Shown: piece after piece, positions 1-48,905 of the stretch
Layout: the number at the start of each line of letters is the position of its first letter
Numbering within the stretch: position 1 is the stretch's first letter
Source of the DNA: Thermococcus celericrescens
GTDB taxonomy: Archaea > Methanobacteriota_B > Thermococci > Thermococcales > Thermococcaceae
Length of the DNA: 48,905 bases
NCBI RefSeq assembly: GCF_001484195.1
Contig: NZ_LLYW01000015.1
Span: 1 to 48,905, forward strand
Reading direction: 5' to 3'
Made by a program: the position numbers and the translations under genes
The notes under the pieces: generated by a model
Databases searched by the model: none
Told to the model about the DNA's origin: nothing
Seen by the model: only the letters and a program-made list of their open reading frames with translations

Positions 1-431
1 GCCTCGGTGACCTCAGGAGGGGGAGGAGGAGCACATGGGCGCGCATAAAGAGGAGCGACGTCGAGCCGACCCTGAGGCACGTCACGCCGGGGGACATAGC
101 GATGGCCCTGCCGCACCGCGTTGTGACCAACATCATAGAGGGACTTGAAAAGCTCGACCGCGTTCTTCCGGGCGTTGCGAGCGACCACACCCTGCTCTAC
201 GCACCCGAGATAAAGTACTACGCCATGAAGGTCGAGGTGGACGAGAACCTTGAGACGAGCATAGAGGGAATCTTCGCTGCCGGCGACGGTGCCGGCCTGA
301 GCAGGGACATAGTGAACGCGGCCGCCACCGGATTGCTCGCCGCGAGGGGGATACTCAAGAAGGAGGGCATTTTCACGGAGAAGGACTTCAGGAAACCCGG
401 GAACTGGAAGGCCAAGATCGAGGCCCTCTAG
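1..431 (+). CDS. FAD-dependent dehydrogenase (COG2509-like), C-terminal part
   Basis: The reading frame is already open at base 3 and runs to the TAG at 429-431, so only about 142 C-terminal residues are present and the start lies outside the window. The visible part has the FAD-binding end of a flavoprotein: [14 protein letters not shown] is the glycine-rich motif whose Asp contacts the FAD ribityl chain, followed by an alanine-rich helix ([11 protein letters not shown]). Upstream, [14 protein letters not shown] and [17 protein letters not shown] resemble the archaeal and bacterial FAD-dependent dehydrogenase family COG2509. Its substrate is not known. A T-rich stretch follows the stop. Assignment to the FAD family is firm; the exact subfamily is by recognition only. 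Confidence 0.8.
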
Positions 432-499
432 TCCATTACCTTTTTCTTCTAAAACCGTCACCTTTGCACGAAAGGCAGATATCCCCCAAACTGGATAAG

Positions 500-507
500 G
501 TATATTT
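500..507 (+). promoter_or_regulatory. TATA box of the DUF257 pair
   Basis: The sequence TATATTTA follows a purine-rich BRE-like stretch (GGATAAGG). It lies about 40 nt before the ATG at 542, giving a predicted transcript start near 530. This argues against starts upstream of 542. Confidence 0.5.
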
Positions 508-541
508 AGGAGAATGCCAAAAACAGAATCTGGGGGTAACC

Positions 542-1135
542 ATGGTAAATGCAATCGAAAAACTGCTCTCGATGAGAGATGCCGTAGTCCTCGTAGAGTA
601 CCACTCAACCGATCATCCAGAGTGGATCCTCAAGGAGATACTCGACGGCTGGGAAAACACGGGAATCTTCCCGCTGGTAGTCGACATCGGGGACACCCTG
701 CACGGGTTCGTCCAAAACCTGAGGTTCAGCGGTCAGGCAATAACTGTTGACACTGTGCCTGTGATAAAGATAAAAGGAGTCATGAACGTGGGGCACGTCT
801 TGGGGAATATCGACGTCGTCGATGACTTCGAGTACCACCTCGCACTCTACTCCAAACTGGCGCGGAAGGTTCCGGAGAAGAGCCGGAACCACACGGTGGT
901 TCTCGGAATGGAAAAGTTCACATTCACCTTCCTCGAAGACCCTCAAAAACTTGAGAGATACTTCGAGACGATAACCAGGAGGTACCTCAGCATTGTGGAT
1001 AAGATGAACTTTCTTTTCCTGAACGTTGACATAGCATCCCCCTACCTCACGAAGGGCCTGGAAGAGGACTCCGACTACGTGATGGAAATTATGAGAAGCG
1101 GCCTGAAGTTCAAAAAAACGCCGGGAGGCTGGTAG
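542..1135 (+). CDS. DUF257 family protein (197 aa)
   Basis: This is a Thermococcales-type DUF257 protein (PF03192) of unknown function. I chose the ATG at 542 because the TATA box at 500-507 puts the transcript start near 530, so upstream in-frame starts would be untranscribed. The protein begins MVNAIEKLLSMRDAVVLVEY, the usual amphipathic helix plus first beta strand. VVDIGDTLHGFVQNLR and VPVIKIKGV follow, typical of this RecA/KaiC-like but Walker-less fold. No signal peptide or membrane segment is visible. It is followed after 2 nt by a second DUF257 gene, so the two are probably co-transcribed. A third, broken copy lies at 3337-5844. The family name is well supported; no function is claimed. 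Confidence 0.8.
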   Translation: MVNAIEKLLSMRDAVVLVEYHSTDHPEWILKEILDGWENTGIFPLVVDIGDTLHGFVQNLRFSGQAITVDTVPVIKIKGVMNVGHVLGNIDVVDDFEYHLALYSKLARKVPEKSRNHTVVLGMEKFTFTFLEDPQKLERYFETITRRYLSIVDKMNFLFLNVDIASPYLTKGLEEDSDYVMEIMRSGLKFKKTPGGW

Positions 1136-1137
1136 GA

Positions 1138-1749
1138 ATGAGGCTCGCTGACTACCTCCGGGATATTGAGTGGGGCGAGAGCGTCCTCATAGAGCACACA
1201 TCCCTCTCGGCATATCCGCGGGTTTTTCACACCATCGGCGAGGTTTACGGATGGGGGAGGCTTCTTATCGTTGACGTTCTGGACTCGAGCATGTCGATAA
1301 TCAGATGGTTGAGACTATCAAAAGTGAAAATCCCCGGAAAAATACGAAGGATTAAAGTCGGCGGAACGTCCGATTGGGGGGAGGTGGTCTTGGAGGTCGA
1401 CCCCCACAAAGACCCGGGAATATTCCTCAACCGCCTCTCGCGGAGCGTGAGGGAATACTACCGGGAGAACCCCAAGACGGTCTCCATCCTCATGAACCCC
1501 GAAAAGCTGATTCCGCTCCACGGCAACAGTCCAAGGTTCATCCTCAGCCTCTCCAATCTGGGCTACGCCTTCCTCGGAAACCCCGTGAGGAAGACCTTTT
1601 ACTTCGTCAACGTCGACCTGGCCGAGAGGCGGTACGTTGCGATACTTGAGGAAGCATTTATCAGGGTGCTCAGAATCGACGACAGTGGAAGTATCACCGT
1701 ACTCAAATCCCCCCACGCCGATGAGGAAGGACTGACGCTTGAACTTTGA
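1138..1749 (+). CDS. DUF257 family protein (203 aa)
   Basis: This second DUF257 gene starts with the ATG at 1138, 2 nt after the previous stop, with a GGGAGG site inside the end of the upstream gene. The architecture matches its neighbour: an N-terminal helix, ESVLIEHTS strand, GWGRLLIVDVLDSSMSI, then KIRRIKVGGTSDWGEVVLEVD. This last segment aligns well with the broken copy (VKVIKIGGTIETGEVVGWI), which is a closer relative than the first gene. It is cytosolic and soluble by appearance. The tandem arrangement suggests duplication, and the products may form hetero-oligomers, which is inference. The gene ends before a 150-nt spacer that holds the ttuA promoter. Confidence 0.8.
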   Translation: MRLADYLRDIEWGESVLIEHTSLSAYPRVFHTIGEVYGWGRLLIVDVLDSSMSIIRWLRLSKVKIPGKIRRIKVGGTSDWGEVVLEVDPHKDPGIFLNRLSRSVREYYRENPKTVSILMNPEKLIPLHGNSPRFILSLSNLGYAFLGNPVRKTFYFVNVDLAERRYVAILEEAFIRVLRIDDSGSITVLKSPHADEEGLTLEL

Positions 1750-1835
1750 CCTCCATTACCCCAATCCCACGGTTCGGGTTATCTTTTATACCATTCAAAA
1801 ATCCCTACGGTCGGCTGATTTCCGGTGACCCCTTC

Positions 1836-1870
1836 GGGACCTTATTAAATGGAAGAACCTTTAAGGTCCC
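1836..1870 (+). promoter_or_regulatory. Inverted repeat spanning the ttuA promoter
   Basis: GGGACCTTA (1836-1844) and TAAGGTCCC (1862-1870) form a perfect 9-bp inverted repeat with a 17-nt spacer. The interval contains or borders both candidate TATA boxes (TTATTAAAT at 1842-1850 and CCTTTAAGG at 1858-1866). It could be an operator, or a chance symmetry around the promoter. Confidence 0.35.
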
Positions 1871-1899
1871 GACCCTCAAGGTAATCAGGTGAGGATGAC

Positions 1900-2814
1900 A
1901 TGCCCATGAGGTGCAAGTTCTGCGAGAGGCCGGCGTTTATAAAACTCCACTACCCGAAGATGTACCTGTGCCCCGAACACTTCACCGAGTACTTCGAGAG
2001 AAAGGTCAAGCGCACGATAGAGCGTTACAAGTTGATAAAACCCGGCGAGAGGATTCTGGTCGTGGTGAGCGGGGGAAAGGACTCGGCCGTTACAGCCCAC
2101 GTCCTCAAGAAGCTCGGCTACGACATCGAGTGCCTCCACATCAACCTGGGCATCGGCGAGTACTCCGAGAAGAGCGAGGAGTACGCCAAGAGGCAGTGCG
2201 AGAAGCTCGGCGTTCCCCTCCACATCGTCCGCGTTAGGGAACTCCTGGGAAAGGGCATCGGGGAAGTGAGAACGCGCAGACCGACCTGTTCCTACTGCGG
2301 CCTGACCAAGCGCTACATCTTCAACAAGTTCGCCTACGACAACGGCTTCGACGCGGTGGCGACCGGCCACAACCTCGACGACGAGGCGGGCTTCATCCTG
2401 GCAAACATCCTGAACTGGAACACGCAGTACCTGGCCAAACAGGGACCGGTAACCTCGGCGCAGTTCAACGGAAAGCTCGTGAAGAAGATAAAGCCTCTCT
2501 ACGAGCTGACCGAGAGGGAGGTGGTCGCCTACGCTCTCGCCAACGGCATAGAGTACCACATCGAGGAATGCCCCCACGCCGTCGGGGCCACGACGATAGA
2601 GGTCAAGGGCATACTCAACGAGATGGAGGAGAAGAGGCCGGGAACGAAGATAAACTTCGTGAAGGGCTACCTCAGGAAGAAGGGACTCTTTGAAGGGGAG
2701 CTCCAGGAGGCCGACCTCAGGGAGTGCGGGGTCTGCGGCATGCCATCGAGCGGTGAAGTCTGTTCTTTCTGCAGGTTCTGGCACAGGGAGGAGCCGATAA
2801 ACTTCAGACTCTGA
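1900..2814 (+). CDS. ttuA: tRNA-5-methyluridine(54) 2-sulfurtransferase TtuA-like
   Basis: This is a PP-loop ATPase of the TtuA/TIGR00269 type, predicted to adenylate U54 of tRNA and replace its 2-oxygen with sulfur, a thermostabilising modification. Domains in order are an N-terminal zinc finger (Cys5, Cys8, Cys24, His27), the PP-loop SGGKDS at 57-62, the iron-sulfur ligand pair CSYC (Cys130, Cys133) with the third Cys in EECPH (Cys224), TGHNLDDEA (156-164), and a C-terminal four-Cys zinc finger (CGVC...CSFC). All key residues are present. Segments such as GIGEYS and ATGHNLDDEA match the TtuA branch rather than the NcsA branch. The start is ATG 1900 (M-P-M-R) or ATG 1906; the GGTGA at 1889-1893 favours 1900. 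A related NcsA-like gene is at 27303. Confidence 0.88.
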   Translation: MPMRCKFCERPAFIKLHYPKMYLCPEHFTEYFERKVKRTIERYKLIKPGERILVVVSGGKDSAVTAHVLKKLGYDIECLHINLGIGEYSEKSEEYAKRQCEKLGVPLHIVRVRELLGKGIGEVRTRRPTCSYCGLTKRYIFNKFAYDNGFDAVATGHNLDDEAGFILANILNWNTQYLAKQGPVTSAQFNGKLVKKIKPLYELTEREVVAYALANGIEYHIEECPHAVGATTIEVKGILNEMEEKRPGTKINFVKGYLRKKGLFEGELQEADLRECGVCGMPSSGEVCSFCRFWHREEPINFRL

Positions 2815-2853
2815 CTCCTCCCCTTTCGAAGGACGGCTTTCGAGAGAGGGGAC

Positions 2854-3020
2854 TGACCTCCTCTCCGCCGTGAAGTGCGAGGGTTTGCCTAACCCCTCGC
2901 CAGTGGCGGGAAGGTTTACGGGCACTCATCTCCTACTCCCGTCGCCGGTTTCGGCTCGGCCCGAAGGCCGGGTCTTCGGCCCATTACCCCTAATCCCCAA
3001 AGGGGACTTGGGGTTATTGC
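2854..3020 (-). ncRNA. omega-RNA-like right end without its TnpB
   Basis: On the minus strand this block resembles the 3' region of the intact TnpB element (about 32040-32211), where TnpB guide RNAs (omegaRNA) are normally encoded. It shares AATAACCCC, GGGGTAA and GGCCGAGCCG blocks, the terminal hairpin and the terminal GAGGTCA. The guide would be the sequence just beyond 2854 on the minus strand, that is the spacer after ttuA. Whether it is transcribed is not visible; this is inference from the similarity. Confidence 0.35.
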
Positions 3021-3262
3021 CTTAAAGGCCAAACTCCAGTCCTTGACTGCCCAAACGAGCAGCCCATCAAGGACGCCTACCGGCGTCTTCCTCCCAGAAT
3101 GGGAGGACACGATGAAACCCCTCATCTCATCAGGTTCTTTTGAGTGGCCTCTACGAGGCCTTACTACACCCCGAAGTTTAAAAGAGTTTCGACTGTTTAG
3201 GAGCTGTTGGAGGTTTACTGCATCCCCACCCCAAAGGGCGAGGCCTTCAGAAGGAAAAAGTA
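2854..3262 (-). mobile_element. TnpB-less IS200/IS605-type remnant (MITE-like), hairpin-rich
   Basis: This is most of the 520-base gap between ttuA and the next gene, and it carries no convincing ORF. Read on the minus strand, it has both ends of the TnpB element found at 30750-32211. The left end near 3262-3224 (a T-rich run, then GCCTCGCCCTTT) matches the T-rich run and GCCTCGCCCTTT at 30752-30780. Both are followed within about 90 nt by ACTCTTTTAA. The right end has a 7-bp hairpin (2877-2883/2894-2900) and then a ~22-nt tail ending GAGGTCA, like the tail at 32190-32211. The block AATAACCCC...GGGGTAA...GGCCGAGCCG also matches the 3' part of the full element. The tnpB coding region is absent. 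Between the ends lie several hairpins: 3039-3046/3067-3074 (8 bp, plus 4 bp inside), 3089-3095/3101-3107 (7 bp), 3072-3077/3082-3087 (6 bp) and 3146-3151/3155-3160 (6 bp). The boundaries are approximate. Confidence 0.65.
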
Positions 3263-3495
3263 AGACGAAAGAATATTTAAAGCCAGCTGGAATATTTTCT
3301 TACATCCTCGACACCACAAGTAGCGAGGTGATAAAAATGAGCGTACCTGACGGCCTCATGATGAACCTCTGGGAATCACTAAGGATGGGCGAGATAGTCC
3401 TCATGGAGAGGACGGACAGCGGGCTGTTTCATAAATAGTTAAGAGCGTAAAGTTTAAATATTTTTGAGTCATTATTTGTTTTGGTGGAGTTCACT

Positions 3496-4104
3496 ATGAA
3501 GCTTTATCGGACAGGAAAAGCCTCAGAACTCTTAGGCATCAGCAAGCCAACACTCTTAAGGAAAATCAAAGCAGGCGAGATCAAGGCATACAAAATAGGC
3601 AAAGAATACCGCATTCCAGAAAGCGAAATAAAGAGACTTCTTGAGGGTAAAATCCCCGATAAAGTAGTCATTTACGCCAGAGTTTCAAGCAGAGACCAGA
3701 AGGAAGACCTTGAAAGACAAGTCGAATACCTCAAAAGCTACTGCTCTGCCAAAGGTTACCAAGTAGCTAAAACCATCACTGACATTTCCTCAGGCTTAAA
3801 CGAGAACAGAAAAGGCCTAAAACAGCTCTTCAAACTCGTGGAGAGCGGAGAGGTAACCAAAGTCGTGATAACCTGCAAGGACAGGCTCACCCGCTTTGGT
3901 TTTGGATACCTCGAACAATACTTCAACTCTCACGGTGTTGAGATTGAAGTAATCTTTGACGATGAAGAGAAAACACCAGAAAAAGAACTCGTCGAGGACT
4001 TGTTGGCTATTGTAACTTCCTTCGCTGGAAAGCTTTATGGCATGCGCTCTCACAAGAAAAAACGCCTCGTCGAGGCGGTAAAGAATGTCCTCAGAGACGA
4101 TTAA
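3496..4104 (+). CDS. tnpA: IS607-family serine recombinase TnpA (202 aa)
   Basis: This is the transposase that moves the element by serine recombination. ATG 3496 is chosen over the in-frame TTG at 3481 because GGTGGAG (3483-3489) sits 6 nt before it. An N-terminal MerR-like helix-turn-helix (GKASELLGISKPTLLRKIK, then a wing with YRIPESEIKRLL) binds the element ends. The resolvase domain begins KVVIYARVSSRDQKEDLERQ; the first Ser of VSS is the expected nucleophile. The Arg-rich active-site helix CKDRLTRFGF follows. The length is normal for IS607 TnpA, and no catalytic residue appears lost. The stop overlaps tnpB by 20 nt, so translation is probably coupled. Confidence 0.9.
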   Translation: MKLYRTGKASELLGISKPTLLRKIKAGEIKAYKIGKEYRIPESEIKRLLEGKIPDKVVIYARVSSRDQKEDLERQVEYLKSYCSAKGYQVAKTITDISSGLNENRKGLKQLFKLVESGEVTKVVITCKDRLTRFGFGYLEQYFNSHGVEIEVIFDDEEKTPEKELVEDLLAIVTSFAGKLYGMRSHKKKRLVEAVKNVLRDD

Positions 4105-5266
4105 ACTCACCGCAAAATTCAAGCTGAAAGAAACATCTGAAGGGTTAGATGACCTCTTCTCTACCTATCGAGAGATTGTAAACTATCTCATTAACTATGC
4201 TTTTGAGAACAGCATTACGAGCTTTTACAGGCTCAAAAAGGAAACATACAAGAGCCTTCGAAAGGAGTATTCAGAACTGCCGAGCCATTACCACTACACA
4301 GCCTGCCAAATGGCCACTGCAATATTCAAGAGTTACAGAAAGAGGAAAAAGAAGGGGAAAGCTAAGGGCAAGCCCGTTTTTAAGAAGGAAGTCATTATGC
4401 TCGACGACCACCTCTTCAAACTCGACCTTGAGGCCGGGATAATCAAGCTCTCCACTCCAAGCAGGAGGGTTAGGCTGGAGTTTTATCCTGCAAAATACCA
4501 CGAGAAGTTTAAGGGCTGGAAAATCGGTCAAGCGTGGTTGGTGAGAACTCCAAAAGGCGTTTTCATCAACGTTGTGTTCTCCAGAGAGGTTGAAGTGAGA
4601 GAGCCTAAAACTTTTGTTGGCGTGGACTTGAATGAGAATAATGTTACGTTGAGCCTTCCAAACGGTGAGTTTATCCAGATTATCACACACGAGAGGAAGA
4701 TTAGGACTGGCTACTTTGTAAAGCGGAGAAAGATTCAGAAAAAGCTTAGGGCTGGCAAAAATAGGAAAGAACTTCTCGAAAAGTATGGGCAGAGGGAGAG
4801 GAACAGGCTAAACGATTTGTATCACAAATTGGCCAACAAGATTGTTGAACTGGCTGAAAAATACGGTGGTATTGCTCTGGAGGATTTGACGGAAATCAGG
4901 AATTCGATTAGGTATTCGGCTGAGATGAATGGCAGGCTTCACCGCTGGAGTTTCAGGAAGCTCCAGTCAATTATCGAATACAAGGCTAAGCTGAAGGGTG
5001 TTAGGGTTGTTTTCGTTAATCCCGCTTTCACGTCCTCCCTGTGTCCGATATGTGGGGAGAAGCTAAGCCCGAAGGGACACAGGGTTTTAAAGTGTCCGAA
5101 ATGTGGTTTTGAGGCCGATAGAGATGTGGTTGGGAGTTGGAATATTCGCTTGAGAGCCTTGAAGATGTGGGGAGTTACCGTTCCCCCCGAAAGCCCCACG
5201 ATGAAGATGGGAGTGGGGAAGGTCAGCCGTAACGATGTTTACGAACTTTACAAAAGTTATGGCTGA
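4085..5266 (+). CDS. tnpB: TnpB RNA-guided nuclease of the IS607-type element (393 aa)
   Basis: This is an OrfB/TnpB protein, an RNA-guided DNA endonuclease ancestral to Cas12 that helps the element persist. The N-terminal OrfB domain is followed by the split RuvC nuclease: motif I GVDLNENN (Asp181), motif II IALEDLTEI (Glu266), a zinc finger with Cys320, Cys323, Cys337 and Cys340 (CPIC...CPKC), and motif III DRDVVGSWN (Asp347). The complete catalytic triad and zinc ligands suggest an active enzyme. It starts at ATG 4085 inside the end of tnpA. The guide RNA would be expected to overlap the 3' end of this gene and the element end near 5268, taking its guide from the downstream DUF257 sequence; that is from family knowledge, not seen directly. 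Confidence 0.92.
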   Translation: MSSETIKLTAKFKLKETSEGLDDLFSTYREIVNYLINYAFENSITSFYRLKKETYKSLRKEYSELPSHYHYTACQMATAIFKSYRKRKKKGKAKGKPVFKKEVIMLDDHLFKLDLEAGIIKLSTPSRRVRLEFYPAKYHEKFKGWKIGQAWLVRTPKGVFINVVFSREVEVREPKTFVGVDLNENNVTLSLPNGEFIQIITHERKIRTGYFVKRRKIQKKLRAGKNRKELLEKYGQRERNRLNDLYHKLANKIVELAEKYGGIALEDLTEIRNSIRYSAEMNGRLHRWSFRKLQSIIEYKAKLKGVRVVFVNPAFTSSLCPICGEKLSPKGHRVLKCPKCGFEADRDVVGSWNIRLRALKMWGVTVPPESPTMKMGVGKVSRNDVYELYKSYG

Positions 5267-5847
5267 CCAGAACGGATCAGTACTTCGGCTTCTACCAAGT
5301 GGTGAGCTGGGGCAGGAGCAGGGGGTACAAGGTTGCGGTCATCGACATCCTGGACTCACTCCACATCCTAAAGGCCAAGGCGCGGCTCGCCGGTCTGGAT
5401 GACGGGGTTCTGGACAGCGTGAAGGTCATCAAGATAGGCGGCACAATAGAAACCGGGGAAGTCGTCGGATGGATAAGGGACATCTCCGAGCCGGTGATTC
5501 TCGCAAAGAAGTTCATGGAGACCTACACCAAGCTTCTCGAATCAGGAGGACCAACCTTAACGGCTGTGGTGGGTCTTGAGAAGCTCTTCGTGGCATCGGA
5601 GTTCTCGCCGAAGAACGTTCAGGTCATAATCAGCGCCATATCCAAATACGTTGGCGATGAGAGGAGGCTGTCCGTCCAGTTCCTGAAGGCCAACGTTATA
5701 GACGGCATGAGGCAGCCGGTCGTCAGGCTCCTGGAAGACCTCGCAACCACGGTTATCCAGATCTCAAGAAAGGACAGGGCGACCGAATTCAGGGTGCTGA
5801 AGTCGGTGGACCCGAAACTCGAGGGAATGACGATAAAAATATGAAGG

Positions 5848-7807
5848 TCAGAGCTCCCTAAAGCGGAGCCTGAACCTCAGCTCCCCCTCAACCGGCAGGA
5901 GGACCGTGTAACTGACGCCCTGCTGCACGAAGTCCCAGCCGGCTTCGCTCTGGCTGAGGGTCTTTATTGGATACTTCCACACCCTCGCTTTTTTGTCGAG
6001 CTCCACCGCCACCCTTCCGATGCCGTAGGGGTCGTTCACCTCGAACTTCTCAGCCTCAAACTCCGCCGGCTCCTCCATGACGCTGTGAACCGCGACGTTG
6101 AGCTCGACACCGAAGAGGGCTACTGACTCACTCCTCACGGTGTAGTCAACGACGAAGCCATCCTCTGCCAGGTGGAAGGTCTTCTCCACCCTCGCCGGCC
6201 TTCCGGAGACAGTTCCGTCCCTCTCGAGGGTGACGCCGCCTTCAAAAAGGCTGTAGTCGTAGGCACCCGTCACGAAGTCCCCAAGCTCGATGTGCCTGTT
6301 GAGGCGATACTCCTCGAGTGCCGTCTCTGGGTCAAGGAAGTGGTCCTGCAGGATGGCCCTCAGGTGGCCATCGTAGGCAAGCTCGCGCCGTATCTCGTCC
6401 GGAATCCTCCTGCCAACCTCGTGTATGCTTGCCACGCCCTCCCCGTCTTCCTCCCTCCGGGGTGGCGGCCTCCGGAACCTCGTGGTAGTGCTCCCAGCGC
6501 CTCGCCAGCACGTCGTTGTAGTTGACGGCCCTCCGGCGTGAGGAGAGCTCAAAGAGGGCACCACCGTAGGCGGGCTTAAAGACGGCGTAGAAGTTCTCGT
6601 CCTCGATGAATACCTCATCGCGGCCGTCGAAGTCTATGTCGCGGACGAAGCTGCCCGTGGAGGCGAAGCCGTTGGCCCTTATTATGTTCTCCCAGACGGC
6701 TCTGCGGAGGTGCGGGAGGTAAACACCTCCAAAGACGCCGTGCCAGTAGGCGTCGTTGCACTGGGCCTTGAGGACGAACCTCCTCGCCTCGGGGTTGTCC
6801 CTGACGAGCTTGCTCACCATGAGCATCCTCTTGTGCATGTAGTTGCTCTCAGGGTACTTGAAGAAGAAGTTCTTCCATATCCCACCCCTCACAAAGACGC
6901 GGTACCTCTCGAACTGGCCGTGCCCCTTGAGCTTTTCAACGAACTCCACGAAGAGCTTCGCCTGCTTTGCAGGGAGGGACCACTCGCTCATCTCGAAGTA
7001 GGAGGCAATGGGCAGGTAAACCAGCCCGCGGGGCTTGAACCTCGCAAGGTACTCGGAGTAAAGCGTTAGATTTATCCTCTCATCACTCGAAATCCTGTCA
7101 AAGAACTCCCTGAGCCAGCCCTTCTTGTAGACCCACTCGTACGTCCCCGGCCAGACACCGAACTTCTCACCGTCGTCGTGGAAGACCGCGACCCTGCTCT
7201 CGTCACCGTTGTCAAGGCTGTGGAGGTACTCAACGGTCTTCTCAACGGGGCGGAACGGGATGAGGTAGCGGAGCTTCTCGTCTATCGGGAAGACCGCAAT
7301 GACCTCCCCGCCGTCCTCGGTGTAGTACGGCCAGTACAGCTCCTCCTTGCTCAGGCCGGCACTCATGAAGTGGTAGTCATCGACGATGACGTACTCGATT
7401 CCAGCCTCGCGGAGGCTCTTGACGAGTTCGGGCTGCCAGACGCGCTCGGTGAGCCAGACGCCCCTGGCGTCGTAGCCGAGTTTCTTCGCGAAGTCCTTCA
7501 GAAGGGTTATCTGTTCAATTCTGTCCTCCTTCGGAATGGCGGCCAGGACGGGCTCGTAGAATCCTGCCACGACTATCTCCAGCTGCCCCTTCTTCACCAG
7601 GGAGCGGAGGAGGTCCATGTACTCAGGCCTGTTGGCATCGAGCCATTCGAGGAGGGGACCGCTTATATGAACCGCGGCCTTCATGTTCGGGTATTCCTCC
7701 AGAATCTCCATGAAAGGCCTGTAGGATCTATCGTAGGCGCTCTCGAAGACCCAGCCGAAGTTTCCGAGGGGCTGATGGTTATGAATGCCAAAGATAAAGT
7801 TCACCAT
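5848..7807 (-). pseudogene. 4-alpha-glucanotransferase, GH57, with a frameshift
   Basis: This is closely similar to the GH57 4-alpha-glucanotransferase known from Thermococcus litoralis, which transfers maltodextrin units between chains. The N-terminal part starts at ATG 7807 (GGTGGGTGGTTGGCA before it) with FGIHNHQPLGNFGW. It contains the nucleophile Glu in GVWLTERVWQPE and the acid/base Asp in AVFHDDGEKFG, so the catalytic barrel is complete. After RRWEHYHEVPEAATPEG the frame shifts by one base at about 6449-6462, in a G/A-rich run on this strand. The C-terminal domain (EEDGEGVASIHEVGRRIPDE to FRLRFREL) continues in another frame to 5848. The combined length is 1,960 nt, that is 653 codons plus one base, consistent with a single inserted base. 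It could be a recent mutation or a sequencing error. The promoter carries a TGM operator. Confidence 0.85.
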
Positions 7808-7830
7808 TGCCAACCACCCACCAGATGTGT

Positions 7831-7847
7831 TATCACTACCAGTGATA
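7831..7847 (-). promoter_or_regulatory. Thermococcales glycolytic motif (TGM), TrmB-type operator
   Basis: TATCACTACCAGTGATA is a perfect match to TATCAC-N5-GTGATA, the site bound by Tgr/TrmBL1 regulators. It lies between the minus-strand TATA box (7861-7867) and the glucanotransferase start (7807). In known cases a motif downstream of the TATA box means repression, relieved by maltodextrin. Confidence 0.9.
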
Positions 7848-7860
7848 TGGAAAGAAAGGC

Positions 7861-7897
7861 ATATAAACCTTTTTCTCGTAATACTCACTACGGGTGA
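7861..7897. promoter_or_regulatory. Shared divergent TATA and degenerate second TGM
   Basis: ATATAAA at 7861-7867 reads as a TATA box on both strands (TTTATAT on minus) and can serve both the glucanotransferase and the secreted protein. Downstream on the plus side, TCAC-TACGG-GTGA at 7885-7897 keeps the core and the 5-nt spacing of the glycolytic motif, but the outer bases differ (AC/CT instead of TA/TA). It sits near the expected plus-strand transcript start. Confidence 0.5.
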
Positions 7898-7942
7898 CTA
7901 CCGTACACCCCTGGGGATTTATCCCCACTGGAGGTGGATAAT

Positions 7943-10900
7943 GTGAAGAAAACGGCGGCAGTTGTGTTAACCTTCGTTCTGTTGCTTGGTTTAGTGCCCA
8001 TGTTTAGCGGCCTCGTCAGCGCCATGTACGGCACTAAAATCATAGACGGCAGCCTAAGCGACTGGACTCCGAGCGATTTGGTTGCGGTAGGCAAAGATAC
8101 TGGACTTGAAGGAGCCAACCTCGACAGACTCCACGTTTCATGGGATAACGAGTACCTGTACATAGCGGTTAAGACGAACAACACCCAGAGCTGGGATGTT
8201 GCCTATGGAATAGGAATAGACGTAGACCCTGGAACAGGAAACGGCTACGTTTCCGGTGGAGATTCATGGGGAAGGAGCGTCGAGTTCTCCAACGGCTTTG
8301 CTCTTGACTATGAGATTTACTTCTGGTGGGGTCAGAGCAGCGGAATGGGAACAGATAACTTCAACATCTGGACCGGTGGAGGCTGGGATTACAAGGGCAT
8401 CTCCGGCGTCGGCGGGAGCTTCGCTTACACAGGGAACACTTCAACAGGTCTCCAGACGGTCGAGATAAAGATACCTTGGAGCGCCCTCGGCGGGAAGCCT
8501 GAGAAGATAGCGGTAATGGCGTGGGTCACTGGAAGCGGGGGTTCGGCGGTGGACAGCCTCCCCGTTGATCCGGCCATAGACTACACTGACATCGGAAACG
8601 AGTGGGGTGACACCGACACCTTCACCAACCTCCCGGTCATCTACGTCGCCCCCAAGACAATAGATGGCAATCTCAGCGACTGGAGCGAGAACGAACTGGC
8701 GGCCGAGGACACCACGGGTACGGGCCTTGACGTGGGCAACCTCAGCAAGTTCTACGTCTCCTGGGATGACCAGTACCTCTACCTTGCCATTGAGACCAAC
8801 AACACCAAGAACGGAGGAATGGCGTACGGTTTCGGAATTGACATCGATCCCGGGACAGGAAACGGCTACACGACAGGAGGAGACGCATGGGGAAGGGGCA
8901 TAGAGTTCTCCAATGGATACGCGCTGGACTATGAAGTTTACTTCTGGTGGGACGACGGGAGCGCATCAATAACCGCCGCGCAGCTCAACCCATACGAGGG
9001 CGGCTGGAGCTGGCCGAGCCTGACCGATATGGGTGGAAAGTATAACTACACCGGGGACAGTTCAACGGGCCTTAAAACCCTCGAAGTCGCAGTACCATGG
9101 TCAGCCATCGGAGGAATGCCCAGCAAATTCGCGGTCGCCGCATGGGTAACCGGTGGAGGCGGCTCTGCCGTTGACGTCCTCCCGCAGGAAGGTGCCGCCG
9201 CGGACAACGCAGACGAATGGAGCGACACGGACGTCATCACCGAGATGGCGGACTTCGAGATGTTCATTCCTGTGCCCGAACTCACCGCCAGCATAACCGG
9301 CCCCGGTATCGCGGGACTCAACAGAACGACCGAATACCGCGTCACCGTGAAAAACCTCGGTTCCCTTCCGGCCGCCGATGCCGAGGTCAGGGCCTACGTC
9401 AACGATACGCTCATCTCCAACTGGACCATCGACATCGGTGCCGGCGAGGAGAGGGAGCTCACTTTCACATGGAAACCAAACGAAACGGGCAGGTACACGC
9501 TGAAGGTTACGGTGGACGAGGGCAACCTTATCACGGAGGCCAACGAGGACAACAACGTCGTCACAATGGACGTTGATGTGGTGTGGGTTGGAAAAATAGA
9601 AGTTGACGGCAACCCGAACGACTGGCCGTCGGCGAACCTGCTCAATGACACGTACACCGTAATCAACGGAACGTTCATCTGGAGGGACGCCGAGAACGAC
9701 CAGAGAACGGACAACGACAATTACCTTGAGGAAACCAACTACACCTCAAGCCATGCCGACCTCACTGAGGTGGCGGTGACGAAGGACGACCACTACGTTT
9801 ACTTCCTCTTCAGGTTCAGGAACATGAGCAACATGAAGCTGGGGGCAAACGGAGCAACGTTCATAGCCGTCCCGATCGATTACAAGGACGGTGGAAAAGC
9901 CGGAGGTTTTGCCGGCAGTATGGACATGAGCTCGGTTATAGAATGGGACATCCAGATGGCGGTGAACCTCAAGTGCTCGGGATGCAGCGGGGACACCGCA
10001 GTAAATGCCGCGGGCAACAGCGTTGAGTCCATGCTGTACTTCATAGACCCGAACAACGACATAGTCACGGTGAACGGGGCCGTCGTTGGGGTTAACCTCT
10101 CAGCGAACACCATCGAGGTCAGAGTTCCGCTGGGCGTCTTCGAAGGCGCAAGCAGCTTTAACTTCCAGGTCGCAACCGGCCTGAGCTGGGGAGGCGGAGT
10201 CTGGAACTTCGGAGAAGCGTTCAGCGACGACGACATCAGCGACGCCGTTGATGTCCTCAGCGACAAGCCCACCGAGGAGGAGGTTATGGACGGATACCTC
10301 GACTACTACATCTGCATCGAGACCAACGGCATGGTCGAGAAGGCAAACGATGTGGACTACACTTCCGTCCGCAGGAAAATGCAGATGCAGGAATTCTGGA
10401 GAGGTTTCGTGTCCCTCAACAAGTATTACGGAATGTGGCACTTCAAGAACGACTACGGGCGCTATCTCGAACTCGACGAATACTTCCGGAACACCACCCT
10501 GCCGGAGGAGATAGAGAAGAAGGTCGAGGAATACGAGAACACCGTGAACGACCTCCTCAAGCTCTACAACGAGGGGAAGGAGAACATCGATAACGGAAAC
10601 GCTGCCCTGGGAGCATCCATTAAGATATTCCGCGCGTACACTGGACTGAAAAAGGTAGTGCATGAGATGGAGGAGCTGAAGAAAATCGTCGAGGAGGGCA
10701 ACCTTGAAAGGCTCGAGTACCTCAAGGAGCTCTCCAAGAACCTCACCAAGACCATAGACGGAAACCTCGATGACTGGAGCGTCCAGCCGGTGGCGGTCGA
10801 TGAGACCGGCTACGGCCAAGATGGCGCGAACCTCAAGGCCCTCTACGTCGATCACGACGACCAGTTCCTCTACATAGCCCTAACCACAGAGAACAGCGCC

Positions 10901-11374
10901 TCGTGGAGGGTTTCCTACAGCATATCCCTCGACTACAGGGCCGGCGGATACACGGATGGCCAGGACAGCTGGAGCAGAAAGGTGAGCTTCAGCCGGGGAA
11001 TAGATGCGCAGCTCTACTTCTTCTGGAACGGGGAGTTCTTTGGAGACCCCGGAACCAGCACCATAACCAGCGCCCAGCTCGCCCTGTGGAACGGAACCGG
11101 ATGGAAGTACGAGGACCTCAAGTGGATCGGATTCTACGCATACACTGGCAACCAGAAAGACGGTCTCCAGACCCTCGAGATAGCGATTCCATGGGAAGCC
11201 CTCGGCGTCAAGCCCGGGGAGATAAACGTGGTCGCCTACGTCACCGGACAGGGTGCCGGCGATTCAGCCGTTGACTCACTGCCGCTCCAGGATGCCGTCA
11301 AGGGCACCGACCCAGGACAGGAGTGGGGCGACGCAGATACATTCACCCAGTTTGCGACGGTCAACATAGAGTGA
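7943..11374 (+). CDS. Secreted protein with three glucodextranase-C-like modules and a CARDB domain (1,143 aa)
   Basis: GTG 7943 is chosen because GGAGGTGG (7930-7937) sits 5 nt before it and the product then begins with a clean signal peptide (MKKTAAVVLTF...GLVSA). The mature protein has two tandem beta modules of about 200 residues (roughly 30-215 and 237-440), each with IDG-LSDW near its start, GGDxWGR, YTGN/DSSTGL and a WxDTD ending. A CARDB-like Ig domain (about 445-545) follows, then a related but diverged module starting IEVDGNPNDW (550-775), a charged helical stretch (about 850-935), and a third clear copy (936-1143). The modules resemble the SLH-like C-terminal binding module of glucodextranase and of Thermococcales amylopullulanase. 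No glycoside hydrolase catalytic domain is visible. A polysaccharide-binding or cell-surface tethering role in starch use is inferred from the domains and from the promoter shared with the glucanotransferase. Confidence 0.8.
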   Translation: MKKTAAVVLTFVLLLGLVPMFSGLVSAMYGTKIIDGSLSDWTPSDLVAVGKDTGLEGANLDRLHVSWDNEYLYIAVKTNNTQSWDVAYGIGIDVDPGTGNGYVSGGDSWGRSVEFSNGFALDYEIYFWWGQSSGMGTDNFNIWTGGGWDYKGISGVGGSFAYTGNTSTGLQTVEIKIPWSALGGKPEKIAVMAWVTGSGGSAVDSLPVDPAIDYTDIGNEWGDTDTFTNLPVIYVAPKTIDGNLSDWSENELAAEDTTGTGLDVGNLSKFYVSWDDQYLYLAIETNNTKNGGMAYGFGIDIDPGTGNGYTTGGDAWGRGIEFSNGYALDYEVYFWWDDGSASITAAQLNPYEGGWSWPSLTDMGGKYNYTGDSSTGLKTLEVAVPWSAIGGMPSKFAVAAWVTGGGGSAVDVLPQEGAAADNADEWSDTDVITEMADFEMFIPVPELTASITGPGIAGLNRTTEYRVTVKNLGSLPAADAEVRAYVNDTLISNWTIDIGAGEERELTFTWKPNETGRYTLKVTVDEGNLITEANEDNNVVTMDVDVVWVGKIEVDGNPNDWPSANLLNDTYTVINGTFIWRDAENDQRTDNDNYLEETNYTSSHADLTEVAVTKDDHYVYFLFRFRNMSNMKLGANGATFIAVPIDYKDGGKAGGFAGSMDMSSVIEWDIQMAVNLKCSGCSGDTAVNAAGNSVESMLYFIDPNNDIVTVNGAVVGVNLSANTIEVRVPLGVFEGASSFNFQVATGLSWGGGVWNFGEAFSDDDISDAVDVLSDKPTEEEVMDGYLDYYICIETNGMVEKANDVDYTSVRRKMQMQEFWRGFVSLNKYYGMWHFKNDYGRYLELDEYFRNTTLPEEIEKKVEEYENTVNDLLKLYNEGKENIDNGNAALGASIKIFRAYTGLKKVVHEMEELKKIVEEGNLERLEYLKELSKNLTKTIDGNLDDWSVQPVAVDETGYGQDGANLKALYVDHDDQFLYIALTTENSASWRVSYSISLDYRAGGYTDGQDSWSRKVSFSRGIDAQLYFFWNGEFFGDPGTSTITSAQLALWNGTGWKYEDLKWIGFYAYTGNQKDGLQTLEIAIPWEALGVKPGEINVVAYVTGQGAGDSAVDSLPLQDAVKGTDPGQEWGDADTFTQFATVNIE

Positions 11375-11375
11375 C

Positions 11376-11402
11376 CTTTCTTTTCGATTTTCCATTTTCC
11401 AC
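11376..11402 (+). terminator. T-rich terminator
   Basis: Several runs of T (TTTCTTTTCGATTTTCC and beyond) immediately follow the stop of the secreted protein on the plus strand. This is typical of archaeal oligo-T termination. Confidence 0.4.
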
Positions 11403-11433
11403 TCTTCTGTGATGCCGCTATACAAACAAAAGC

Positions 11434-12060
11434 TCAGATGAGCAACCCCGCCAGATAAACGGTCAGCGCCACCGCCAGCTGGTTGGAGAAGTTGTCGTCG
11501 GGCGGTAGGTTGTAGAACTCCGCCACGGTTCCAGCTATGGAGCCCACCAGGGCCAGGGGGAGGCCAACGAGGGGCCAGAGTATGGCAATCCCGGCGAGGA
11601 AGTAGGCAAGGCTGCCCTCGAAGCTCTTGCCGTTGGAGAAGCGGTGCCTTCCGAGGGACTTGCCCACTATGGCCGCCAGGGCGTCTCCGACGGTCGCGAC
11701 GGTGATGGCACCTACCGCCACCTCCATCGGGAAGAAGTACACCACTATGAACGAGGCCGCGGCGAAGTAGATGTGAGCCGCGACGCGGTAGCGCTCGTGG
11801 GAGCGGGTTATCTCGTCTATGTGCTTTTCCAGAACCTCAACCCTTCCGATGACGTCCTCATCGACGTATATCCTGAGCCTCCTCTTTATGTTGTCCCTGA
11901 GCTCCTCTATTATCCTGAAGGGCTCGAGGACGACGAAGAGGAAGAACGAGATGCCTATGAGCGTGAGGGTAAGCTCCCTGCCGAACAGGTGGTAGGAGAG
12001 CGGAACGAGCAGACCCGTCATGTGGAGGGACTTACGCTTCAGCTCGCTTTTCATGCTCAC
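11434..12060 (-). CDS. Polyprenol/dolichol kinase-like membrane protein (208 aa)
   Basis: This is a SEC59/COG0170-type integral membrane kinase, related to dolichol, phytol and diacylglycerol kinases, which phosphorylate isoprenoid alcohols. Several membrane segments are visible (LTLIGISFFLFVVLEPF, HIYFAAASFIVVYFF, LAYFLAGIAILWPLVGLPL). The conserved signature GDALAAIVGKSLGRHRF and the SFEGSLAYF motif are both present. The start is GTG 12060, 6 nt after GGAGGTGA, with ATG 12054 as an alternative. It overlaps the upstream HAD gene by 29 nt and is surely co-transcribed with it. A role in recycling the dolichol carrier for surface glycans is plausible but inferred. Confidence 0.75.
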   Translation of the reverse strand: MSMKSELKRKSLHMTGLLVPLSYHLFGRELTLTLIGISFFLFVVLEPFRIIEELRDNIKRRLRIYVDEDVIGRVEVLEKHIDEITRSHERYRVAAHIYFAAASFIVVYFFPMEVAVGAITVATVGDALAAIVGKSLGRHRFSNGKSFEGSLAYFLAGIAILWPLVGLPLALVGSIAGTVAEFYNLPPDDNFSNQLAVALTVYLAGLLI

Positions 12061-12727
12061 GCTTTATCACCTCCAGGGCTTCGATGAGGTCCTTAACCAC
12101 GTAGTCGGCGTGCCTGGCGAGCCTCCCACTGAAGTAGCCCCTCTGAACCAGTATCGTCGTCGCCCCAATCTCCTTCCCCCCGCGCATGTCGGTGTCGTCC
12201 CTGTCCCCGACCATGTAGACCTCGTCATCGGGAAAGAGCCTGCGGGCAAGCCTGAAATTGTGGGGTTCGAGCTTGCTGTGGCCGGTTTCACCGCTTATTA
12301 TCAGTGCGTCGAAATAGTCCTTTATACCGAGGTACTCGAGCTTCTTCCTCTGCCACTTGGTAGAGGAGTCCGTAATGAGAACGAGCCTCGCACCCATGGC
12401 CTTGAGACCCCGCAGAAAGGGAACGGCGTCCGGGTAAAGCTTCAGATTGGAGAAGAACACCCTATCAACCAGTTCTGTTATCTCGTCCAGCTCGTCCGGG
12501 CTGATTTTGGCGTAGACCTTGCTCATCACCCTCTCGACGAGCTTATCGAAGTCGAGGGTGTGGAATTCCCTTGACTGCTCCAGCTCCCTGTAGCGGGCCG
12601 TAAGAATGTAGAAGAACGCCCTGAACTTTCTCCGTCTGATGAGATAGGGTATCAGGCGGAGAACGCTGTACCTGCCGGCCTCCCAGGTGTTGCAGAGCGT
12701 GTCGTCGAGGTCAACGAGCACAAGCAT
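12032..12727 (-). CDS. HAD-superfamily hydrolase (231 aa)
   Basis: This is a haloacid dehalogenase-type phosphatase of unknown substrate. Motif I is LVDLDDTLCNTW (nucleophile Asp6 and Asp8), motif II LVLITDSSTK, motif III is around the Lys of GHSKLEPHNF, and motif IV MVGDRDDTDMRGG, all in order and intact. A helical cap of about 100 residues lies between motifs I and II (C1-type). The ATG at 12727 is preceded by GTGGGGA. The 3' end overlaps the polyprenol kinase gene, so a phosphatase acting near isoprenoid or sugar phosphates is possible, but nothing in the sequence fixes the substrate. Confidence 0.85.
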   Translation of the reverse strand: MLVLVDLDDTLCNTWEAGRYSVLRLIPYLIRRRKFRAFFYILTARYRELEQSREFHTLDFDKLVERVMSKVYAKISPDELDEITELVDRVFFSNLKLYPDAVPFLRGLKAMGARLVLITDSSTKWQRKKLEYLGIKDYFDALIISGETGHSKLEPHNFRLARRLFPDDEVYMVGDRDDTDMRGGKEIGATTILVQRGYFSGRLARHADYVVKDLIEALEVIKREHEKRAEA

Positions 12728-12807
12728 ATTAAAGAATCCCCACGGGTCGTTTTAATCCTTTGGGTTTGGCGCTAAGTTTTAAAAGGTGAAAGGGAAGCCC
12801 ATACCGT

Positions 12808-13056
12808 ATGGACGGGAAAACGCTGATACTGAGCGGGATGGCCCTTATATTCCTCGGCTTCCTGTTAGTTTTCATTGGGACCCTCGTTTCTGCCCTCGGC
12901 GGAGAGGCGGACGTTGAGGGGGGCGGGGTGATAATGATAGGCCCCATTCCGATAATATTCGGAACAAGCAGGGGGGCCGCTGGAATCGCGGCCGTACTGG
13001 CGATAATACTCATGGCGCTCTGGCTGCTTGCGGCCCTGCTGGCGAGGGGGGACTGA
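12808..13056 (+). CDS. TIGR00304 family small membrane protein (82 aa)
   Basis: This is a short archaeal membrane protein of the TIGR00304/DUF131 type. It has an N-terminal hydrophobic segment (LILSGMALIFLGFLLVFIG), the diagnostic conserved loop GGVIMIGPIPIIFGTSR, and a second hydrophobic segment (IAAVLAIILMALWLLAALL). The ATG at 12808 follows a TATA-like TTTTAAAAGG at 12777-12786, leaving a very short leader. It is 1 nt upstream of the antiporter gene, so the two form an operon. Function is unknown. Confidence 0.8.
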   Translation: MDGKTLILSGMALIFLGFLLVFIGTLVSALGGEADVEGGGVIMIGPIPIIFGTSRGAAGIAAVLAIILMALWLLAALLARGD

Positions 13057-13057
13057 C

Positions 13058-14233
13058 GTGGACTTCCTGGCGGCGCTCGCGATTCTTCTCGTCACAGCAA
13101 AGAGCATAGAGTGGCTCTTTGAGAGGGTGGAAATACACCCGATAATAGCCCACGTCCTCACGGGAATATTCCTGGGGCCCTTCGTCCTCGGAGTGATCGA
13201 ACCGACGGAAGAACTGGGGGTTCTCGCGGAGTTCGGGCTGATAATGATGATGCTCTACATGGGACTCACCAGCAACTTCTCCGCCATAGCCCAGAACACC
13301 AAGAAGGCGGTGGTCGTTGCGGCCCTTGGCGTGGCGTTCTCCTTCGCCCTGGGCTTCCTCACCGTCGAGGTGGCGGGGAAAGGAACCACTGCCGCAATAT
13401 TCATCGGAGTGACCCTCGGAAACACCGCAATAGAGGTAACCAGCGGCGTACTCGTGAAGGAACGTGTGAGGAGGGAGGTCTCATCGATACTCATGGGGGC
13501 CGCCTTTGCCGACGACATAATGGCGGTTTACCTCATAGGTATAATCACCGCTCTGGCGGGAGGGGGGCTCGACGCGGCTTCCTTTGGAATACTGACGGTC
13601 AAGATATTCGCATTCATAGCTGCAACGCTTCTGGTATCCGAGTACATCTTCAAGAGGGCCAGGTGGTTCTACTCCATCGTCAGGAACCTCAACGTGTTCT
13701 TCACCTTCACGCTCATCCTGACCTTCACCCTAGCCATAATAGCCCAGTGGGCGGGCCTCAACCAGATAATAGGCGCCTACCTCGCGGGCCTCACCATAAG
13801 CCGCCTCCGCGAGAGGAAGGACCCGCTCGTCGTGACGAGGATAAAGCTCAACGAACTCATAAACGACCTCCAGGTCGTTCTCACCGAGTTCTTTATACCC
13901 CTGTTCTTCATCTACGTTGGACTGATGTTCAACCCGCCCCTGGCCGACATAAGCCTGATCCTCATAGCGGCGCTCTACCTCGCGGCGGTGATGGGCAAGC
14001 TCATCGGCTGCGGTCTCGGTGCGAGGCTCTTTGGTCTGAACTGGAGGGACTCGATAACGATAGGTATTGGAATGGGCGGCAGGGGAAGTCTCGAGCTGGC
14101 CATACTCACGTTCGGCCTCTCCGCGGGCCTCATAGACCAGGTTCTCTTCGCGAGCGTCATAGCGGTCTCCATGCTCACCGCGCTGACAACACCGGTGTTC
14201 TTCAAGGGCTACCTAAAGAGGGTAAAGGCTTAA
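13058..14233 (+). CDS. CPA2-type cation:proton antiporter (391 aa)
   Basis: This is a Na+/H+ or K+/H+ exchanger of the CPA2 (KefB/NapA) family. The start is GTG 13058, 1 nt after the preceding stop, with GAGGGGG upstream; earlier in-frame starts would overlap the upstream gene. About 12 to 13 hydrophobic segments are visible. GAAFADDIMAVYLIG carries the paired Asp expected in the ion-binding helix, and IGIGMGGRGSLELAIL resembles the conserved C-terminal membrane motif. No cytosolic TrkA-N or TrkA-C regulatory domain follows, so this is the short form. It probably contributes to sodium or pH homeostasis. Confidence 0.88.
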   Translation: MDFLAALAILLVTAKSIEWLFERVEIHPIIAHVLTGIFLGPFVLGVIEPTEELGVLAEFGLIMMMLYMGLTSNFSAIAQNTKKAVVVAALGVAFSFALGFLTVEVAGKGTTAAIFIGVTLGNTAIEVTSGVLVKERVRREVSSILMGAAFADDIMAVYLIGIITALAGGGLDAASFGILTVKIFAFIAATLLVSEYIFKRARWFYSIVRNLNVFFTFTLILTFTLAIIAQWAGLNQIIGAYLAGLTISRLRERKDPLVVTRIKLNELINDLQVVLTEFFIPLFFIYVGLMFNPPLADISLILIAALYLAAVMGKLIGCGLGARLFGLNWRDSITIGIGMGGRGSLELAILTFGLSAGLIDQVLFASVIAVSMLTALTTPVFFKGYLKRVKA

Positions 14234-14270
14234 ATTTGAGGGATAAAACTAGGCACAGGCTGGTGAGACC

Positions 14271-15422
14271 ATGTTCCCGAAGAAAGGAGCGAGCGAAGAG
14301 GAAGTTCTGGCGGAGCTGGAGGAGAAGACGTCAGAGGACCTGACCTTTGATTCAGGCAGGATTCTCGGCTCGATGTGCACCCATCCACATCCCTTCGCCG
14401 CGGAGGTGGTGCGGCGTTACATCGACAGGAATCTGGGCGACCCCGGGCTGCACGTTGGAAGCCAGTGGGTGGAGAGAGAGGTAATAGCAATGCTGTCCAG
14501 CCTTCTCGGCCTCGAAAGGGGCTACGGGAACATAGTCTCAGGGGGAACTGAGGCCAACATTCTCGCCGTGAGGGCGTTCCGCAACCTGGCTGATGTGGAG
14601 AACCCCGAGCTCATACTTCCCAGAAGCGCCCACTTCTCCTTCCTCAAGGCGAGCGAGATGCTGAAGGTCCGGCTCGTCTGGGCGGACCTGCGGGAGGACT
14701 ATTCGGTCGATGTTAAGGACGTCGAGGCTAAAATCACTGACAACACCATAGGAATCGTCGGCATCGCCGGAACCACTGGGCTGGGTGTGGTGGACGACAT
14801 TCCAGCTTTAAGTGACCTGGCCCTCGACTATGGCCTCCCGCTTCACGTGGATGCCGCCTTCGGGGGTTTTGTCATTCCCTTCGCCAAAGCTCTGGGCTAC
14901 GATATCCCCGATTTCGATTTCAGGCTGAGGGGCGTCAAGAGCATAACCATAGACCCCCACAAGATGGGGATGGTTCCCATCCCGGCGGGAGGGATAATAT
15001 TCCGCGAGAAGCGGTTCCTGGAGGCGATAAGCGTTCCCGCGCCGTACCTCGCCGGCGGCAAGGTCTGGCAGGCGACGATAACTGGTACGAGACCCGGAGC
15101 ACAGGCGCTGGCAGTGTGGGCGATGATAAAGCACCTCGGATTCGAGGGCTACGCTGAGATCGTCAAGCGGGCCATGGAGCTGAGCAGGTGGTTCGCGGGC
15201 GAGCTCAAGAGGATCCCAGGGGTCCATCTCATCCGCGAGCCCGTTCTCAACATCGTTTCCTTCGGGGCAAAGAACCTAGAAGAGGTCGAGGAGGAGCTTA
15301 AGAAGCGCGGCTGGGGCGTGAGCGCCCACAGGGGATACATCAGGATCGTCATGATGCCCCACGTTAGAAGGGAGCATCTGGAGGCGTTTTTGATGGACCT
15401 GAGGGAGGCAGTCAGGGCATGA
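14271..15422 (+). CDS. mfnA: L-aspartate/L-tyrosine decarboxylase (MfnA family, 383 aa)
   Basis: This is a PLP-dependent group II decarboxylase. In Thermococcales this family member acts as an aspartate 1-decarboxylase, making beta-alanine for coenzyme A; in methanogens the relative decarboxylates tyrosine for methanofuran. The PLP lysine is in TIDPHKMGM (Lys231), with SGGTEANILA and HVDAAFGGF (Asp194) contacting the cofactor. The ATG at 14271 follows GGTGAGACC. It is 37 nt after the antiporter stop. All cofactor residues are present. Because methanofuran is not expected here, the CoA role is more likely; this relies on family knowledge. Confidence 0.88.
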   Translation: MFPKKGASEEEVLAELEEKTSEDLTFDSGRILGSMCTHPHPFAAEVVRRYIDRNLGDPGLHVGSQWVEREVIAMLSSLLGLERGYGNIVSGGTEANILAVRAFRNLADVENPELILPRSAHFSFLKASEMLKVRLVWADLREDYSVDVKDVEAKITDNTIGIVGIAGTTGLGVVDDIPALSDLALDYGLPLHVDAAFGGFVIPFAKALGYDIPDFDFRLRGVKSITIDPHKMGMVPIPAGGIIFREKRFLEAISVPAPYLAGGKVWQATITGTRPGAQALAVWAMIKHLGFEGYAEIVKRAMELSRWFAGELKRIPGVHLIREPVLNIVSFGAKNLEEVEEELKKRGWGVSAHRGYIRIVMMPHVRREHLEAFLMDLREAVRA

Positions 15423-15449
15423 TAACGCGATCCATGACAGAGATCCGAG

Positions 15450-16310
15450 CTACTCCGTAACCCCCTTTATGTCCACGTGAACGAAGGCGACCTCAACCTC
15501 GGGGAGGCTCTCTATAACCCTCTTCACCTCCTCGCTGACGTCGTGGGCCTCTTTGAGGCTTAGCCCTGGGGAGACCTCTATGTGGAGCTCAACGTGCAGT
15601 TTGCTGCCGACGTAGTGAGCCCTCAAATCATGGACGCCGAGAACGTTCGGGACGCTTAAGGCGGTCTTCTTTATCTCCTCGCAGACCTCAAAGGGCGGGG
15701 CCTGTCCCGTCAGATAGCGGACGTTCTCAAGGATTATGTCCAGCGAGACCTTCAGGAGGAAGACCGAGACGACGAGACCCGCGATTGAATCACCGTACAT
15801 AAAACCAAGTTCCTGGGCACCGAGACCTATTAGAACCGCAACGCTGCTCAGTGCATCGCTCCTGTGGTGGTAGGCATCGGCGACGAGTATCTGGCTGTTG
15901 ATCTTCCTGCCGATGTGGACAGAATAGCGGAACATGAGCTCCTTAGAGAGTATCGAGAGCAGGGTGACGCCGAGCATTATGGAGTTGACTTCTGTGGCTC
16001 CACCCTCAATTATCCTGTAAACGGCATCACGGCCTATCTCGTATGTCACTATTATAAGAGCCTCCCCAATCAGGAAGGCCACCAGGGGCTCAAAACGGGA
16101 ATGGCCAAAGGGATGGCTTTTGTCGGGCGGTTTTGAGGATATTCTAATGCCCGCGTAGCCGATGACGCTCGTGATAACGTCGCTTAAGGAGTGGACGCCG
16201 TCGGATATCAGGGCGATGCTGGAATACATGAAACCCACGGCTAGCTTGAGCAAGGAAAGGAGAACGTTGCCAAGGATGCTGACCCAGATGGGCCTGTATA
16301 TCTCTTCCAC
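15450..16310 (-). CDS. Cation diffusion facilitator (CDF) metal exporter (286 aa)
   Basis: This is a CDF-family transporter that exports divalent metals (Zn, Mn, Fe, Co or Ni) in exchange for protons. GTG 16310 is chosen because GGTGATACT precedes it, whereas in-frame starts further up fall at the predicted promoter. Six hydrophobic segments are followed by a cytosolic C-terminal domain (about 200-286). The metal sites are SDGVHSLSDV (helix 2) and YHHRSDALSS (helix 5), giving a DxxxD/HxxxD pattern. The C-terminal ferredoxin-like domain contains VHDLRAHYVGSKLHVELHIE. The promoter has a 14-bp palindrome between TATA and start, suggesting metal-responsive repression. Confidence 0.9.
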   Translation of the reverse strand: MEEIYRPIWVSILGNVLLSLLKLAVGFMYSSIALISDGVHSLSDVITSVIGYAGIRISSKPPDKSHPFGHSRFEPLVAFLIGEALIIVTYEIGRDAVYRIIEGGATEVNSIMLGVTLLSILSKELMFRYSVHIGRKINSQILVADAYHHRSDALSSVAVLIGLGAQELGFMYGDSIAGLVVSVFLLKVSLDIILENVRYLTGQAPPFEVCEEIKKTALSVPNVLGVHDLRAHYVGSKLHVELHIEVSPGLSLKEAHDVSEEVKRVIESLPEVEVAFVHVDIKGVTE

Positions 16311-16326
16311 AGTATCACCACAATTT

Positions 16327-16350
16327 TGTGCATATGCACACAATATTTAA
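16327..16350 (-). promoter_or_regulatory. CDF promoter with perfect palindromic operator
   Basis: On the minus strand a TATA box (TTAAATATT, 16343-16350) is followed by TGTGCATATGCACA (16327-16340), a perfect 14-bp palindrome. It covers the region between TATA and the expected transcript start near 16323. This position suits a repressor, probably metal-sensing given the gene. Confidence 0.6.
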
Positions 16351-16437
16351 GCCTTACCGTCCCCATTCGGATATTTAACTTTATTAGGTTTTCCAATTTT
16401 GTTAGGCTAAACTAATTCAAGGGACATAAAAATGAGC

Positions 16438-16500
16438 TGAGCGGTCAGTCCGTCACTCCATCATCACGAGCCTCAGGCAAGGCTGAACTCATCATCCCGG
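16438..16500 (-). ncRNA. C/D box sRNA
   Basis: Read on the minus strand it has the complete archaeal C/D layout. Box C is ATGATGA (16495-16489), then a 12-nt guide GTTCAGCCTTGC, box D' CTGA (16476-16473) and a 5-nt spacer. Box C' is GTGATGA (16467-16461), then a 12-nt guide TGGAGTGACGGA and box D CTGA (16448-16445). Both guides have the canonical 12-nt length for paired 2'-O-methylation. A TATA box (CCTTTTAAGG, 16528-16519) lies about 24 nt before the predicted 5' end, and a U-rich run follows near 16434-16428. The target RNAs are not identified. Confidence 0.8.
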
Positions 16501-16518
16501 GAAAAGGTTGAAGATGGG

Positions 16519-16528
16519 CCTTAAAAGG
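16519..16528 (-). promoter_or_regulatory. TATA box of the first C/D sRNA
   Basis: CCTTTTAAGG on the minus strand is followed by CCCATCTTCAACC. It lies 24 nt upstream of the box C end at about 16500. The same arrangement recurs before the second sRNA. Confidence 0.55.
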
Positions 16529-16529
16529 G

Positions 16530-16590
16530 TTGCTCAGAGATCACCTTTCCGTCCTCATCAATCGGTTCGCCCATCACTCATCATCGCAGG
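16530..16590 (-). ncRNA. Second C/D box sRNA-like gene
   Basis: On the minus strand box C is ATGATGA (16584-16578), a 12-nt guide GTGATGGGCGAA, a variant box D' CCGA (16565-16562), immediately box C' TTGATGA (16561-16555), a 17-nt interval GGACGGAAAGGTGATCT, and box D CTGA (16537-16534). The D' variant, the zero-length D'-C' spacer and the long second guide make it less canonical than its neighbour. However, it has the same promoter arrangement (TTTTAAG, then CCCCTCTTCCAA). Confidence 0.6.
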
Positions 16591-16608
16591 GGGAGATTGG
16601 AAGAGGGG

Positions 16609-16617
16609 CTTAAAACG
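16609..16617 (-). promoter_or_regulatory. TATA box of the second C/D sRNA
   Basis: GTTTTAAG on the minus strand is followed by CCCCTCTTCC, at the same distance from box C as in the neighbouring sRNA gene. This suggests the promoter was duplicated with the gene. Confidence 0.5.
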
Positions 16618-16670
16618 GTTGCCGTAGGACAATCCTTATCAACCCGTACACGGTTTTAGGTTGGGTGCGT

Positions 16671-17921
16671 ATGGGGGAAAGCCTGAAGCTGAGACTCATC
16701 AAAAACGCGGGCTGGCTGTTCGGGGCAGAGATTATTTCAAAGATACTAGCGTACGGTATAATAGTCATCCTGAGCAGAACCCTCGGACCGGAAGGATTGG
16801 GACAGTATTCGTTTATATTCTACTACGTCGGCCTCTTGGGGATATTCTCCGATTTGGGTGTCGGGTATTATTTTATGAGAGAAGTTGCAAGAGAGAGGAA
16901 CCGGTTGGACGAACTCCTCCCAGATGTCCTCGGCTTCAAGATAGTTCTGGCAGTGGTTAATTTCCTTGTAATTGCCGGGCTCACCCTCTTCATCCCGAAG
17001 CCAGAATGGATGAAACTCCTTATAATCCTGGCTGGAGCCGAGGCGATGCTGACGTGGATCTCTCTGATTTTTGTCAGAGTTATGTATGCCCACGAAGTCA
17101 CCAAGTACGAGGCCATCGCTAGAACCGTTGAACGGCTCTGGGCTTTCTTCATCGGAGGTGCTGTGCTTTACTATTTCATGTCATTATCCCTGTTCGTCAT
17201 AGCTCTCTTAGCCGGATATTTCCTGAGAGAGCTTTTGAGAATAAAATTTGGAATGAAATTTGTTGATGTTGTGAGAGTTAGATTTAAACCGGATAAATGG
17301 ATTTTTCTGCTAAAGAAATCTTATCCATTCTGGCTCATAGGGCTTTTCACGCTCATTTACTATCGCACGGACATGGTGATGCTCAGCCTGATGAGAGGGG
17401 ATTATGAAACTGGAATATACAGGGCAGCCTACATATGGATTCAGGTTGCTATGCTAGTTCCGAACATAGTCATACCGACGACTTTGCCATCGATGGCTCG
17501 TCTGTGGAAAGAAAACAGGGATGCTCTCCAAGTTCTCTTCAGGAAGAGCTTTCAAACTTTAGTCATTTTGGGTATTGCCGGGACGGTTGGATACTACCTC
17601 CTAGCCAATTTTGGCATACTAACAGTTTTTGGGAAGGAGTTTGGAAATAGTGTTCCCGTCCTTAAGGTTCTCGCGTTTGCGTTGCCCTTTATGTTTCTCA
17701 ATTCCCTCTTTGGAAGCTTCATGAACGCAACTGGAAGGGAGCTGACATTTACGAAGATAGCCGGGTTTACAGCGTTGCTAAATGTCGTCCTTAATTATTT
17801 CCTTATCTTGAATTATGGAGCAAGTGGTGCGGCAGTAGCGACAGTGGTGAGTCAGGGAATTGGATGCCTATTAAATGGGTATTTACTAATAAAATATCAA
17901 TGGATTCTTAGACAATCATGA
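16671..17921 (+). CDS. Oligosaccharide flippase, Wzx/MATE-like (416 aa)
   Basis: This is a polysaccharide-biosynthesis transporter expected to flip a lipid-linked glycan across the membrane. It has 12 to 14 hydrophobic segments, starting with NAGWLFGAEIISKILAYGIIVILSR, and the typical early motif RTLGPEGLGQYSF. The start is ATG 16671; GTG 16665 is an in-frame alternative, since only a weak purine-rich stretch precedes and a short or absent leader is possible. It runs convergent to the minus-strand glycan operon, with 7 nt between the stops. Its own 5' half is less A+T-rich than that operon. The transported glycan is probably the product of the neighbouring genes. Confidence 0.85.
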   Translation: MGESLKLRLIKNAGWLFGAEIISKILAYGIIVILSRTLGPEGLGQYSFIFYYVGLLGIFSDLGVGYYFMREVARERNRLDELLPDVLGFKIVLAVVNFLVIAGLTLFIPKPEWMKLLIILAGAEAMLTWISLIFVRVMYAHEVTKYEAIARTVERLWAFFIGGAVLYYFMSLSLFVIALLAGYFLRELLRIKFGMKFVDVVRVRFKPDKWIFLLKKSYPFWLIGLFTLIYYRTDMVMLSLMRGDYETGIYRAAYIWIQVAMLVPNIVIPTTLPSMARLWKENRDALQVLFRKSFQTLVILGIAGTVGYYLLANFGILTVFGKEFGNSVPVLKVLAFALPFMFLNSLFGSFMNATGRELTFTKIAGFTALLNVVLNYFLILNYGASGAAVATVVSQGIGCLLNGYLLIKYQWILRQS

Positions 17922-17928
17922 ATCGAAT

Positions 17929-18894
17929 CTATACATTTTCATACCCCCACTGGGTCTCTAAATCTCTGCCGATTAAGTCAGAGAGCTTTTTGACTTCTGG
18001 TTTAAAGCGCTTCATAAGTTTGAGTCTGAATTCCTCCGGCAAGGGTTTGCGGGAAACTGGTTTTGTGTTGAGCTTATTTAATGGGACTATAATTTCATTC
18101 CATACAAATTTTCTAAATTTGTGGGGCATTATATCCCTAATGCGTGTTTTAGATACTTCAAACAGGACTTTCCGTAAAAGGGTTGTTCTGTAAGTGGAGT
18201 TTGGATTGTGTATCTCAAAGTTAGGCCTGAAATTGCTATTGTTAACATTCAAGAATTGCAGAATCTCATGATAGACTCTTTCGGGGTTAGATTTCAAGTC
18301 ATCAAATATTACAACTTTTATTTGAGACTCATCAAAATATTTGTAATACCTGCTTAACTGCTCCGCATATTTTGGCCACTCCGAGTAATATAACATCGAT
18401 GGGAACAGGACATATTTGGGTATGTATTTTCCTTGTTTCCTAAAAGGCTCTATCTCAAGTGCTTTTTTAAAATCTTTGATATTCTCATGAAGTTCCCGAA
18501 GGAATACATGATGCAGAGAATACAAAAAGTTAACAGGTTCTCTGAAAACAGCAAGTATTTTTGACTCAGGATTAAACTCGTAGATATTTTTAGCAGCTAC
18601 TCTGGAGTATAGATATATCACAGATGCTTCTCCAATTACCTTATATCCAGTAGCATTTTGAAATAAGCTAATATAGCGGAGATAGTCATGATAAGGAAAG
18701 CGAACTAGCAGTTCCCTCTCGTTTTTGAAAAATTCTAAGGTTTCCCTGTGGAGATCCGTACAAAAATAATTTGGCTCCTTTATCTCACTCATGAATATCT
18801 CAGGATGCTGTCTGAGATAGTGATATAGGGAAGTCGTGCCACTTCTGGGCTCCCCAACTATGAAAAAATTTGGAAGAGACTTATTGCTCTCCAT
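17929..18894 (-). CDS. PAPS-dependent sulfotransferase (321 aa)
   Basis: This sulfotransferase-domain protein is predicted to move sulfate from PAPS to a sugar. The 5'-phosphosulfate loop is GEPRSGTTSLYHYL (residues 14-27). The 3'-phosphate site is ILAVFREPVNFLYSLHHVF, with Arg117 and Ser125 in the expected places. The overall organisation resembles heparan-type carbohydrate sulfotransferases. No membrane anchor is visible, so it acts in the cytosol on the activated or lipid-linked sugar. ATG 18894 overlaps the dehydratase end by 14 nt; this is the last gene of the six-gene operon. Such enzymes are uncommon in Thermococcales, and the gene is A+T-rich, consistent with transfer. The substrate is unknown. 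Confidence 0.88.
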   Translation of the reverse strand: MESNKSLPNFFIVGEPRSGTTSLYHYLRQHPEIFMSEIKEPNYFCTDLHRETLEFFKNERELLVRFPYHDYLRYISLFQNATGYKVIGEASVIYLYSRVAAKNIYEFNPESKILAVFREPVNFLYSLHHVFLRELHENIKDFKKALEIEPFRKQGKYIPKYVLFPSMLYYSEWPKYAEQLSRYYKYFDESQIKVVIFDDLKSNPERVYHEILQFLNVNNSNFRPNFEIHNPNSTYRTTLLRKVLFEVSKTRIRDIMPHKFRKFVWNEIIVPLNKLNTKPVSRKPLPEEFRLKLMKRFKPEVKKLSDLIGRDLETQWGYENV

Positions 18895-19906
18895 TATGCT
18901 GACCCCCTATTCTGAGGTATTCCAAAACTATATCCCTTAATTCTTTTCGTGACAGTTTCGGCGCCTCTTTTGAACTATATTTTACAACATTGGAATGAAC
19001 TTCGCCCAAGGAGGGTTCACCAATTTTAATTCTATACATGTTTCCTAGGTCCTCTATATAATGACTTTCCACTTCGTTTATTAAGTCCTCATGCAATTTC
19101 TCCCCCGGAGATAGGCCAATAAGTTTCACAGTGACCTCTCCAGGATCAATACCGACTAATGGGGCAATGTCTCTTCTCATAACCTCTACTAAATCTCCCA
19201 GTTTAAAGGCATTCATTTTCAGTATGAATAACTCACCCCCTTTCGCTAGCTCAGTAGCCTTAAAGACAAGCCGTACAGCATCTGAAATCCTCATAATGAA
19301 CCGTGTAACCTCAGGGTCAGAGACAAACAATGTTTTTTTGTTAACTAAGGTAGTAATAAAAATAGGGATTACTGAACCCCTTGAGTTGGCAACATTTCCA
19401 AATCGCACTACCATAAATGCACTTTCATTCTTGGCAAGCTTGTTTGCATTCAACGTTATCCTTTCAGCAATGAACTTTGTAGCCCCCATGACTGTGGTAG
19501 GGTTTGCAGCTTTATCAGTGCTTATTGTAACGAATTTTTCAGTTCCATGATGGAGGGCCAATTCTACAAGATTCTGAGTTCCTATAATGTTTGTTTTCAC
19601 TGCCTCGAAAGGGAACTCCTCTGAGATAACCACATGTTTCATTGCGGCAGCATGGAACACGATATTAATGTCATATAGTTTAAATACATTACTGGCACTT
19701 TGAAAGTCTCTCACATCACCGACCACAAATTCCAAGCGATCGTCTAGTATCTCTTTTCTCATGATGAAGTGTTTAATTTCATCTCTGCTCATCACCACAA
19801 CCTTGTTAACCTCAGTCCTCAGGAGTTGCCTAACTATCTCCCTACCAATGCTACCTGTACCACCCGTGACAAGAACATTCTTATTTTTGAATACGTTTTC
19901 TTCCAT
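18881..19906 (-). CDS. Nucleotide-sugar 4,6-dehydratase, CapD/PseB-like SDR (341 aa)
   Basis: This is a short-chain dehydrogenase predicted to convert UDP-GlcNAc (or a similar sugar) to a 4-keto-6-deoxy sugar. It has the NAD-binding motif VTGGTGSIGREIV at residues 12-24, VFHAAAMKHV, and the catalytic STDKAANPTTVMGATK. Here Met replaces the usual active-site Tyr, as in the FlaA1/PseB/CapE subfamily. The short length matches the soluble enzymes rather than the membrane-anchored CapD/PglF. ATG 19906 shares one base with the aminotransferase stop and has GAGGGTGAAAACTG before it. With the following enzymes it forms a dehydratase-aminotransferase-acetyltransferase set. The exact stereochemistry (bacillosamine-like or altrose-like) cannot be read from the sequence. 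Confidence 0.87.
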   Translation of the reverse strand: MEENVFKNKNVLVTGGTGSIGREIVRQLLRTEVNKVVVMSRDEIKHFIMRKEILDDRLEFVVGDVRDFQSASNVFKLYDINIVFHAAAMKHVVISEEFPFEAVKTNIIGTQNLVELALHHGTEKFVTISTDKAANPTTVMGATKFIAERITLNANKLAKNESAFMVVRFGNVANSRGSVIPIFITTLVNKKTLFVSDPEVTRFIMRISDAVRLVFKATELAKGGELFILKMNAFKLGDLVEVMRRDIAPLVGIDPGEVTVKLIGLSPGEKLHEDLINEVESHYIEDLGNMYRIKIGEPSLGEVHSNVVKYSSKEAPKLSRKELRDIVLEYLRIGGQHNGEQ

Positions 19907-21039
19907 CAGTTTTCACCCTCAAAGAAGTCTTTAATCGATGAGATTATGTAATCTATTTCTCCCTTGGTCATATGGGGATACATTGGTAAGCTCAAAACTT
20001 GAGAGGAAATCTCTTCCGTTACAGGGAGATCAACATTATGATATCCTAAACTTCTAAATACTGTGTACTTATGTACTGGCTCAAAGTAAACCCTAGTGGA
20101 TACCCCCCTATTTGATAGATATTCCATAAGTGCGTCCCTTGTTTTGTTTCCATCCAGAACTCTTAGTGTATACAGCTGGTAAACGGCAAAATAGTCCTCA
20201 GGTTCATCCAGCACATAAAGTCCTTTTAATTTCCTGAGAGCGTTGTTTAATAAATGTGCATTTTTTCTTCTCAATTCAATTAGCCTGTCGACTTTCTCTA
20301 GCTGCGACAATCCCAGTGCAGCTAAAATGGTTGAGAGTCTCCAGTTATACCCAACTTCCACATAATCAACCGTTGCTCTAGAAGTGAAGTAGTCTTTCTC
20401 GGTAATCCTGCCATAAGAAGCAATAAGTTTTAGCCGTTTGTATATATTTTTGTCATTTGTAACCACTGCCCCACCCTCGCTTGTCGTGAAAATCTTATTC
20501 TGGCAGAAGCTGAAAATGGCAGCATCCCCAAAGGTACCAACGTGTCTATCTTTTACTCTGGCTCCAAAGGCCTCGGCGGCGTCTTCAATCAATATAAGGT
20601 TATAATCCTCAGCTATCTCCCTGAGCTCCCGTATTTTACATGGCATCCCACCATAATGAACTGCCAGTATTGCTCTTGTTTTAGGAGTTATCCTCTCCTT
20701 GACATCCTCTGGATCCAAACCCATAGTTTTCTCTTCAATATCAGCAAAGACCGGCCTTGCTCCTACATACAGAGGGGAATAAGCAGTAGCGATGAACGTA
20801 AACGAGGGAACAATTATTTCATCTCCAGGTCCAAACTTGTAGGTTAGCATAAGTGCATGAAGTGCTGAGCCACCAGAATTGAATGTCACACAGTACTTAG
20901 TCCCAATATACTCACAGATTCTTCTTTCAAGTTCTATTACTTGTTCCCCAATACACCATTGCATCCCAGAACGAATCACTTTTTCAACAGCAGCTATGTC
21001 ATTCTTATCCCAATAGATTTTAAATAGGGGGATTTTCAT
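19906..21039 (-). CDS. DegT/DnrJ/EryC1-family sugar aminotransferase (377 aa)
   Basis: This PLP enzyme is expected to transfer an amino group to the 4-keto (or 3-keto) position of a nucleotide sugar. PLP contacts include NSGGSALHALML, LIEDAAEAFGA (Asp153) and the internal aldimine Lys182 in FCQNKIFTTSEGG. The C-terminal part has the conserved VYFEPVHK and LSLPMYPHMT segments. ATG 21039 overlaps the acetyltransferase stop by 4 nt. Given the dehydratase directly downstream, the likely product is a UDP-4-amino-4,6-dideoxy sugar; the order of action is inferred from known bacillosamine and pseudaminic acid pathways. Confidence 0.9.
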   Translation of the reverse strand: MKIPLFKIYWDKNDIAAVEKVIRSGMQWCIGEQVIELERRICEYIGTKYCVTFNSGGSALHALMLTYKFGPGDEIIVPSFTFIATAYSPLYVGARPVFADIEEKTMGLDPEDVKERITPKTRAILAVHYGGMPCKIRELREIAEDYNLILIEDAAEAFGARVKDRHVGTFGDAAIFSFCQNKIFTTSEGGAVVTNDKNIYKRLKLIASYGRITEKDYFTSRATVDYVEVGYNWRLSTILAALGLSQLEKVDRLIELRRKNAHLLNNALRKLKGLYVLDEPEDYFAVYQLYTLRVLDGNKTRDALMEYLSNRGVSTRVYFEPVHKYTVFRSLGYHNVDLPVTEEISSQVLSLPMYPHMTKGEIDYIISSIKDFFEGEN

Positions 21040-21473
21040 TTACTAATCCCCTCCATCAGTTTCTCTATTTCCTCATCAGTCAGTCTCCGGTAGACTTTCA
21101 CTGGAACACCAAATACTATGACGTTTGGTGGAATATCCTTGTTCACAAAGCTGAACGCACCAATTATCGAGTTTTCTCCGATTGTAACTCCAGGCATTAC
21201 CACACTATGACTTCCAATCCTAGCATTTCTTTTGATAATAACCTGGCCAGTCTTCCCATCTATGGTCGATTCAGAATAAATCGAACAGTGAGAGCCTATT
21301 TGGACGTAATCTTCAATTGTGACACCATATTTGGCATTTATGTAGGTAAATGCTCCAATATCTGTATATTTGCCCAGTTTAAGGCCCTCAGGATACTGAA
21401 CCATCCAGTTCCAACGAGTTAATTTACCATGTTGTATTTTGGGAGGTTTCCATTCTATAAACTTAGTGGACAT
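21036..21473 (-). CDS. Left-handed beta-helix acyltransferase (145 aa)
   Basis: This hexapeptide-repeat acetyltransferase carries the repeat patterns IGAFTYINAKYGVTIEDYVQIGSH and ARIGSHSVVMPGVTIGENSIIGA. A C-terminal FGVPVKVYRRLTDEE segment is typical of sugar O- or N-acetyltransferases (WbbJ/PglD-like). ATG 21473 overlaps the end of the upstream glycosyltransferase by 11 nt; an upstream in-frame GTG at 21485 is less likely. Sitting next to the aminotransferase, it probably acetylates the new amino group, but acetylation of a hydroxyl cannot be excluded. Confidence 0.85.
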   Translation of the reverse strand: MSTKFIEWKPPKIQHGKLTRWNWMVQYPEGLKLGKYTDIGAFTYINAKYGVTIEDYVQIGSHCSIYSESTIDGKTGQVIIKRNARIGSHSVVMPGVTIGENSIIGAFSFVNKDIPPNVIVFGVPVKVYRRLTDEEIEKLMEGISK

Positions 21474-22623
21474 CAGAACCACCATCCAGTACCCTGTTGA
21501 TTACAGCTCTTAGGTTATCTATTACTATTGATTCCCTGCGGTTTTCAAAAACCTTTCTGTTAACCCTACACATTTTTCTTCGAAATTTTTTATCGGAAAG
21601 CGCATTAGTGAGGGTCCTTGCAGCTTCATCTGGAGAGTAGGGATCAACAAATATTGCATTTTTATAACTCATAATATCACAGTAGGACCATATATTTTTA
21701 TTTAAGACTGGGACACTACAAAGCAATGCCCCTTCCATTATAGACATTCCAAACTGGTCATCCGTAGGGATATTAACGTTAAAATCAGATAAAAGAAACA
21801 TCCTAGCCATTTCCTCAGCAGATAAAAATCGTGGAATAACTGAGGTCTTAATACCGTATTCTTTAGCTTTAGAGACAACATGCTGAGCATATACTGTCTT
21901 TAAATTGGATGTATCAATGAAGAGCAATACAAGTTGTTCTTTGAACTCTGACCTGCTCAATACCTCCACTAACAGATGGTGGTTATAAAAAGGTAGCAAC
22001 GTCCTTGGGGAGAAAATTAAAGTGTATCTTGGGCTTTTCCGGATAGTGTTTATCTTGTAAGAATAAAAAGCATCCCTAATTGGAAAAATAATCGTTAAGA
22101 ACATCTTTCGAGAATTACGCACCCCCCACATTTCAGCAAAATATTTTGAATTAAAATGGAATTCAAACAAAACCATAGAAAGTTTTCTTTTTACTATAAA
22201 CTTAAATATTAGTCGATAAATAAGTGGCTTCTTTCTCCCTGTTTTTTCTCTTAATTTCCAGTCAGTACCATACGGAACATACACCACAGGCTTCTTAAGA
22301 GGTAACACTGCCAATGAAAAAAGATACCAGATATTTAAATAATGCACAATATGCACATCGCACCAAGCATCGAGCTTTGAAAAGAGGAATGGAACCCTAA
22401 ACAGCCTTCCAAGTAGTCCTATGAATGTCCGCAGGATATTTTTCCCATCAGACGATTCAAACAGTTCTATATCAACCCCCTTGGCATCAGAGGAACCTAT
22501 TGAAACTACAGAGTAATCCCTGCACGATTTAAGAAGTCTAATATGGGTCTCATAAAACGAACCCCTGTTACCCCAAAGGCATATTTTAACCTTTCTCTGG
22601 TGTTTTCTAGGAGTAGATACCAT
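21463..22623 (-). CDS. GT-B glycosyltransferase (386 aa)
   Basis: This is a family-4-like glycosyltransferase. The second half carries the donor-binding pattern: FSPRTLLPFYNHHLLVEVL, then LSDFNVNIPTDDQFGMSIMEGALLCSVPV, where the E-x(7)-type acidic loop binds the nucleotide sugar. The N-terminal acceptor domain starts VKICLWGNRGSFYETHIRLL. I chose ATG 22623 because GGGGTGCTGGAA precedes it and a TATA-like TTTTATAATA lies at 22668-22677; a GTG at 22698 would add 25 residues. If the TATA is real, this gene begins its own transcript inside the operon. The sequence is A+T-rich and basic. Donor and acceptor are unknown. Confidence 0.8.
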   Translation of the reverse strand: MVSTPRKHQRKVKICLWGNRGSFYETHIRLLKSCRDYSVVSIGSSDAKGVDIELFESSDGKNILRTFIGLLGRLFRVPFLFSKLDAWCDVHIVHYLNIWYLFSLAVLPLKKPVVYVPYGTDWKLREKTGRKKPLIYRLIFKFIVKRKLSMVLFEFHFNSKYFAEMWGVRNSRKMFLTIIFPIRDAFYSYKINTIRKSPRYTLIFSPRTLLPFYNHHLLVEVLSRSEFKEQLVLLFIDTSNLKTVYAQHVVSKAKEYGIKTSVIPRFLSAEEMARMFLLSDFNVNIPTDDQFGMSIMEGALLCSVPVLNKNIWSYCDIMSYKNAIFVDPYSPDEAARTLTNALSDKKFRRKMCRVNRKVFENRRESIVIDNLRAVINRVLDGGSDVH

Positions 22624-22717
22624 TTCCAGCACCCCTAAATCATTATAAGACAGTTTAGTCTGGAATTTATTATAAAATATATGTTTCAAGAATTTCACGT
22701 CATACTATTTCCCCCTT

Positions 22718-23800
22718 CTAAGGATAAACTCTAAACAAAATCTGCTCAACAAAATTCCACGTATACTTCTTTAAATAGATTTTATGACCCCTATGTCCTG
22801 CTTTTTTTAGATATTTTGGATTCATTAACAAAAAGGACACCCTACTTTCAACATCCTTCTCATCATATTTTACAGACCATCCAATTTTCATGCTTTCAAC
22901 AAGCTCAGCCAGTGCTGTTCCCCGGGATACTAGAATAGGAGTCTTAACACTGGCAGCCTCGAACACCTTATTTGGAAGACTCAACCTGATGTTTTCAAAA
23001 CGTGGATCGTAGATTGCAAAGGTTAGATGTGCTTTCTCAAGTTCAACGAATATTTGCTCATGGGGTATAAATCCTAAGAAATTCTTTCCCAGCTGTTTCT
23101 TCAAAATCTCTTCAACATCAACCCATCCCTTTCCTGCAATCCTGTAAGTTATGCCAAGGCGTTCCGTAATCTTAAGCATCTCCAGAAGAAATCGGTTTCC
23201 CGACAGTACTCCTCCGTAAAAAATTGTAAAAGTAGGATACTTCGGGAGATTTTTGAGATAGCTCGGGTTAACTGTGTTTAAGATAACAAAAACGTCCTTA
23301 TTGTTTCTCTGGACAACCTGTTTAACTTTCTGACTAGCAGTAAATATCAAATCTGCGTTTTTTTGAAAATATGAATCCAAATATCCCACAATTTTAGCAA
23401 GTTTCCCACCCGCGACCAGCTTGACCATGCTTTCATACAGATCGTGTACGTCATATACCCACACATTATTCTTGATTTTTTTTACGATAACTCCCAGGAC
23501 TGCAGTATCAAAGTCATGTGTATGTATAATATCGAAGTCCATTTTCATTAACAAAAACAGAGAGCGTAAGTAAAATAGGAATAAACCGGCAATAAAGCAT
23601 AGTGGAAGCCCATAGCAGGATCTAATGTGAATCCTAAGGATCTTTATCCCGTTTATAGTCTCTATCTTGGGGTATTTTCCCTCCCTATCCCAGGCGATTA
23701 TAGTAACATCATACCCAGCTTTCACAAGACTGGATGCCTCTTTGTAGACCCGAGGATCTGGCTTGAATGGATTACTAAGAGTCATCACAATCCGTTTCAC
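22718..23800 (-). CDS. GT4-family glycosyltransferase (360 aa)
   Basis: This is a GT-B glycosyltransferase. The N-terminal domain begins RIVMTLSNPFKPDPRVYKEA, a pattern common in group 1 transferases. DFDIIHTHDFDTAVLG and YDVHDLYESM line the acceptor cleft. The C-terminal domain has TIFYGGVLSGNRFLLEML, FLGFIPHEQI and SLPNKVFEAASVKTPILVS, with the donor-binding Glu in KVFEAASV. The start is GTG 23800, 5 nt after GGGGAGA. It is the first gene of the minus-strand glycan operon and is divergent from the sulfatase-like gene, so the 107-nt gap between them holds both promoters. Confidence 0.88.
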   Translation of the reverse strand: MKRIVMTLSNPFKPDPRVYKEASSLVKAGYDVTIIAWDREGKYPKIETINGIKILRIHIRSCYGLPLCFIAGLFLFYLRSLFLLMKMDFDIIHTHDFDTAVLGVIVKKIKNNVWVYDVHDLYESMVKLVAGGKLAKIVGYLDSYFQKNADLIFTASQKVKQVVQRNNKDVFVILNTVNPSYLKNLPKYPTFTIFYGGVLSGNRFLLEMLKITERLGITYRIAGKGWVDVEEILKKQLGKNFLGFIPHEQIFVELEKAHLTFAIYDPRFENIRLSLPNKVFEAASVKTPILVSRGTALAELVESMKIGWSVKYDEKDVESRVSFLLMNPKYLKKAGHRGHKIYLKKYTWNFVEQILFRVYP

Positions 23801-23907
23801 ACAATCTCCCCACTGATATTGGAGAGTCCCCTATAATTTAAGTCTTTTCATAGTCCTGGCAAGACAAATATTTAAATAAAACATATAGCTACTAGGTGGG
23901 AACATAC

Positions 23908-25179
23908 ATGGACAAGCCAAACGTAATTCTCATAGTCCTCGATACCCTCAGAAAGGACTACTCCAGCGGGATAGAGCACAAGCTGATTAGGGACTTTGGA
24001 TTCACAGGATACGAGAACGCAATAGCTCCCTCACCATGGACTATCCCGAGTCATGCGTCAATGTTTACCGGTCTGTATCCTATATACCACGGGGTGCACG
24101 AGGGCAAGAGAAGAAAAGTTCCTGATGTGAAGTTTAAGGAAGATGGAACGTACCTGCACGAGATTCTAGATTCCCTTGGATATACAACATACCTCTTCAC
24201 TGCAAACTTCTTTATCGGGCCAGACTTTGGTATAAAGGGCTTTTCCGAATTTCACGACACACTGAAACCCCTTATCGAGGATCAGGACAGAGAGAAGCTC
24301 AGCCGGGTTCTCAAGAAGTATCAGCCCAAAAATGGGCTGGAACTTGTCAAAGCCCTGATGAAGGAAAAGAAGTTTGTCCTGCCCTTCAAAGTCCTCTGGA
24401 GAATCATAAGCAGATACGGAGAGGGATGGCCAAAGGATAAGGGTGCAAAAGTTACGAACAAACTCCTCAAGGAACTCAACTTTAAAGCCCCATCCTACAT
24501 CTTCATCAACCTGATGGAAGTCCACGAACCGTACTCCCTTTTTGAAGGATTCACAGATGCCCCCGTGGTCAACAGACTCCTTGGGCAAGAGCCTGAGCTG
24601 GTGGAGAAGTGGAGGAAAGGGTATCCCGAACAGGTTAAATACCTTGAAAAGAGACTCGTGGAGATGCTCAACATCCTTCAGGAGAAGGGGATACTCGAGA
24701 ACTCCATAACCATAGTGACCAGCGACCACGGTCAGCTGCTCGGGGAATACGGAGGAAAACTTGGGCACGGTGTTTTTCTCCATGACGAACTTTTAAGAGT
24801 CCCTTTCCTTATCAGATTGCCCAATAAAGAACCTCCCCATGAGGAAAATGGATATATCAGCCTTGCTAGGATAAAACCTATGATTTCAAGCACTGTTCAA
24901 GGCAATGAGTTCAATCTTACATCAGAGTATGCTATAGTGGAGAGTTTTGGTACCCACTATCCTTATCCCAACTTGACGGAGGATAAAACGGAGCTTGTCC
25001 AAGAGATTGAGAAGTACAGGATAAAGATCTACCACAGAGAGGGCACTGCGATCTTCAGCGTTGATGACTGGCGCTTTGAAGAGGTAAACGCGGAGAACGA
25101 AGAAAAGTTCAGGAACATCGCCAAAAAGCTCATCGTCAAACATATAAGCCTTTTCGCAGGCAAGGGGGTGGCCAAGTGA
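23908..25179 (+). CDS. Sulfatase-superfamily enzyme with Thr at the nucleophile position (423 aa)
   Basis: This is an alkaline-phosphatase/sulfatase fold enzyme (PF00884). ATG 23908 is chosen 7 nt after AGGTGGG, with a TATA box (AATATTTAAATAAA) near 23867-23880. Metal ligands are in ILIVLDTLRKDY and in TIVTSDHGQLLGEYGGKLGHG. The nucleophile segment is SPWTIPSHASMFTG: the residue aligned with the formylglycine Cys/Ser of true sulfatases is Thr, and the usual Arg is His. This fits phosphodiesterases or phosphoglycerol- and phosphoethanolamine-type transferases better than a sulfatase. No signal peptide or transmembrane segments are visible, so it looks cytosolic. It overlaps the GT2 gene by 4 nt. 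A role in decorating the glycan is inferred. Confidence 0.8.
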   Translation: MDKPNVILIVLDTLRKDYSSGIEHKLIRDFGFTGYENAIAPSPWTIPSHASMFTGLYPIYHGVHEGKRRKVPDVKFKEDGTYLHEILDSLGYTTYLFTANFFIGPDFGIKGFSEFHDTLKPLIEDQDREKLSRVLKKYQPKNGLELVKALMKEKKFVLPFKVLWRIISRYGEGWPKDKGAKVTNKLLKELNFKAPSYIFINLMEVHEPYSLFEGFTDAPVVNRLLGQEPELVEKWRKGYPEQVKYLEKRLVEMLNILQEKGILENSITIVTSDHGQLLGEYGGKLGHGVFLHDELLRVPFLIRLPNKEPPHEENGYISLARIKPMISSTVQGNEFNLTSEYAIVESFGTHYPYPNLTEDKTELVQEIEKYRIKIYHREGTAIFSVDDWRFEEVNAENEEKFRNIAKKLIVKHISLFAGKGVAK

Positions 25180-26060
25180 GGCCGGCCGTTTCCGTCGTTA
25201 TTCCTACATACAACCGAAACAAGCTCCTAACACGGGCCATTGAAAGCGTTTTAAGCCAAGAATTCAACGACTTCGAGGTTCTCGTAATAGACGGTGCGCG
25301 AAGCGAATCGACGAGAGAACTCGTCAGGTCCTTCGAGGACGGGCGCCTGAGATACATCCCCCAGAAAGGAAAGGGGATAGCGAACGCCCGCAACCTGGGA
25401 GTGATGAAGGCCAGAGGGGAGTTCATAGCGTTCATCGATGACGACGACCGCTGGCGGGAGGACAAGCTCGAACTCCAGATGGAGGCCTTCAAGGAGCTCC
25501 CAAATAACTACGGCCTGATATACACGGCGTTCACATACTACTACCTGGAGCGGGGAAAAATCCTGGGGGTAAAGCACCCCCGTGCGAGCGGGAACGTTTA
25601 CCGCCACCTGCTGAAAGACAACATAACAGGCACGTCCACCATAATGGTGAAGCGCGAGTGTTTCAAGAAGGCGGGGCTTTTTAGGGAGAACTTTCCGACG
25701 TGTGAGGACTGGGACATGTGGCTGAGGATGTCGAAGATATGCCTTTTTGGGGCGATAGACGAGCCGCTGGTGGACTACTCAATCCACTCCGGCCAGTTCT
25801 CCTTCGCCAAGTACCTGGCAGGGAGGTACAGAATGATAGAGGAGCACGGGGACATAAGACATGACCCGCGGGTTCTGAGCTACCACCTCCTCCAGATAGG
25901 GATTCTCAAGCTCTTTGGAGGCGATAGGAGCGGTGCAGCGGAGATCCTGAGGGCGTTTCGCCTCAACCCGACGATGAGGGGGAACTCCGTCGACATTCTG
26001 AGCTCTATCCTCGATGTGCGGACAAAGATATACATCCTCAAGTTCCTTGGCAGGCTCTGA
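25176..26060 (+). CDS. GT2-family glycosyltransferase (294 aa)
   Basis: This is an inverting GT-A glycosyltransferase. The nucleotide-binding start is VSVVIPTYNRNKLLTRAIES, the metal-binding acidic motif is AFIDDDDRW, and the catalytic region includes CEDWDMWLRMSK, with the usual ED pair. No membrane domain follows, so it is a soluble or peripheral enzyme. The start is GTG 25176, overlapping the sulfatase-like stop, with GGGGTGG upstream. Base composition here returns to the G+C-rich level of the chromosome, in contrast to the minus-strand operon. It ends the glycan region; donor sugar unknown. Confidence 0.88.
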   Translation: MRPAVSVVIPTYNRNKLLTRAIESVLSQEFNDFEVLVIDGARSESTRELVRSFEDGRLRYIPQKGKGIANARNLGVMKARGEFIAFIDDDDRWREDKLELQMEAFKELPNNYGLIYTAFTYYYLERGKILGVKHPRASGNVYRHLLKDNITGTSTIMVKRECFKKAGLFRENFPTCEDWDMWLRMSKICLFGAIDEPLVDYSIHSGQFSFAKYLAGRYRMIEEHGDIRHDPRVLSYHLLQIGILKLFGGDRSGAAEILRAFRLNPTMRGNSVDILSSILDVRTKIYILKFLGRL

Positions 26061-26110
26061 GCCCGATTACTTTTTAAACCCCCATAGAAAAGTCCCATTA
26101 GGTGACCCAA

Positions 26111-27244
26111 ATGAACACCGCCCTCATCGCAGTCATCATTGGAATCGCTGCCTTCTGGGTTATCCTCTACGCCCTCTTCGGAAGACGGGAAGAGAGGGAG
26201 GAGGGCCTAACGGTTGACCTCTTCATCGCCATGTGGCGCACAAAGCGGCTCCTCGGGTTCATCGACGGTCTCGCAAGTAGGAGCAGACGCTTCTGGAAGG
26301 TCTACGCGGATGTCGGAATCGCCCTCGGCTTTATGGGCATGGTCTACGTCTTCTATGCCCTCCTCAGAACCGCCCTGCAGACCATCCAAACGGGTGGTGA
26401 GCAGGCGGGGGTTCAGCTCGTCATCCCCGGGATAACCATACCCCTCTGGTACGGCCTGATAGCCCTCGCTGTCGTCATGGTGGTCCACGAGCTGAGTCAC
26501 GGAATAGTGGCGAGGGCCGAGAACCTGCCGCTGAAATCTGTGGGTCTGGTTCTCCTCGCAGTCATACCCGGCGCCTTCGTCGAGCCGGACGAGGAGGCGC
26601 TTGAGAGGGCCTCCCTGCGCACCAGGCTGAGGGTTTACGGAGCCGGCTCACTCGCCAACGTTGCAACGGCGCTCCTGGCTGTTTTGATCCTCAACTTCGC
26701 CATCTCACCCGTTCTTCAGCCATCCGGAATCCTCGTGTCCGGCGTGCTGGAGGACGGCCCGGCCCACGGAATCCTTCAGAAGGGGGACGTTATAGTCGCC
26801 ATGGACGGCCTTCAGATAAGGGACATGGAAAACTTCATAAACTTCATGAACGGGACGAAGCCAGGCCAGACCGTCACGCTCACGGTCCTCAGGGGAGGTC
26901 AGGAGCTGAACCTCCCGCTGAAGCTCGGGACGCATCCGGATAACCCGGAGAAGGGCTACATAGGGATCTACCCCGCGCAGAACGTGGTCTCAAAGGTTGG
27001 AGCCGACTGGCTGGTGCTGCCGCTGTTCTTCACATTCTACTGGATATACGTGCTCAACATAGGCATCGGACTTATGAACCTCTTCCCGCTCGTCCCGCTG
27101 GACGGCGGGAGGATGCTCGACGACGTGTTCAAACGCTACCTGCCGGAGAGCGTCGCGAAGCCGGTCAGGTACTTCACCATAGGGGTGGGCCTCTTCCTGC
27201 TGGCTCTCAACATTCTCCCGGCAATAATGAACCTCGCAGGGTGA
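26111..27244 (+). CDS. M50 site-2 protease with PDZ domain (377 aa)
   Basis: This is an intramembrane zinc metalloprotease. The catalytic HELSH is in VVMVVHELSHGIVARAE. The third zinc ligand region is NLFPLVPLDGGRMLDD, with the conserved DGG. A PDZ domain (SGVLEDGPAHGILQKGDVIVAMDGLQI) sits between the two halves. About six hydrophobic segments are visible. ATG 26111 is chosen since GGTGAC at 26101-26106 immediately precedes it, and a TATA box (CTTTTTAAACC) lies near 26070. It stands alone between the glycan genes and the thiolase. Substrates could include membrane-tethered regulators or signal-peptide remnants; none is indicated here. Confidence 0.92.
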   Translation: MNTALIAVIIGIAAFWVILYALFGRREEREEGLTVDLFIAMWRTKRLLGFIDGLASRSRRFWKVYADVGIALGFMGMVYVFYALLRTALQTIQTGGEQAGVQLVIPGITIPLWYGLIALAVVMVVHELSHGIVARAENLPLKSVGLVLLAVIPGAFVEPDEEALERASLRTRLRVYGAGSLANVATALLAVLILNFAISPVLQPSGILVSGVLEDGPAHGILQKGDVIVAMDGLQIRDMENFINFMNGTKPGQTVTLTVLRGGQELNLPLKLGTHPDNPEKGYIGIYPAQNVVSKVGADWLVLPLFFTFYWIYVLNIGIGLMNLFPLVPLDGGRMLDDVFKRYLPESVAKPVRYFTIGVGLFLLALNILPAIMNLAG

Positions 27245-27302
27245 GCCCGGCTGCAGCCCTCAACCTTTTTAAGGGACGTCCCAATTCCAGTCCGGTGAGT
27301 GG

Positions 27303-28274
27303 ATGAAGTGCTCCAAGTGTAACCGCGAGGCAGTCTATCACGCTCGCTACACGGGTAGGTACTACTGCAGAAAGCACTTCAACGAACTCGTGGAGAAGAA
27401 GTTCAAGGAGACCGTCAAAAGGTACCGCCTCATAGAGAAGGGTGAGAGGATAGCCGTGGGCGTGAGCGGCGGAAAGGACAGCGTCGTCCTCATGCACCTC
27501 CTGGCGAAGCTGCGCGAGAGGTTCCCCTTCGAGCTCGTGGCCGTAACGATTGACGAAGGAATAGCCGGATACAGGCCTCCCAGTGTCGAGATGGCCAGGA
27601 GGAACGCCGAGAAGCTGGGCATAGAGCACAGGGTCTATTCATTCAAGGAGTACATGGGCTTCACCCTGGACGAGACCGTTGAGATAATGGGGAGCTTTGA
27701 AAAGGGCGAGAGAGTTGGGGCGTGCTCCTACTGCGGCGTCTGGAGGCGCTGGCTCCTAAACTACGCGGCTAAGGACGTGGGCGCCGACAGATTGGCCGTG
27801 GGGCACAACCTCGACGACGAGGTTCAGATGTTCATCATGAACATACTGCGCGGTGATGTGGCACGCCTCGGAAGGACCGGTCCCTACTATGAGGAGATAC
27901 ACCCAGAGCTGGTCCCCAGGATAAAGCCGCTCCGTGAGATTCCCGAGAAGGAGATAGTTCTCTACGCGGTCCTCAACAACATAGAGGTTGATTTCAGCGA
28001 GTGCCCCTACACCGTTGAGGCATTCAGGGCCGAAATTCGGGACTGGATCAACGAGATGGAGGAGAGGCATCCGGGGACGAAGTATCAGATACTGAGGAGC
28101 TACGACAAGCTATTCCCCCTCATAGCGAGGACGTACACCAAAAGGACGAGCGAGCTGAACAGGTGCAAAATCTGCGGCCAGCCGACGACGGGAGAGATAT
28201 GCAAGGCCTGCCAGTTCCGCCTCCAGGTGGAGAAGAGGGCAAGGGAGAGGGGGCTGACCTTCAGGGTTAAATGA
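27303..28274 (+). CDS. ncsA: NcsA-like tRNA 2-thiolation protein (323 aa)
   Basis: This PP-loop ATPase of the Ncs6/Ctu1/TtuA superfamily is the second one in the window. It has an N-terminal zinc finger (Cys3, Cys6, Cys22, His25), PP-loop SGGKDS at 55-60, the iron-sulfur ligands Cys141 and Cys144 (ACSYCGVWRR) plus Cys234 (FSECPYTVEA), VGHNLDDEV, and a C-terminal zinc finger (CKIC...CKAC). SYCGVWRR, IPRxKPL-like PRIKPLREIPEKEIVLYA and ECPY follow the NcsA/Ctu1 pattern, which points to 2-thiolation of U34 in tRNAs for Lys, Glu and Gln. ATG 27303 directly follows GGTGAGTGG. TATA lies near 27265-27273. The choice of NcsA over TtuA is by sequence character, not proven. Confidence 0.8.
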   Translation: MKCSKCNREAVYHARYTGRYYCRKHFNELVEKKFKETVKRYRLIEKGERIAVGVSGGKDSVVLMHLLAKLRERFPFELVAVTIDEGIAGYRPPSVEMARRNAEKLGIEHRVYSFKEYMGFTLDETVEIMGSFEKGERVGACSYCGVWRRWLLNYAAKDVGADRLAVGHNLDDEVQMFIMNILRGDVARLGRTGPYYEEIHPELVPRIKPLREIPEKEIVLYAVLNNIEVDFSECPYTVEAFRAEIRDWINEMEERHPGTKYQILRSYDKLFPLIARTYTKRTSELNRCKICGQPTTGEICKACQFRLQVEKRARERGLTFRVK

Positions 28275-28291
28275 ATTTTGGTTTTTAAAGC

Positions 28292-28320
28292 TGTTAAGTA
28301 GCACTTAACAAAGTTTATAA
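28292..28320 (+). promoter_or_regulatory. Promoter with 8-bp inverted repeat, upstream of the ATPase remnant
   Basis: TGTTAAGTAGCACTTAACA (28292-28310) is an 8-bp perfect inverted repeat with a 3-nt centre. It sits directly against the TATA box GTTTATAAAC (28313-28320). This is an upstream operator position overlapping the BRE. It now drives only the deleted ATPase gene and the small downstream ORF. Confidence 0.55.
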
Positions 28321-28343
28321 ACTGCCATTAGTTATTGGTTAAC

Positions 28344-28566
28344 ATGAATGAGGAACTCGCAAAGGTTCTCGTTGAGTGAAGAGCTAATCCAAGTGAGCTA
28401 CGACGTTTCAGACCCCGAAACCTTCGGCAGAGAGGTAAGGGCCCTCAAAAAGGCCATGTGCGAGTTCGGGATTAAAAGGGCCAGGCTGATAACCTGGGAC
28501 GTCGAAAAGAGCGTGGATGGCGTAGAAATAATCCCACTCTGGAGGTTCCTCCTTGAGGACTATTGA
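28344..28566 (+). pseudogene. Internally deleted archaeal AAA ATPase gene
   Basis: The first 11 codons from ATG 28344 read MNEELAKVLVE then TGA, a plausible ATPase N-terminus. In the neighbouring frame the sequence continues without a gap as SEELIQVSYDVSDPETFGREVRALKKA...ARLITWD...GVEIIPLWRFLLEDY. This is the C-terminal restriction-like/DUF4143-type tail of archaeal ATPases that usually have about 400 to 450 residues. The promoter and the 5' and 3' ends survive, but the Walker-containing middle is gone. A 72-residue product from ATG 28348 could still be made. Confidence 0.65.
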
Positions 28567-28750
28567 AACGCCGATTCCGCTCGAAGAGCTCGAGGAAATC
28601 ATGGAAAAGAGCGGGGCAGAGGTTAAGCTGACGGTTCTCGGGAAAATCGAGAGAAACGGCATACCCCTCAGCAGGGTTCTGATAGAGGGAAACGAAAGGG
28701 AAATCGAGCGCTTCATGGAGACGCTCCGCCTGGCGAGGGCGGGAGGTTAG
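28553..28750 (+). CDS. Small hypothetical protein (65 aa)
   Basis: This small charged protein begins at TTG 28553, supported by GGAGGT (28541-28546) 6 nt upstream. It overlaps the end of the ATPase remnant by 14 nt. It reads RTIETPIPLEELEEIMEKSGAEVKLTVLGKIERNG and ends in a basic helix (EREIERFMETLRLARAGG). The helix-strand-strand-helix pattern suggests a compact soluble fold. I do not recognise the family. Position and overlap suggest it was translationally coupled to the intact ATPase. Codon use looks normal for this chromosome. Confidence 0.5.
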   Translation: MRTIETPIPLEELEEIMEKSGAEVKLTVLGKIERNGIPLSRVLIEGNEREIERFMETLRLARAGG

Positions 28751-28879
28751 TTTGGGGAGCAAACTTTTGATGGGTTATTTCTTTGCGTTGGGAGGCATAG
28801 TCCCGGCGTTCGTTTTGCACTCCTCGGCAAATTTAGCAGGACTCACAGTTCAGAGGATCAAATAAAGGAAAAGCAGAAA

Positions 28880-29638
28880 TTAGACCTTTCCGGGCTTCTC
28901 TATTTCTACTCTCCCATTAACGAGGCGGAAGACGTAGCCCTCCGCCGTTGGGGCAAAATCCGGCAGCGGAGAGGTCCTTACGAACATTCTCTCGACGCCG
29001 GGGTTCTCCGTCGGCTGGAACTCTATGAGGTACTGGCTGTAAAGGGCCATCCAAGATACCAGCTCCTCGGAGGCACGACATCTGTTGAGGAGGAATATGT
29101 TGAGGGGCCTTTTCCTGTTCTCAAAGAGTCTGGCGCGCTCCTTGAGGGCCATGAGACGCTGAAAGACCCTTATGAAGTTCTTCTCGCCGAGGAGGAAGGC
29201 CATCCCGTCAACCGTGACGTCAATCCCCACAGGCCTCTTGTCCCCGATTCTCTCCCTCAGGACCCTCCTGTAGAGCTGGTTGTACTTGGGAAGGAACGTG
29301 CTCACGTCTATTGTTAGATCCGTGTAAACGTAGCCCTCGGAGTACTTGAGGCTGTAGAAGGACGAGAATATGTCAATGACCGCGAGGTCCCCCTTTCCCC
29401 CAAGTTCATTAAGGTTAAAGTTTATCGCCCCAAGCTTCATTCTGAGGGGCGTTATGGGGAGTACTGAGTCCAAAATGACACCAAAATCGCCCATCTCCAT
29501 TCTCCGCCTCAGTATCTCAAACCCAAGGGCCCAGCCGCGGGAGTATGTGTCATAGGTTATCAGCAGATTGCTGTCCTCCAAGAGGCCTCCCCCAAGTGCC
29601 TCATCGAGGATGGGAATACCTGTGCTAAGTATCTCCAC
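28880..29638 (-). CDS. KaiC/RecA-like protein with degenerate Walker A (252 aa)
   Basis: The fold starts as in KaiC-type ATPases (LSTGIPILDEALGGGLLEDSNLLITYD), but the P-loop is replaced by YDTYSRGWALG, with no GKT/S. A Walker B-like strand is present as DLAVIDIFSS. The protein therefore probably does not hydrolyse ATP in the usual way. It also resembles the DUF257 proteins at the start of the window in overall plan. I chose GTG 29638 rather than the in-frame ATG at 29662, because the TATA box (AAGTATTTAAC complement, 29674-29683) puts the transcript start near 29653 and GGTGGTT lies just before 29638. It is divergent from the membrane protein gene. Function unknown. Confidence 0.65.
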   Translation of the reverse strand: MEILSTGIPILDEALGGGLLEDSNLLITYDTYSRGWALGFEILRRRMEMGDFGVILDSVLPITPLRMKLGAINFNLNELGGKGDLAVIDIFSSFYSLKYSEGYVYTDLTIDVSTFLPKYNQLYRRVLRERIGDKRPVGIDVTVDGMAFLLGEKNFIRVFQRLMALKERARLFENRKRPLNIFLLNRCRASEELVSWMALYSQYLIEFQPTENPGVERMFVRTSPLPDFAPTAEGYVFRLVNGRVEIEKPGKV

Positions 29639-29802
29639 CTCAACCACCAACAAGATATTCATGCATCAAAGTATTTAACTCTAAGCTCCTCTAACTGTTT
29701 TAAGGAAAATCGGTACAGGGACAATTGAGCATCGTGTTCTGAAATTCAGAGAAAGTCCGGGGTATAAATAGGTGAATGTCGTATCCCCACTTGGTGATAA
29801 GC

Positions 29803-30417
29803 GTGGAAGAAGTTAAGGAACTTAGGGAAGTGCTCGAGAGGGTCGAGGGCAAGCTGATAGCGGCGGGGAAGATGTACGGGGCGATGAACTTTGGAGCCTG
29901 GCTCTCGGTGATGCTGCTCTACTACGCCATCATAGGAGTCTTCGACCTCCCGTGGCAGTTTAACCTGATCTACTGGCCGGCGGCTTTTGTGGTAGCAATG
30001 GGATTCACCGGAAGGGTGTGGAAGCGTCTTCAAAAACTGGGAAGGGTTACCGGAAGAGAAGCGGAAGCATCGACCCTCGGAGGGATCTTAGTAGCTCTTT
30101 CCTGGATAACGGGGATAATCCTGGGATGGGGCATTGTTCCAAGGATGCACCTCGGGGTGAACGCCGAAGCGAGCCTGGCCATGGGGTTTCTAAGCTTCAT
30201 AGCATTCTCTGTATTCGCAATGTGGCTGGTTTTTGCCAAATACGGTGGGGCCGAGCGTGAAATAATTCCCGCTTTTCTTATCCCCGCCATCGGGATACCT
30301 GTTGCAATGGGGATGGAAACGGGCGCTATGGCATGGGCAGGCTTCGTTGTGGGGCTGGGGTTCACCCTTACCGTGATGTGGTACCTCCACTCGGCCTTCA
30401 GGGCAATAGAGCGGTGA
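29803..30417 (+). CDS. Five-to-six-pass membrane protein paired with a wHTH regulator (204 aa)
   Basis: The start is GTG 29803, preceded by GGTGATAAGC. The ATG at 29776 lies only about 7 nt beyond the TATA box (GTATAAATA, 29762-29770), too close to be transcribed. The N-terminus is a charged helix (MEEVKELREVLERVEGKLIAAGKMYGA). About five or six hydrophobic segments follow, with a conserved-looking YWPAAFVVAMGF and a C-terminal FTLTVMWYLHSAFRAIER. The next gene, a winged-helix protein, starts 4 nt after the stop. Such membrane-protein/regulator pairs are common in archaea and may form a sensing unit; this is inference. No family name is given. Confidence 0.7.
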   Translation: MEEVKELREVLERVEGKLIAAGKMYGAMNFGAWLSVMLLYYAIIGVFDLPWQFNLIYWPAAFVVAMGFTGRVWKRLQKLGRVTGREAEASTLGGILVALSWITGIILGWGIVPRMHLGVNAEASLAMGFLSFIAFSVFAMWLVFAKYGGAEREIIPAFLIPAIGIPVAMGMETGAMAWAGFVVGLGFTLTVMWYLHSAFRAIER

Positions 30418-30421
30418 TAGC

Positions 30422-30730
30422 ATGGAGGCTCTGCGGGAGCTGAGCAGGAACAACACACTCGGAAATCCGGTTAGGTTAGGGGTGATGCTGTATCTGCTCC
30501 CCCGAGGGAGGGTGCTCTTTAGGGATCTCCTGGAGGTCCTGGAGGTAACACCAGGCAATCTTGACTCACACCTTAAGGCCCTTGAAAAGGCCGGCTACAT
30601 TGAGGTCTACAAGGTGATAGCGGACAGACCGAGGACAGCCGTTAGAATAACGGAGAAGGGAGCGAAGGAAACCGGAGAGTATCTGAGGGCCCTGAAGGAA
30701 GCGCTATCACTCATTCCCGCGGAGGACTGA
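30422..30730 (+). CDS. Winged-helix transcriptional regulator (102 aa)
   Basis: This small archaeal regulator has a single winged helix-turn-helix domain. Helices are in LSRNNTLGNPVRLGVMLYLLP, the recognition helix in TPGNLDSHLKALEKAGYIEVYK, and the wing in RPRTAVRITEKGAKET. It ends in a short dimerisation helix. It resembles HTH_34/ArsR-MarR-like proteins in which GNLDSHL is typical. ATG 30422 follows GCGGTGATAG in the end of the membrane protein gene, so the two are one operon. It probably autoregulates the divergent promoter region around 29680-29800, though no clear palindrome is seen there. Confidence 0.85.
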   Translation: MEALRELSRNNTLGNPVRLGVMLYLLPRGRVLFRDLLEVLEVTPGNLDSHLKALEKAGYIEVYKVIADRPRTAVRITEKGAKETGEYLRALKEALSLIPAED

Positions 30731-30861
30731 ACGGATAGCCCTTCTTCGTGACATTTTTCTTTTGCAAGCCTCGCCCTTTAGGGCGAGAACGACCACCCAA
30801 CTGGCCCTTAATCGGGAAAGCAACACTCTTTTAAAGCCTAAGAGTCATACTATGCTTTGAA

Positions 30862-32166
30862 ATGAAGCGCTCAGTAACAGTAAAACTCCAGCCCTCAACG
30901 GAACAAGAAAAGGCTCTTTTCGAATTAGCTCACGCTTCAGCAATAATCTGGAACAAGCTCAATTACCAGCGTTTAAAACAATTCAAAGAATTCGGTAAGA
31001 TTGATTTTAACGGGACGGAAAAGGAAGCCTATCACGAGTTCAAAAACTGGATTGGTGGCTCAACAGTCCAGCAGTTGGCGAGGAAGAACGCCGAAAGCTG
31101 GCGCTCATTCTTCGCCCTCAACAAGAAGAAAAAGAGTGGAGAATTACCAGAATGGTTCAAGCCAAAACCTCCGGGTTTTGTTAGAGAAGAGAACGGGAGG
31201 AAAATCTTCATTATACTACTCCGGAACGACCAATACAAGATTGACGGGAATGTCATCGAGTTGAGACGCCTCGGAAAGTTTGGGAGACTGAGAATCCAGT
31301 TTAAAGGAAAAATTCATCTTAAAGGCAAGCAGGGGCGCTTGGAGATAACTTATGACAACGTTAGGAAGAAGTGGTATGCTCACGTTAGCTTTACCGTGGA
31401 AGAAAAACTAATCAATGGTGAGTGGGTGAGAGTTCCGAGACAACCCTCGGGAAACCTATCGGCGGGAATTGACTTGGGAGTGAACAACCTTATGGCAATC
31501 TACGTTGAAAACGGGGAAAACTTCCTCGTGAACGGGAGACCCTTAAAGAGCATTGATTTTTACTGGCGGAGGAGAATAGCCGAGTATCAATCCAAACTCA
31601 ACAGGAGTGGTTCCAAAAAGAGCAGGAAGCTCAAAAGAATGCACGAGAATGCCAAACTTCAGGCGAAGCACTACATTAATACTGCTGTTAGACAGACCCT
31701 TGAAAAACTCTACCAGTTAAGTGTTTCCAGAATCGTGGTTGGCTATCCGAAGGGGATTGCCAGAAACTCTGAGAAAGGCAGGAGGCAGAATTTCATTCTC
31801 TCCCACGTCTGGCGGTTCAATTATGTTATTAAACGCTTAAAAGAGGTTGCCGAAGAGTATGGTATCACTGTCATTGTTGTTAATGAGGCTTTCACTTCTC
31901 AATCTTGCCCTCTCTGCGGCCAACGCCATTCGAATGGTAGGATTTTCAGGGGTTTGTTTAAGTGCCGCAGGGAGGGCGTTGTAATGAACGCTGACTTAGT
32001 TGGAGCGTTTAATATTTTGAAGAAGGCAGTAAAAACCATAACCCCGAGCCTGCCGGGTTTAACGGTGGGTAGGGGTAACTGGCTCAAGGCCGAGCCGGAG
32101 GGGTTGAAAACCCGCTTTCTAGTGGGTCTGAATGAGACCCCTCAAACCTCTCCGCCCTTAGGTTAG
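30862..32166 (+). CDS. tnpB: TnpB protein with atypical RuvC-II motif (434 aa)
   Basis: This is an OrfB_IS605-type RNA-guided nuclease. RuvC motif I is SAGIDLGVNNLMAI (Asp204) and motif III is VMNADLVGAFNIL (Asp378). At motif II the segment is IVVGYPKGIARN: the residue aligned with the catalytic Glu of the other TnpB (IALEDL) is Gly294. The zinc region has Cys349 and Cys352 (CPLC) but only one Cys (368) in KCRREGV. These features recur, as far as I recall, in a Thermococcales TnpB group, so they are probably lineage traits rather than damage. A shifted acidic residue (for example in RLKEVAEEYG, 325-334) could replace Glu. The ATG at 30862 follows a TATA-like CTTTTAAAG near 30830. Confidence 0.88.
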   Translation: MKRSVTVKLQPSTEQEKALFELAHASAIIWNKLNYQRLKQFKEFGKIDFNGTEKEAYHEFKNWIGGSTVQQLARKNAESWRSFFALNKKKKSGELPEWFKPKPPGFVREENGRKIFIILLRNDQYKIDGNVIELRRLGKFGRLRIQFKGKIHLKGKQGRLEITYDNVRKKWYAHVSFTVEEKLINGEWVRVPRQPSGNLSAGIDLGVNNLMAIYVENGENFLVNGRPLKSIDFYWRRRIAEYQSKLNRSGSKKSRKLKRMHENAKLQAKHYINTAVRQTLEKLYQLSVSRIVVGYPKGIARNSEKGRRQNFILSHVWRFNYVIKRLKEVAEEYGITVIVVNEAFTSQSCPLCGQRHSNGRIFRGLFKCRREGVVMNADLVGAFNILKKAVKTITPSLPGLTVGRGNWLKAEPEGLKTRFLVGLNETPQTSPPLG

Positions 32167-32211
32167 GGGTTTCCTCGGCGGAAACCCCCCTTCAGGACGG
32201 GGAAGAGGTCA
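32040..32211 (+). ncRNA. Predicted omegaRNA region of the TnpB element
   Basis: The 3' end of tnpB and the element right end are expected to encode the guide RNA scaffold. This stretch is rich in complementary G/C blocks, including the 9-bp hairpin 32166-32174/32180-32188. Its blocks AACCCC, GGGGTAA and GGCCGAGCCG are shared in order with the TnpB-less remnant. Coding constraint cannot explain that in the remnant. The guide would start near 32212. Confidence 0.45.
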
Positions 32212-32239
32212 TCACCACCCTCCAGCCGGTTCCAAGCAG

Positions 32240-34249
32240 TTAAACCTTTCGGTGACCCTCCTCTTCAGCCTTCCTTTTCAGCTCCTTCTTCCGCTCGAGA
32301 CGGTACTCCTCAACCAGGCGGAGCATCCGCTCGACCTCCCTCTCCTCGTCCTCCAGCCTCCACTTCTCCAAGAGCCCGTCAATGGCCCTCTCCAGGGTCT
32401 CGCGCTCCACAACCGCGAACTCATCGACGCGCTTGACGTCAAGCTCCTCCGAGGTGAAGAAGGGCACGTGGGCCTCGCGGAGCACCTCCGCCACCGGCTC
32501 CGGAACCGGTTTCTCCGTTATGAGGGCCAGGATGCCCTTCTCGACCAGCTCCTCGGCGATCGCCTTCCCCGCCCCAGCTGGGTTCACCACGAAGAGTATA
32601 TCCCCGCGCCTGATCCCGATGTCGCGCTCTATCCTCTCAAGCTCGCGCCAGCTCAGAACCTCCATAACCTTGAGGGGGACCGCACTCCCCCTAATCTCCA
32701 CAACGTTCATGCGCTTTACCTGCACCAGGTCCCTGCTCAGACGCTCTATGACGGATTTGGCCTCCCTCAGCTCCCGTTCAAGCATCTCTATGCGCTTGAC
32801 CTTCGCCTCCAGCTCGCGCTCCCTGAGAATCTTCCGCCTGATCTCCTCATCGTAATCGACGAGCTTCCGCTCGAGTCTGCCTATCGTCTTCCTCTGCTCA
32901 CGGATAATCCCCTTCAGCTCCTGGTTCTCCCTCTCCAGGAACTCGATCCTCCTCTCAAGCTCGCGGATTCTCCTGAGGTACTGCTCAACGTCCGGGCCCT
33001 GCCTCATGACCTCTTCGGGCTTCTCCTCCGCCCTCGGCCTCTCGCGGAGCGCTACCTTCTGCATGGCCTCTCCAAGGTTGTAGCCCTGTATAACGAGGGC
33101 CTTTACCTCGTCGGACTTCTTTGTCAGGCCGGCCTCCCGCAGCCTGGCATCCACGTGTTCCAGCTTCGGCTTCAGCCGGAGGTAGGCCTTGTAGGCGGCG
33201 GCCAGAGCATCGCGCTGGTGGTCATCCTCAACGGTTATTCCGAGGTCCCTCAGCAGTTCGTTCTTGTCCTGAACGCGGAGGCTCTCCCTGGGAACGAATA
33301 GGTTTGCCTTGAAGGAGCGTGCTATCTTCTCCACGAAGCCCGGGGCGGGGGAGACGTCGGTGGCCACTATGACCGGGTGACCGACCTCGCTGATGAAGCG
33401 AAAGACCTCGCCGATGGGCATGTTTCTCTGGCTGTGGAGGGCCACTATCCTCCCGTTCAGGTCTATAGCCGCTATACCGACCGTTATCCCCGGGTCTATG
33501 CCGACTATGATGCTCCTCCTCTCCCGTATCGCCTCCTCACCCTTCAAGGGAGCGAAGCCGAGCTCAGCCCTCTCAACCGGCTGAATCTTCACCTCAACGT
33601 CCCCGCCGCGCGCGGGCCTTATCAGCCCCGCCAGCTCCTCCCTGGCCGCGTAGACTCGGAACTCCCCCCTGGCCAGGCCGTAGTCCCTCTCCTCCGTTTC
33701 GAGGTCGAAGGGTATATCCGCCCTTCTGAGCCTGTCCTCTATCTCCCTCACCTTATCCCTGACGAGGTTGTGAACGCGCTTTCTGTAGCGGTCCTGGCTC
33801 CAGCCACCTTTACCGTGGCTCCTTCCCCGGGTGACCTTGATTATAACCTCGTCCTCGAAGGCGAGAACCTCGTAGCCGACCCCCCTGCTCGCAAGGAGTG
33901 CGGAGAGCCTGGCCTCCTCGTAGGGGTCGAAGCGATCTCCTGCCCTTATGCCGTGCTCCTTCGCGAGGCTCTGGAGGGAGCGCTGCTCTCCGGGCCGTCC
34001 GGTCACCTGAACGAGCTTCGTTCCGGATGGAAGGGCGCGGAGGAACTTCCTCAAGTCCTCGCCCAGCTCGGTGACGCTGTCAACGGCGACCATCTCGGGC
34101 CGCTTCGACTGGATGAACCGGATCAGCCTGTAGAGTGTGAACTCACCCTTTCTCTCCAGCCTGCCGTTGAACCAGCTCACCACCGCGAACTTCTTCGGAT
34201 TCTCACTTATCACATCAATGCCGAGGATTAGAATAGGCCTCACCCTCAT
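32240..34249 (-). CDS. DUF460 protein, RuvC/RNase H-like domain plus coiled coil (669 aa)
   Basis: This is an archaeal COG2433/DUF460 protein. The N-terminal part (1-250) begins ILILGIDVISENPKKFAVVSW and contains a first degenerate RNase H-like half. A second half (about 265-395) has IIVGIDPGITVGIAAIDLNG and IVATDVSPAPGFVEKIA, then EDDHQRDALAAAYKAYL, giving RuvC-like acidic residues. Residues about 440-560 form a long charged coiled coil. A C-terminal Rossmann-like segment (GDILFVVNPAGAGKAIAEEL) ends in a basic tail. The ATG at 34249 has no ribosome site but lies about 30 nt after a TATA box (TTTTTAAATCC, 34273-34283), so it is probably leaderless. A nucleic-acid-related role is likely; the substrate is unknown. 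Confidence 0.85.
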   Translation of the reverse strand: MRVRPILILGIDVISENPKKFAVVSWFNGRLERKGEFTLYRLIRFIQSKRPEMVAVDSVTELGEDLRKFLRALPSGTKLVQVTGRPGEQRSLQSLAKEHGIRAGDRFDPYEEARLSALLASRGVGYEVLAFEDEVIIKVTRGRSHGKGGWSQDRYRKRVHNLVRDKVREIEDRLRRADIPFDLETEERDYGLARGEFRVYAAREELAGLIRPARGGDVEVKIQPVERAELGFAPLKGEEAIRERRSIIVGIDPGITVGIAAIDLNGRIVALHSQRNMPIGEVFRFISEVGHPVIVATDVSPAPGFVEKIARSFKANLFVPRESLRVQDKNELLRDLGITVEDDHQRDALAAAYKAYLRLKPKLEHVDARLREAGLTKKSDEVKALVIQGYNLGEAMQKVALRERPRAEEKPEEVMRQGPDVEQYLRRIRELERRIEFLERENQELKGIIREQRKTIGRLERKLVDYDEEIRRKILRERELEAKVKRIEMLERELREAKSVIERLSRDLVQVKRMNVVEIRGSAVPLKVMEVLSWRELERIERDIGIRRGDILFVVNPAGAGKAIAEELVEKGILALITEKPVPEPVAEVLREAHVPFFTSEELDVKRVDEFAVVERETLERAIDGLLEKWRLEDEEREVERMLRLVEEYRLERKKELKRKAEEEGHRKV

Positions 34250-34288
34250 GGGCTTTGTAGGGGGTAGGAAAGAGGATTTAAAAAGGTT

Positions 34289-34891
34289 TCAGACCTCAAG
34301 CGAGGTCCTAACGGCGACCTCAAATGCCCGCGTTATGGTTTCCAGGGCCATAGAGGGCCTCGGCTTTTCCAGGGCCTGCTCGTGGATAAAGGGCACGTGG
34401 ATGAAGCCAGCTTTAGTTTCCATCCCTGCAACGGCTATCGTGTGGAGCGCCGTGAACATGGCGGCGTTGCAGACGTACGTTCCGGCCGTGTTGGAGACCG
34501 CCGCAGGGATGTTCTCCCTCCTGAGGGCAGCAACGATGGCCTTCACCGGTAGGGTCGCAAAGTACGCGGCCGGGGCGCCCTCAAAGACCGGCTCGTCCTC
34601 GGGGGCAAAGCCCTCGTTGTCCGGCATCTTGCTGTCCATCACGTTTATCGCAACCCTTTCAACGGTCACGTTGGGCCGTCCCCCAGCCTGACCCGTCATG
34701 ATAACCACATCGGGGCGCTCCTCCACGATGAGCCTCGGCAGAATCTCCCTGACTCCCCTGAAGGTCACCGGCAGCCTGTGTTTTATCAGCCTCGCCCCGC
34801 CTATGCTCTCCGGAAGCCGCTCAACCGCCTTCCATGACGGGTTTATCTCCTCTCCCCCAAAGGGTTCAAAACCTGTTATGAGAACCTTCAT
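34289..34891 (-). CDS. pcp: Pyrrolidone-carboxylate peptidase (200 aa)
   Basis: This is a cysteine peptidase (C15) that removes N-terminal pyroglutamate from peptides. The catalytic triad is visible: Glu in NVTVERVAINVMD, Cys in VSNTAGTYVCNAAMF and His in AGFIHVPFIHEQ. ITGFEPFGGEEINPSW is the family N-terminus. ATG 34891 is chosen because GGTGATTGAG precedes it; the upstream in-frame start at 34900 would lie at the transcript start. Length and motifs match the archaeal enzyme. It is divergent from the reductase, with a shared TATA region. Confidence 0.93.
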   Translation of the reverse strand: MKVLITGFEPFGGEEINPSWKAVERLPESIGGARLIKHRLPVTFRGVREILPRLIVEERPDVVIMTGQAGGRPNVTVERVAINVMDSKMPDNEGFAPEDEPVFEGAPAAYFATLPVKAIVAALRRENIPAAVSNTAGTYVCNAAMFTALHTIAVAGMETKAGFIHVPFIHEQALEKPRPSMALETITRAFEVAVRTSLEV

Positions 34892-34918
34892 CTCAATCAC
34901 CGGGAAGGTTAGGTTTTT

Positions 34919-34929
34919 AGGGTTTAAAA
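34919..34929. promoter_or_regulatory. Bidirectional TATA region between pcp and the reductase
   Basis: GGTTTAAAAAC reads as a TATA box on plus (TTTAAAAA) and on minus (TTTTTAAACC). It is about 30 nt from both start codons (34891 and 34953), so both transcripts would have very short leaders. Confidence 0.5.
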
Positions 34930-34952
34930 ACTACTTCGAACGAGGGGTGAGG

Positions 34953-36065
34953 ATGAAGTACGATGTTCTCATCATTGGTGGCGGGCCCTCGGGCAACTAC
35001 CTCGCGAACCTGCTCGCCAGGGATTTCAGCGTTGCAGTAGTCGAAAAGAAGGGTGCGTTTGGAGGTAAAGCCTGCACGGGCATCATCGGGGCGGCGAACT
35101 ACGAGAGGCTTGGCCTCCCCGAGGAGGCTGTAATAAACGAACTCCGCGGTGCGGTGTTCTACTCACGGATTCAGAGCTTTGAAATAGAGAGGAAGACCCC
35201 CCAGGCATACCTGGTGGACAGAAAAGCCCTGGAGAAGAGCCTGGCCGAAAGGGCCGCCCAGAGGGGCGTGGAATACTACATGGCCACGACTTTCAAGGGG
35301 TTCAGGAACGGGAAGGCGGTACTCCAGCACCTGGGGGAGAACCTCGAGGTTGAGGCGAGCTTCTACGTTGGGGCAGACGGAGTTAACAGCTCCGTTGCCA
35401 AAGCCATCGGAGCCAGGACGGACGCGGAGTTCCTGAGCGGCTATGAGATGGAGGTCGTTGGAGAGTTCAGGAAGGATTTCGTTGAGGTCTGGGTGAACAA
35501 GGACATGAACGAGGACTTCTTCATGTGGGTGGCGCCGGTGAACGAGGGGCTGGCGAGGGTCGGAACCCTCGGGAGCATCGAGGCCCTCAACCGCTTCCTC
35601 AGGGTGAGGATGCTCAAGCCCACCTCCATAGTCGAGTTCAAGGCCGGTTCTGTGGGATTCGGAATCAGAAAACCCTGGGTGAGGGGCAACGTGGCACTGC
35701 TCGGGGACGCGGCGCTGCAGATAAAGCCGACCACCGCGGGGGGAATCGTCTTCGGGATGCTCTGCGCCCGTGCCCTCAGGGAAGCCCTGATGGTGGGGAA
35801 GCTGGCTGAGTACGAGAGGCTCTGCCGGGAAATACGGAATCAGATAAGCTTCGGACTGCGCTTCAGGAAGATTTTCAGGGGAATGAGCCAGGAGAACATC
35901 GAGCGCGTCTTTGAGGTTCTCGGAAGCGCGGAGGCAAAGGAGGTCATAGAAGGGCAGGCCGACTTTGACGACCACGTGAAGACCGCGAAGGCGATACTCA
36001 GGAGGCCGAAACTCCTCGCAAAGCTAATAAGGATAAGCCCGAGCATCGTTCGCTACCTCGTCTGA
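34953..36065 (+). CDS. Geranylgeranyl reductase family oxidoreductase (370 aa)
   Basis: This is a flavoprotein of the family that saturates the isoprenoid chains of archaeal lipids (digeranylgeranyl-glycerophospholipid reductase-like). The FAD Rossmann motif is VLIIGGGPSGNYLANLLAR at residues 5-23. FYVGADGVNSSVAKAIGA is the second FAD motif, and GNVALLGDAALQIKPTTAGGI is the third, with the family's PTTxGGI. KKGAFGGKACTGIIG contains the conserved Cys region. ATG 34953 follows GAGGGGTGAGG. No membrane segment is visible, consistent with a peripheral enzyme. It may act on phospholipids or on dolichol-type carriers; other members exist in these genomes, so the exact substrate is open. Confidence 0.85.
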   Translation: MKYDVLIIGGGPSGNYLANLLARDFSVAVVEKKGAFGGKACTGIIGAANYERLGLPEEAVINELRGAVFYSRIQSFEIERKTPQAYLVDRKALEKSLAERAAQRGVEYYMATTFKGFRNGKAVLQHLGENLEVEASFYVGADGVNSSVAKAIGARTDAEFLSGYEMEVVGEFRKDFVEVWVNKDMNEDFFMWVAPVNEGLARVGTLGSIEALNRFLRVRMLKPTSIVEFKAGSVGFGIRKPWVRGNVALLGDAALQIKPTTAGGIVFGMLCARALREALMVGKLAEYERLCREIRNQISFGLRFRKIFRGMSQENIERVFEVLGSAEAKEVIEGQADFDDHVKTAKAILRRPKLLAKLIRISPSIVRYLV

Positions 36066-36077
36066 GGAGGTGAAAGG

Positions 36078-36437
36078 GTGGCGACGTGGAGGATGGGGCT
36101 CCAGGAGGAGTACCTGAAGGCGATAGCCGAGGGAAGGAAGAGGATTGAAGGCAGGCTTTACGACGAGAAGAGGCAGGGAATTAGGCCGGGAGACGAGATA
36201 GTCTTCGAGAACAAGCTGGTGTGCGTCGTGAAGGACGTGAGGGTTTACTCTTCTTTCAGGGAGATGCTGGAGAAGGAGGGCCTTGAGAACGTCCTCCCGG
36301 GAGTGGGGAGCGTCGAGGATGGTGTTAAGGTGTACCGCCGCTTCTATTCGGAGGAGAAGGAGAGGAAGTACGGGGTGGCGGCGATAGAGGTCGAGCCTGT
36401 TGCATGGATAGGGAGTACCCGTGAGGTGGTTACCTAG
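36078..36437 (+). CDS. ASCH-domain protein (119 aa)
   Basis: This is a small protein with the beta-barrel ASCH fold, related to PUA domains and thought to bind RNA. It begins MATWRMGLQEEYLKAIAEGRKRIEGRL. The conserved EGR-like motif and IRPGDEIVFENKLVCVVKDVRVYSSFREML follow. The ending (KYGVAAIEVEPVAWI) is the last beta strand. GTG 36078 follows GGAGGTGAAAGG. It lies 12 nt after the reductase and probably belongs to the same transcript. Function is inferred only at the level of RNA binding. Confidence 0.8.
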   Translation: MATWRMGLQEEYLKAIAEGRKRIEGRLYDEKRQGIRPGDEIVFENKLVCVVKDVRVYSSFREMLEKEGLENVLPGVGSVEDGVKVYRRFYSEEKERKYGVAAIEVEPVAWIGSTREVVT

Positions 36438-36486
36438 CAATTTAGGAAAACAGGAAAACTTTTTAAGTTTAAATACATAAACACGA

Positions 36487-38052
36487 ATGAACACAATAAT
36501 ATCCGCACAGGATTTTAACGGTACGAAACGAAAATTGATTTCCCTGGTTCTTCTCATTTTTGTTACTTCAGCTTTATTCCCACCGGTTCTTGCCGACGGC
36601 CGGCTACAAACGAGGTGGGTACAGCACTCCCCAGAGAAATACCAGCCGAGAACTCTCTACTCCTACCCATGGGACAGCACGGAAGGTCTCTCAGGATGGA
36701 ATACCTTCAGGGAGAACGAGAGCTTTTACCTAACCTGCCTGAAGGTTATAGCCCCCGCGCGAAGCGGCTATCCGCGGAACTCTTCCGAGTTTCAGAAGCT
36801 CGTTGAGTGGGTAAAATCCCAGCAGAGAGAAGATGGTTCGTTTCCCGCGGTAATAACGGACGACTACCCTGAATCTGACTCGGAGTGGTTCTACTGGGAG
36901 CTTTCAAAGGCAGCCGGGACGGGGCTTGGAATTCTGGCCCTCCTAGAAGCGGGAGAGAGTCAGGACTCCAAAGAGGTAGAGAAAGCCGCCCAGTTCCTCC
37001 TGAAGAACGAGAGCAAAGACCACTGGACGAGCACGGTGTACCTGTACTGGGAGAAAACCGGACTTCACAAGGTAAACGAGTCGCCCAGCATAGTTGCCAC
37101 TGCCTACGCTGTGGCGGCGCTATCGAGGCTCGGCTACCGCTTTTCTAAGGAGTAGGAATGGCTGAGGGAAAGGCTAACACGCGAGAGGCCCATAACTCCG
37201 TATCTCAACAACTTCTTCACGGGTTTCCTCTTCCCGATGCCGTACAGGGACATGAGAGCATCCTACGAGAGCGTGGTTTTACCCCTCCTCTTCCTCGGAG
37301 AGGAGAACATGGCGCCGCCGAACGAGACGCTTGAGTTCATAGCTTCACTGTTCGAGAAAACCCAGTATAGCGGAGACGCAACGCTGAGACTGAGCTTTGA
37401 AGGAACGGTGAACTACACAGTTGAGGAGATAGCATACTGGACGAACGGCTGGAAAGTTATCGAGAGCTGGAAAGGAACGGGGAGAAACATCAGAGTAAAG
37501 ATCAAACCAGAAAACTCAAGAGGGGAGATCAAATTCCTAATACGTTCCACTAGACCTCTCCTGAGCAACGAATCCGGCATCTTCAAGGGGAACATGAGGC
37601 TCTACCTGGAGCTTCCGGAGAACTACATCAGCTTCATTGGGGAGGGATACCCCAGGAAAAGCGTTTTCCAGTTCAACGACGGGAAGAGCTACGCAGTGAT
37701 AGAAAGCCCATACTTCGACGCCTCCTGGAACCACGACGTTTACTCAACGGCAATAGCCCTGATATGGCTGTATCTCGCAGGGAAAGATGAAAAAAGTATT
37801 GGGGAAGCCCCGAAGTTCCTTGAGCTTGCAAGCCCCGGGGACGATATGAGCTTCGACGGCGATGCCTACGCCCTGATAGCGCCGAGCCTATATGGAGGAA
37901 AATGGGAAAGCGACAAACCAGGGGCAGTGAAAGAGAAACCAAGCTCCTCATCCAGAGTTTCATGGAAGTTGCCGGTGGTTTTTGCGATAGGGCTTTTGAT
38001 CGGGGCGCTTTTAGGCATTAAAATTGGAAGAACCGAAAGTGGCAAATCTTAA
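36487..38052 (+). pseudogene. Secreted alpha-toroid-like membrane protein interrupted by an in-frame amber codon
   Basis: The first part (36487-37155, 222 residues) begins with a signal peptide (KLISLVLLIFVTSALFPPVLA). It has prenyltransferase/squalene-cyclase-like helical repeats: LVEWVKSQQREDGSFPAVI, TGLGILALLEAG, ESPSIVATAYAVAALSRLGY. It ends at TAG 37153-37155. The same frame continues without another stop: EWLRERLTRERPITPYLNNFFTGFLFP, then the region from 37237, ending with a C-terminal membrane segment (LPVVFAIGLLIGALLGIKIG) and a short basic tail. Thus one ~521-codon gene has a single nonsense codon and no frameshift. It would be a surface protein anchored at its C-terminus. No family function is claimed. 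The 3' part may be re-initiated from ATG 37237, but without a signal peptide. Confidence 0.75.
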
Positions 38053-38081
38053 AGACACCCCTATTCGGTTAACACAATCGC

Positions 38082-38453
38082 TTAATACCTAAGGAATCTC
38101 ACATTGAGACCAAAGTCCCTCAACGCCTCAAAGTCCCTATCAAGCGTTATTAAAGGTAGATCGTTGGCCAGAGCTGTAGCGCCGATAAACAGGTCTCTTA
38201 AGCTCATCGGCTTTCCTTTACTTCTCAGCCTTTTGTAGAGGTAAGCGGCAACCTCCGCTGATCTCCTGTCAAATGGGAGCTCAATGAGTGAATCCAACCA
38301 GATCAGTTCATCCTTTTTCGGAAATCCCACTAAGAGTTCAAAGCGTGTTACGGAGGTCATGTAGAACAGGTTGTCCAGCTCTAGGAGCCTCTCAAGGAGC
38401 TCTTTGTTTCTTGCTATTTCGATTATCACGTTCGTATCAATGACTGCCCCCAT
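38082..38453 (-). CDS. vapC: VapC-type PIN-domain toxin (123 aa)
   Basis: This is a PIN-domain ribonuclease toxin. Acidic metal-binding residues are Asp6 in GAVIDTNVIIEIA, Glu in SVTRFELLVG, Asp in SLRDLFIGATALA and Asp in LITLDRDFEAL, all four in place. The N-terminal region is intact and the length is usual. ATG 38453 overlaps the antitoxin gene by 28 nt, the common arrangement. It probably cleaves tRNA or rRNA when free of VapB. The pair is autoregulated via the palindrome at 38674-38688, by inference. Confidence 0.9.
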   Translation of the reverse strand: MGAVIDTNVIIEIARNKELLERLLELDNLFYMTSVTRFELLVGFPKKDELIWLDSLIELPFDRRSAEVAAYLYKRLRSKGKPMSLRDLFIGATALANDLPLITLDRDFEALRDFGLNVRFLRY

Positions 38454-38662
38454 TCTTCAAACGCCTCCTCAATTTCTCTGATCTTCTTTTTGGCTTCTCT
38501 ATATTCTTCTTCGCTTAAAATGCCGGCTATGTGCCTCAGAGCATCGGCGTTGCCTTTTCTTTCCTTCAAAAACTCCCTAAAGAGCTCGCTGAAGGACTTG
38601 TTGCCCTTAATGCGGAGGAGCTCATTGTAAACGTCATCGGAAACCGTAATGGTCTTTACCAT
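38426..38662 (-). CDS. vapB: VapB-type antitoxin (78 aa)
   Basis: This is an antitoxin of the VapB/UPF0330 group common in Thermococcales. The N-terminal ribbon-helix-helix-like segment is VKTITVSDDVYNELLRIKG, followed by KSFSELFREFLKER. The C-terminal acidic helix (LSEEEYREAKKKIREIEEAFEEW) would wrap the toxin. The ATG at 38662 is chosen because GGTGATGTTA precedes it; upstream in-frame Met codons fall within the operator. It is the first gene of the toxin-antitoxin operon. Confidence 0.88.
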   Translation of the reverse strand: MVKTITVSDDVYNELLRIKGNKSFSELFREFLKERKGNADALRHIAGILSEEEYREAKKKIREIEEAFEEWGQSLIRT

Positions 38663-38673
38663 TAACATCACCA

Positions 38674-38703
38674 ATGTATTGAATACATGCATCATATTTA
38701 AGC
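38674..38703 (-). promoter_or_regulatory. vapBC promoter with 15-bp palindrome
   Basis: ATGTATTGAATACAT (38674-38688) is a perfect 7-1-7 palindrome. It is downstream of a TATA box (CTTAAATATG on minus, about 38694-38703) and upstream of the vapB start. This is the expected position for autorepression by the VapBC complex. Confidence 0.65.
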
Positions 38704-38790
38704 ATTATTGTTACAATGAGAGTCGTCAAGATATTCTTAAAGATAACAAAAGAGGAGACAATGAAATTACATTCTGAAAAGCAAAATGCA

Positions 38791-41700
38791 TTAGGCGGCG
38801 TGAAGGGCCTGCCTAAGGATTTCCACGGCTTCTTTCTCCATCAGGAACGCCTTTCTTATGTCCCAGAGACGTGGAATCCGCCTGGTGGGCGACTCGAAGT
38901 TCCATAGGTTCGCCCTGATGTCTTCCAAGTTATCCGCTCTCCAAGCACCCAACATCAAAGCCGTAGCGTTGTCATTGAGTTCCAACGCCAATTGCAGAGT
39001 TTTGTTATCAACCCCCAAGACAGTTGCGTTCTCATAGAGCTCCATGAACTTGGCACGGTGATCAAGGAACCAGGTGGTCCACAGGCACGACAGCTTAATC
39101 CAGATATCGTACGTGGACTGGGTATTGACCTTTATCGTTACGCTTCTGACCTCTGTGCTAAACCAGTTTCCAAGGGAATCCCTGCCCCATACTCTAAGGG
39201 TGTAGCGCCCATTTCTTAATCCCGTCATGTTCAAGTACCAATTAGTGGCCGAAGCGTTGTTCATAGTGAAGTTCCTGCTACCCCACTCCAGTAGAACAGA
39301 CTTCAGAGGCTGGCTGGACGTGACGTTGATGAAAACGCTGTTGGAGTTCAATACGTCACCATCCTCCGGAGTCGGAGGAACGAAGGACAGGGTTATCGTC
39401 CTGTTGACGGCAATCGTTCTAATACCACTGGTGAACCAGTTCCCGAGGGAATCTCTGCCCCATACTCTAAACGTATAACGACCGTTTGTCAGATTGGTCA
39501 CGTTTAGATACCAGCTCGTGTTCGATAGCATTTCCATGGTGAGATTCTGGCCGTTCCATTCCAGCAGGATAGTCTTTAGAGGCTGACCGGAGGTAACGTT
39601 CACCAGAACATAGTCAGTGTTAACCACCGCACCGTTTTCAGGAGTCGGAGGGACAAAGGAGAGAACGACCGTTGAATTCACGGTAATGGTTCTGACCTCT
39701 GTGCTAAACCAGTTTCCTAGGGAATCCCTACCCCAAGCCCTGAACTCGTAGTGGCCGTTTGTTAGCCCTGTTATATTCAAATACCAATTGGTGCGTGATG
39801 TGTTGTGCATGGTACGGTTGTGTCCGTTCCATTCCAGTAGGGCGATCTTAAGAGGCTGGTCTGAGGTAACGTTTACGAAAACGTAGTCTGAGTTTACTGC
39901 ACTGTTATTCTGGGGGGTTGGCGAGACAAGGGATAGCGAAATCGTTCTGTTTATAGCAATGCTCCTAACCTCGCTGCTAAACCAGTTCCCCAGCTGATCC
40001 TCTCCCCATGCTCTAAACGTGTAGCATCCATTCGTTAAGTTGGTCATCTCAATGTACCAGTTCGTATCGGAGGCACTCTGCATGGTGAGGTTCCGTCCGT
40101 TCCATTCCAGCAGGACAGTCTTTAGAGGCTGACCTGAGCTCACGTTTATTAGAACTCTATCGGTGTCCATAATAGCGCCGTTCTCAGGAGTCGGAGGGAC
40201 AAAGGAGAGAACGACTGTTGAATTCACTGTAATTGTCCGTGTTTCACTGCTAAACCAGTTTCCGAGGGAGTCATTGCCCCAGACCCTAAAGGTGTAGTGC
40301 CCATTTGTAAGACCCGTCATGCTCAGATACCAACTCCTGCTAGACCCTCTGTGCATTGTGAAGTTCTGGTTATTCCACTCCAGTACGGCAGACTCAAGGG
40401 GCTGGCTTGAAGTGACGTTTATCACGACGCTATCAACGTTCACCACTGCACCGTCAGAGGGGGTTGGCGGGACAAAGTAAAGCTGGACAGTTGAATTTAC
40501 AGTAACAGTCCTAACTTCGCTGCTAAACCAATTTCCAAGAGAATCATTACCCCAAACCCTAAAGGTGTAAACTCCGTTCATGACGTTGCTCATGTTTAAG
40601 TACCAGTTTTTACTGGAGATCTTCTGCATTGTAAAGTTCTGACCGTTCCATTCCAGCTTGGCACTCTCCAAAGGCTGATCAGAAGTCATATTAATGAAAA
40701 CATAATCGGTGTTTATCACTGCACCATTATCTGGAGTCGGCTTAACAAATGACAAGTGAACAGTCCTGTTTACTGTAACACCCCGAGCCTCGCTGGTGAA
40801 CCAGTTCCCTAAGGAATCCTTGCCCCAGACTCTGAACGTATAATGACCATTAATAAGGCCGGTCATGTTTAAATACCAGTTCTCACTGGAGGTTTCCTTC
40901 ATTGTGATATTCTGCCCGTTCCACTCCAGCTTGGCAACCTCTAAAGGCTGGTCAGCAGTAACGTTCACGAAAACACTATCAGTATTCACTACTTCACCAT
41001 CAGAGGGAGTTGGCTGGACAAAATACAAGTGGATCGTCGAATTCACCGTAACTGTTCTAACTTCACTGACAAACCAGTTTCTTAATGAGTCATTACCCCA
41101 TACCTTGAAAGTGTAATGACCGTTCGTTAAATTGGTCACGTTCACGTACCAGTTAGTGTCTGAGGTCTCATTCATCGTAATGTTCTCCCCATCCCACTCC
41201 AGTTTAGCAACCTCCAAGGGCTGACTGGAGGTAACGTTAACGAAAACATAATCAGTGGCTACCACGCTACCGTTCTCTGGAGTTGGAGGAACAAAAAGCA
41301 AATGGACAGTAGTGTTTACAGTAATCGCTCTCATTTCAGTGGAGAACCAGTTTCCAAGGGAGTCATTGCCCCAAACCCTAAAGGAGTAAACTCCGTTCGT
41401 CACGTTGGTCACGTTTAGGTACCAGTTAGTGTCGGAGGCTTTATTCATCGTGATGTTCTCACCGTTCCACTCCAACAGGGCAGTCTTCGGGGGTTGGCTG
41501 GAGGTTACATTAACAAACACGTAATTTATATCCACTACGCTACCATTTTCAGGTGTCGGGAAAACAAAAGATAGATAAACTGTTGAATTCACTGTGATTG
41601 TCCGTGTTTCACTGCTAAACCAGTTTCCCAATGAGTCGTTACCCCAGACCTTGAAAGAATGAACTCCATTCGTTAGGTTAGTCACGTTGAAGTACCAGTT

Positions 41701-43530
41701 CTCACTTGAAAGTTTTTGCATTGTAATGTTCTTACCGTTCCACTCAAGTAGAGCAGTCTCCAACGGCTGGTCGGCAGCAACGTTCACAATGACGTAGTCA
41801 GTATTCACCACAGCGCCGTCAGCCGGAGTTGGAGGGACAAGCAATAGGTGAATTGTCCCGTTCACGGTAACAGTTCTAACCTCACTGGCAACCCATTTCT
41901 CCGATAAATCCCTGCCCCAAACCTTGAAAGTGTATTCCCCGTTAGCCAAACTGGTCACGTTCAAATACCAGCTGGTATCGGAGGCCTTCTGCATCGTGAG
42001 GTTCTGACCGTTCCACTCTAGGAGAGCACTCTCCAGAAGATTGTTGGAGGTCACGTTAACAAAAATGTAGCCCGATGTTACAACGCTACCGTTCTCTGGA
42101 GTCGGAGGGGTAAGAGATAATTCAGTAGGCCCTGTGTAGTGGTACTGGGTCTTGACTATGGCGTTCGTGTCTTGGATAATTGCACTGCTGTTTCCTTCTG
42201 AGAGGCTTACACTGGCAATAGAGGGAGTATTGTCAGCAGGAGCGACGTTTGTAACGGTTACTATTGCGTTGCTATCGCCAGTATGGAAGCCCAGGTCTCT
42301 AATGCCTTCCGGCGGGAGGTATCCGTCGAGAGGGATATTGAGAGCCCAACAATCACCTCCCCCAGCACCGAAGCTGTCGGTGTAACCAGCGACAATAACG
42401 TTCCTATTTAGAGTTATTGCAATAGAGTTAGCTCCATCCGAATAGTATCCACCGTAAGTTTTTTCCCATGTTACATTCCCTTCGCCGTCAAGCCCAAAAA
42501 CCCAAACATCCCCTCTACCAGCACCGAAGCTTTCGGTGTAGCCCACCACGATGACGTCCCCATTCTCAATGGCAACCGCATGGGCCTCGTCATCTCCACT
42601 TCCACCGTAGGTCTTTTGCCATTTCACACTCCCATCATCACCGTTAAGACCGAGGATCCAGGCATCTTTCCCGCCAGCACCGAAGCTGTCAGTATAGCCT
42701 GCCACGATAACGTCCCCGTTGTCAGTCAAGGCAACACCGTAAGCCTCATCCTTTCCGTTTCCCCCATAAACCTTCTGCCATTTTAGAGTTCCATCTCCAT
42801 CAAGTTTGAAAACCCAGAGATCGGCTCCATTATATCTCCAGTCAGTTGCCCCGTAAAAACCGGCGACAATGATGTCCCCATTATCAGCCAAAGCAATCGC
42901 GCGAGCCCCATCTATATCGCTTCCTCCGTAGGTTTTCTGCCATTTTACAGTTCCGTTCTCATCAAGCCGAAGAACCCAAGCATCAATACTTCCAATGGTG
43001 CTGTAGGAATACCCAGCAATAAGAATATCCCCACTGTTTTCGTCTATGACAACGCCGTAGCCCCGATCAAAAGAGAATTCCCCGTAGGTTTTCTCCCATT
43101 TTACAGTCCCATTCTCGTCAAGCCTGAGAACCCACATATCGCCATTCCGAGTATTGAAGCCGTAAGTGTAGCCAACCACAACGATATCTCCGTTTGGAGC
43201 TACGGCAACTGCATAGGCCCCCTCCCAATCGCTTCCTCCATAGGTTTTCTGCCATTTTACAGTTCCGTTCTCATCAAGCCGAAGAACCCAGACATCATTA
43301 TAAGCAGCATTGAAACTCCAGGTGTATCCTACTATGATAATATCTCCGTTTGGAGCTACGGCAACTGCATTAGCCTCATCCAAACCGTCCCCTCCATAGC
43401 TTTTAGCCCAGTATGCAGTTTCTTGTGTGATGCTCTTGGCCATTGTGTAATTCTCAAAAAGTACGGGTACTAATCCCAAACTAATAACAAACAAAATAAT
43501 CAGTCCTAAGCTTGCTAGTTTTCTCTCCAT
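38791..43530 (-). CDS. Giant surface protein: seven-bladed propeller plus eleven beta repeats (1,579 aa)
   Basis: ATG 43530 has GGTGACC upstream and a TATA box near 43568-43576. A signal peptide (LASLGLIILFVISLGLVPVLF) comes first. Residues about 40-420 hold seven repeats of ~55 residues with YGGxxxDxAxAVA, NGDIIVxGYT, D-x-WVLRLDENGTVKWQKTYGG: a delta-60/SBBP-type seven-blade propeller. After a linker, eleven repeats of ~92 residues run to about 1470, each with PPTPENGxVVNTDYVFVNVTS, LLEWNGQN, YTFRVWGxDSLGNWFSSE and TVTVNxT. These are Ig-like or fibronectin-like beta domains. About 110 C-terminal residues are helical (ATVLGVDNKTLQLALELNDN). There are many N-x-S/T sequons, so it is probably heavily glycosylated. 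No C-terminal membrane anchor or CGP-CTERM is visible. An adhesin or surface-sensor role is inferred from the architecture. Confidence 0.85.
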   Translation of the reverse strand: MERKLASLGLIILFVISLGLVPVLFENYTMAKSITQETAYWAKSYGGDGLDEANAVAVAPNGDIIIVGYTWSFNAAYNDVWVLRLDENGTVKWQKTYGGSDWEGAYAVAVAPNGDIVVVGYTYGFNTRNGDMWVLRLDENGTVKWEKTYGEFSFDRGYGVVIDENSGDILIAGYSYSTIGSIDAWVLRLDENGTVKWQKTYGGSDIDGARAIALADNGDIIVAGFYGATDWRYNGADLWVFKLDGDGTLKWQKVYGGNGKDEAYGVALTDNGDVIVAGYTDSFGAGGKDAWILGLNGDDGSVKWQKTYGGSGDDEAHAVAIENGDVIVVGYTESFGAGRGDVWVFGLDGEGNVTWEKTYGGYYSDGANSIAITLNRNVIVAGYTDSFGAGGGDCWALNIPLDGYLPPEGIRDLGFHTGDSNAIVTVTNVAPADNTPSIASVSLSEGNSSAIIQDTNAIVKTQYHYTGPTELSLTPPTPENGSVVTSGYIFVNVTSNNLLESALLEWNGQNLTMQKASDTSWYLNVTSLANGEYTFKVWGRDLSEKWVASEVRTVTVNGTIHLLLVPPTPADGAVVNTDYVIVNVAADQPLETALLEWNGKNITMQKLSSENWYFNVTNLTNGVHSFKVWGNDSLGNWFSSETRTITVNSTVYLSFVFPTPENGSVVDINYVFVNVTSSQPPKTALLEWNGENITMNKASDTNWYLNVTNVTNGVYSFRVWGNDSLGNWFSTEMRAITVNTTVHLLFVPPTPENGSVVATDYVFVNVTSSQPLEVAKLEWDGENITMNETSDTNWYVNVTNLTNGHYTFKVWGNDSLRNWFVSEVRTVTVNSTIHLYFVQPTPSDGEVVNTDSVFVNVTADQPLEVAKLEWNGQNITMKETSSENWYLNMTGLINGHYTFRVWGKDSLGNWFTSEARGVTVNRTVHLSFVKPTPDNGAVINTDYVFINMTSDQPLESAKLEWNGQNFTMQKISSKNWYLNMSNVMNGVYTFRVWGNDSLGNWFSSEVRTVTVNSTVQLYFVPPTPSDGAVVNVDSVVINVTSSQPLESAVLEWNNQNFTMHRGSSRSWYLSMTGLTNGHYTFRVWGNDSLGNWFSSETRTITVNSTVVLSFVPPTPENGAIMDTDRVLINVSSGQPLKTVLLEWNGRNLTMQSASDTNWYIEMTNLTNGCYTFRAWGEDQLGNWFSSEVRSIAINRTISLSLVSPTPQNNSAVNSDYVFVNVTSDQPLKIALLEWNGHNRTMHNTSRTNWYLNITGLTNGHYEFRAWGRDSLGNWFSTEVRTITVNSTVVLSFVPPTPENGAVVNTDYVLVNVTSGQPLKTILLEWNGQNLTMEMLSNTSWYLNVTNLTNGRYTFRVWGRDSLGNWFTSGIRTIAVNRTITLSFVPPTPEDGDVLNSNSVFINVTSSQPLKSVLLEWGSRNFTMNNASATNWYLNMTGLRNGRYTLRVWGRDSLGNWFSTEVRSVTIKVNTQSTYDIWIKLSCLWTTWFLDHRAKFMELYENATVLGVDNKTLQLALELNDNATALMLGAWRADNLEDIRANLWNFESPTRRIPRLWDIRKAFLMEKEAVEILRQALHAA
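39120..42115 (-). repeat. Eleven tandem ~276-nt coding repeats
   Basis: Eleven copies of a ~276-nt unit encode the beta repeats of the giant surface protein. Neighbouring copies share stretches such as the codons for NWFSSE and GNDSLGNW, while others are more diverged, suggesting unequal exchange within the array. Boundaries are approximate. Confidence 0.8.
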
Positions 43531-43642
43531 AGCGAGGTCACCTTCCCACCATATTAATTAAAAGAGCTTAAATACATTTCTTGGTATCAACCAGCATCAC
43601 TAAGAATCCTGTAAAACAAGCTGGAAAGAAAATGGAGAGCAA

Positions 43643-45142
43643 TCACAGATACCTCTCCTTCACCCATCTTACGAAGTAGTCTGGGTTCAGCTCCTCGCCG
43701 ATGGCCTTCCTGAGAAGCTCCTTCGGTGGGTAGATGCTTCCGTGTCTGTGGATTCTCTCGCGGAGCCAGGCCTTTATCGGCTCGAACTCCGCGTTGGCCA
43801 CTTTCTCCTCGAAGTCCGGGATGTCGCGCTTCATGTGGTAGTATATCTGCGCCGAGAGGAGCGTTCCTATGCTGTAGGTCGGGAAGTAGCCGACCGTACC
43901 GTGGGCCCAGTGGATGTCCTGGAGTATTCCCTCGGCGTAGGTCTTGGGCCTTATGCCGAGGAGGTTCTCCATCTCGTCGTTCCAGAGCTCGGGGAGGTCT
44001 CTGGCTTTAACGCCCTCGTTGAGCATCATGCGCTCGAGTTTGAAGCGGAGGAGTATGTGGAAGTTGTAGGTGACCACATCCGCCTCGGTCCTTATGAAGT
44101 CCGGCCTAACTAAGTTGAAGTACAGGTAAACATCCTCCGGAGTGTAGTTTGCCATGAAGGGCAGGTTCTCCTTCAGGACCGGGTAAATGAGTCCCGCGAA
44201 CTCCCTTGAGCGGCCGATGATGTTCTCCCAGAAGCGGCTCTGGCTCTCGTGGATTCCAAGGCTGACGCCACCGACTATCGGGCTGAACATAAACCTCTCG
44301 TCCTGCTGGAGCTCGTAGAGGGCATGCCCGAACTCGTGAACGGTGCTCAGAATCGTCCTCCTGAAGTCGTAGCCCTCGTAGCGGGTGGTTATCCTGACGT
44401 CCCTTATTCCAAACTCTGTTGTGAAGGGGTGGGCAGAGACGTCCAGGCGGGAGCGGACGCCGAGCGGGAAGCCGAACTTCTCGAGGATCCAGCGGTTCAC
44501 CTTCTCCATCTGGGCCTGCTCATAGTGCTCGTTCTCGAGCGGGTGGCTCTGGGGAACCCTGCCCTCCTCCATTATCTTCTCAACTAGCGGTTTCAGCTCC
44601 TTCTCCAGCCTGTCGAACATCTTCTCGACGTCCTTGGTGGTGGTTCCCTCCTCGAAGAGGTCGAGCAGTGCATCGTAGGGCTCGTTCTCATAGCCGAGGT
44701 ACTCGGCGGCGCGCTTGGCGAGGTCTATAATCCTGTCCAGCCAGGGCTCGAACTTGGAGTAGTCATCTTTCTTCTTGGCCTCCTCCCAGGCCTTGGTGGC
44801 CTGACTCGTGACCTCGCTCATCTCCCTGAGGAACTCGGGCGGGAAGGAGCGGCTTATCCGTATGTTCCTGTCCAGAACGCGAACAACACCGTGCTCGTAC
44901 TCGTTGAGGTTCTCCAAACCTTTGGCCTTCTCAACGAGTTCGACGAAGTCCGGTTTGAGCAGAAACTCCTGGGAAAGCACGGAAAGCTCACCCTGGGCCA
45001 CGGAACGCTCGAGGATTCCCTCCCCAGGCATGTTGACCTCCATGTCCCATCCGAGGACGCTCTGGGCATGTCCTATGGCCCATATCCTCCTGTACCTGGT
45101 CAGAATCTCCTTAATCATCTCGTTTTGGAAGACGCTCTCCAT
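43643..45142 (-). CDS. M32 thermostable carboxypeptidase (499 aa)
   Basis: This is a zinc metallocarboxypeptidase of the Taq/Pfu carboxypeptidase family. The zinc motif is HEFGH in STVHEFGHALYELQQ. The third ligand is Glu in GGVSLGIHESQSRFWENIIG. The family segments DVSAHPFTTEFGIRDVRITTRY and RPDFIRTEADVVTYNFHILLRF (substrate binding) are present. ATG 45142 is chosen, 3 codons after an in-frame GTG that lies within the GGGGTGATTG ribosome site. Length and motifs are normal. It is cytosolic and degrades peptides from the C-terminus. It lies alone between surface-protein genes. Confidence 0.95.
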   Translation of the reverse strand: MESVFQNEMIKEILTRYRRIWAIGHAQSVLGWDMEVNMPGEGILERSVAQGELSVLSQEFLLKPDFVELVEKAKGLENLNEYEHGVVRVLDRNIRISRSFPPEFLREMSEVTSQATKAWEEAKKKDDYSKFEPWLDRIIDLAKRAAEYLGYENEPYDALLDLFEEGTTTKDVEKMFDRLEKELKPLVEKIMEEGRVPQSHPLENEHYEQAQMEKVNRWILEKFGFPLGVRSRLDVSAHPFTTEFGIRDVRITTRYEGYDFRRTILSTVHEFGHALYELQQDERFMFSPIVGGVSLGIHESQSRFWENIIGRSREFAGLIYPVLKENLPFMANYTPEDVYLYFNLVRPDFIRTEADVVTYNFHILLRFKLERMMLNEGVKARDLPELWNDEMENLLGIRPKTYAEGILQDIHWAHGTVGYFPTYSIGTLLSAQIYYHMKRDIPDFEEKVANAEFEPIKAWLRERIHRHGSIYPPKELLRKAIGEELNPDYFVRWVKERYL

Positions 45143-45229
45143 GGCAATCACCCCGTATCACTTTGAAGAATTTTCGAAGGCAGTTCTTTTAATCTTTTCG
45201 ACGTCCATCTAAACGAGAGCTGGAATGAT

Positions 45230-47077
45230 TCACTCCACCCGTCTTTTTAACCTCCCCCTGAGCACCGGGATCACGGCAAGCAAGGTTACAAGCCCCGGCC
45301 CGCAGATTTTGTGGCTCTCTTTCGCACCGGTTCCCGAAGTTCGCGTAACCGTTACGTTCCCCACTTGAGGCCCCTTTTCACCCCTACAAATCCCAAAACT
45401 CACGCTCGAATTGAAATACAGGTTGGGCAGAATCCTAAAGTTAGGTAGATTCCTAATCCAATCCCCTTGGGGACTCATGAGCCTGAGCAAATCGAAAGCA
45501 GGCTTTAAAGTTCCATTCACGTAATACAGCGCGTAAACGCCGGAAGAATTATCAACCGGAAAGAGGTAGTCCCCTGGACCGAGGACTAACCCGAAACTGG
45601 GCCCGCCCGCATAATAATAGTTTCCGTAGTCGAACCCTGCCGTGGGGATTATTAAATAACCCTTCCCGTCTTTTGCCGCGGCGAGATGCCACTCCCACAC
45701 CTCTGGAGGGTAATACTCAGCCAGCTCACTCAGGGGAATCCTGAGGGTCGTCCCATTAAACCGGAAAACCATGTAATTCCCCTCAACGGTTCCATTGGCA
45801 ACAAAACCGCTGGAGTTGTGGAAGTTGTTAATCAACCGCCAGCAGGTCCCATTAAGAATGTAAGAGGTTGAAGAGTTTAGAACCGGGGAAAACTCCTCCC
45901 AGAGGAGTTCGTAACGCTTTCTCCAGACGCCAAACCTGAACTCGTAATGCCACCAGCAGGGTTCCTTAGCGTTCCCCCACGTTGGGGAGATGTTGAAAAA
46001 CCTCGGAACACCATTCACGACGAGATAGGGGTAGCGGTAGGGAATCCACCCTGCCATCGTGACAACGAGGATTGCGGAACTACCGTTTGAAACCATGGAG
46101 TATGAGAGCGAGACATAGCGCGAGTACCTGCCTCCAAAAAACTCAAAGAAAAATTCACGGGCTGGGAGCGGGGTTATCCATGTTTGCGGCATTTCTGCGA
46201 TGACGGGATTTTTCAGGTTTCTGAGGGGGTCGCCTTGAGGTGTGATTAGCCTTAGAACATCCACGAGGGGTTTTAACCTTCCCTTCAAGTACAGGAGGAT
46301 TGGAATTGACTGGTTGGCTTTTAACTCAACGCCTTTCGAAAAGTTAACGCCCGCGTAAACTTTTCCGTCGGATTTCCAGTAGCTCAAATGTAGGGGGTAA
46401 ACGAGGAAGCATTTCCGGTGGATGGTTTTGTAAGAGGCGGTTGTGGAGTTCCAGATGTAAACCACGTCAGAGTACACTACTCCCCCAAGGTCGTTCAGGA
46501 GCTGTTTTGGGTAGTATTTTAAAAGCCCTTTCACCGGAACTTTGAAGGTCGTGTTTGAGCCGTTGAACACGACGTATTCGCCTTTCACGTGTCCAACCAA
46601 CTGGGAGTTCATGGTATAGTGTGTGACAACCACGGGTACTGCGTAATTGCATGTTAGATAGTCGTAGGTTGTGCCATTTTTTGCCTGCCAATGTAAAAGG
46701 GGAGCGCCATTGTATGCGAATATATCAAAGCTGTTTGTTGGCCAGGGAAGGGTTACGTTTCCGAGTTTGTGGGTGACTCCCGGGAGGTTTGTCAGGTTCA
46801 CATATTTGAAAGTCCAGTTCGTAATGTTGTAATACGAGTGGCATGCCCGGTAAAGAAGACGATAATCTCCGGGAGACGAGCCGTTCACCCGCCAGTAAGG
46901 TTTTACTGTGATAATGAAGTATGGTAAGATTCCAATACTGTGAGGTCTCGATCCCTTAATTGTGATTTGATAGGCGTGAAAGGTTTGAGTGGCAGAGGCA
47001 GAGACCTCCTGAGATGGAATGTGGAGGATTAAAAGCAGGAGAACAAGAAAAAGACCAAGCCTAAACGTACGGTTCAT
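45230..47077 (-). CDS. CGP-CTERM surface protein with internal duplication (615 aa)
   Basis: This secreted protein begins with a signal peptide (FRLGLFLVLLLLILHIPSQEVSA) and ends with a CGP-CTERM sorting signal: KICGPGLVTLLAVIPVLRGRLKRR, that is Cys-Gly-Pro, a hydrophobic stretch and a basic tail. It contains two related segments: VVFNGSNTTFKVPVKGLLKYYP...RLKPLVDVLRLITPQGDPLRNL (about 180-300) and MVFRFNGTTLRIPLSELAEYYP...TLKPAFDLLRLMSPQGDWIRNL (about 440-570). Many N-x-S/T sequons lie between them. ATG 47077 follows GGAGGGA. It is the third gene of the operon with the two genes upstream. The repeated domain is not one I recognise. Confidence 0.8.
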   Translation of the reverse strand: MNRTFRLGLFLVLLLLILHIPSQEVSASATQTFHAYQITIKGSRPHSIGILPYFIITVKPYWRVNGSSPGDYRLLYRACHSYYNITNWTFKYVNLTNLPGVTHKLGNVTLPWPTNSFDIFAYNGAPLLHWQAKNGTTYDYLTCNYAVPVVVTHYTMNSQLVGHVKGEYVVFNGSNTTFKVPVKGLLKYYPKQLLNDLGGVVYSDVVYIWNSTTASYKTIHRKCFLVYPLHLSYWKSDGKVYAGVNFSKGVELKANQSIPILLYLKGRLKPLVDVLRLITPQGDPLRNLKNPVIAEMPQTWITPLPAREFFFEFFGGRYSRYVSLSYSMVSNGSSAILVVTMAGWIPYRYPYLVVNGVPRFFNISPTWGNAKEPCWWHYEFRFGVWRKRYELLWEEFSPVLNSSTSYILNGTCWRLINNFHNSSGFVANGTVEGNYMVFRFNGTTLRIPLSELAEYYPPEVWEWHLAAAKDGKGYLIIPTAGFDYGNYYYAGGPSFGLVLGPGDYLFPVDNSSGVYALYYVNGTLKPAFDLLRLMSPQGDWIRNLPNFRILPNLYFNSSVSFGICRGEKGPQVGNVTVTRTSGTGAKESHKICGPGLVTLLAVIPVLRGRLKRRVE

Positions 47078-47107
47078 TGAGTTCCCTCCTGCATAGACAA
47101 ATTAATG

Positions 47108-48130
47108 TTAATTCCGGTGGCGTCTCAGAAGGAGGACAACCGAAGTCGCGAGAACTATGAGTCCTGGCCCGCAGATGCCCTTGGTTTTGGTTTTCGTTGC
47201 GTTGCTTCTTGGGGTCGTTTCTATCCCAGTGGTCGTGCTGGTTGGGGTGTTGGTTGCCCTTTTGCAAATCGTCACGTTCACAATCCTAACACTGTCCGGG
47301 AACCAGTAGCCGTTTATCGTGTTCGTGGTGTTGATGTAGAGGATGGTAACGTTCTTTACCTGACCGTCCTTTTTAAGCACAAAATAAACCGGAAACTGGG
47401 TCCAGTTTGCAATTACTGGGCGTTGATTTGACAGAAGCCAAGGAACTGAGTATGACCCGTTGGCAACGCTCGAGTTTGCAATGAGGAAGAAATCTGCTGA
47501 AGGAGGTATCCTCACTTCAGTCTTATTGCCAACCTGAACCCATGTGCCGTTGATGAAGACGTACTTGGCCCTGAACTTCTCTGGAATTTCAATCCTCCAG
47601 CCATTAATAGTGTCTCTTAGAGGAGAAAACCTTCTTATTATCGGAGACTCCGCCAAACTTACATTGACACTCTCAGCACAGAAGTTTTTTGTATCAAGTT
47701 TGTAGATGTAGCTTAAACTCACGCCATCCCCCATTTCCTTTGAGTAGACAAAAACATTCATGTTAACATGCCAGGAATCGTTTATGTAATGTATTTCATC
47801 GAAAAAGAAACCCACTTCACTTACAGGTGCCGGAGCATAAGAAGGAAGGGTTGAGAGCACAAGGGAAGTGAGGTTCAGGAGATAAAGTCGGGAACCGTTG
47901 AAGAACAGCAAATACTGATAATCTTGGTAAACTTCGGCCGAGCAACTGTCCATACCGCAGTAAACGCCGTAATTATCAACATCAACGTTAATCAGGGCGC
48001 TCGTTCCGTTCGAGATGGCCGAGTATCTCACCTCGTAGAGAAAACCGCCGAGGTCCACATTATAGATTGCCGAAACCGGGGAGGCGAGGAAAAGGAGGAG
48101 GAGGAGGATGGGGATTACCAGTCTTGACAT
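47108..48130 (-). CDS. CGP-CTERM surface protein (340 aa)
   Basis: The signal peptide is RLVIPILLLLLFLASPVSA. The C-terminal CGP-CTERM signal is GICGPGLIVLATSVVLLLRRHRN, preceded by a Thr/Ser-rich linker (TNTPTSTTTGIETTPRSN) that would be O-glycosylated. The body is beta-rich with few landmarks. It has several Cys (for example YCGMDSCSAE) that may form disulfides, and N-x-S/T sites. ATG 48130 overlaps the end of the DUF4855 gene by 16 nt and has GAGGGGAAG before it. Its stop is 30 nt before the next CGP-CTERM gene. It is probably a membrane-attached surface protein working with its neighbours; function unknown. Confidence 0.8.
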   Translation of the reverse strand: MSRLVIPILLLLLFLASPVSAIYNVDLGGFLYEVRYSAISNGTSALINVDVDNYGVYCGMDSCSAEVYQDYQYLLFFNGSRLYLLNLTSLVLSTLPSYAPAPVSEVGFFFDEIHYINDSWHVNMNVFVYSKEMGDGVSLSYIYKLDTKNFCAESVNVSLAESPIIRRFSPLRDTINGWRIEIPEKFRAKYVFINGTWVQVGNKTEVRIPPSADFFLIANSSVANGSYSVPWLLSNQRPVIANWTQFPVYFVLKKDGQVKNVTILYINTTNTINGYWFPDSVRIVNVTICKRATNTPTSTTTGIETTPRSNATKTKTKGICGPGLIVLATSVVLLLRRHRN

Positions 48131-48905
48131 CTTCCCCTCACCTTGTCAACGACTCTTAGGTCTGTACCGAAGTAGTAGGCCCTGGTTGAGAATGCACTGG
48201 GGCTTACTTCGAGGAGGGCTTTATAGTAGTCACAGGCACGGTTAATGCACTGTCTTTCTGTTTCTGGAGTGGGTGTTTCATCACAGCCGACTTTTTCATG
48301 AAAAGTGCCGTTCTCCCACCATCCTTGAGTGCTTTTACAGTACGCACAGTTGCTCGGTTCTCCAATTATGCTGTTGTCGGCTTCCATCTCAATGGAAAGC
48401 CCATGGTTCAGCATCCACTCCACGCGGGATACCAAATCCTGAAAAGTATAATCATTTCCATCGTCTAATTTGGTAGTCTGATAGTAGTAGGGCTGAACGA
48501 ACACGTGGTCAAAATACTCCGCAAGAGCGGGAATAGTAACATAGTCAGAGTTCGTTATCCACTTCATAGCCCTGTTCCCAATCGTAGGAATCCAAATCAG
48601 CTCCTGTCCGTGGTTGTGAACGTAGTTGGACATCTTTTGAATGAATTCCACAGACACACCGGCGGCATCATTGGGAGTTGCCTGAAGGCAACTCTCGTAG
48701 CTCCAGTAGAAGCCGAGCCTGTTGCTGTCAACGACACTAAGGACACCGTCAATCCAGTCCTTCCAGTAGGAATTATTGAATCCCTTGGACGGGTTATCCC
48801 TCGGTTTTTTACTCCCGTACTTGTAGAACGGAATCGGCACGTAGTAATTCATACTGCCTACCCTTGATGAGAGCCACAAAGCCATGCGAAGCCCATCATC
48901 ATAAC
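48115..48905 (-). CDS. DUF4855 domain protein, C-terminal part
   Basis: The frame is open at the window end (YDDGLRMALWLSS), so the start is outside. About 260 residues are present, ending at 48115. They resemble DUF4855: NYYVPIPFYKYGSKKP, WKDWIDGVLSV, LGFYWSYESCLQATP, LIWIPTIGNRAMKWI, FDHVFVQPYYYQTTKL and LSIEMEADNSI. The alternating strands and helices with conserved acids and aromatics (YWSYE, VFVQPYYY, EMEAD) suggest a TIM-barrel glycoside-hydrolase-like fold, which is inference. Cys pairs (NCAYC, GC, QC, AC, GRC) suggest disulfides and an extracellular location. It heads the operon with two CGP-CTERM proteins. Confidence 0.75.
   Translation of the reverse strand, partial: YDDGLRMALWLSSRVGSMNYYVPIPFYKYGSKKPRDNPSKGFNNSYWKDWIDGVLSVVDSNRLGFYWSYESCLQATPNDAAGVSVEFIQKMSNYVHNHGQELIWIPTIGNRAMKWITNSDYVTIPALAEYFDHVFVQPYYYQTTKLDDGNDYTFQDLVSRVEWMLNHGLSIEMEADNSIIGEPSNCAYCKSTQGWWENGTFHEKVGCDETPTPETERQCINRACDYYKALLEVSPSAFSTRAYYFGTDLRVVDKVRGRCQDW

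Follow-up and report, generated by a model that had tools for sequence, protein, structure and literature searches.

On the minus strand between positions 3263 and 2853 of the window (the whole 48,905-nt stretch of Thermococcus celericrescens DNA that was analysed), TTAC is followed by a left end with a hairpin, the promoter-like motif CGAAACTCTTTTAAA, a chain of hairpins and a right end closing with GAGGTCAG. With its limits refined, the unit is complement(2853..3259), 407 bp without a protein gene (Table 1). An earlier note on this DNA had seen both ends, the internal blocks and the terminal hairpin of a TnpB element recur at 2854-3262 in the absence of tnpB, and they are present as described, the left end sharing a 33-nt match (E 5e-5 in 1.5 kb) with the 30.75-kb element. 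The three additional hairpins that it had listed, H1, H3 and H5 with its extension, are found as well. A protein-coding unit was rejected, as the 69-aa frame found in the window copy lacks conservation and the frames of the copies range from 5 to 81 aa, with lengths random modulo 3. At 3338-5844, 80 bp from the unit, lies an IS607-type element (resolvase 3481-4104, TnpB 4085-5266), apparently inside a gene.

Table 1. Coordinates of the unit, its parts and related features (window positions unless a locus is given).
Feature	Position	Strand	Remarks
TTAC target tetranucleotide (would serve as TAM)	3260..3263	-	immediately 5' of left end; TTAC in 47/67 copies
Complete TnpB-less IS200/IS605-type element (PATE), 407 bp	2853..3259	-	copies and precise empty sites
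Left-end subterminal hairpin H0	3224..3243	-	two-sided changes at 5/8 pairs; 96% paired
BRE/TATA-like promoter motif CGAAACTCTTTTAAA	3177..3191	-	left end; conserved in 65-copy alignment
5' structured RNA domain, H1-H5	3027..3162	-	model R2: 111 bits here; covariation
Hairpin H1	3146-3160	-	covaries
Hairpin H2	3116-3136	-	conserved
Hairpin H3	3088..3112	-	~60/65 copies, at least 7 different stem sequences
Hairpin H4	3072-3087	-	conserved
Hairpin H5 and lower extension	3039..3074	-	core stem in ~62/65 copies; 8-bp lower extension variable
OmegaRNA/HgcC-type scaffold core, H6-H9	2913..3018	-	model R1: 106.5 bits here
Hairpin H6	2986-3014	-	conserved
Hairpin H7	2965-2982	-	conserved
Hairpins H8/H9	2919-2963	-	conserved
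Hairpin H10	2891-2915	-	conserved
Right-end hairpin H11	2863..2882	-	82% of cells paired
Right-end terminus GAGGTCAG, fixed boundary	2853..2860	-	GTCAG in 65/67 copies; final G at 2853
Predicted 16-nt guide TCCCCTCTCTCGAAAG (flanking DNA)	2837..2852	-	matches empty site next to TTAC
Group A tnpB	30862..32166	+	Pfam OrfB_IS605 and Cas12f1-like_TNB
L10e-leader inserts	L179-L183 (G058, G010, G024, G059, G002), e.g. L181:1756-1874		five species

A search with the unit returned at least 17 full-length copies from its own genome (E 1e-110 to 1e-52 and 72-83% identity, the self-match being excluded from both), together with partial copies that match the left or the right end only and adjoin tnpB genes. 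The search of other Thermococcus genomes that the earlier note had proposed revealed a genus-wide family, present in many of 61 genomes, from which 67 copies could be delimited. The four bases preceding the left end are most often TTAC, with TGAC in 7 and TCAC in 3 copies, and the base that follows the nearly invariant GTCAG of the right end is random. When the flanks of 16 copies were joined and used as queries against the genus, the window locus was found empty at nucleotide resolution in two other genomes, with TTAC kept there, and as a contiguous match across the joined flanks in three more; empty sites were likewise found for four other copies (L003, L005, L006 and L119). The junctions fall precisely behind TTAC or TGAC and target duplication is absent, which is the pattern of IS200/IS605 transposition. 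The unit thus inserts 3' of a fixed short motif, carries the subterminal palindromes H0 and H11, is too short for a transposase, lacks a conserved reading frame and shares its ends with autonomous IS605-type elements (the left end at ~80-85% to tnpB elements, the right-end terminus in common). Together with the precise empty sites, these features agree with the published description of PATEs (palindrome-associated transposable elements; PMC3119063) and identify it as one, and its mobility as such is practically certain. A Y1 TnpA is the putative mobiliser in trans: its presence correlates with that of the unit across genomes, but the own assembly contains only three partial Y1 genes, at least two of them at contig edges. 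Two copies, L112 and L127, occupy the same insertion site in two species and differ in blocks that match other copies, which suggests gene conversion.

For the comparison by covariance model that had likewise been proposed, models of the scaffold (R1, H6-H9) and of the 5' domain (R2, H1-H5) were built from TnpB-less copies only. R1 matches each of the 30 tnpB loci tested in this genome at its 3' end (E 3e-7 to 2e-13), the omegaRNA region of the window's tnpB element at 32037-32148 included, so that the 3' half of the unit, a structured scaffold homologous to the tnpB 3' end, is very likely a homologue of omegaRNA. R2 was found in none of the 30 tnpB elements; its only two strong matches within tnpB loci, L035 and L037, are neighbouring TnpB-less copies. 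The 5' domain occurs in 54 of 94 Thermococcaceae genomes and in five of six genera, and in every full copy compared an R1 match follows R2 within ~10 nt; the two domains, being contiguous, therefore represent one RNA. The scaffold forms a lineage of its own, with 80% identity among TnpB-less copies and 63% to either TnpB group. The idea that the unit derives from the full TnpB element consequently survives in part: a non-autonomous element is well supported by the PATE-type insertion with empty sites, while a simple deletion product is ruled out by the absence of the 5' domain from the 30 tnpB elements and is at odds with the separate scaffold lineage.

In Rfam, HgcC (RF00062) and sot0042 give matches under the gathering score to the tnpB ends and to several copies in their 3' half; for HgcC, copies L009, L138 and L143 reach 35.7-36.6 bits against a gathering score of 50 (E 6e-5 to 1e-4). 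The window copy has no HgcC match at E<=1 and the 5' domain no Rfam match at E<=1. No description of the element was found in the openly accessible literature searched. As far as we have found, PATE and omegaRNA are known as parts, while a stable two-domain RNA lineage is undescribed.

The folding of the unit is supported by covariation, as expected from the suggestion of a structured RNA made earlier. In the 65-copy alignment, 93.5% of the cells of a 67-pair structure are paired and 173 show two-sided changes, as compared to 62 in shuffles; the covariation score is 0.188 against 0.117 for shuffled alignments (0/500) and 0.04-0.07 (maximum 0.071) for slid versions of the structure. At one pair of H5, CG is exchanged for UA in 24 copies. 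H3 is poorly aligned by sequence, yet it forms in about 60 of the 65 copies when these are folded singly, from at least seven unrelated stems. A second test on 20 copies from other genera, in an alignment fitted to the model, gave 0.294 against 0.195. Since shuffles ignore relatedness, the weight rests on the number of distinct stems and on this model-fitted test in other genera. The RNA fold of 2853-3165(-) has z = -6.4 and the 5' domain alone z = -3.6, and unpaired core positions are nearly invariant across copies. The strand bias (350 G-T versus 171 A-C cells) cannot tell RNA from ssDNA, because the RNA strand is also the excised top strand. Selection on an RNA-like structure is very likely indeed. 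The motif CGAAACTCTTTTAAA, compared by eye with the published description of Thermococcus BRE/TATA elements (PMC5316973, PMC4247193), predicts a transcription start at ~3155-3162. RNAalifold proposed a helix that would join the right end to the TATA region over a long range; it was set aside as unlikely in RNA since TATA is not transcribed.

Which TnpB could serve such an RNA? The genome holds ~30 nearly intact tnpB genes, dozens of fragments and few Y1 genes, and the tnpB loci L031-L059 fall into two groups that differ in element ends and targets. Group A (78-100% to the TnpB at 30.9 kb) stands mostly after TGAC and ends mostly in TCAT, whereas group B (68-72%) stands mostly after TTAC and ends in TCAG, as the unit does; left-end matches of the unit lie upstream of group B tnpB genes. 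The unit scaffold is equally close (63%) to both groups, so it is the ends and the target, and not scaffold identity, that make group B the better candidate partner. The earlier suggestion of a guide RNA for the TnpB encoded 28 kb away is thus plausible in kind but probably names the wrong partner, the predominant TGAC/TCAT ends of its group A elements weakening its candidacy against the TTAC/TCAG of the unit. In its apical part, H8 of the unit is unlike the H8 of almost every tnpB omegaRNA in the genome and, with scaffold identity at 63%, binding by a resident TnpB is not assured. One tnpB element with a shortened C-terminal end (L046) carries an omegaRNA whose inner piece is like that of TnpB-less units and appears as a chimera. 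TnpB is an ancestor of CRISPR Cas12; read by eye, the protein encoded at 30862-32166 has GIDLGVNN and NADLVGAFN, with VGYPKG at the usual RuvC-II Glu and a NEAFTS motif, like clades with rearranged RuvC-II.

The TnpB guide RNA is known to comprise the tnpB 3' end, the right end and ~16 nt of flank (PMC8612924), and the length and position of the predicted guide TCCCCTCTCTCGAAAG were set by analogy with this ISDra2 reRNA. Flanks are distinct in 66 of the 67 copies, so at the DNA level the unit has the fixed GTCAG end and the variable flank of an omegaRNA. Unit copy number follows TnpB number (Spearman 0.75; for presence, Fisher p 4e-4, over 61 genomes with genome relatedness ignored), an association confounded by Y1 TnpA presence, which tracks the unit equally well, and the 5' domain also occurs in four genomes that lack a close TnpB. 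On this analysis, the chances that the RNA may be used by TnpB in trans appear about even.

Taking these results together, we lean slightly towards the view that the unit is a non-autonomous IS200/IS605 PATE which has, in place of tnpB, a ~300-nt structured non-coding RNA gene, and which parasitises the transposase and the nuclease of its relatives. Y1 TnpA from other elements would move the unit as single-stranded DNA. Transcription would start at the unit's own promoter and run across the right end into flanking DNA, and a TnpB of the TTAC/TCAG group would trim and bind the 3' half, with the flank as guide. The complex would then recut the TTAC-guide junction left by the departing element, whereupon repair would copy the element back, and the 5' domain would serve the RNA as a module for stabilisation, folding or recruitment. 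Most likely, then, the unit borrows TnpA for moving and TnpB for retention, the latter through its putative RNA. A wider proposal, tentative and the less probable of the two, is that of a mobile, free-standing lineage of two-domain RNAs, spread family-wide and carried by none of the tnpB elements tested. It would borrow TnpA to spread, maintain itself by supplying TnpB in trans with a fresh guide wherever it lands, and have been taken up repeatedly by hosts as an mRNA leader, for instance that of L10e.

The L10e case is a 119-nt TTAC/TCAG scaffold insert without the 5' domain, found in the 5' leader of ribosomal protein L10e in 5 of 61 genomes, while the site lacks it in more than 50 others. 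The insert is 88-99% conserved as compared to 83-87% for the upstream coding sequence in four comparable genomes, its H7 differs between lineages by paired changes, and host adoption is possible. Scaffolds also lie between the genes for ribosomal proteins L11 and L1 of two species (L172:2194-2296, L173:1415-1515), with a TATA-like box, and upstream of genes for glutamate dehydrogenase, ADP-forming acyl-CoA synthetase and a PRC-barrel protein (L171:2156-2258, L170:2086-2190, L178:333-434), the gene names being our reading of the translations. Known ribosomal leaders were considered and rejected, as the leader scaffolds have no Rfam match. Of the loci that the models found in other genera and that were tested, leaving aside the 3' ends of the tnpB elements themselves, none has an adjacent full tnpB; a single locus retains just a short C-terminal piece of TnpB. 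Among the HgcC RNAs of T. kodakarensis, HgcC1-3 begin within three transposase genes and HgcC4-5 were detected without one (PMC4247193). Genome G011, probably this species, has three close tnpB genes and one truncated unit copy, L143, which interrupts a gene at ~1,474.4 kb. Linear interpolation from MCM and tnpB positions places TK1679, the HgcC4 gene, at 1,476-1,479 kb; because the two positions are close, L143 is probably HgcC4 and thus an expressed RNA.

These scaffolds bring up the alternative that the RNA works on its own and not as a TnpB guide: it would be stable, bind a protein or a ligand, travel with the mobile element and have been adopted by hosts as a module of mRNA leaders. The occurrences in leaders or upstream of L10e (five species), L1 (two species), glutamate dehydrogenase and others argue for it, as do the high conservation of the L10e insert, with H7 kept via paired changes, the near invariance of unpaired core positions and the loci of other genera that lack an adjacent full tnpB. 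However, copies stop at the right end, exactly where a guide would start, and their topology is that of tnpB omegaRNA. The leader copies are few, with downstream genes that share only high expression, and the paired changes could come from gene conversion by mobile copies. We therefore regard an independent function as unlikely, though it is the alternative to be taken most seriously. A free-standing scaffold might instead be a decoy that keeps TnpB occupied and less active and so protects host or element. The large number of copies, with differing guides, in a genome rich in TnpB fits this, and a scaffold diverged in H8 could bind without activating; but a decoy does not need the guide-proximal boundary that is kept in 65 of 67 copies (although the DNA function of the right end does), which makes the decoy improbable.

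Alternatively, the hairpins of a passive PATE could be selected at the DNA level only, for single-stranded DNA transposition. Y1 transposition in the IS200/IS605 family requires hairpins in the left and right ends, and the ambiguity of the strand bias leaves room for ssDNA. But the internal hairpins seem to be dispensable for insertion, judging from the scaffold-only insert at L10e (unless a full copy was shortened there later), and the invariant unpaired positions and promoter motifs would go unexplained, so we hold this to be slightly less probable even than the decoy. Least credible by far is a dead deletion remnant of a tnpB element in neutral drift. PATEs of such origin are common in haloarchaea (PMC3119063), but the compensatory changes across and within genera contradict drift, the 5' domain does not come from the tnpB elements tested, and the promoter motifs are conserved.

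If the preferred reading of a PATE that parasitises TnpA and TnpB is true, TnpB guide RNAs can live as independent genetic parasites, apart from the nuclease gene, across an archaeal family, and the use of omegaRNAs in trans becomes open to direct tests in Thermococcus kodakarensis or related species. The 5' domain would then offer a natural module with which to extend a compact thermostable RNA-guided nuclease, and the L10e-leader insertion would be a case in which a host mRNA has incorporated a mobile guide-type RNA.

Among known systems, the PATEs of Haloquadratum walsbyi (PMC3119063) and Halanaerobium hydrogeniformans (PMC7290912) are, like the unit, transposase-free with subterminal palindromes, lack terminal inverted repeats and target duplication, and have ends related to IS605-type elements; in the Halanaerobium PATE the right end is complete and the final 58 nt of tnpB are retained (PMC7290912). 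In contrast to these, the unit has a conserved ~300-nt RNA with strong covariation, a domain absent from tnpB elements and BRE/TATA-like motifs, and is spread family-wide in archaea. With TnpB omegaRNA/reRNA (ISDra2; PMC8612924, PMC10278001) and archaeal sotRNAs (Rfam sot0042) it shares, by covariance model, a homologous scaffold that ends at the right end, followed by a flank-derived guide, which in the unit is predicted. It differs from both in the absence of tnpB, the extra 5' domain and the apical part of H8. HgcC RNA (RF00062) has the same 3' scaffold as several unit copies, with matches below the gathering score. The HgcC model lacks the 5' domain that the unit has. Stand-alone omegaRNAs and ORF-less HEARO copies of IscB are, as the unit appears to be, mobile guide-type RNAs without a nuclease gene, but they belong to IscB and not TnpB, have a different RNA fold and are bacterial.
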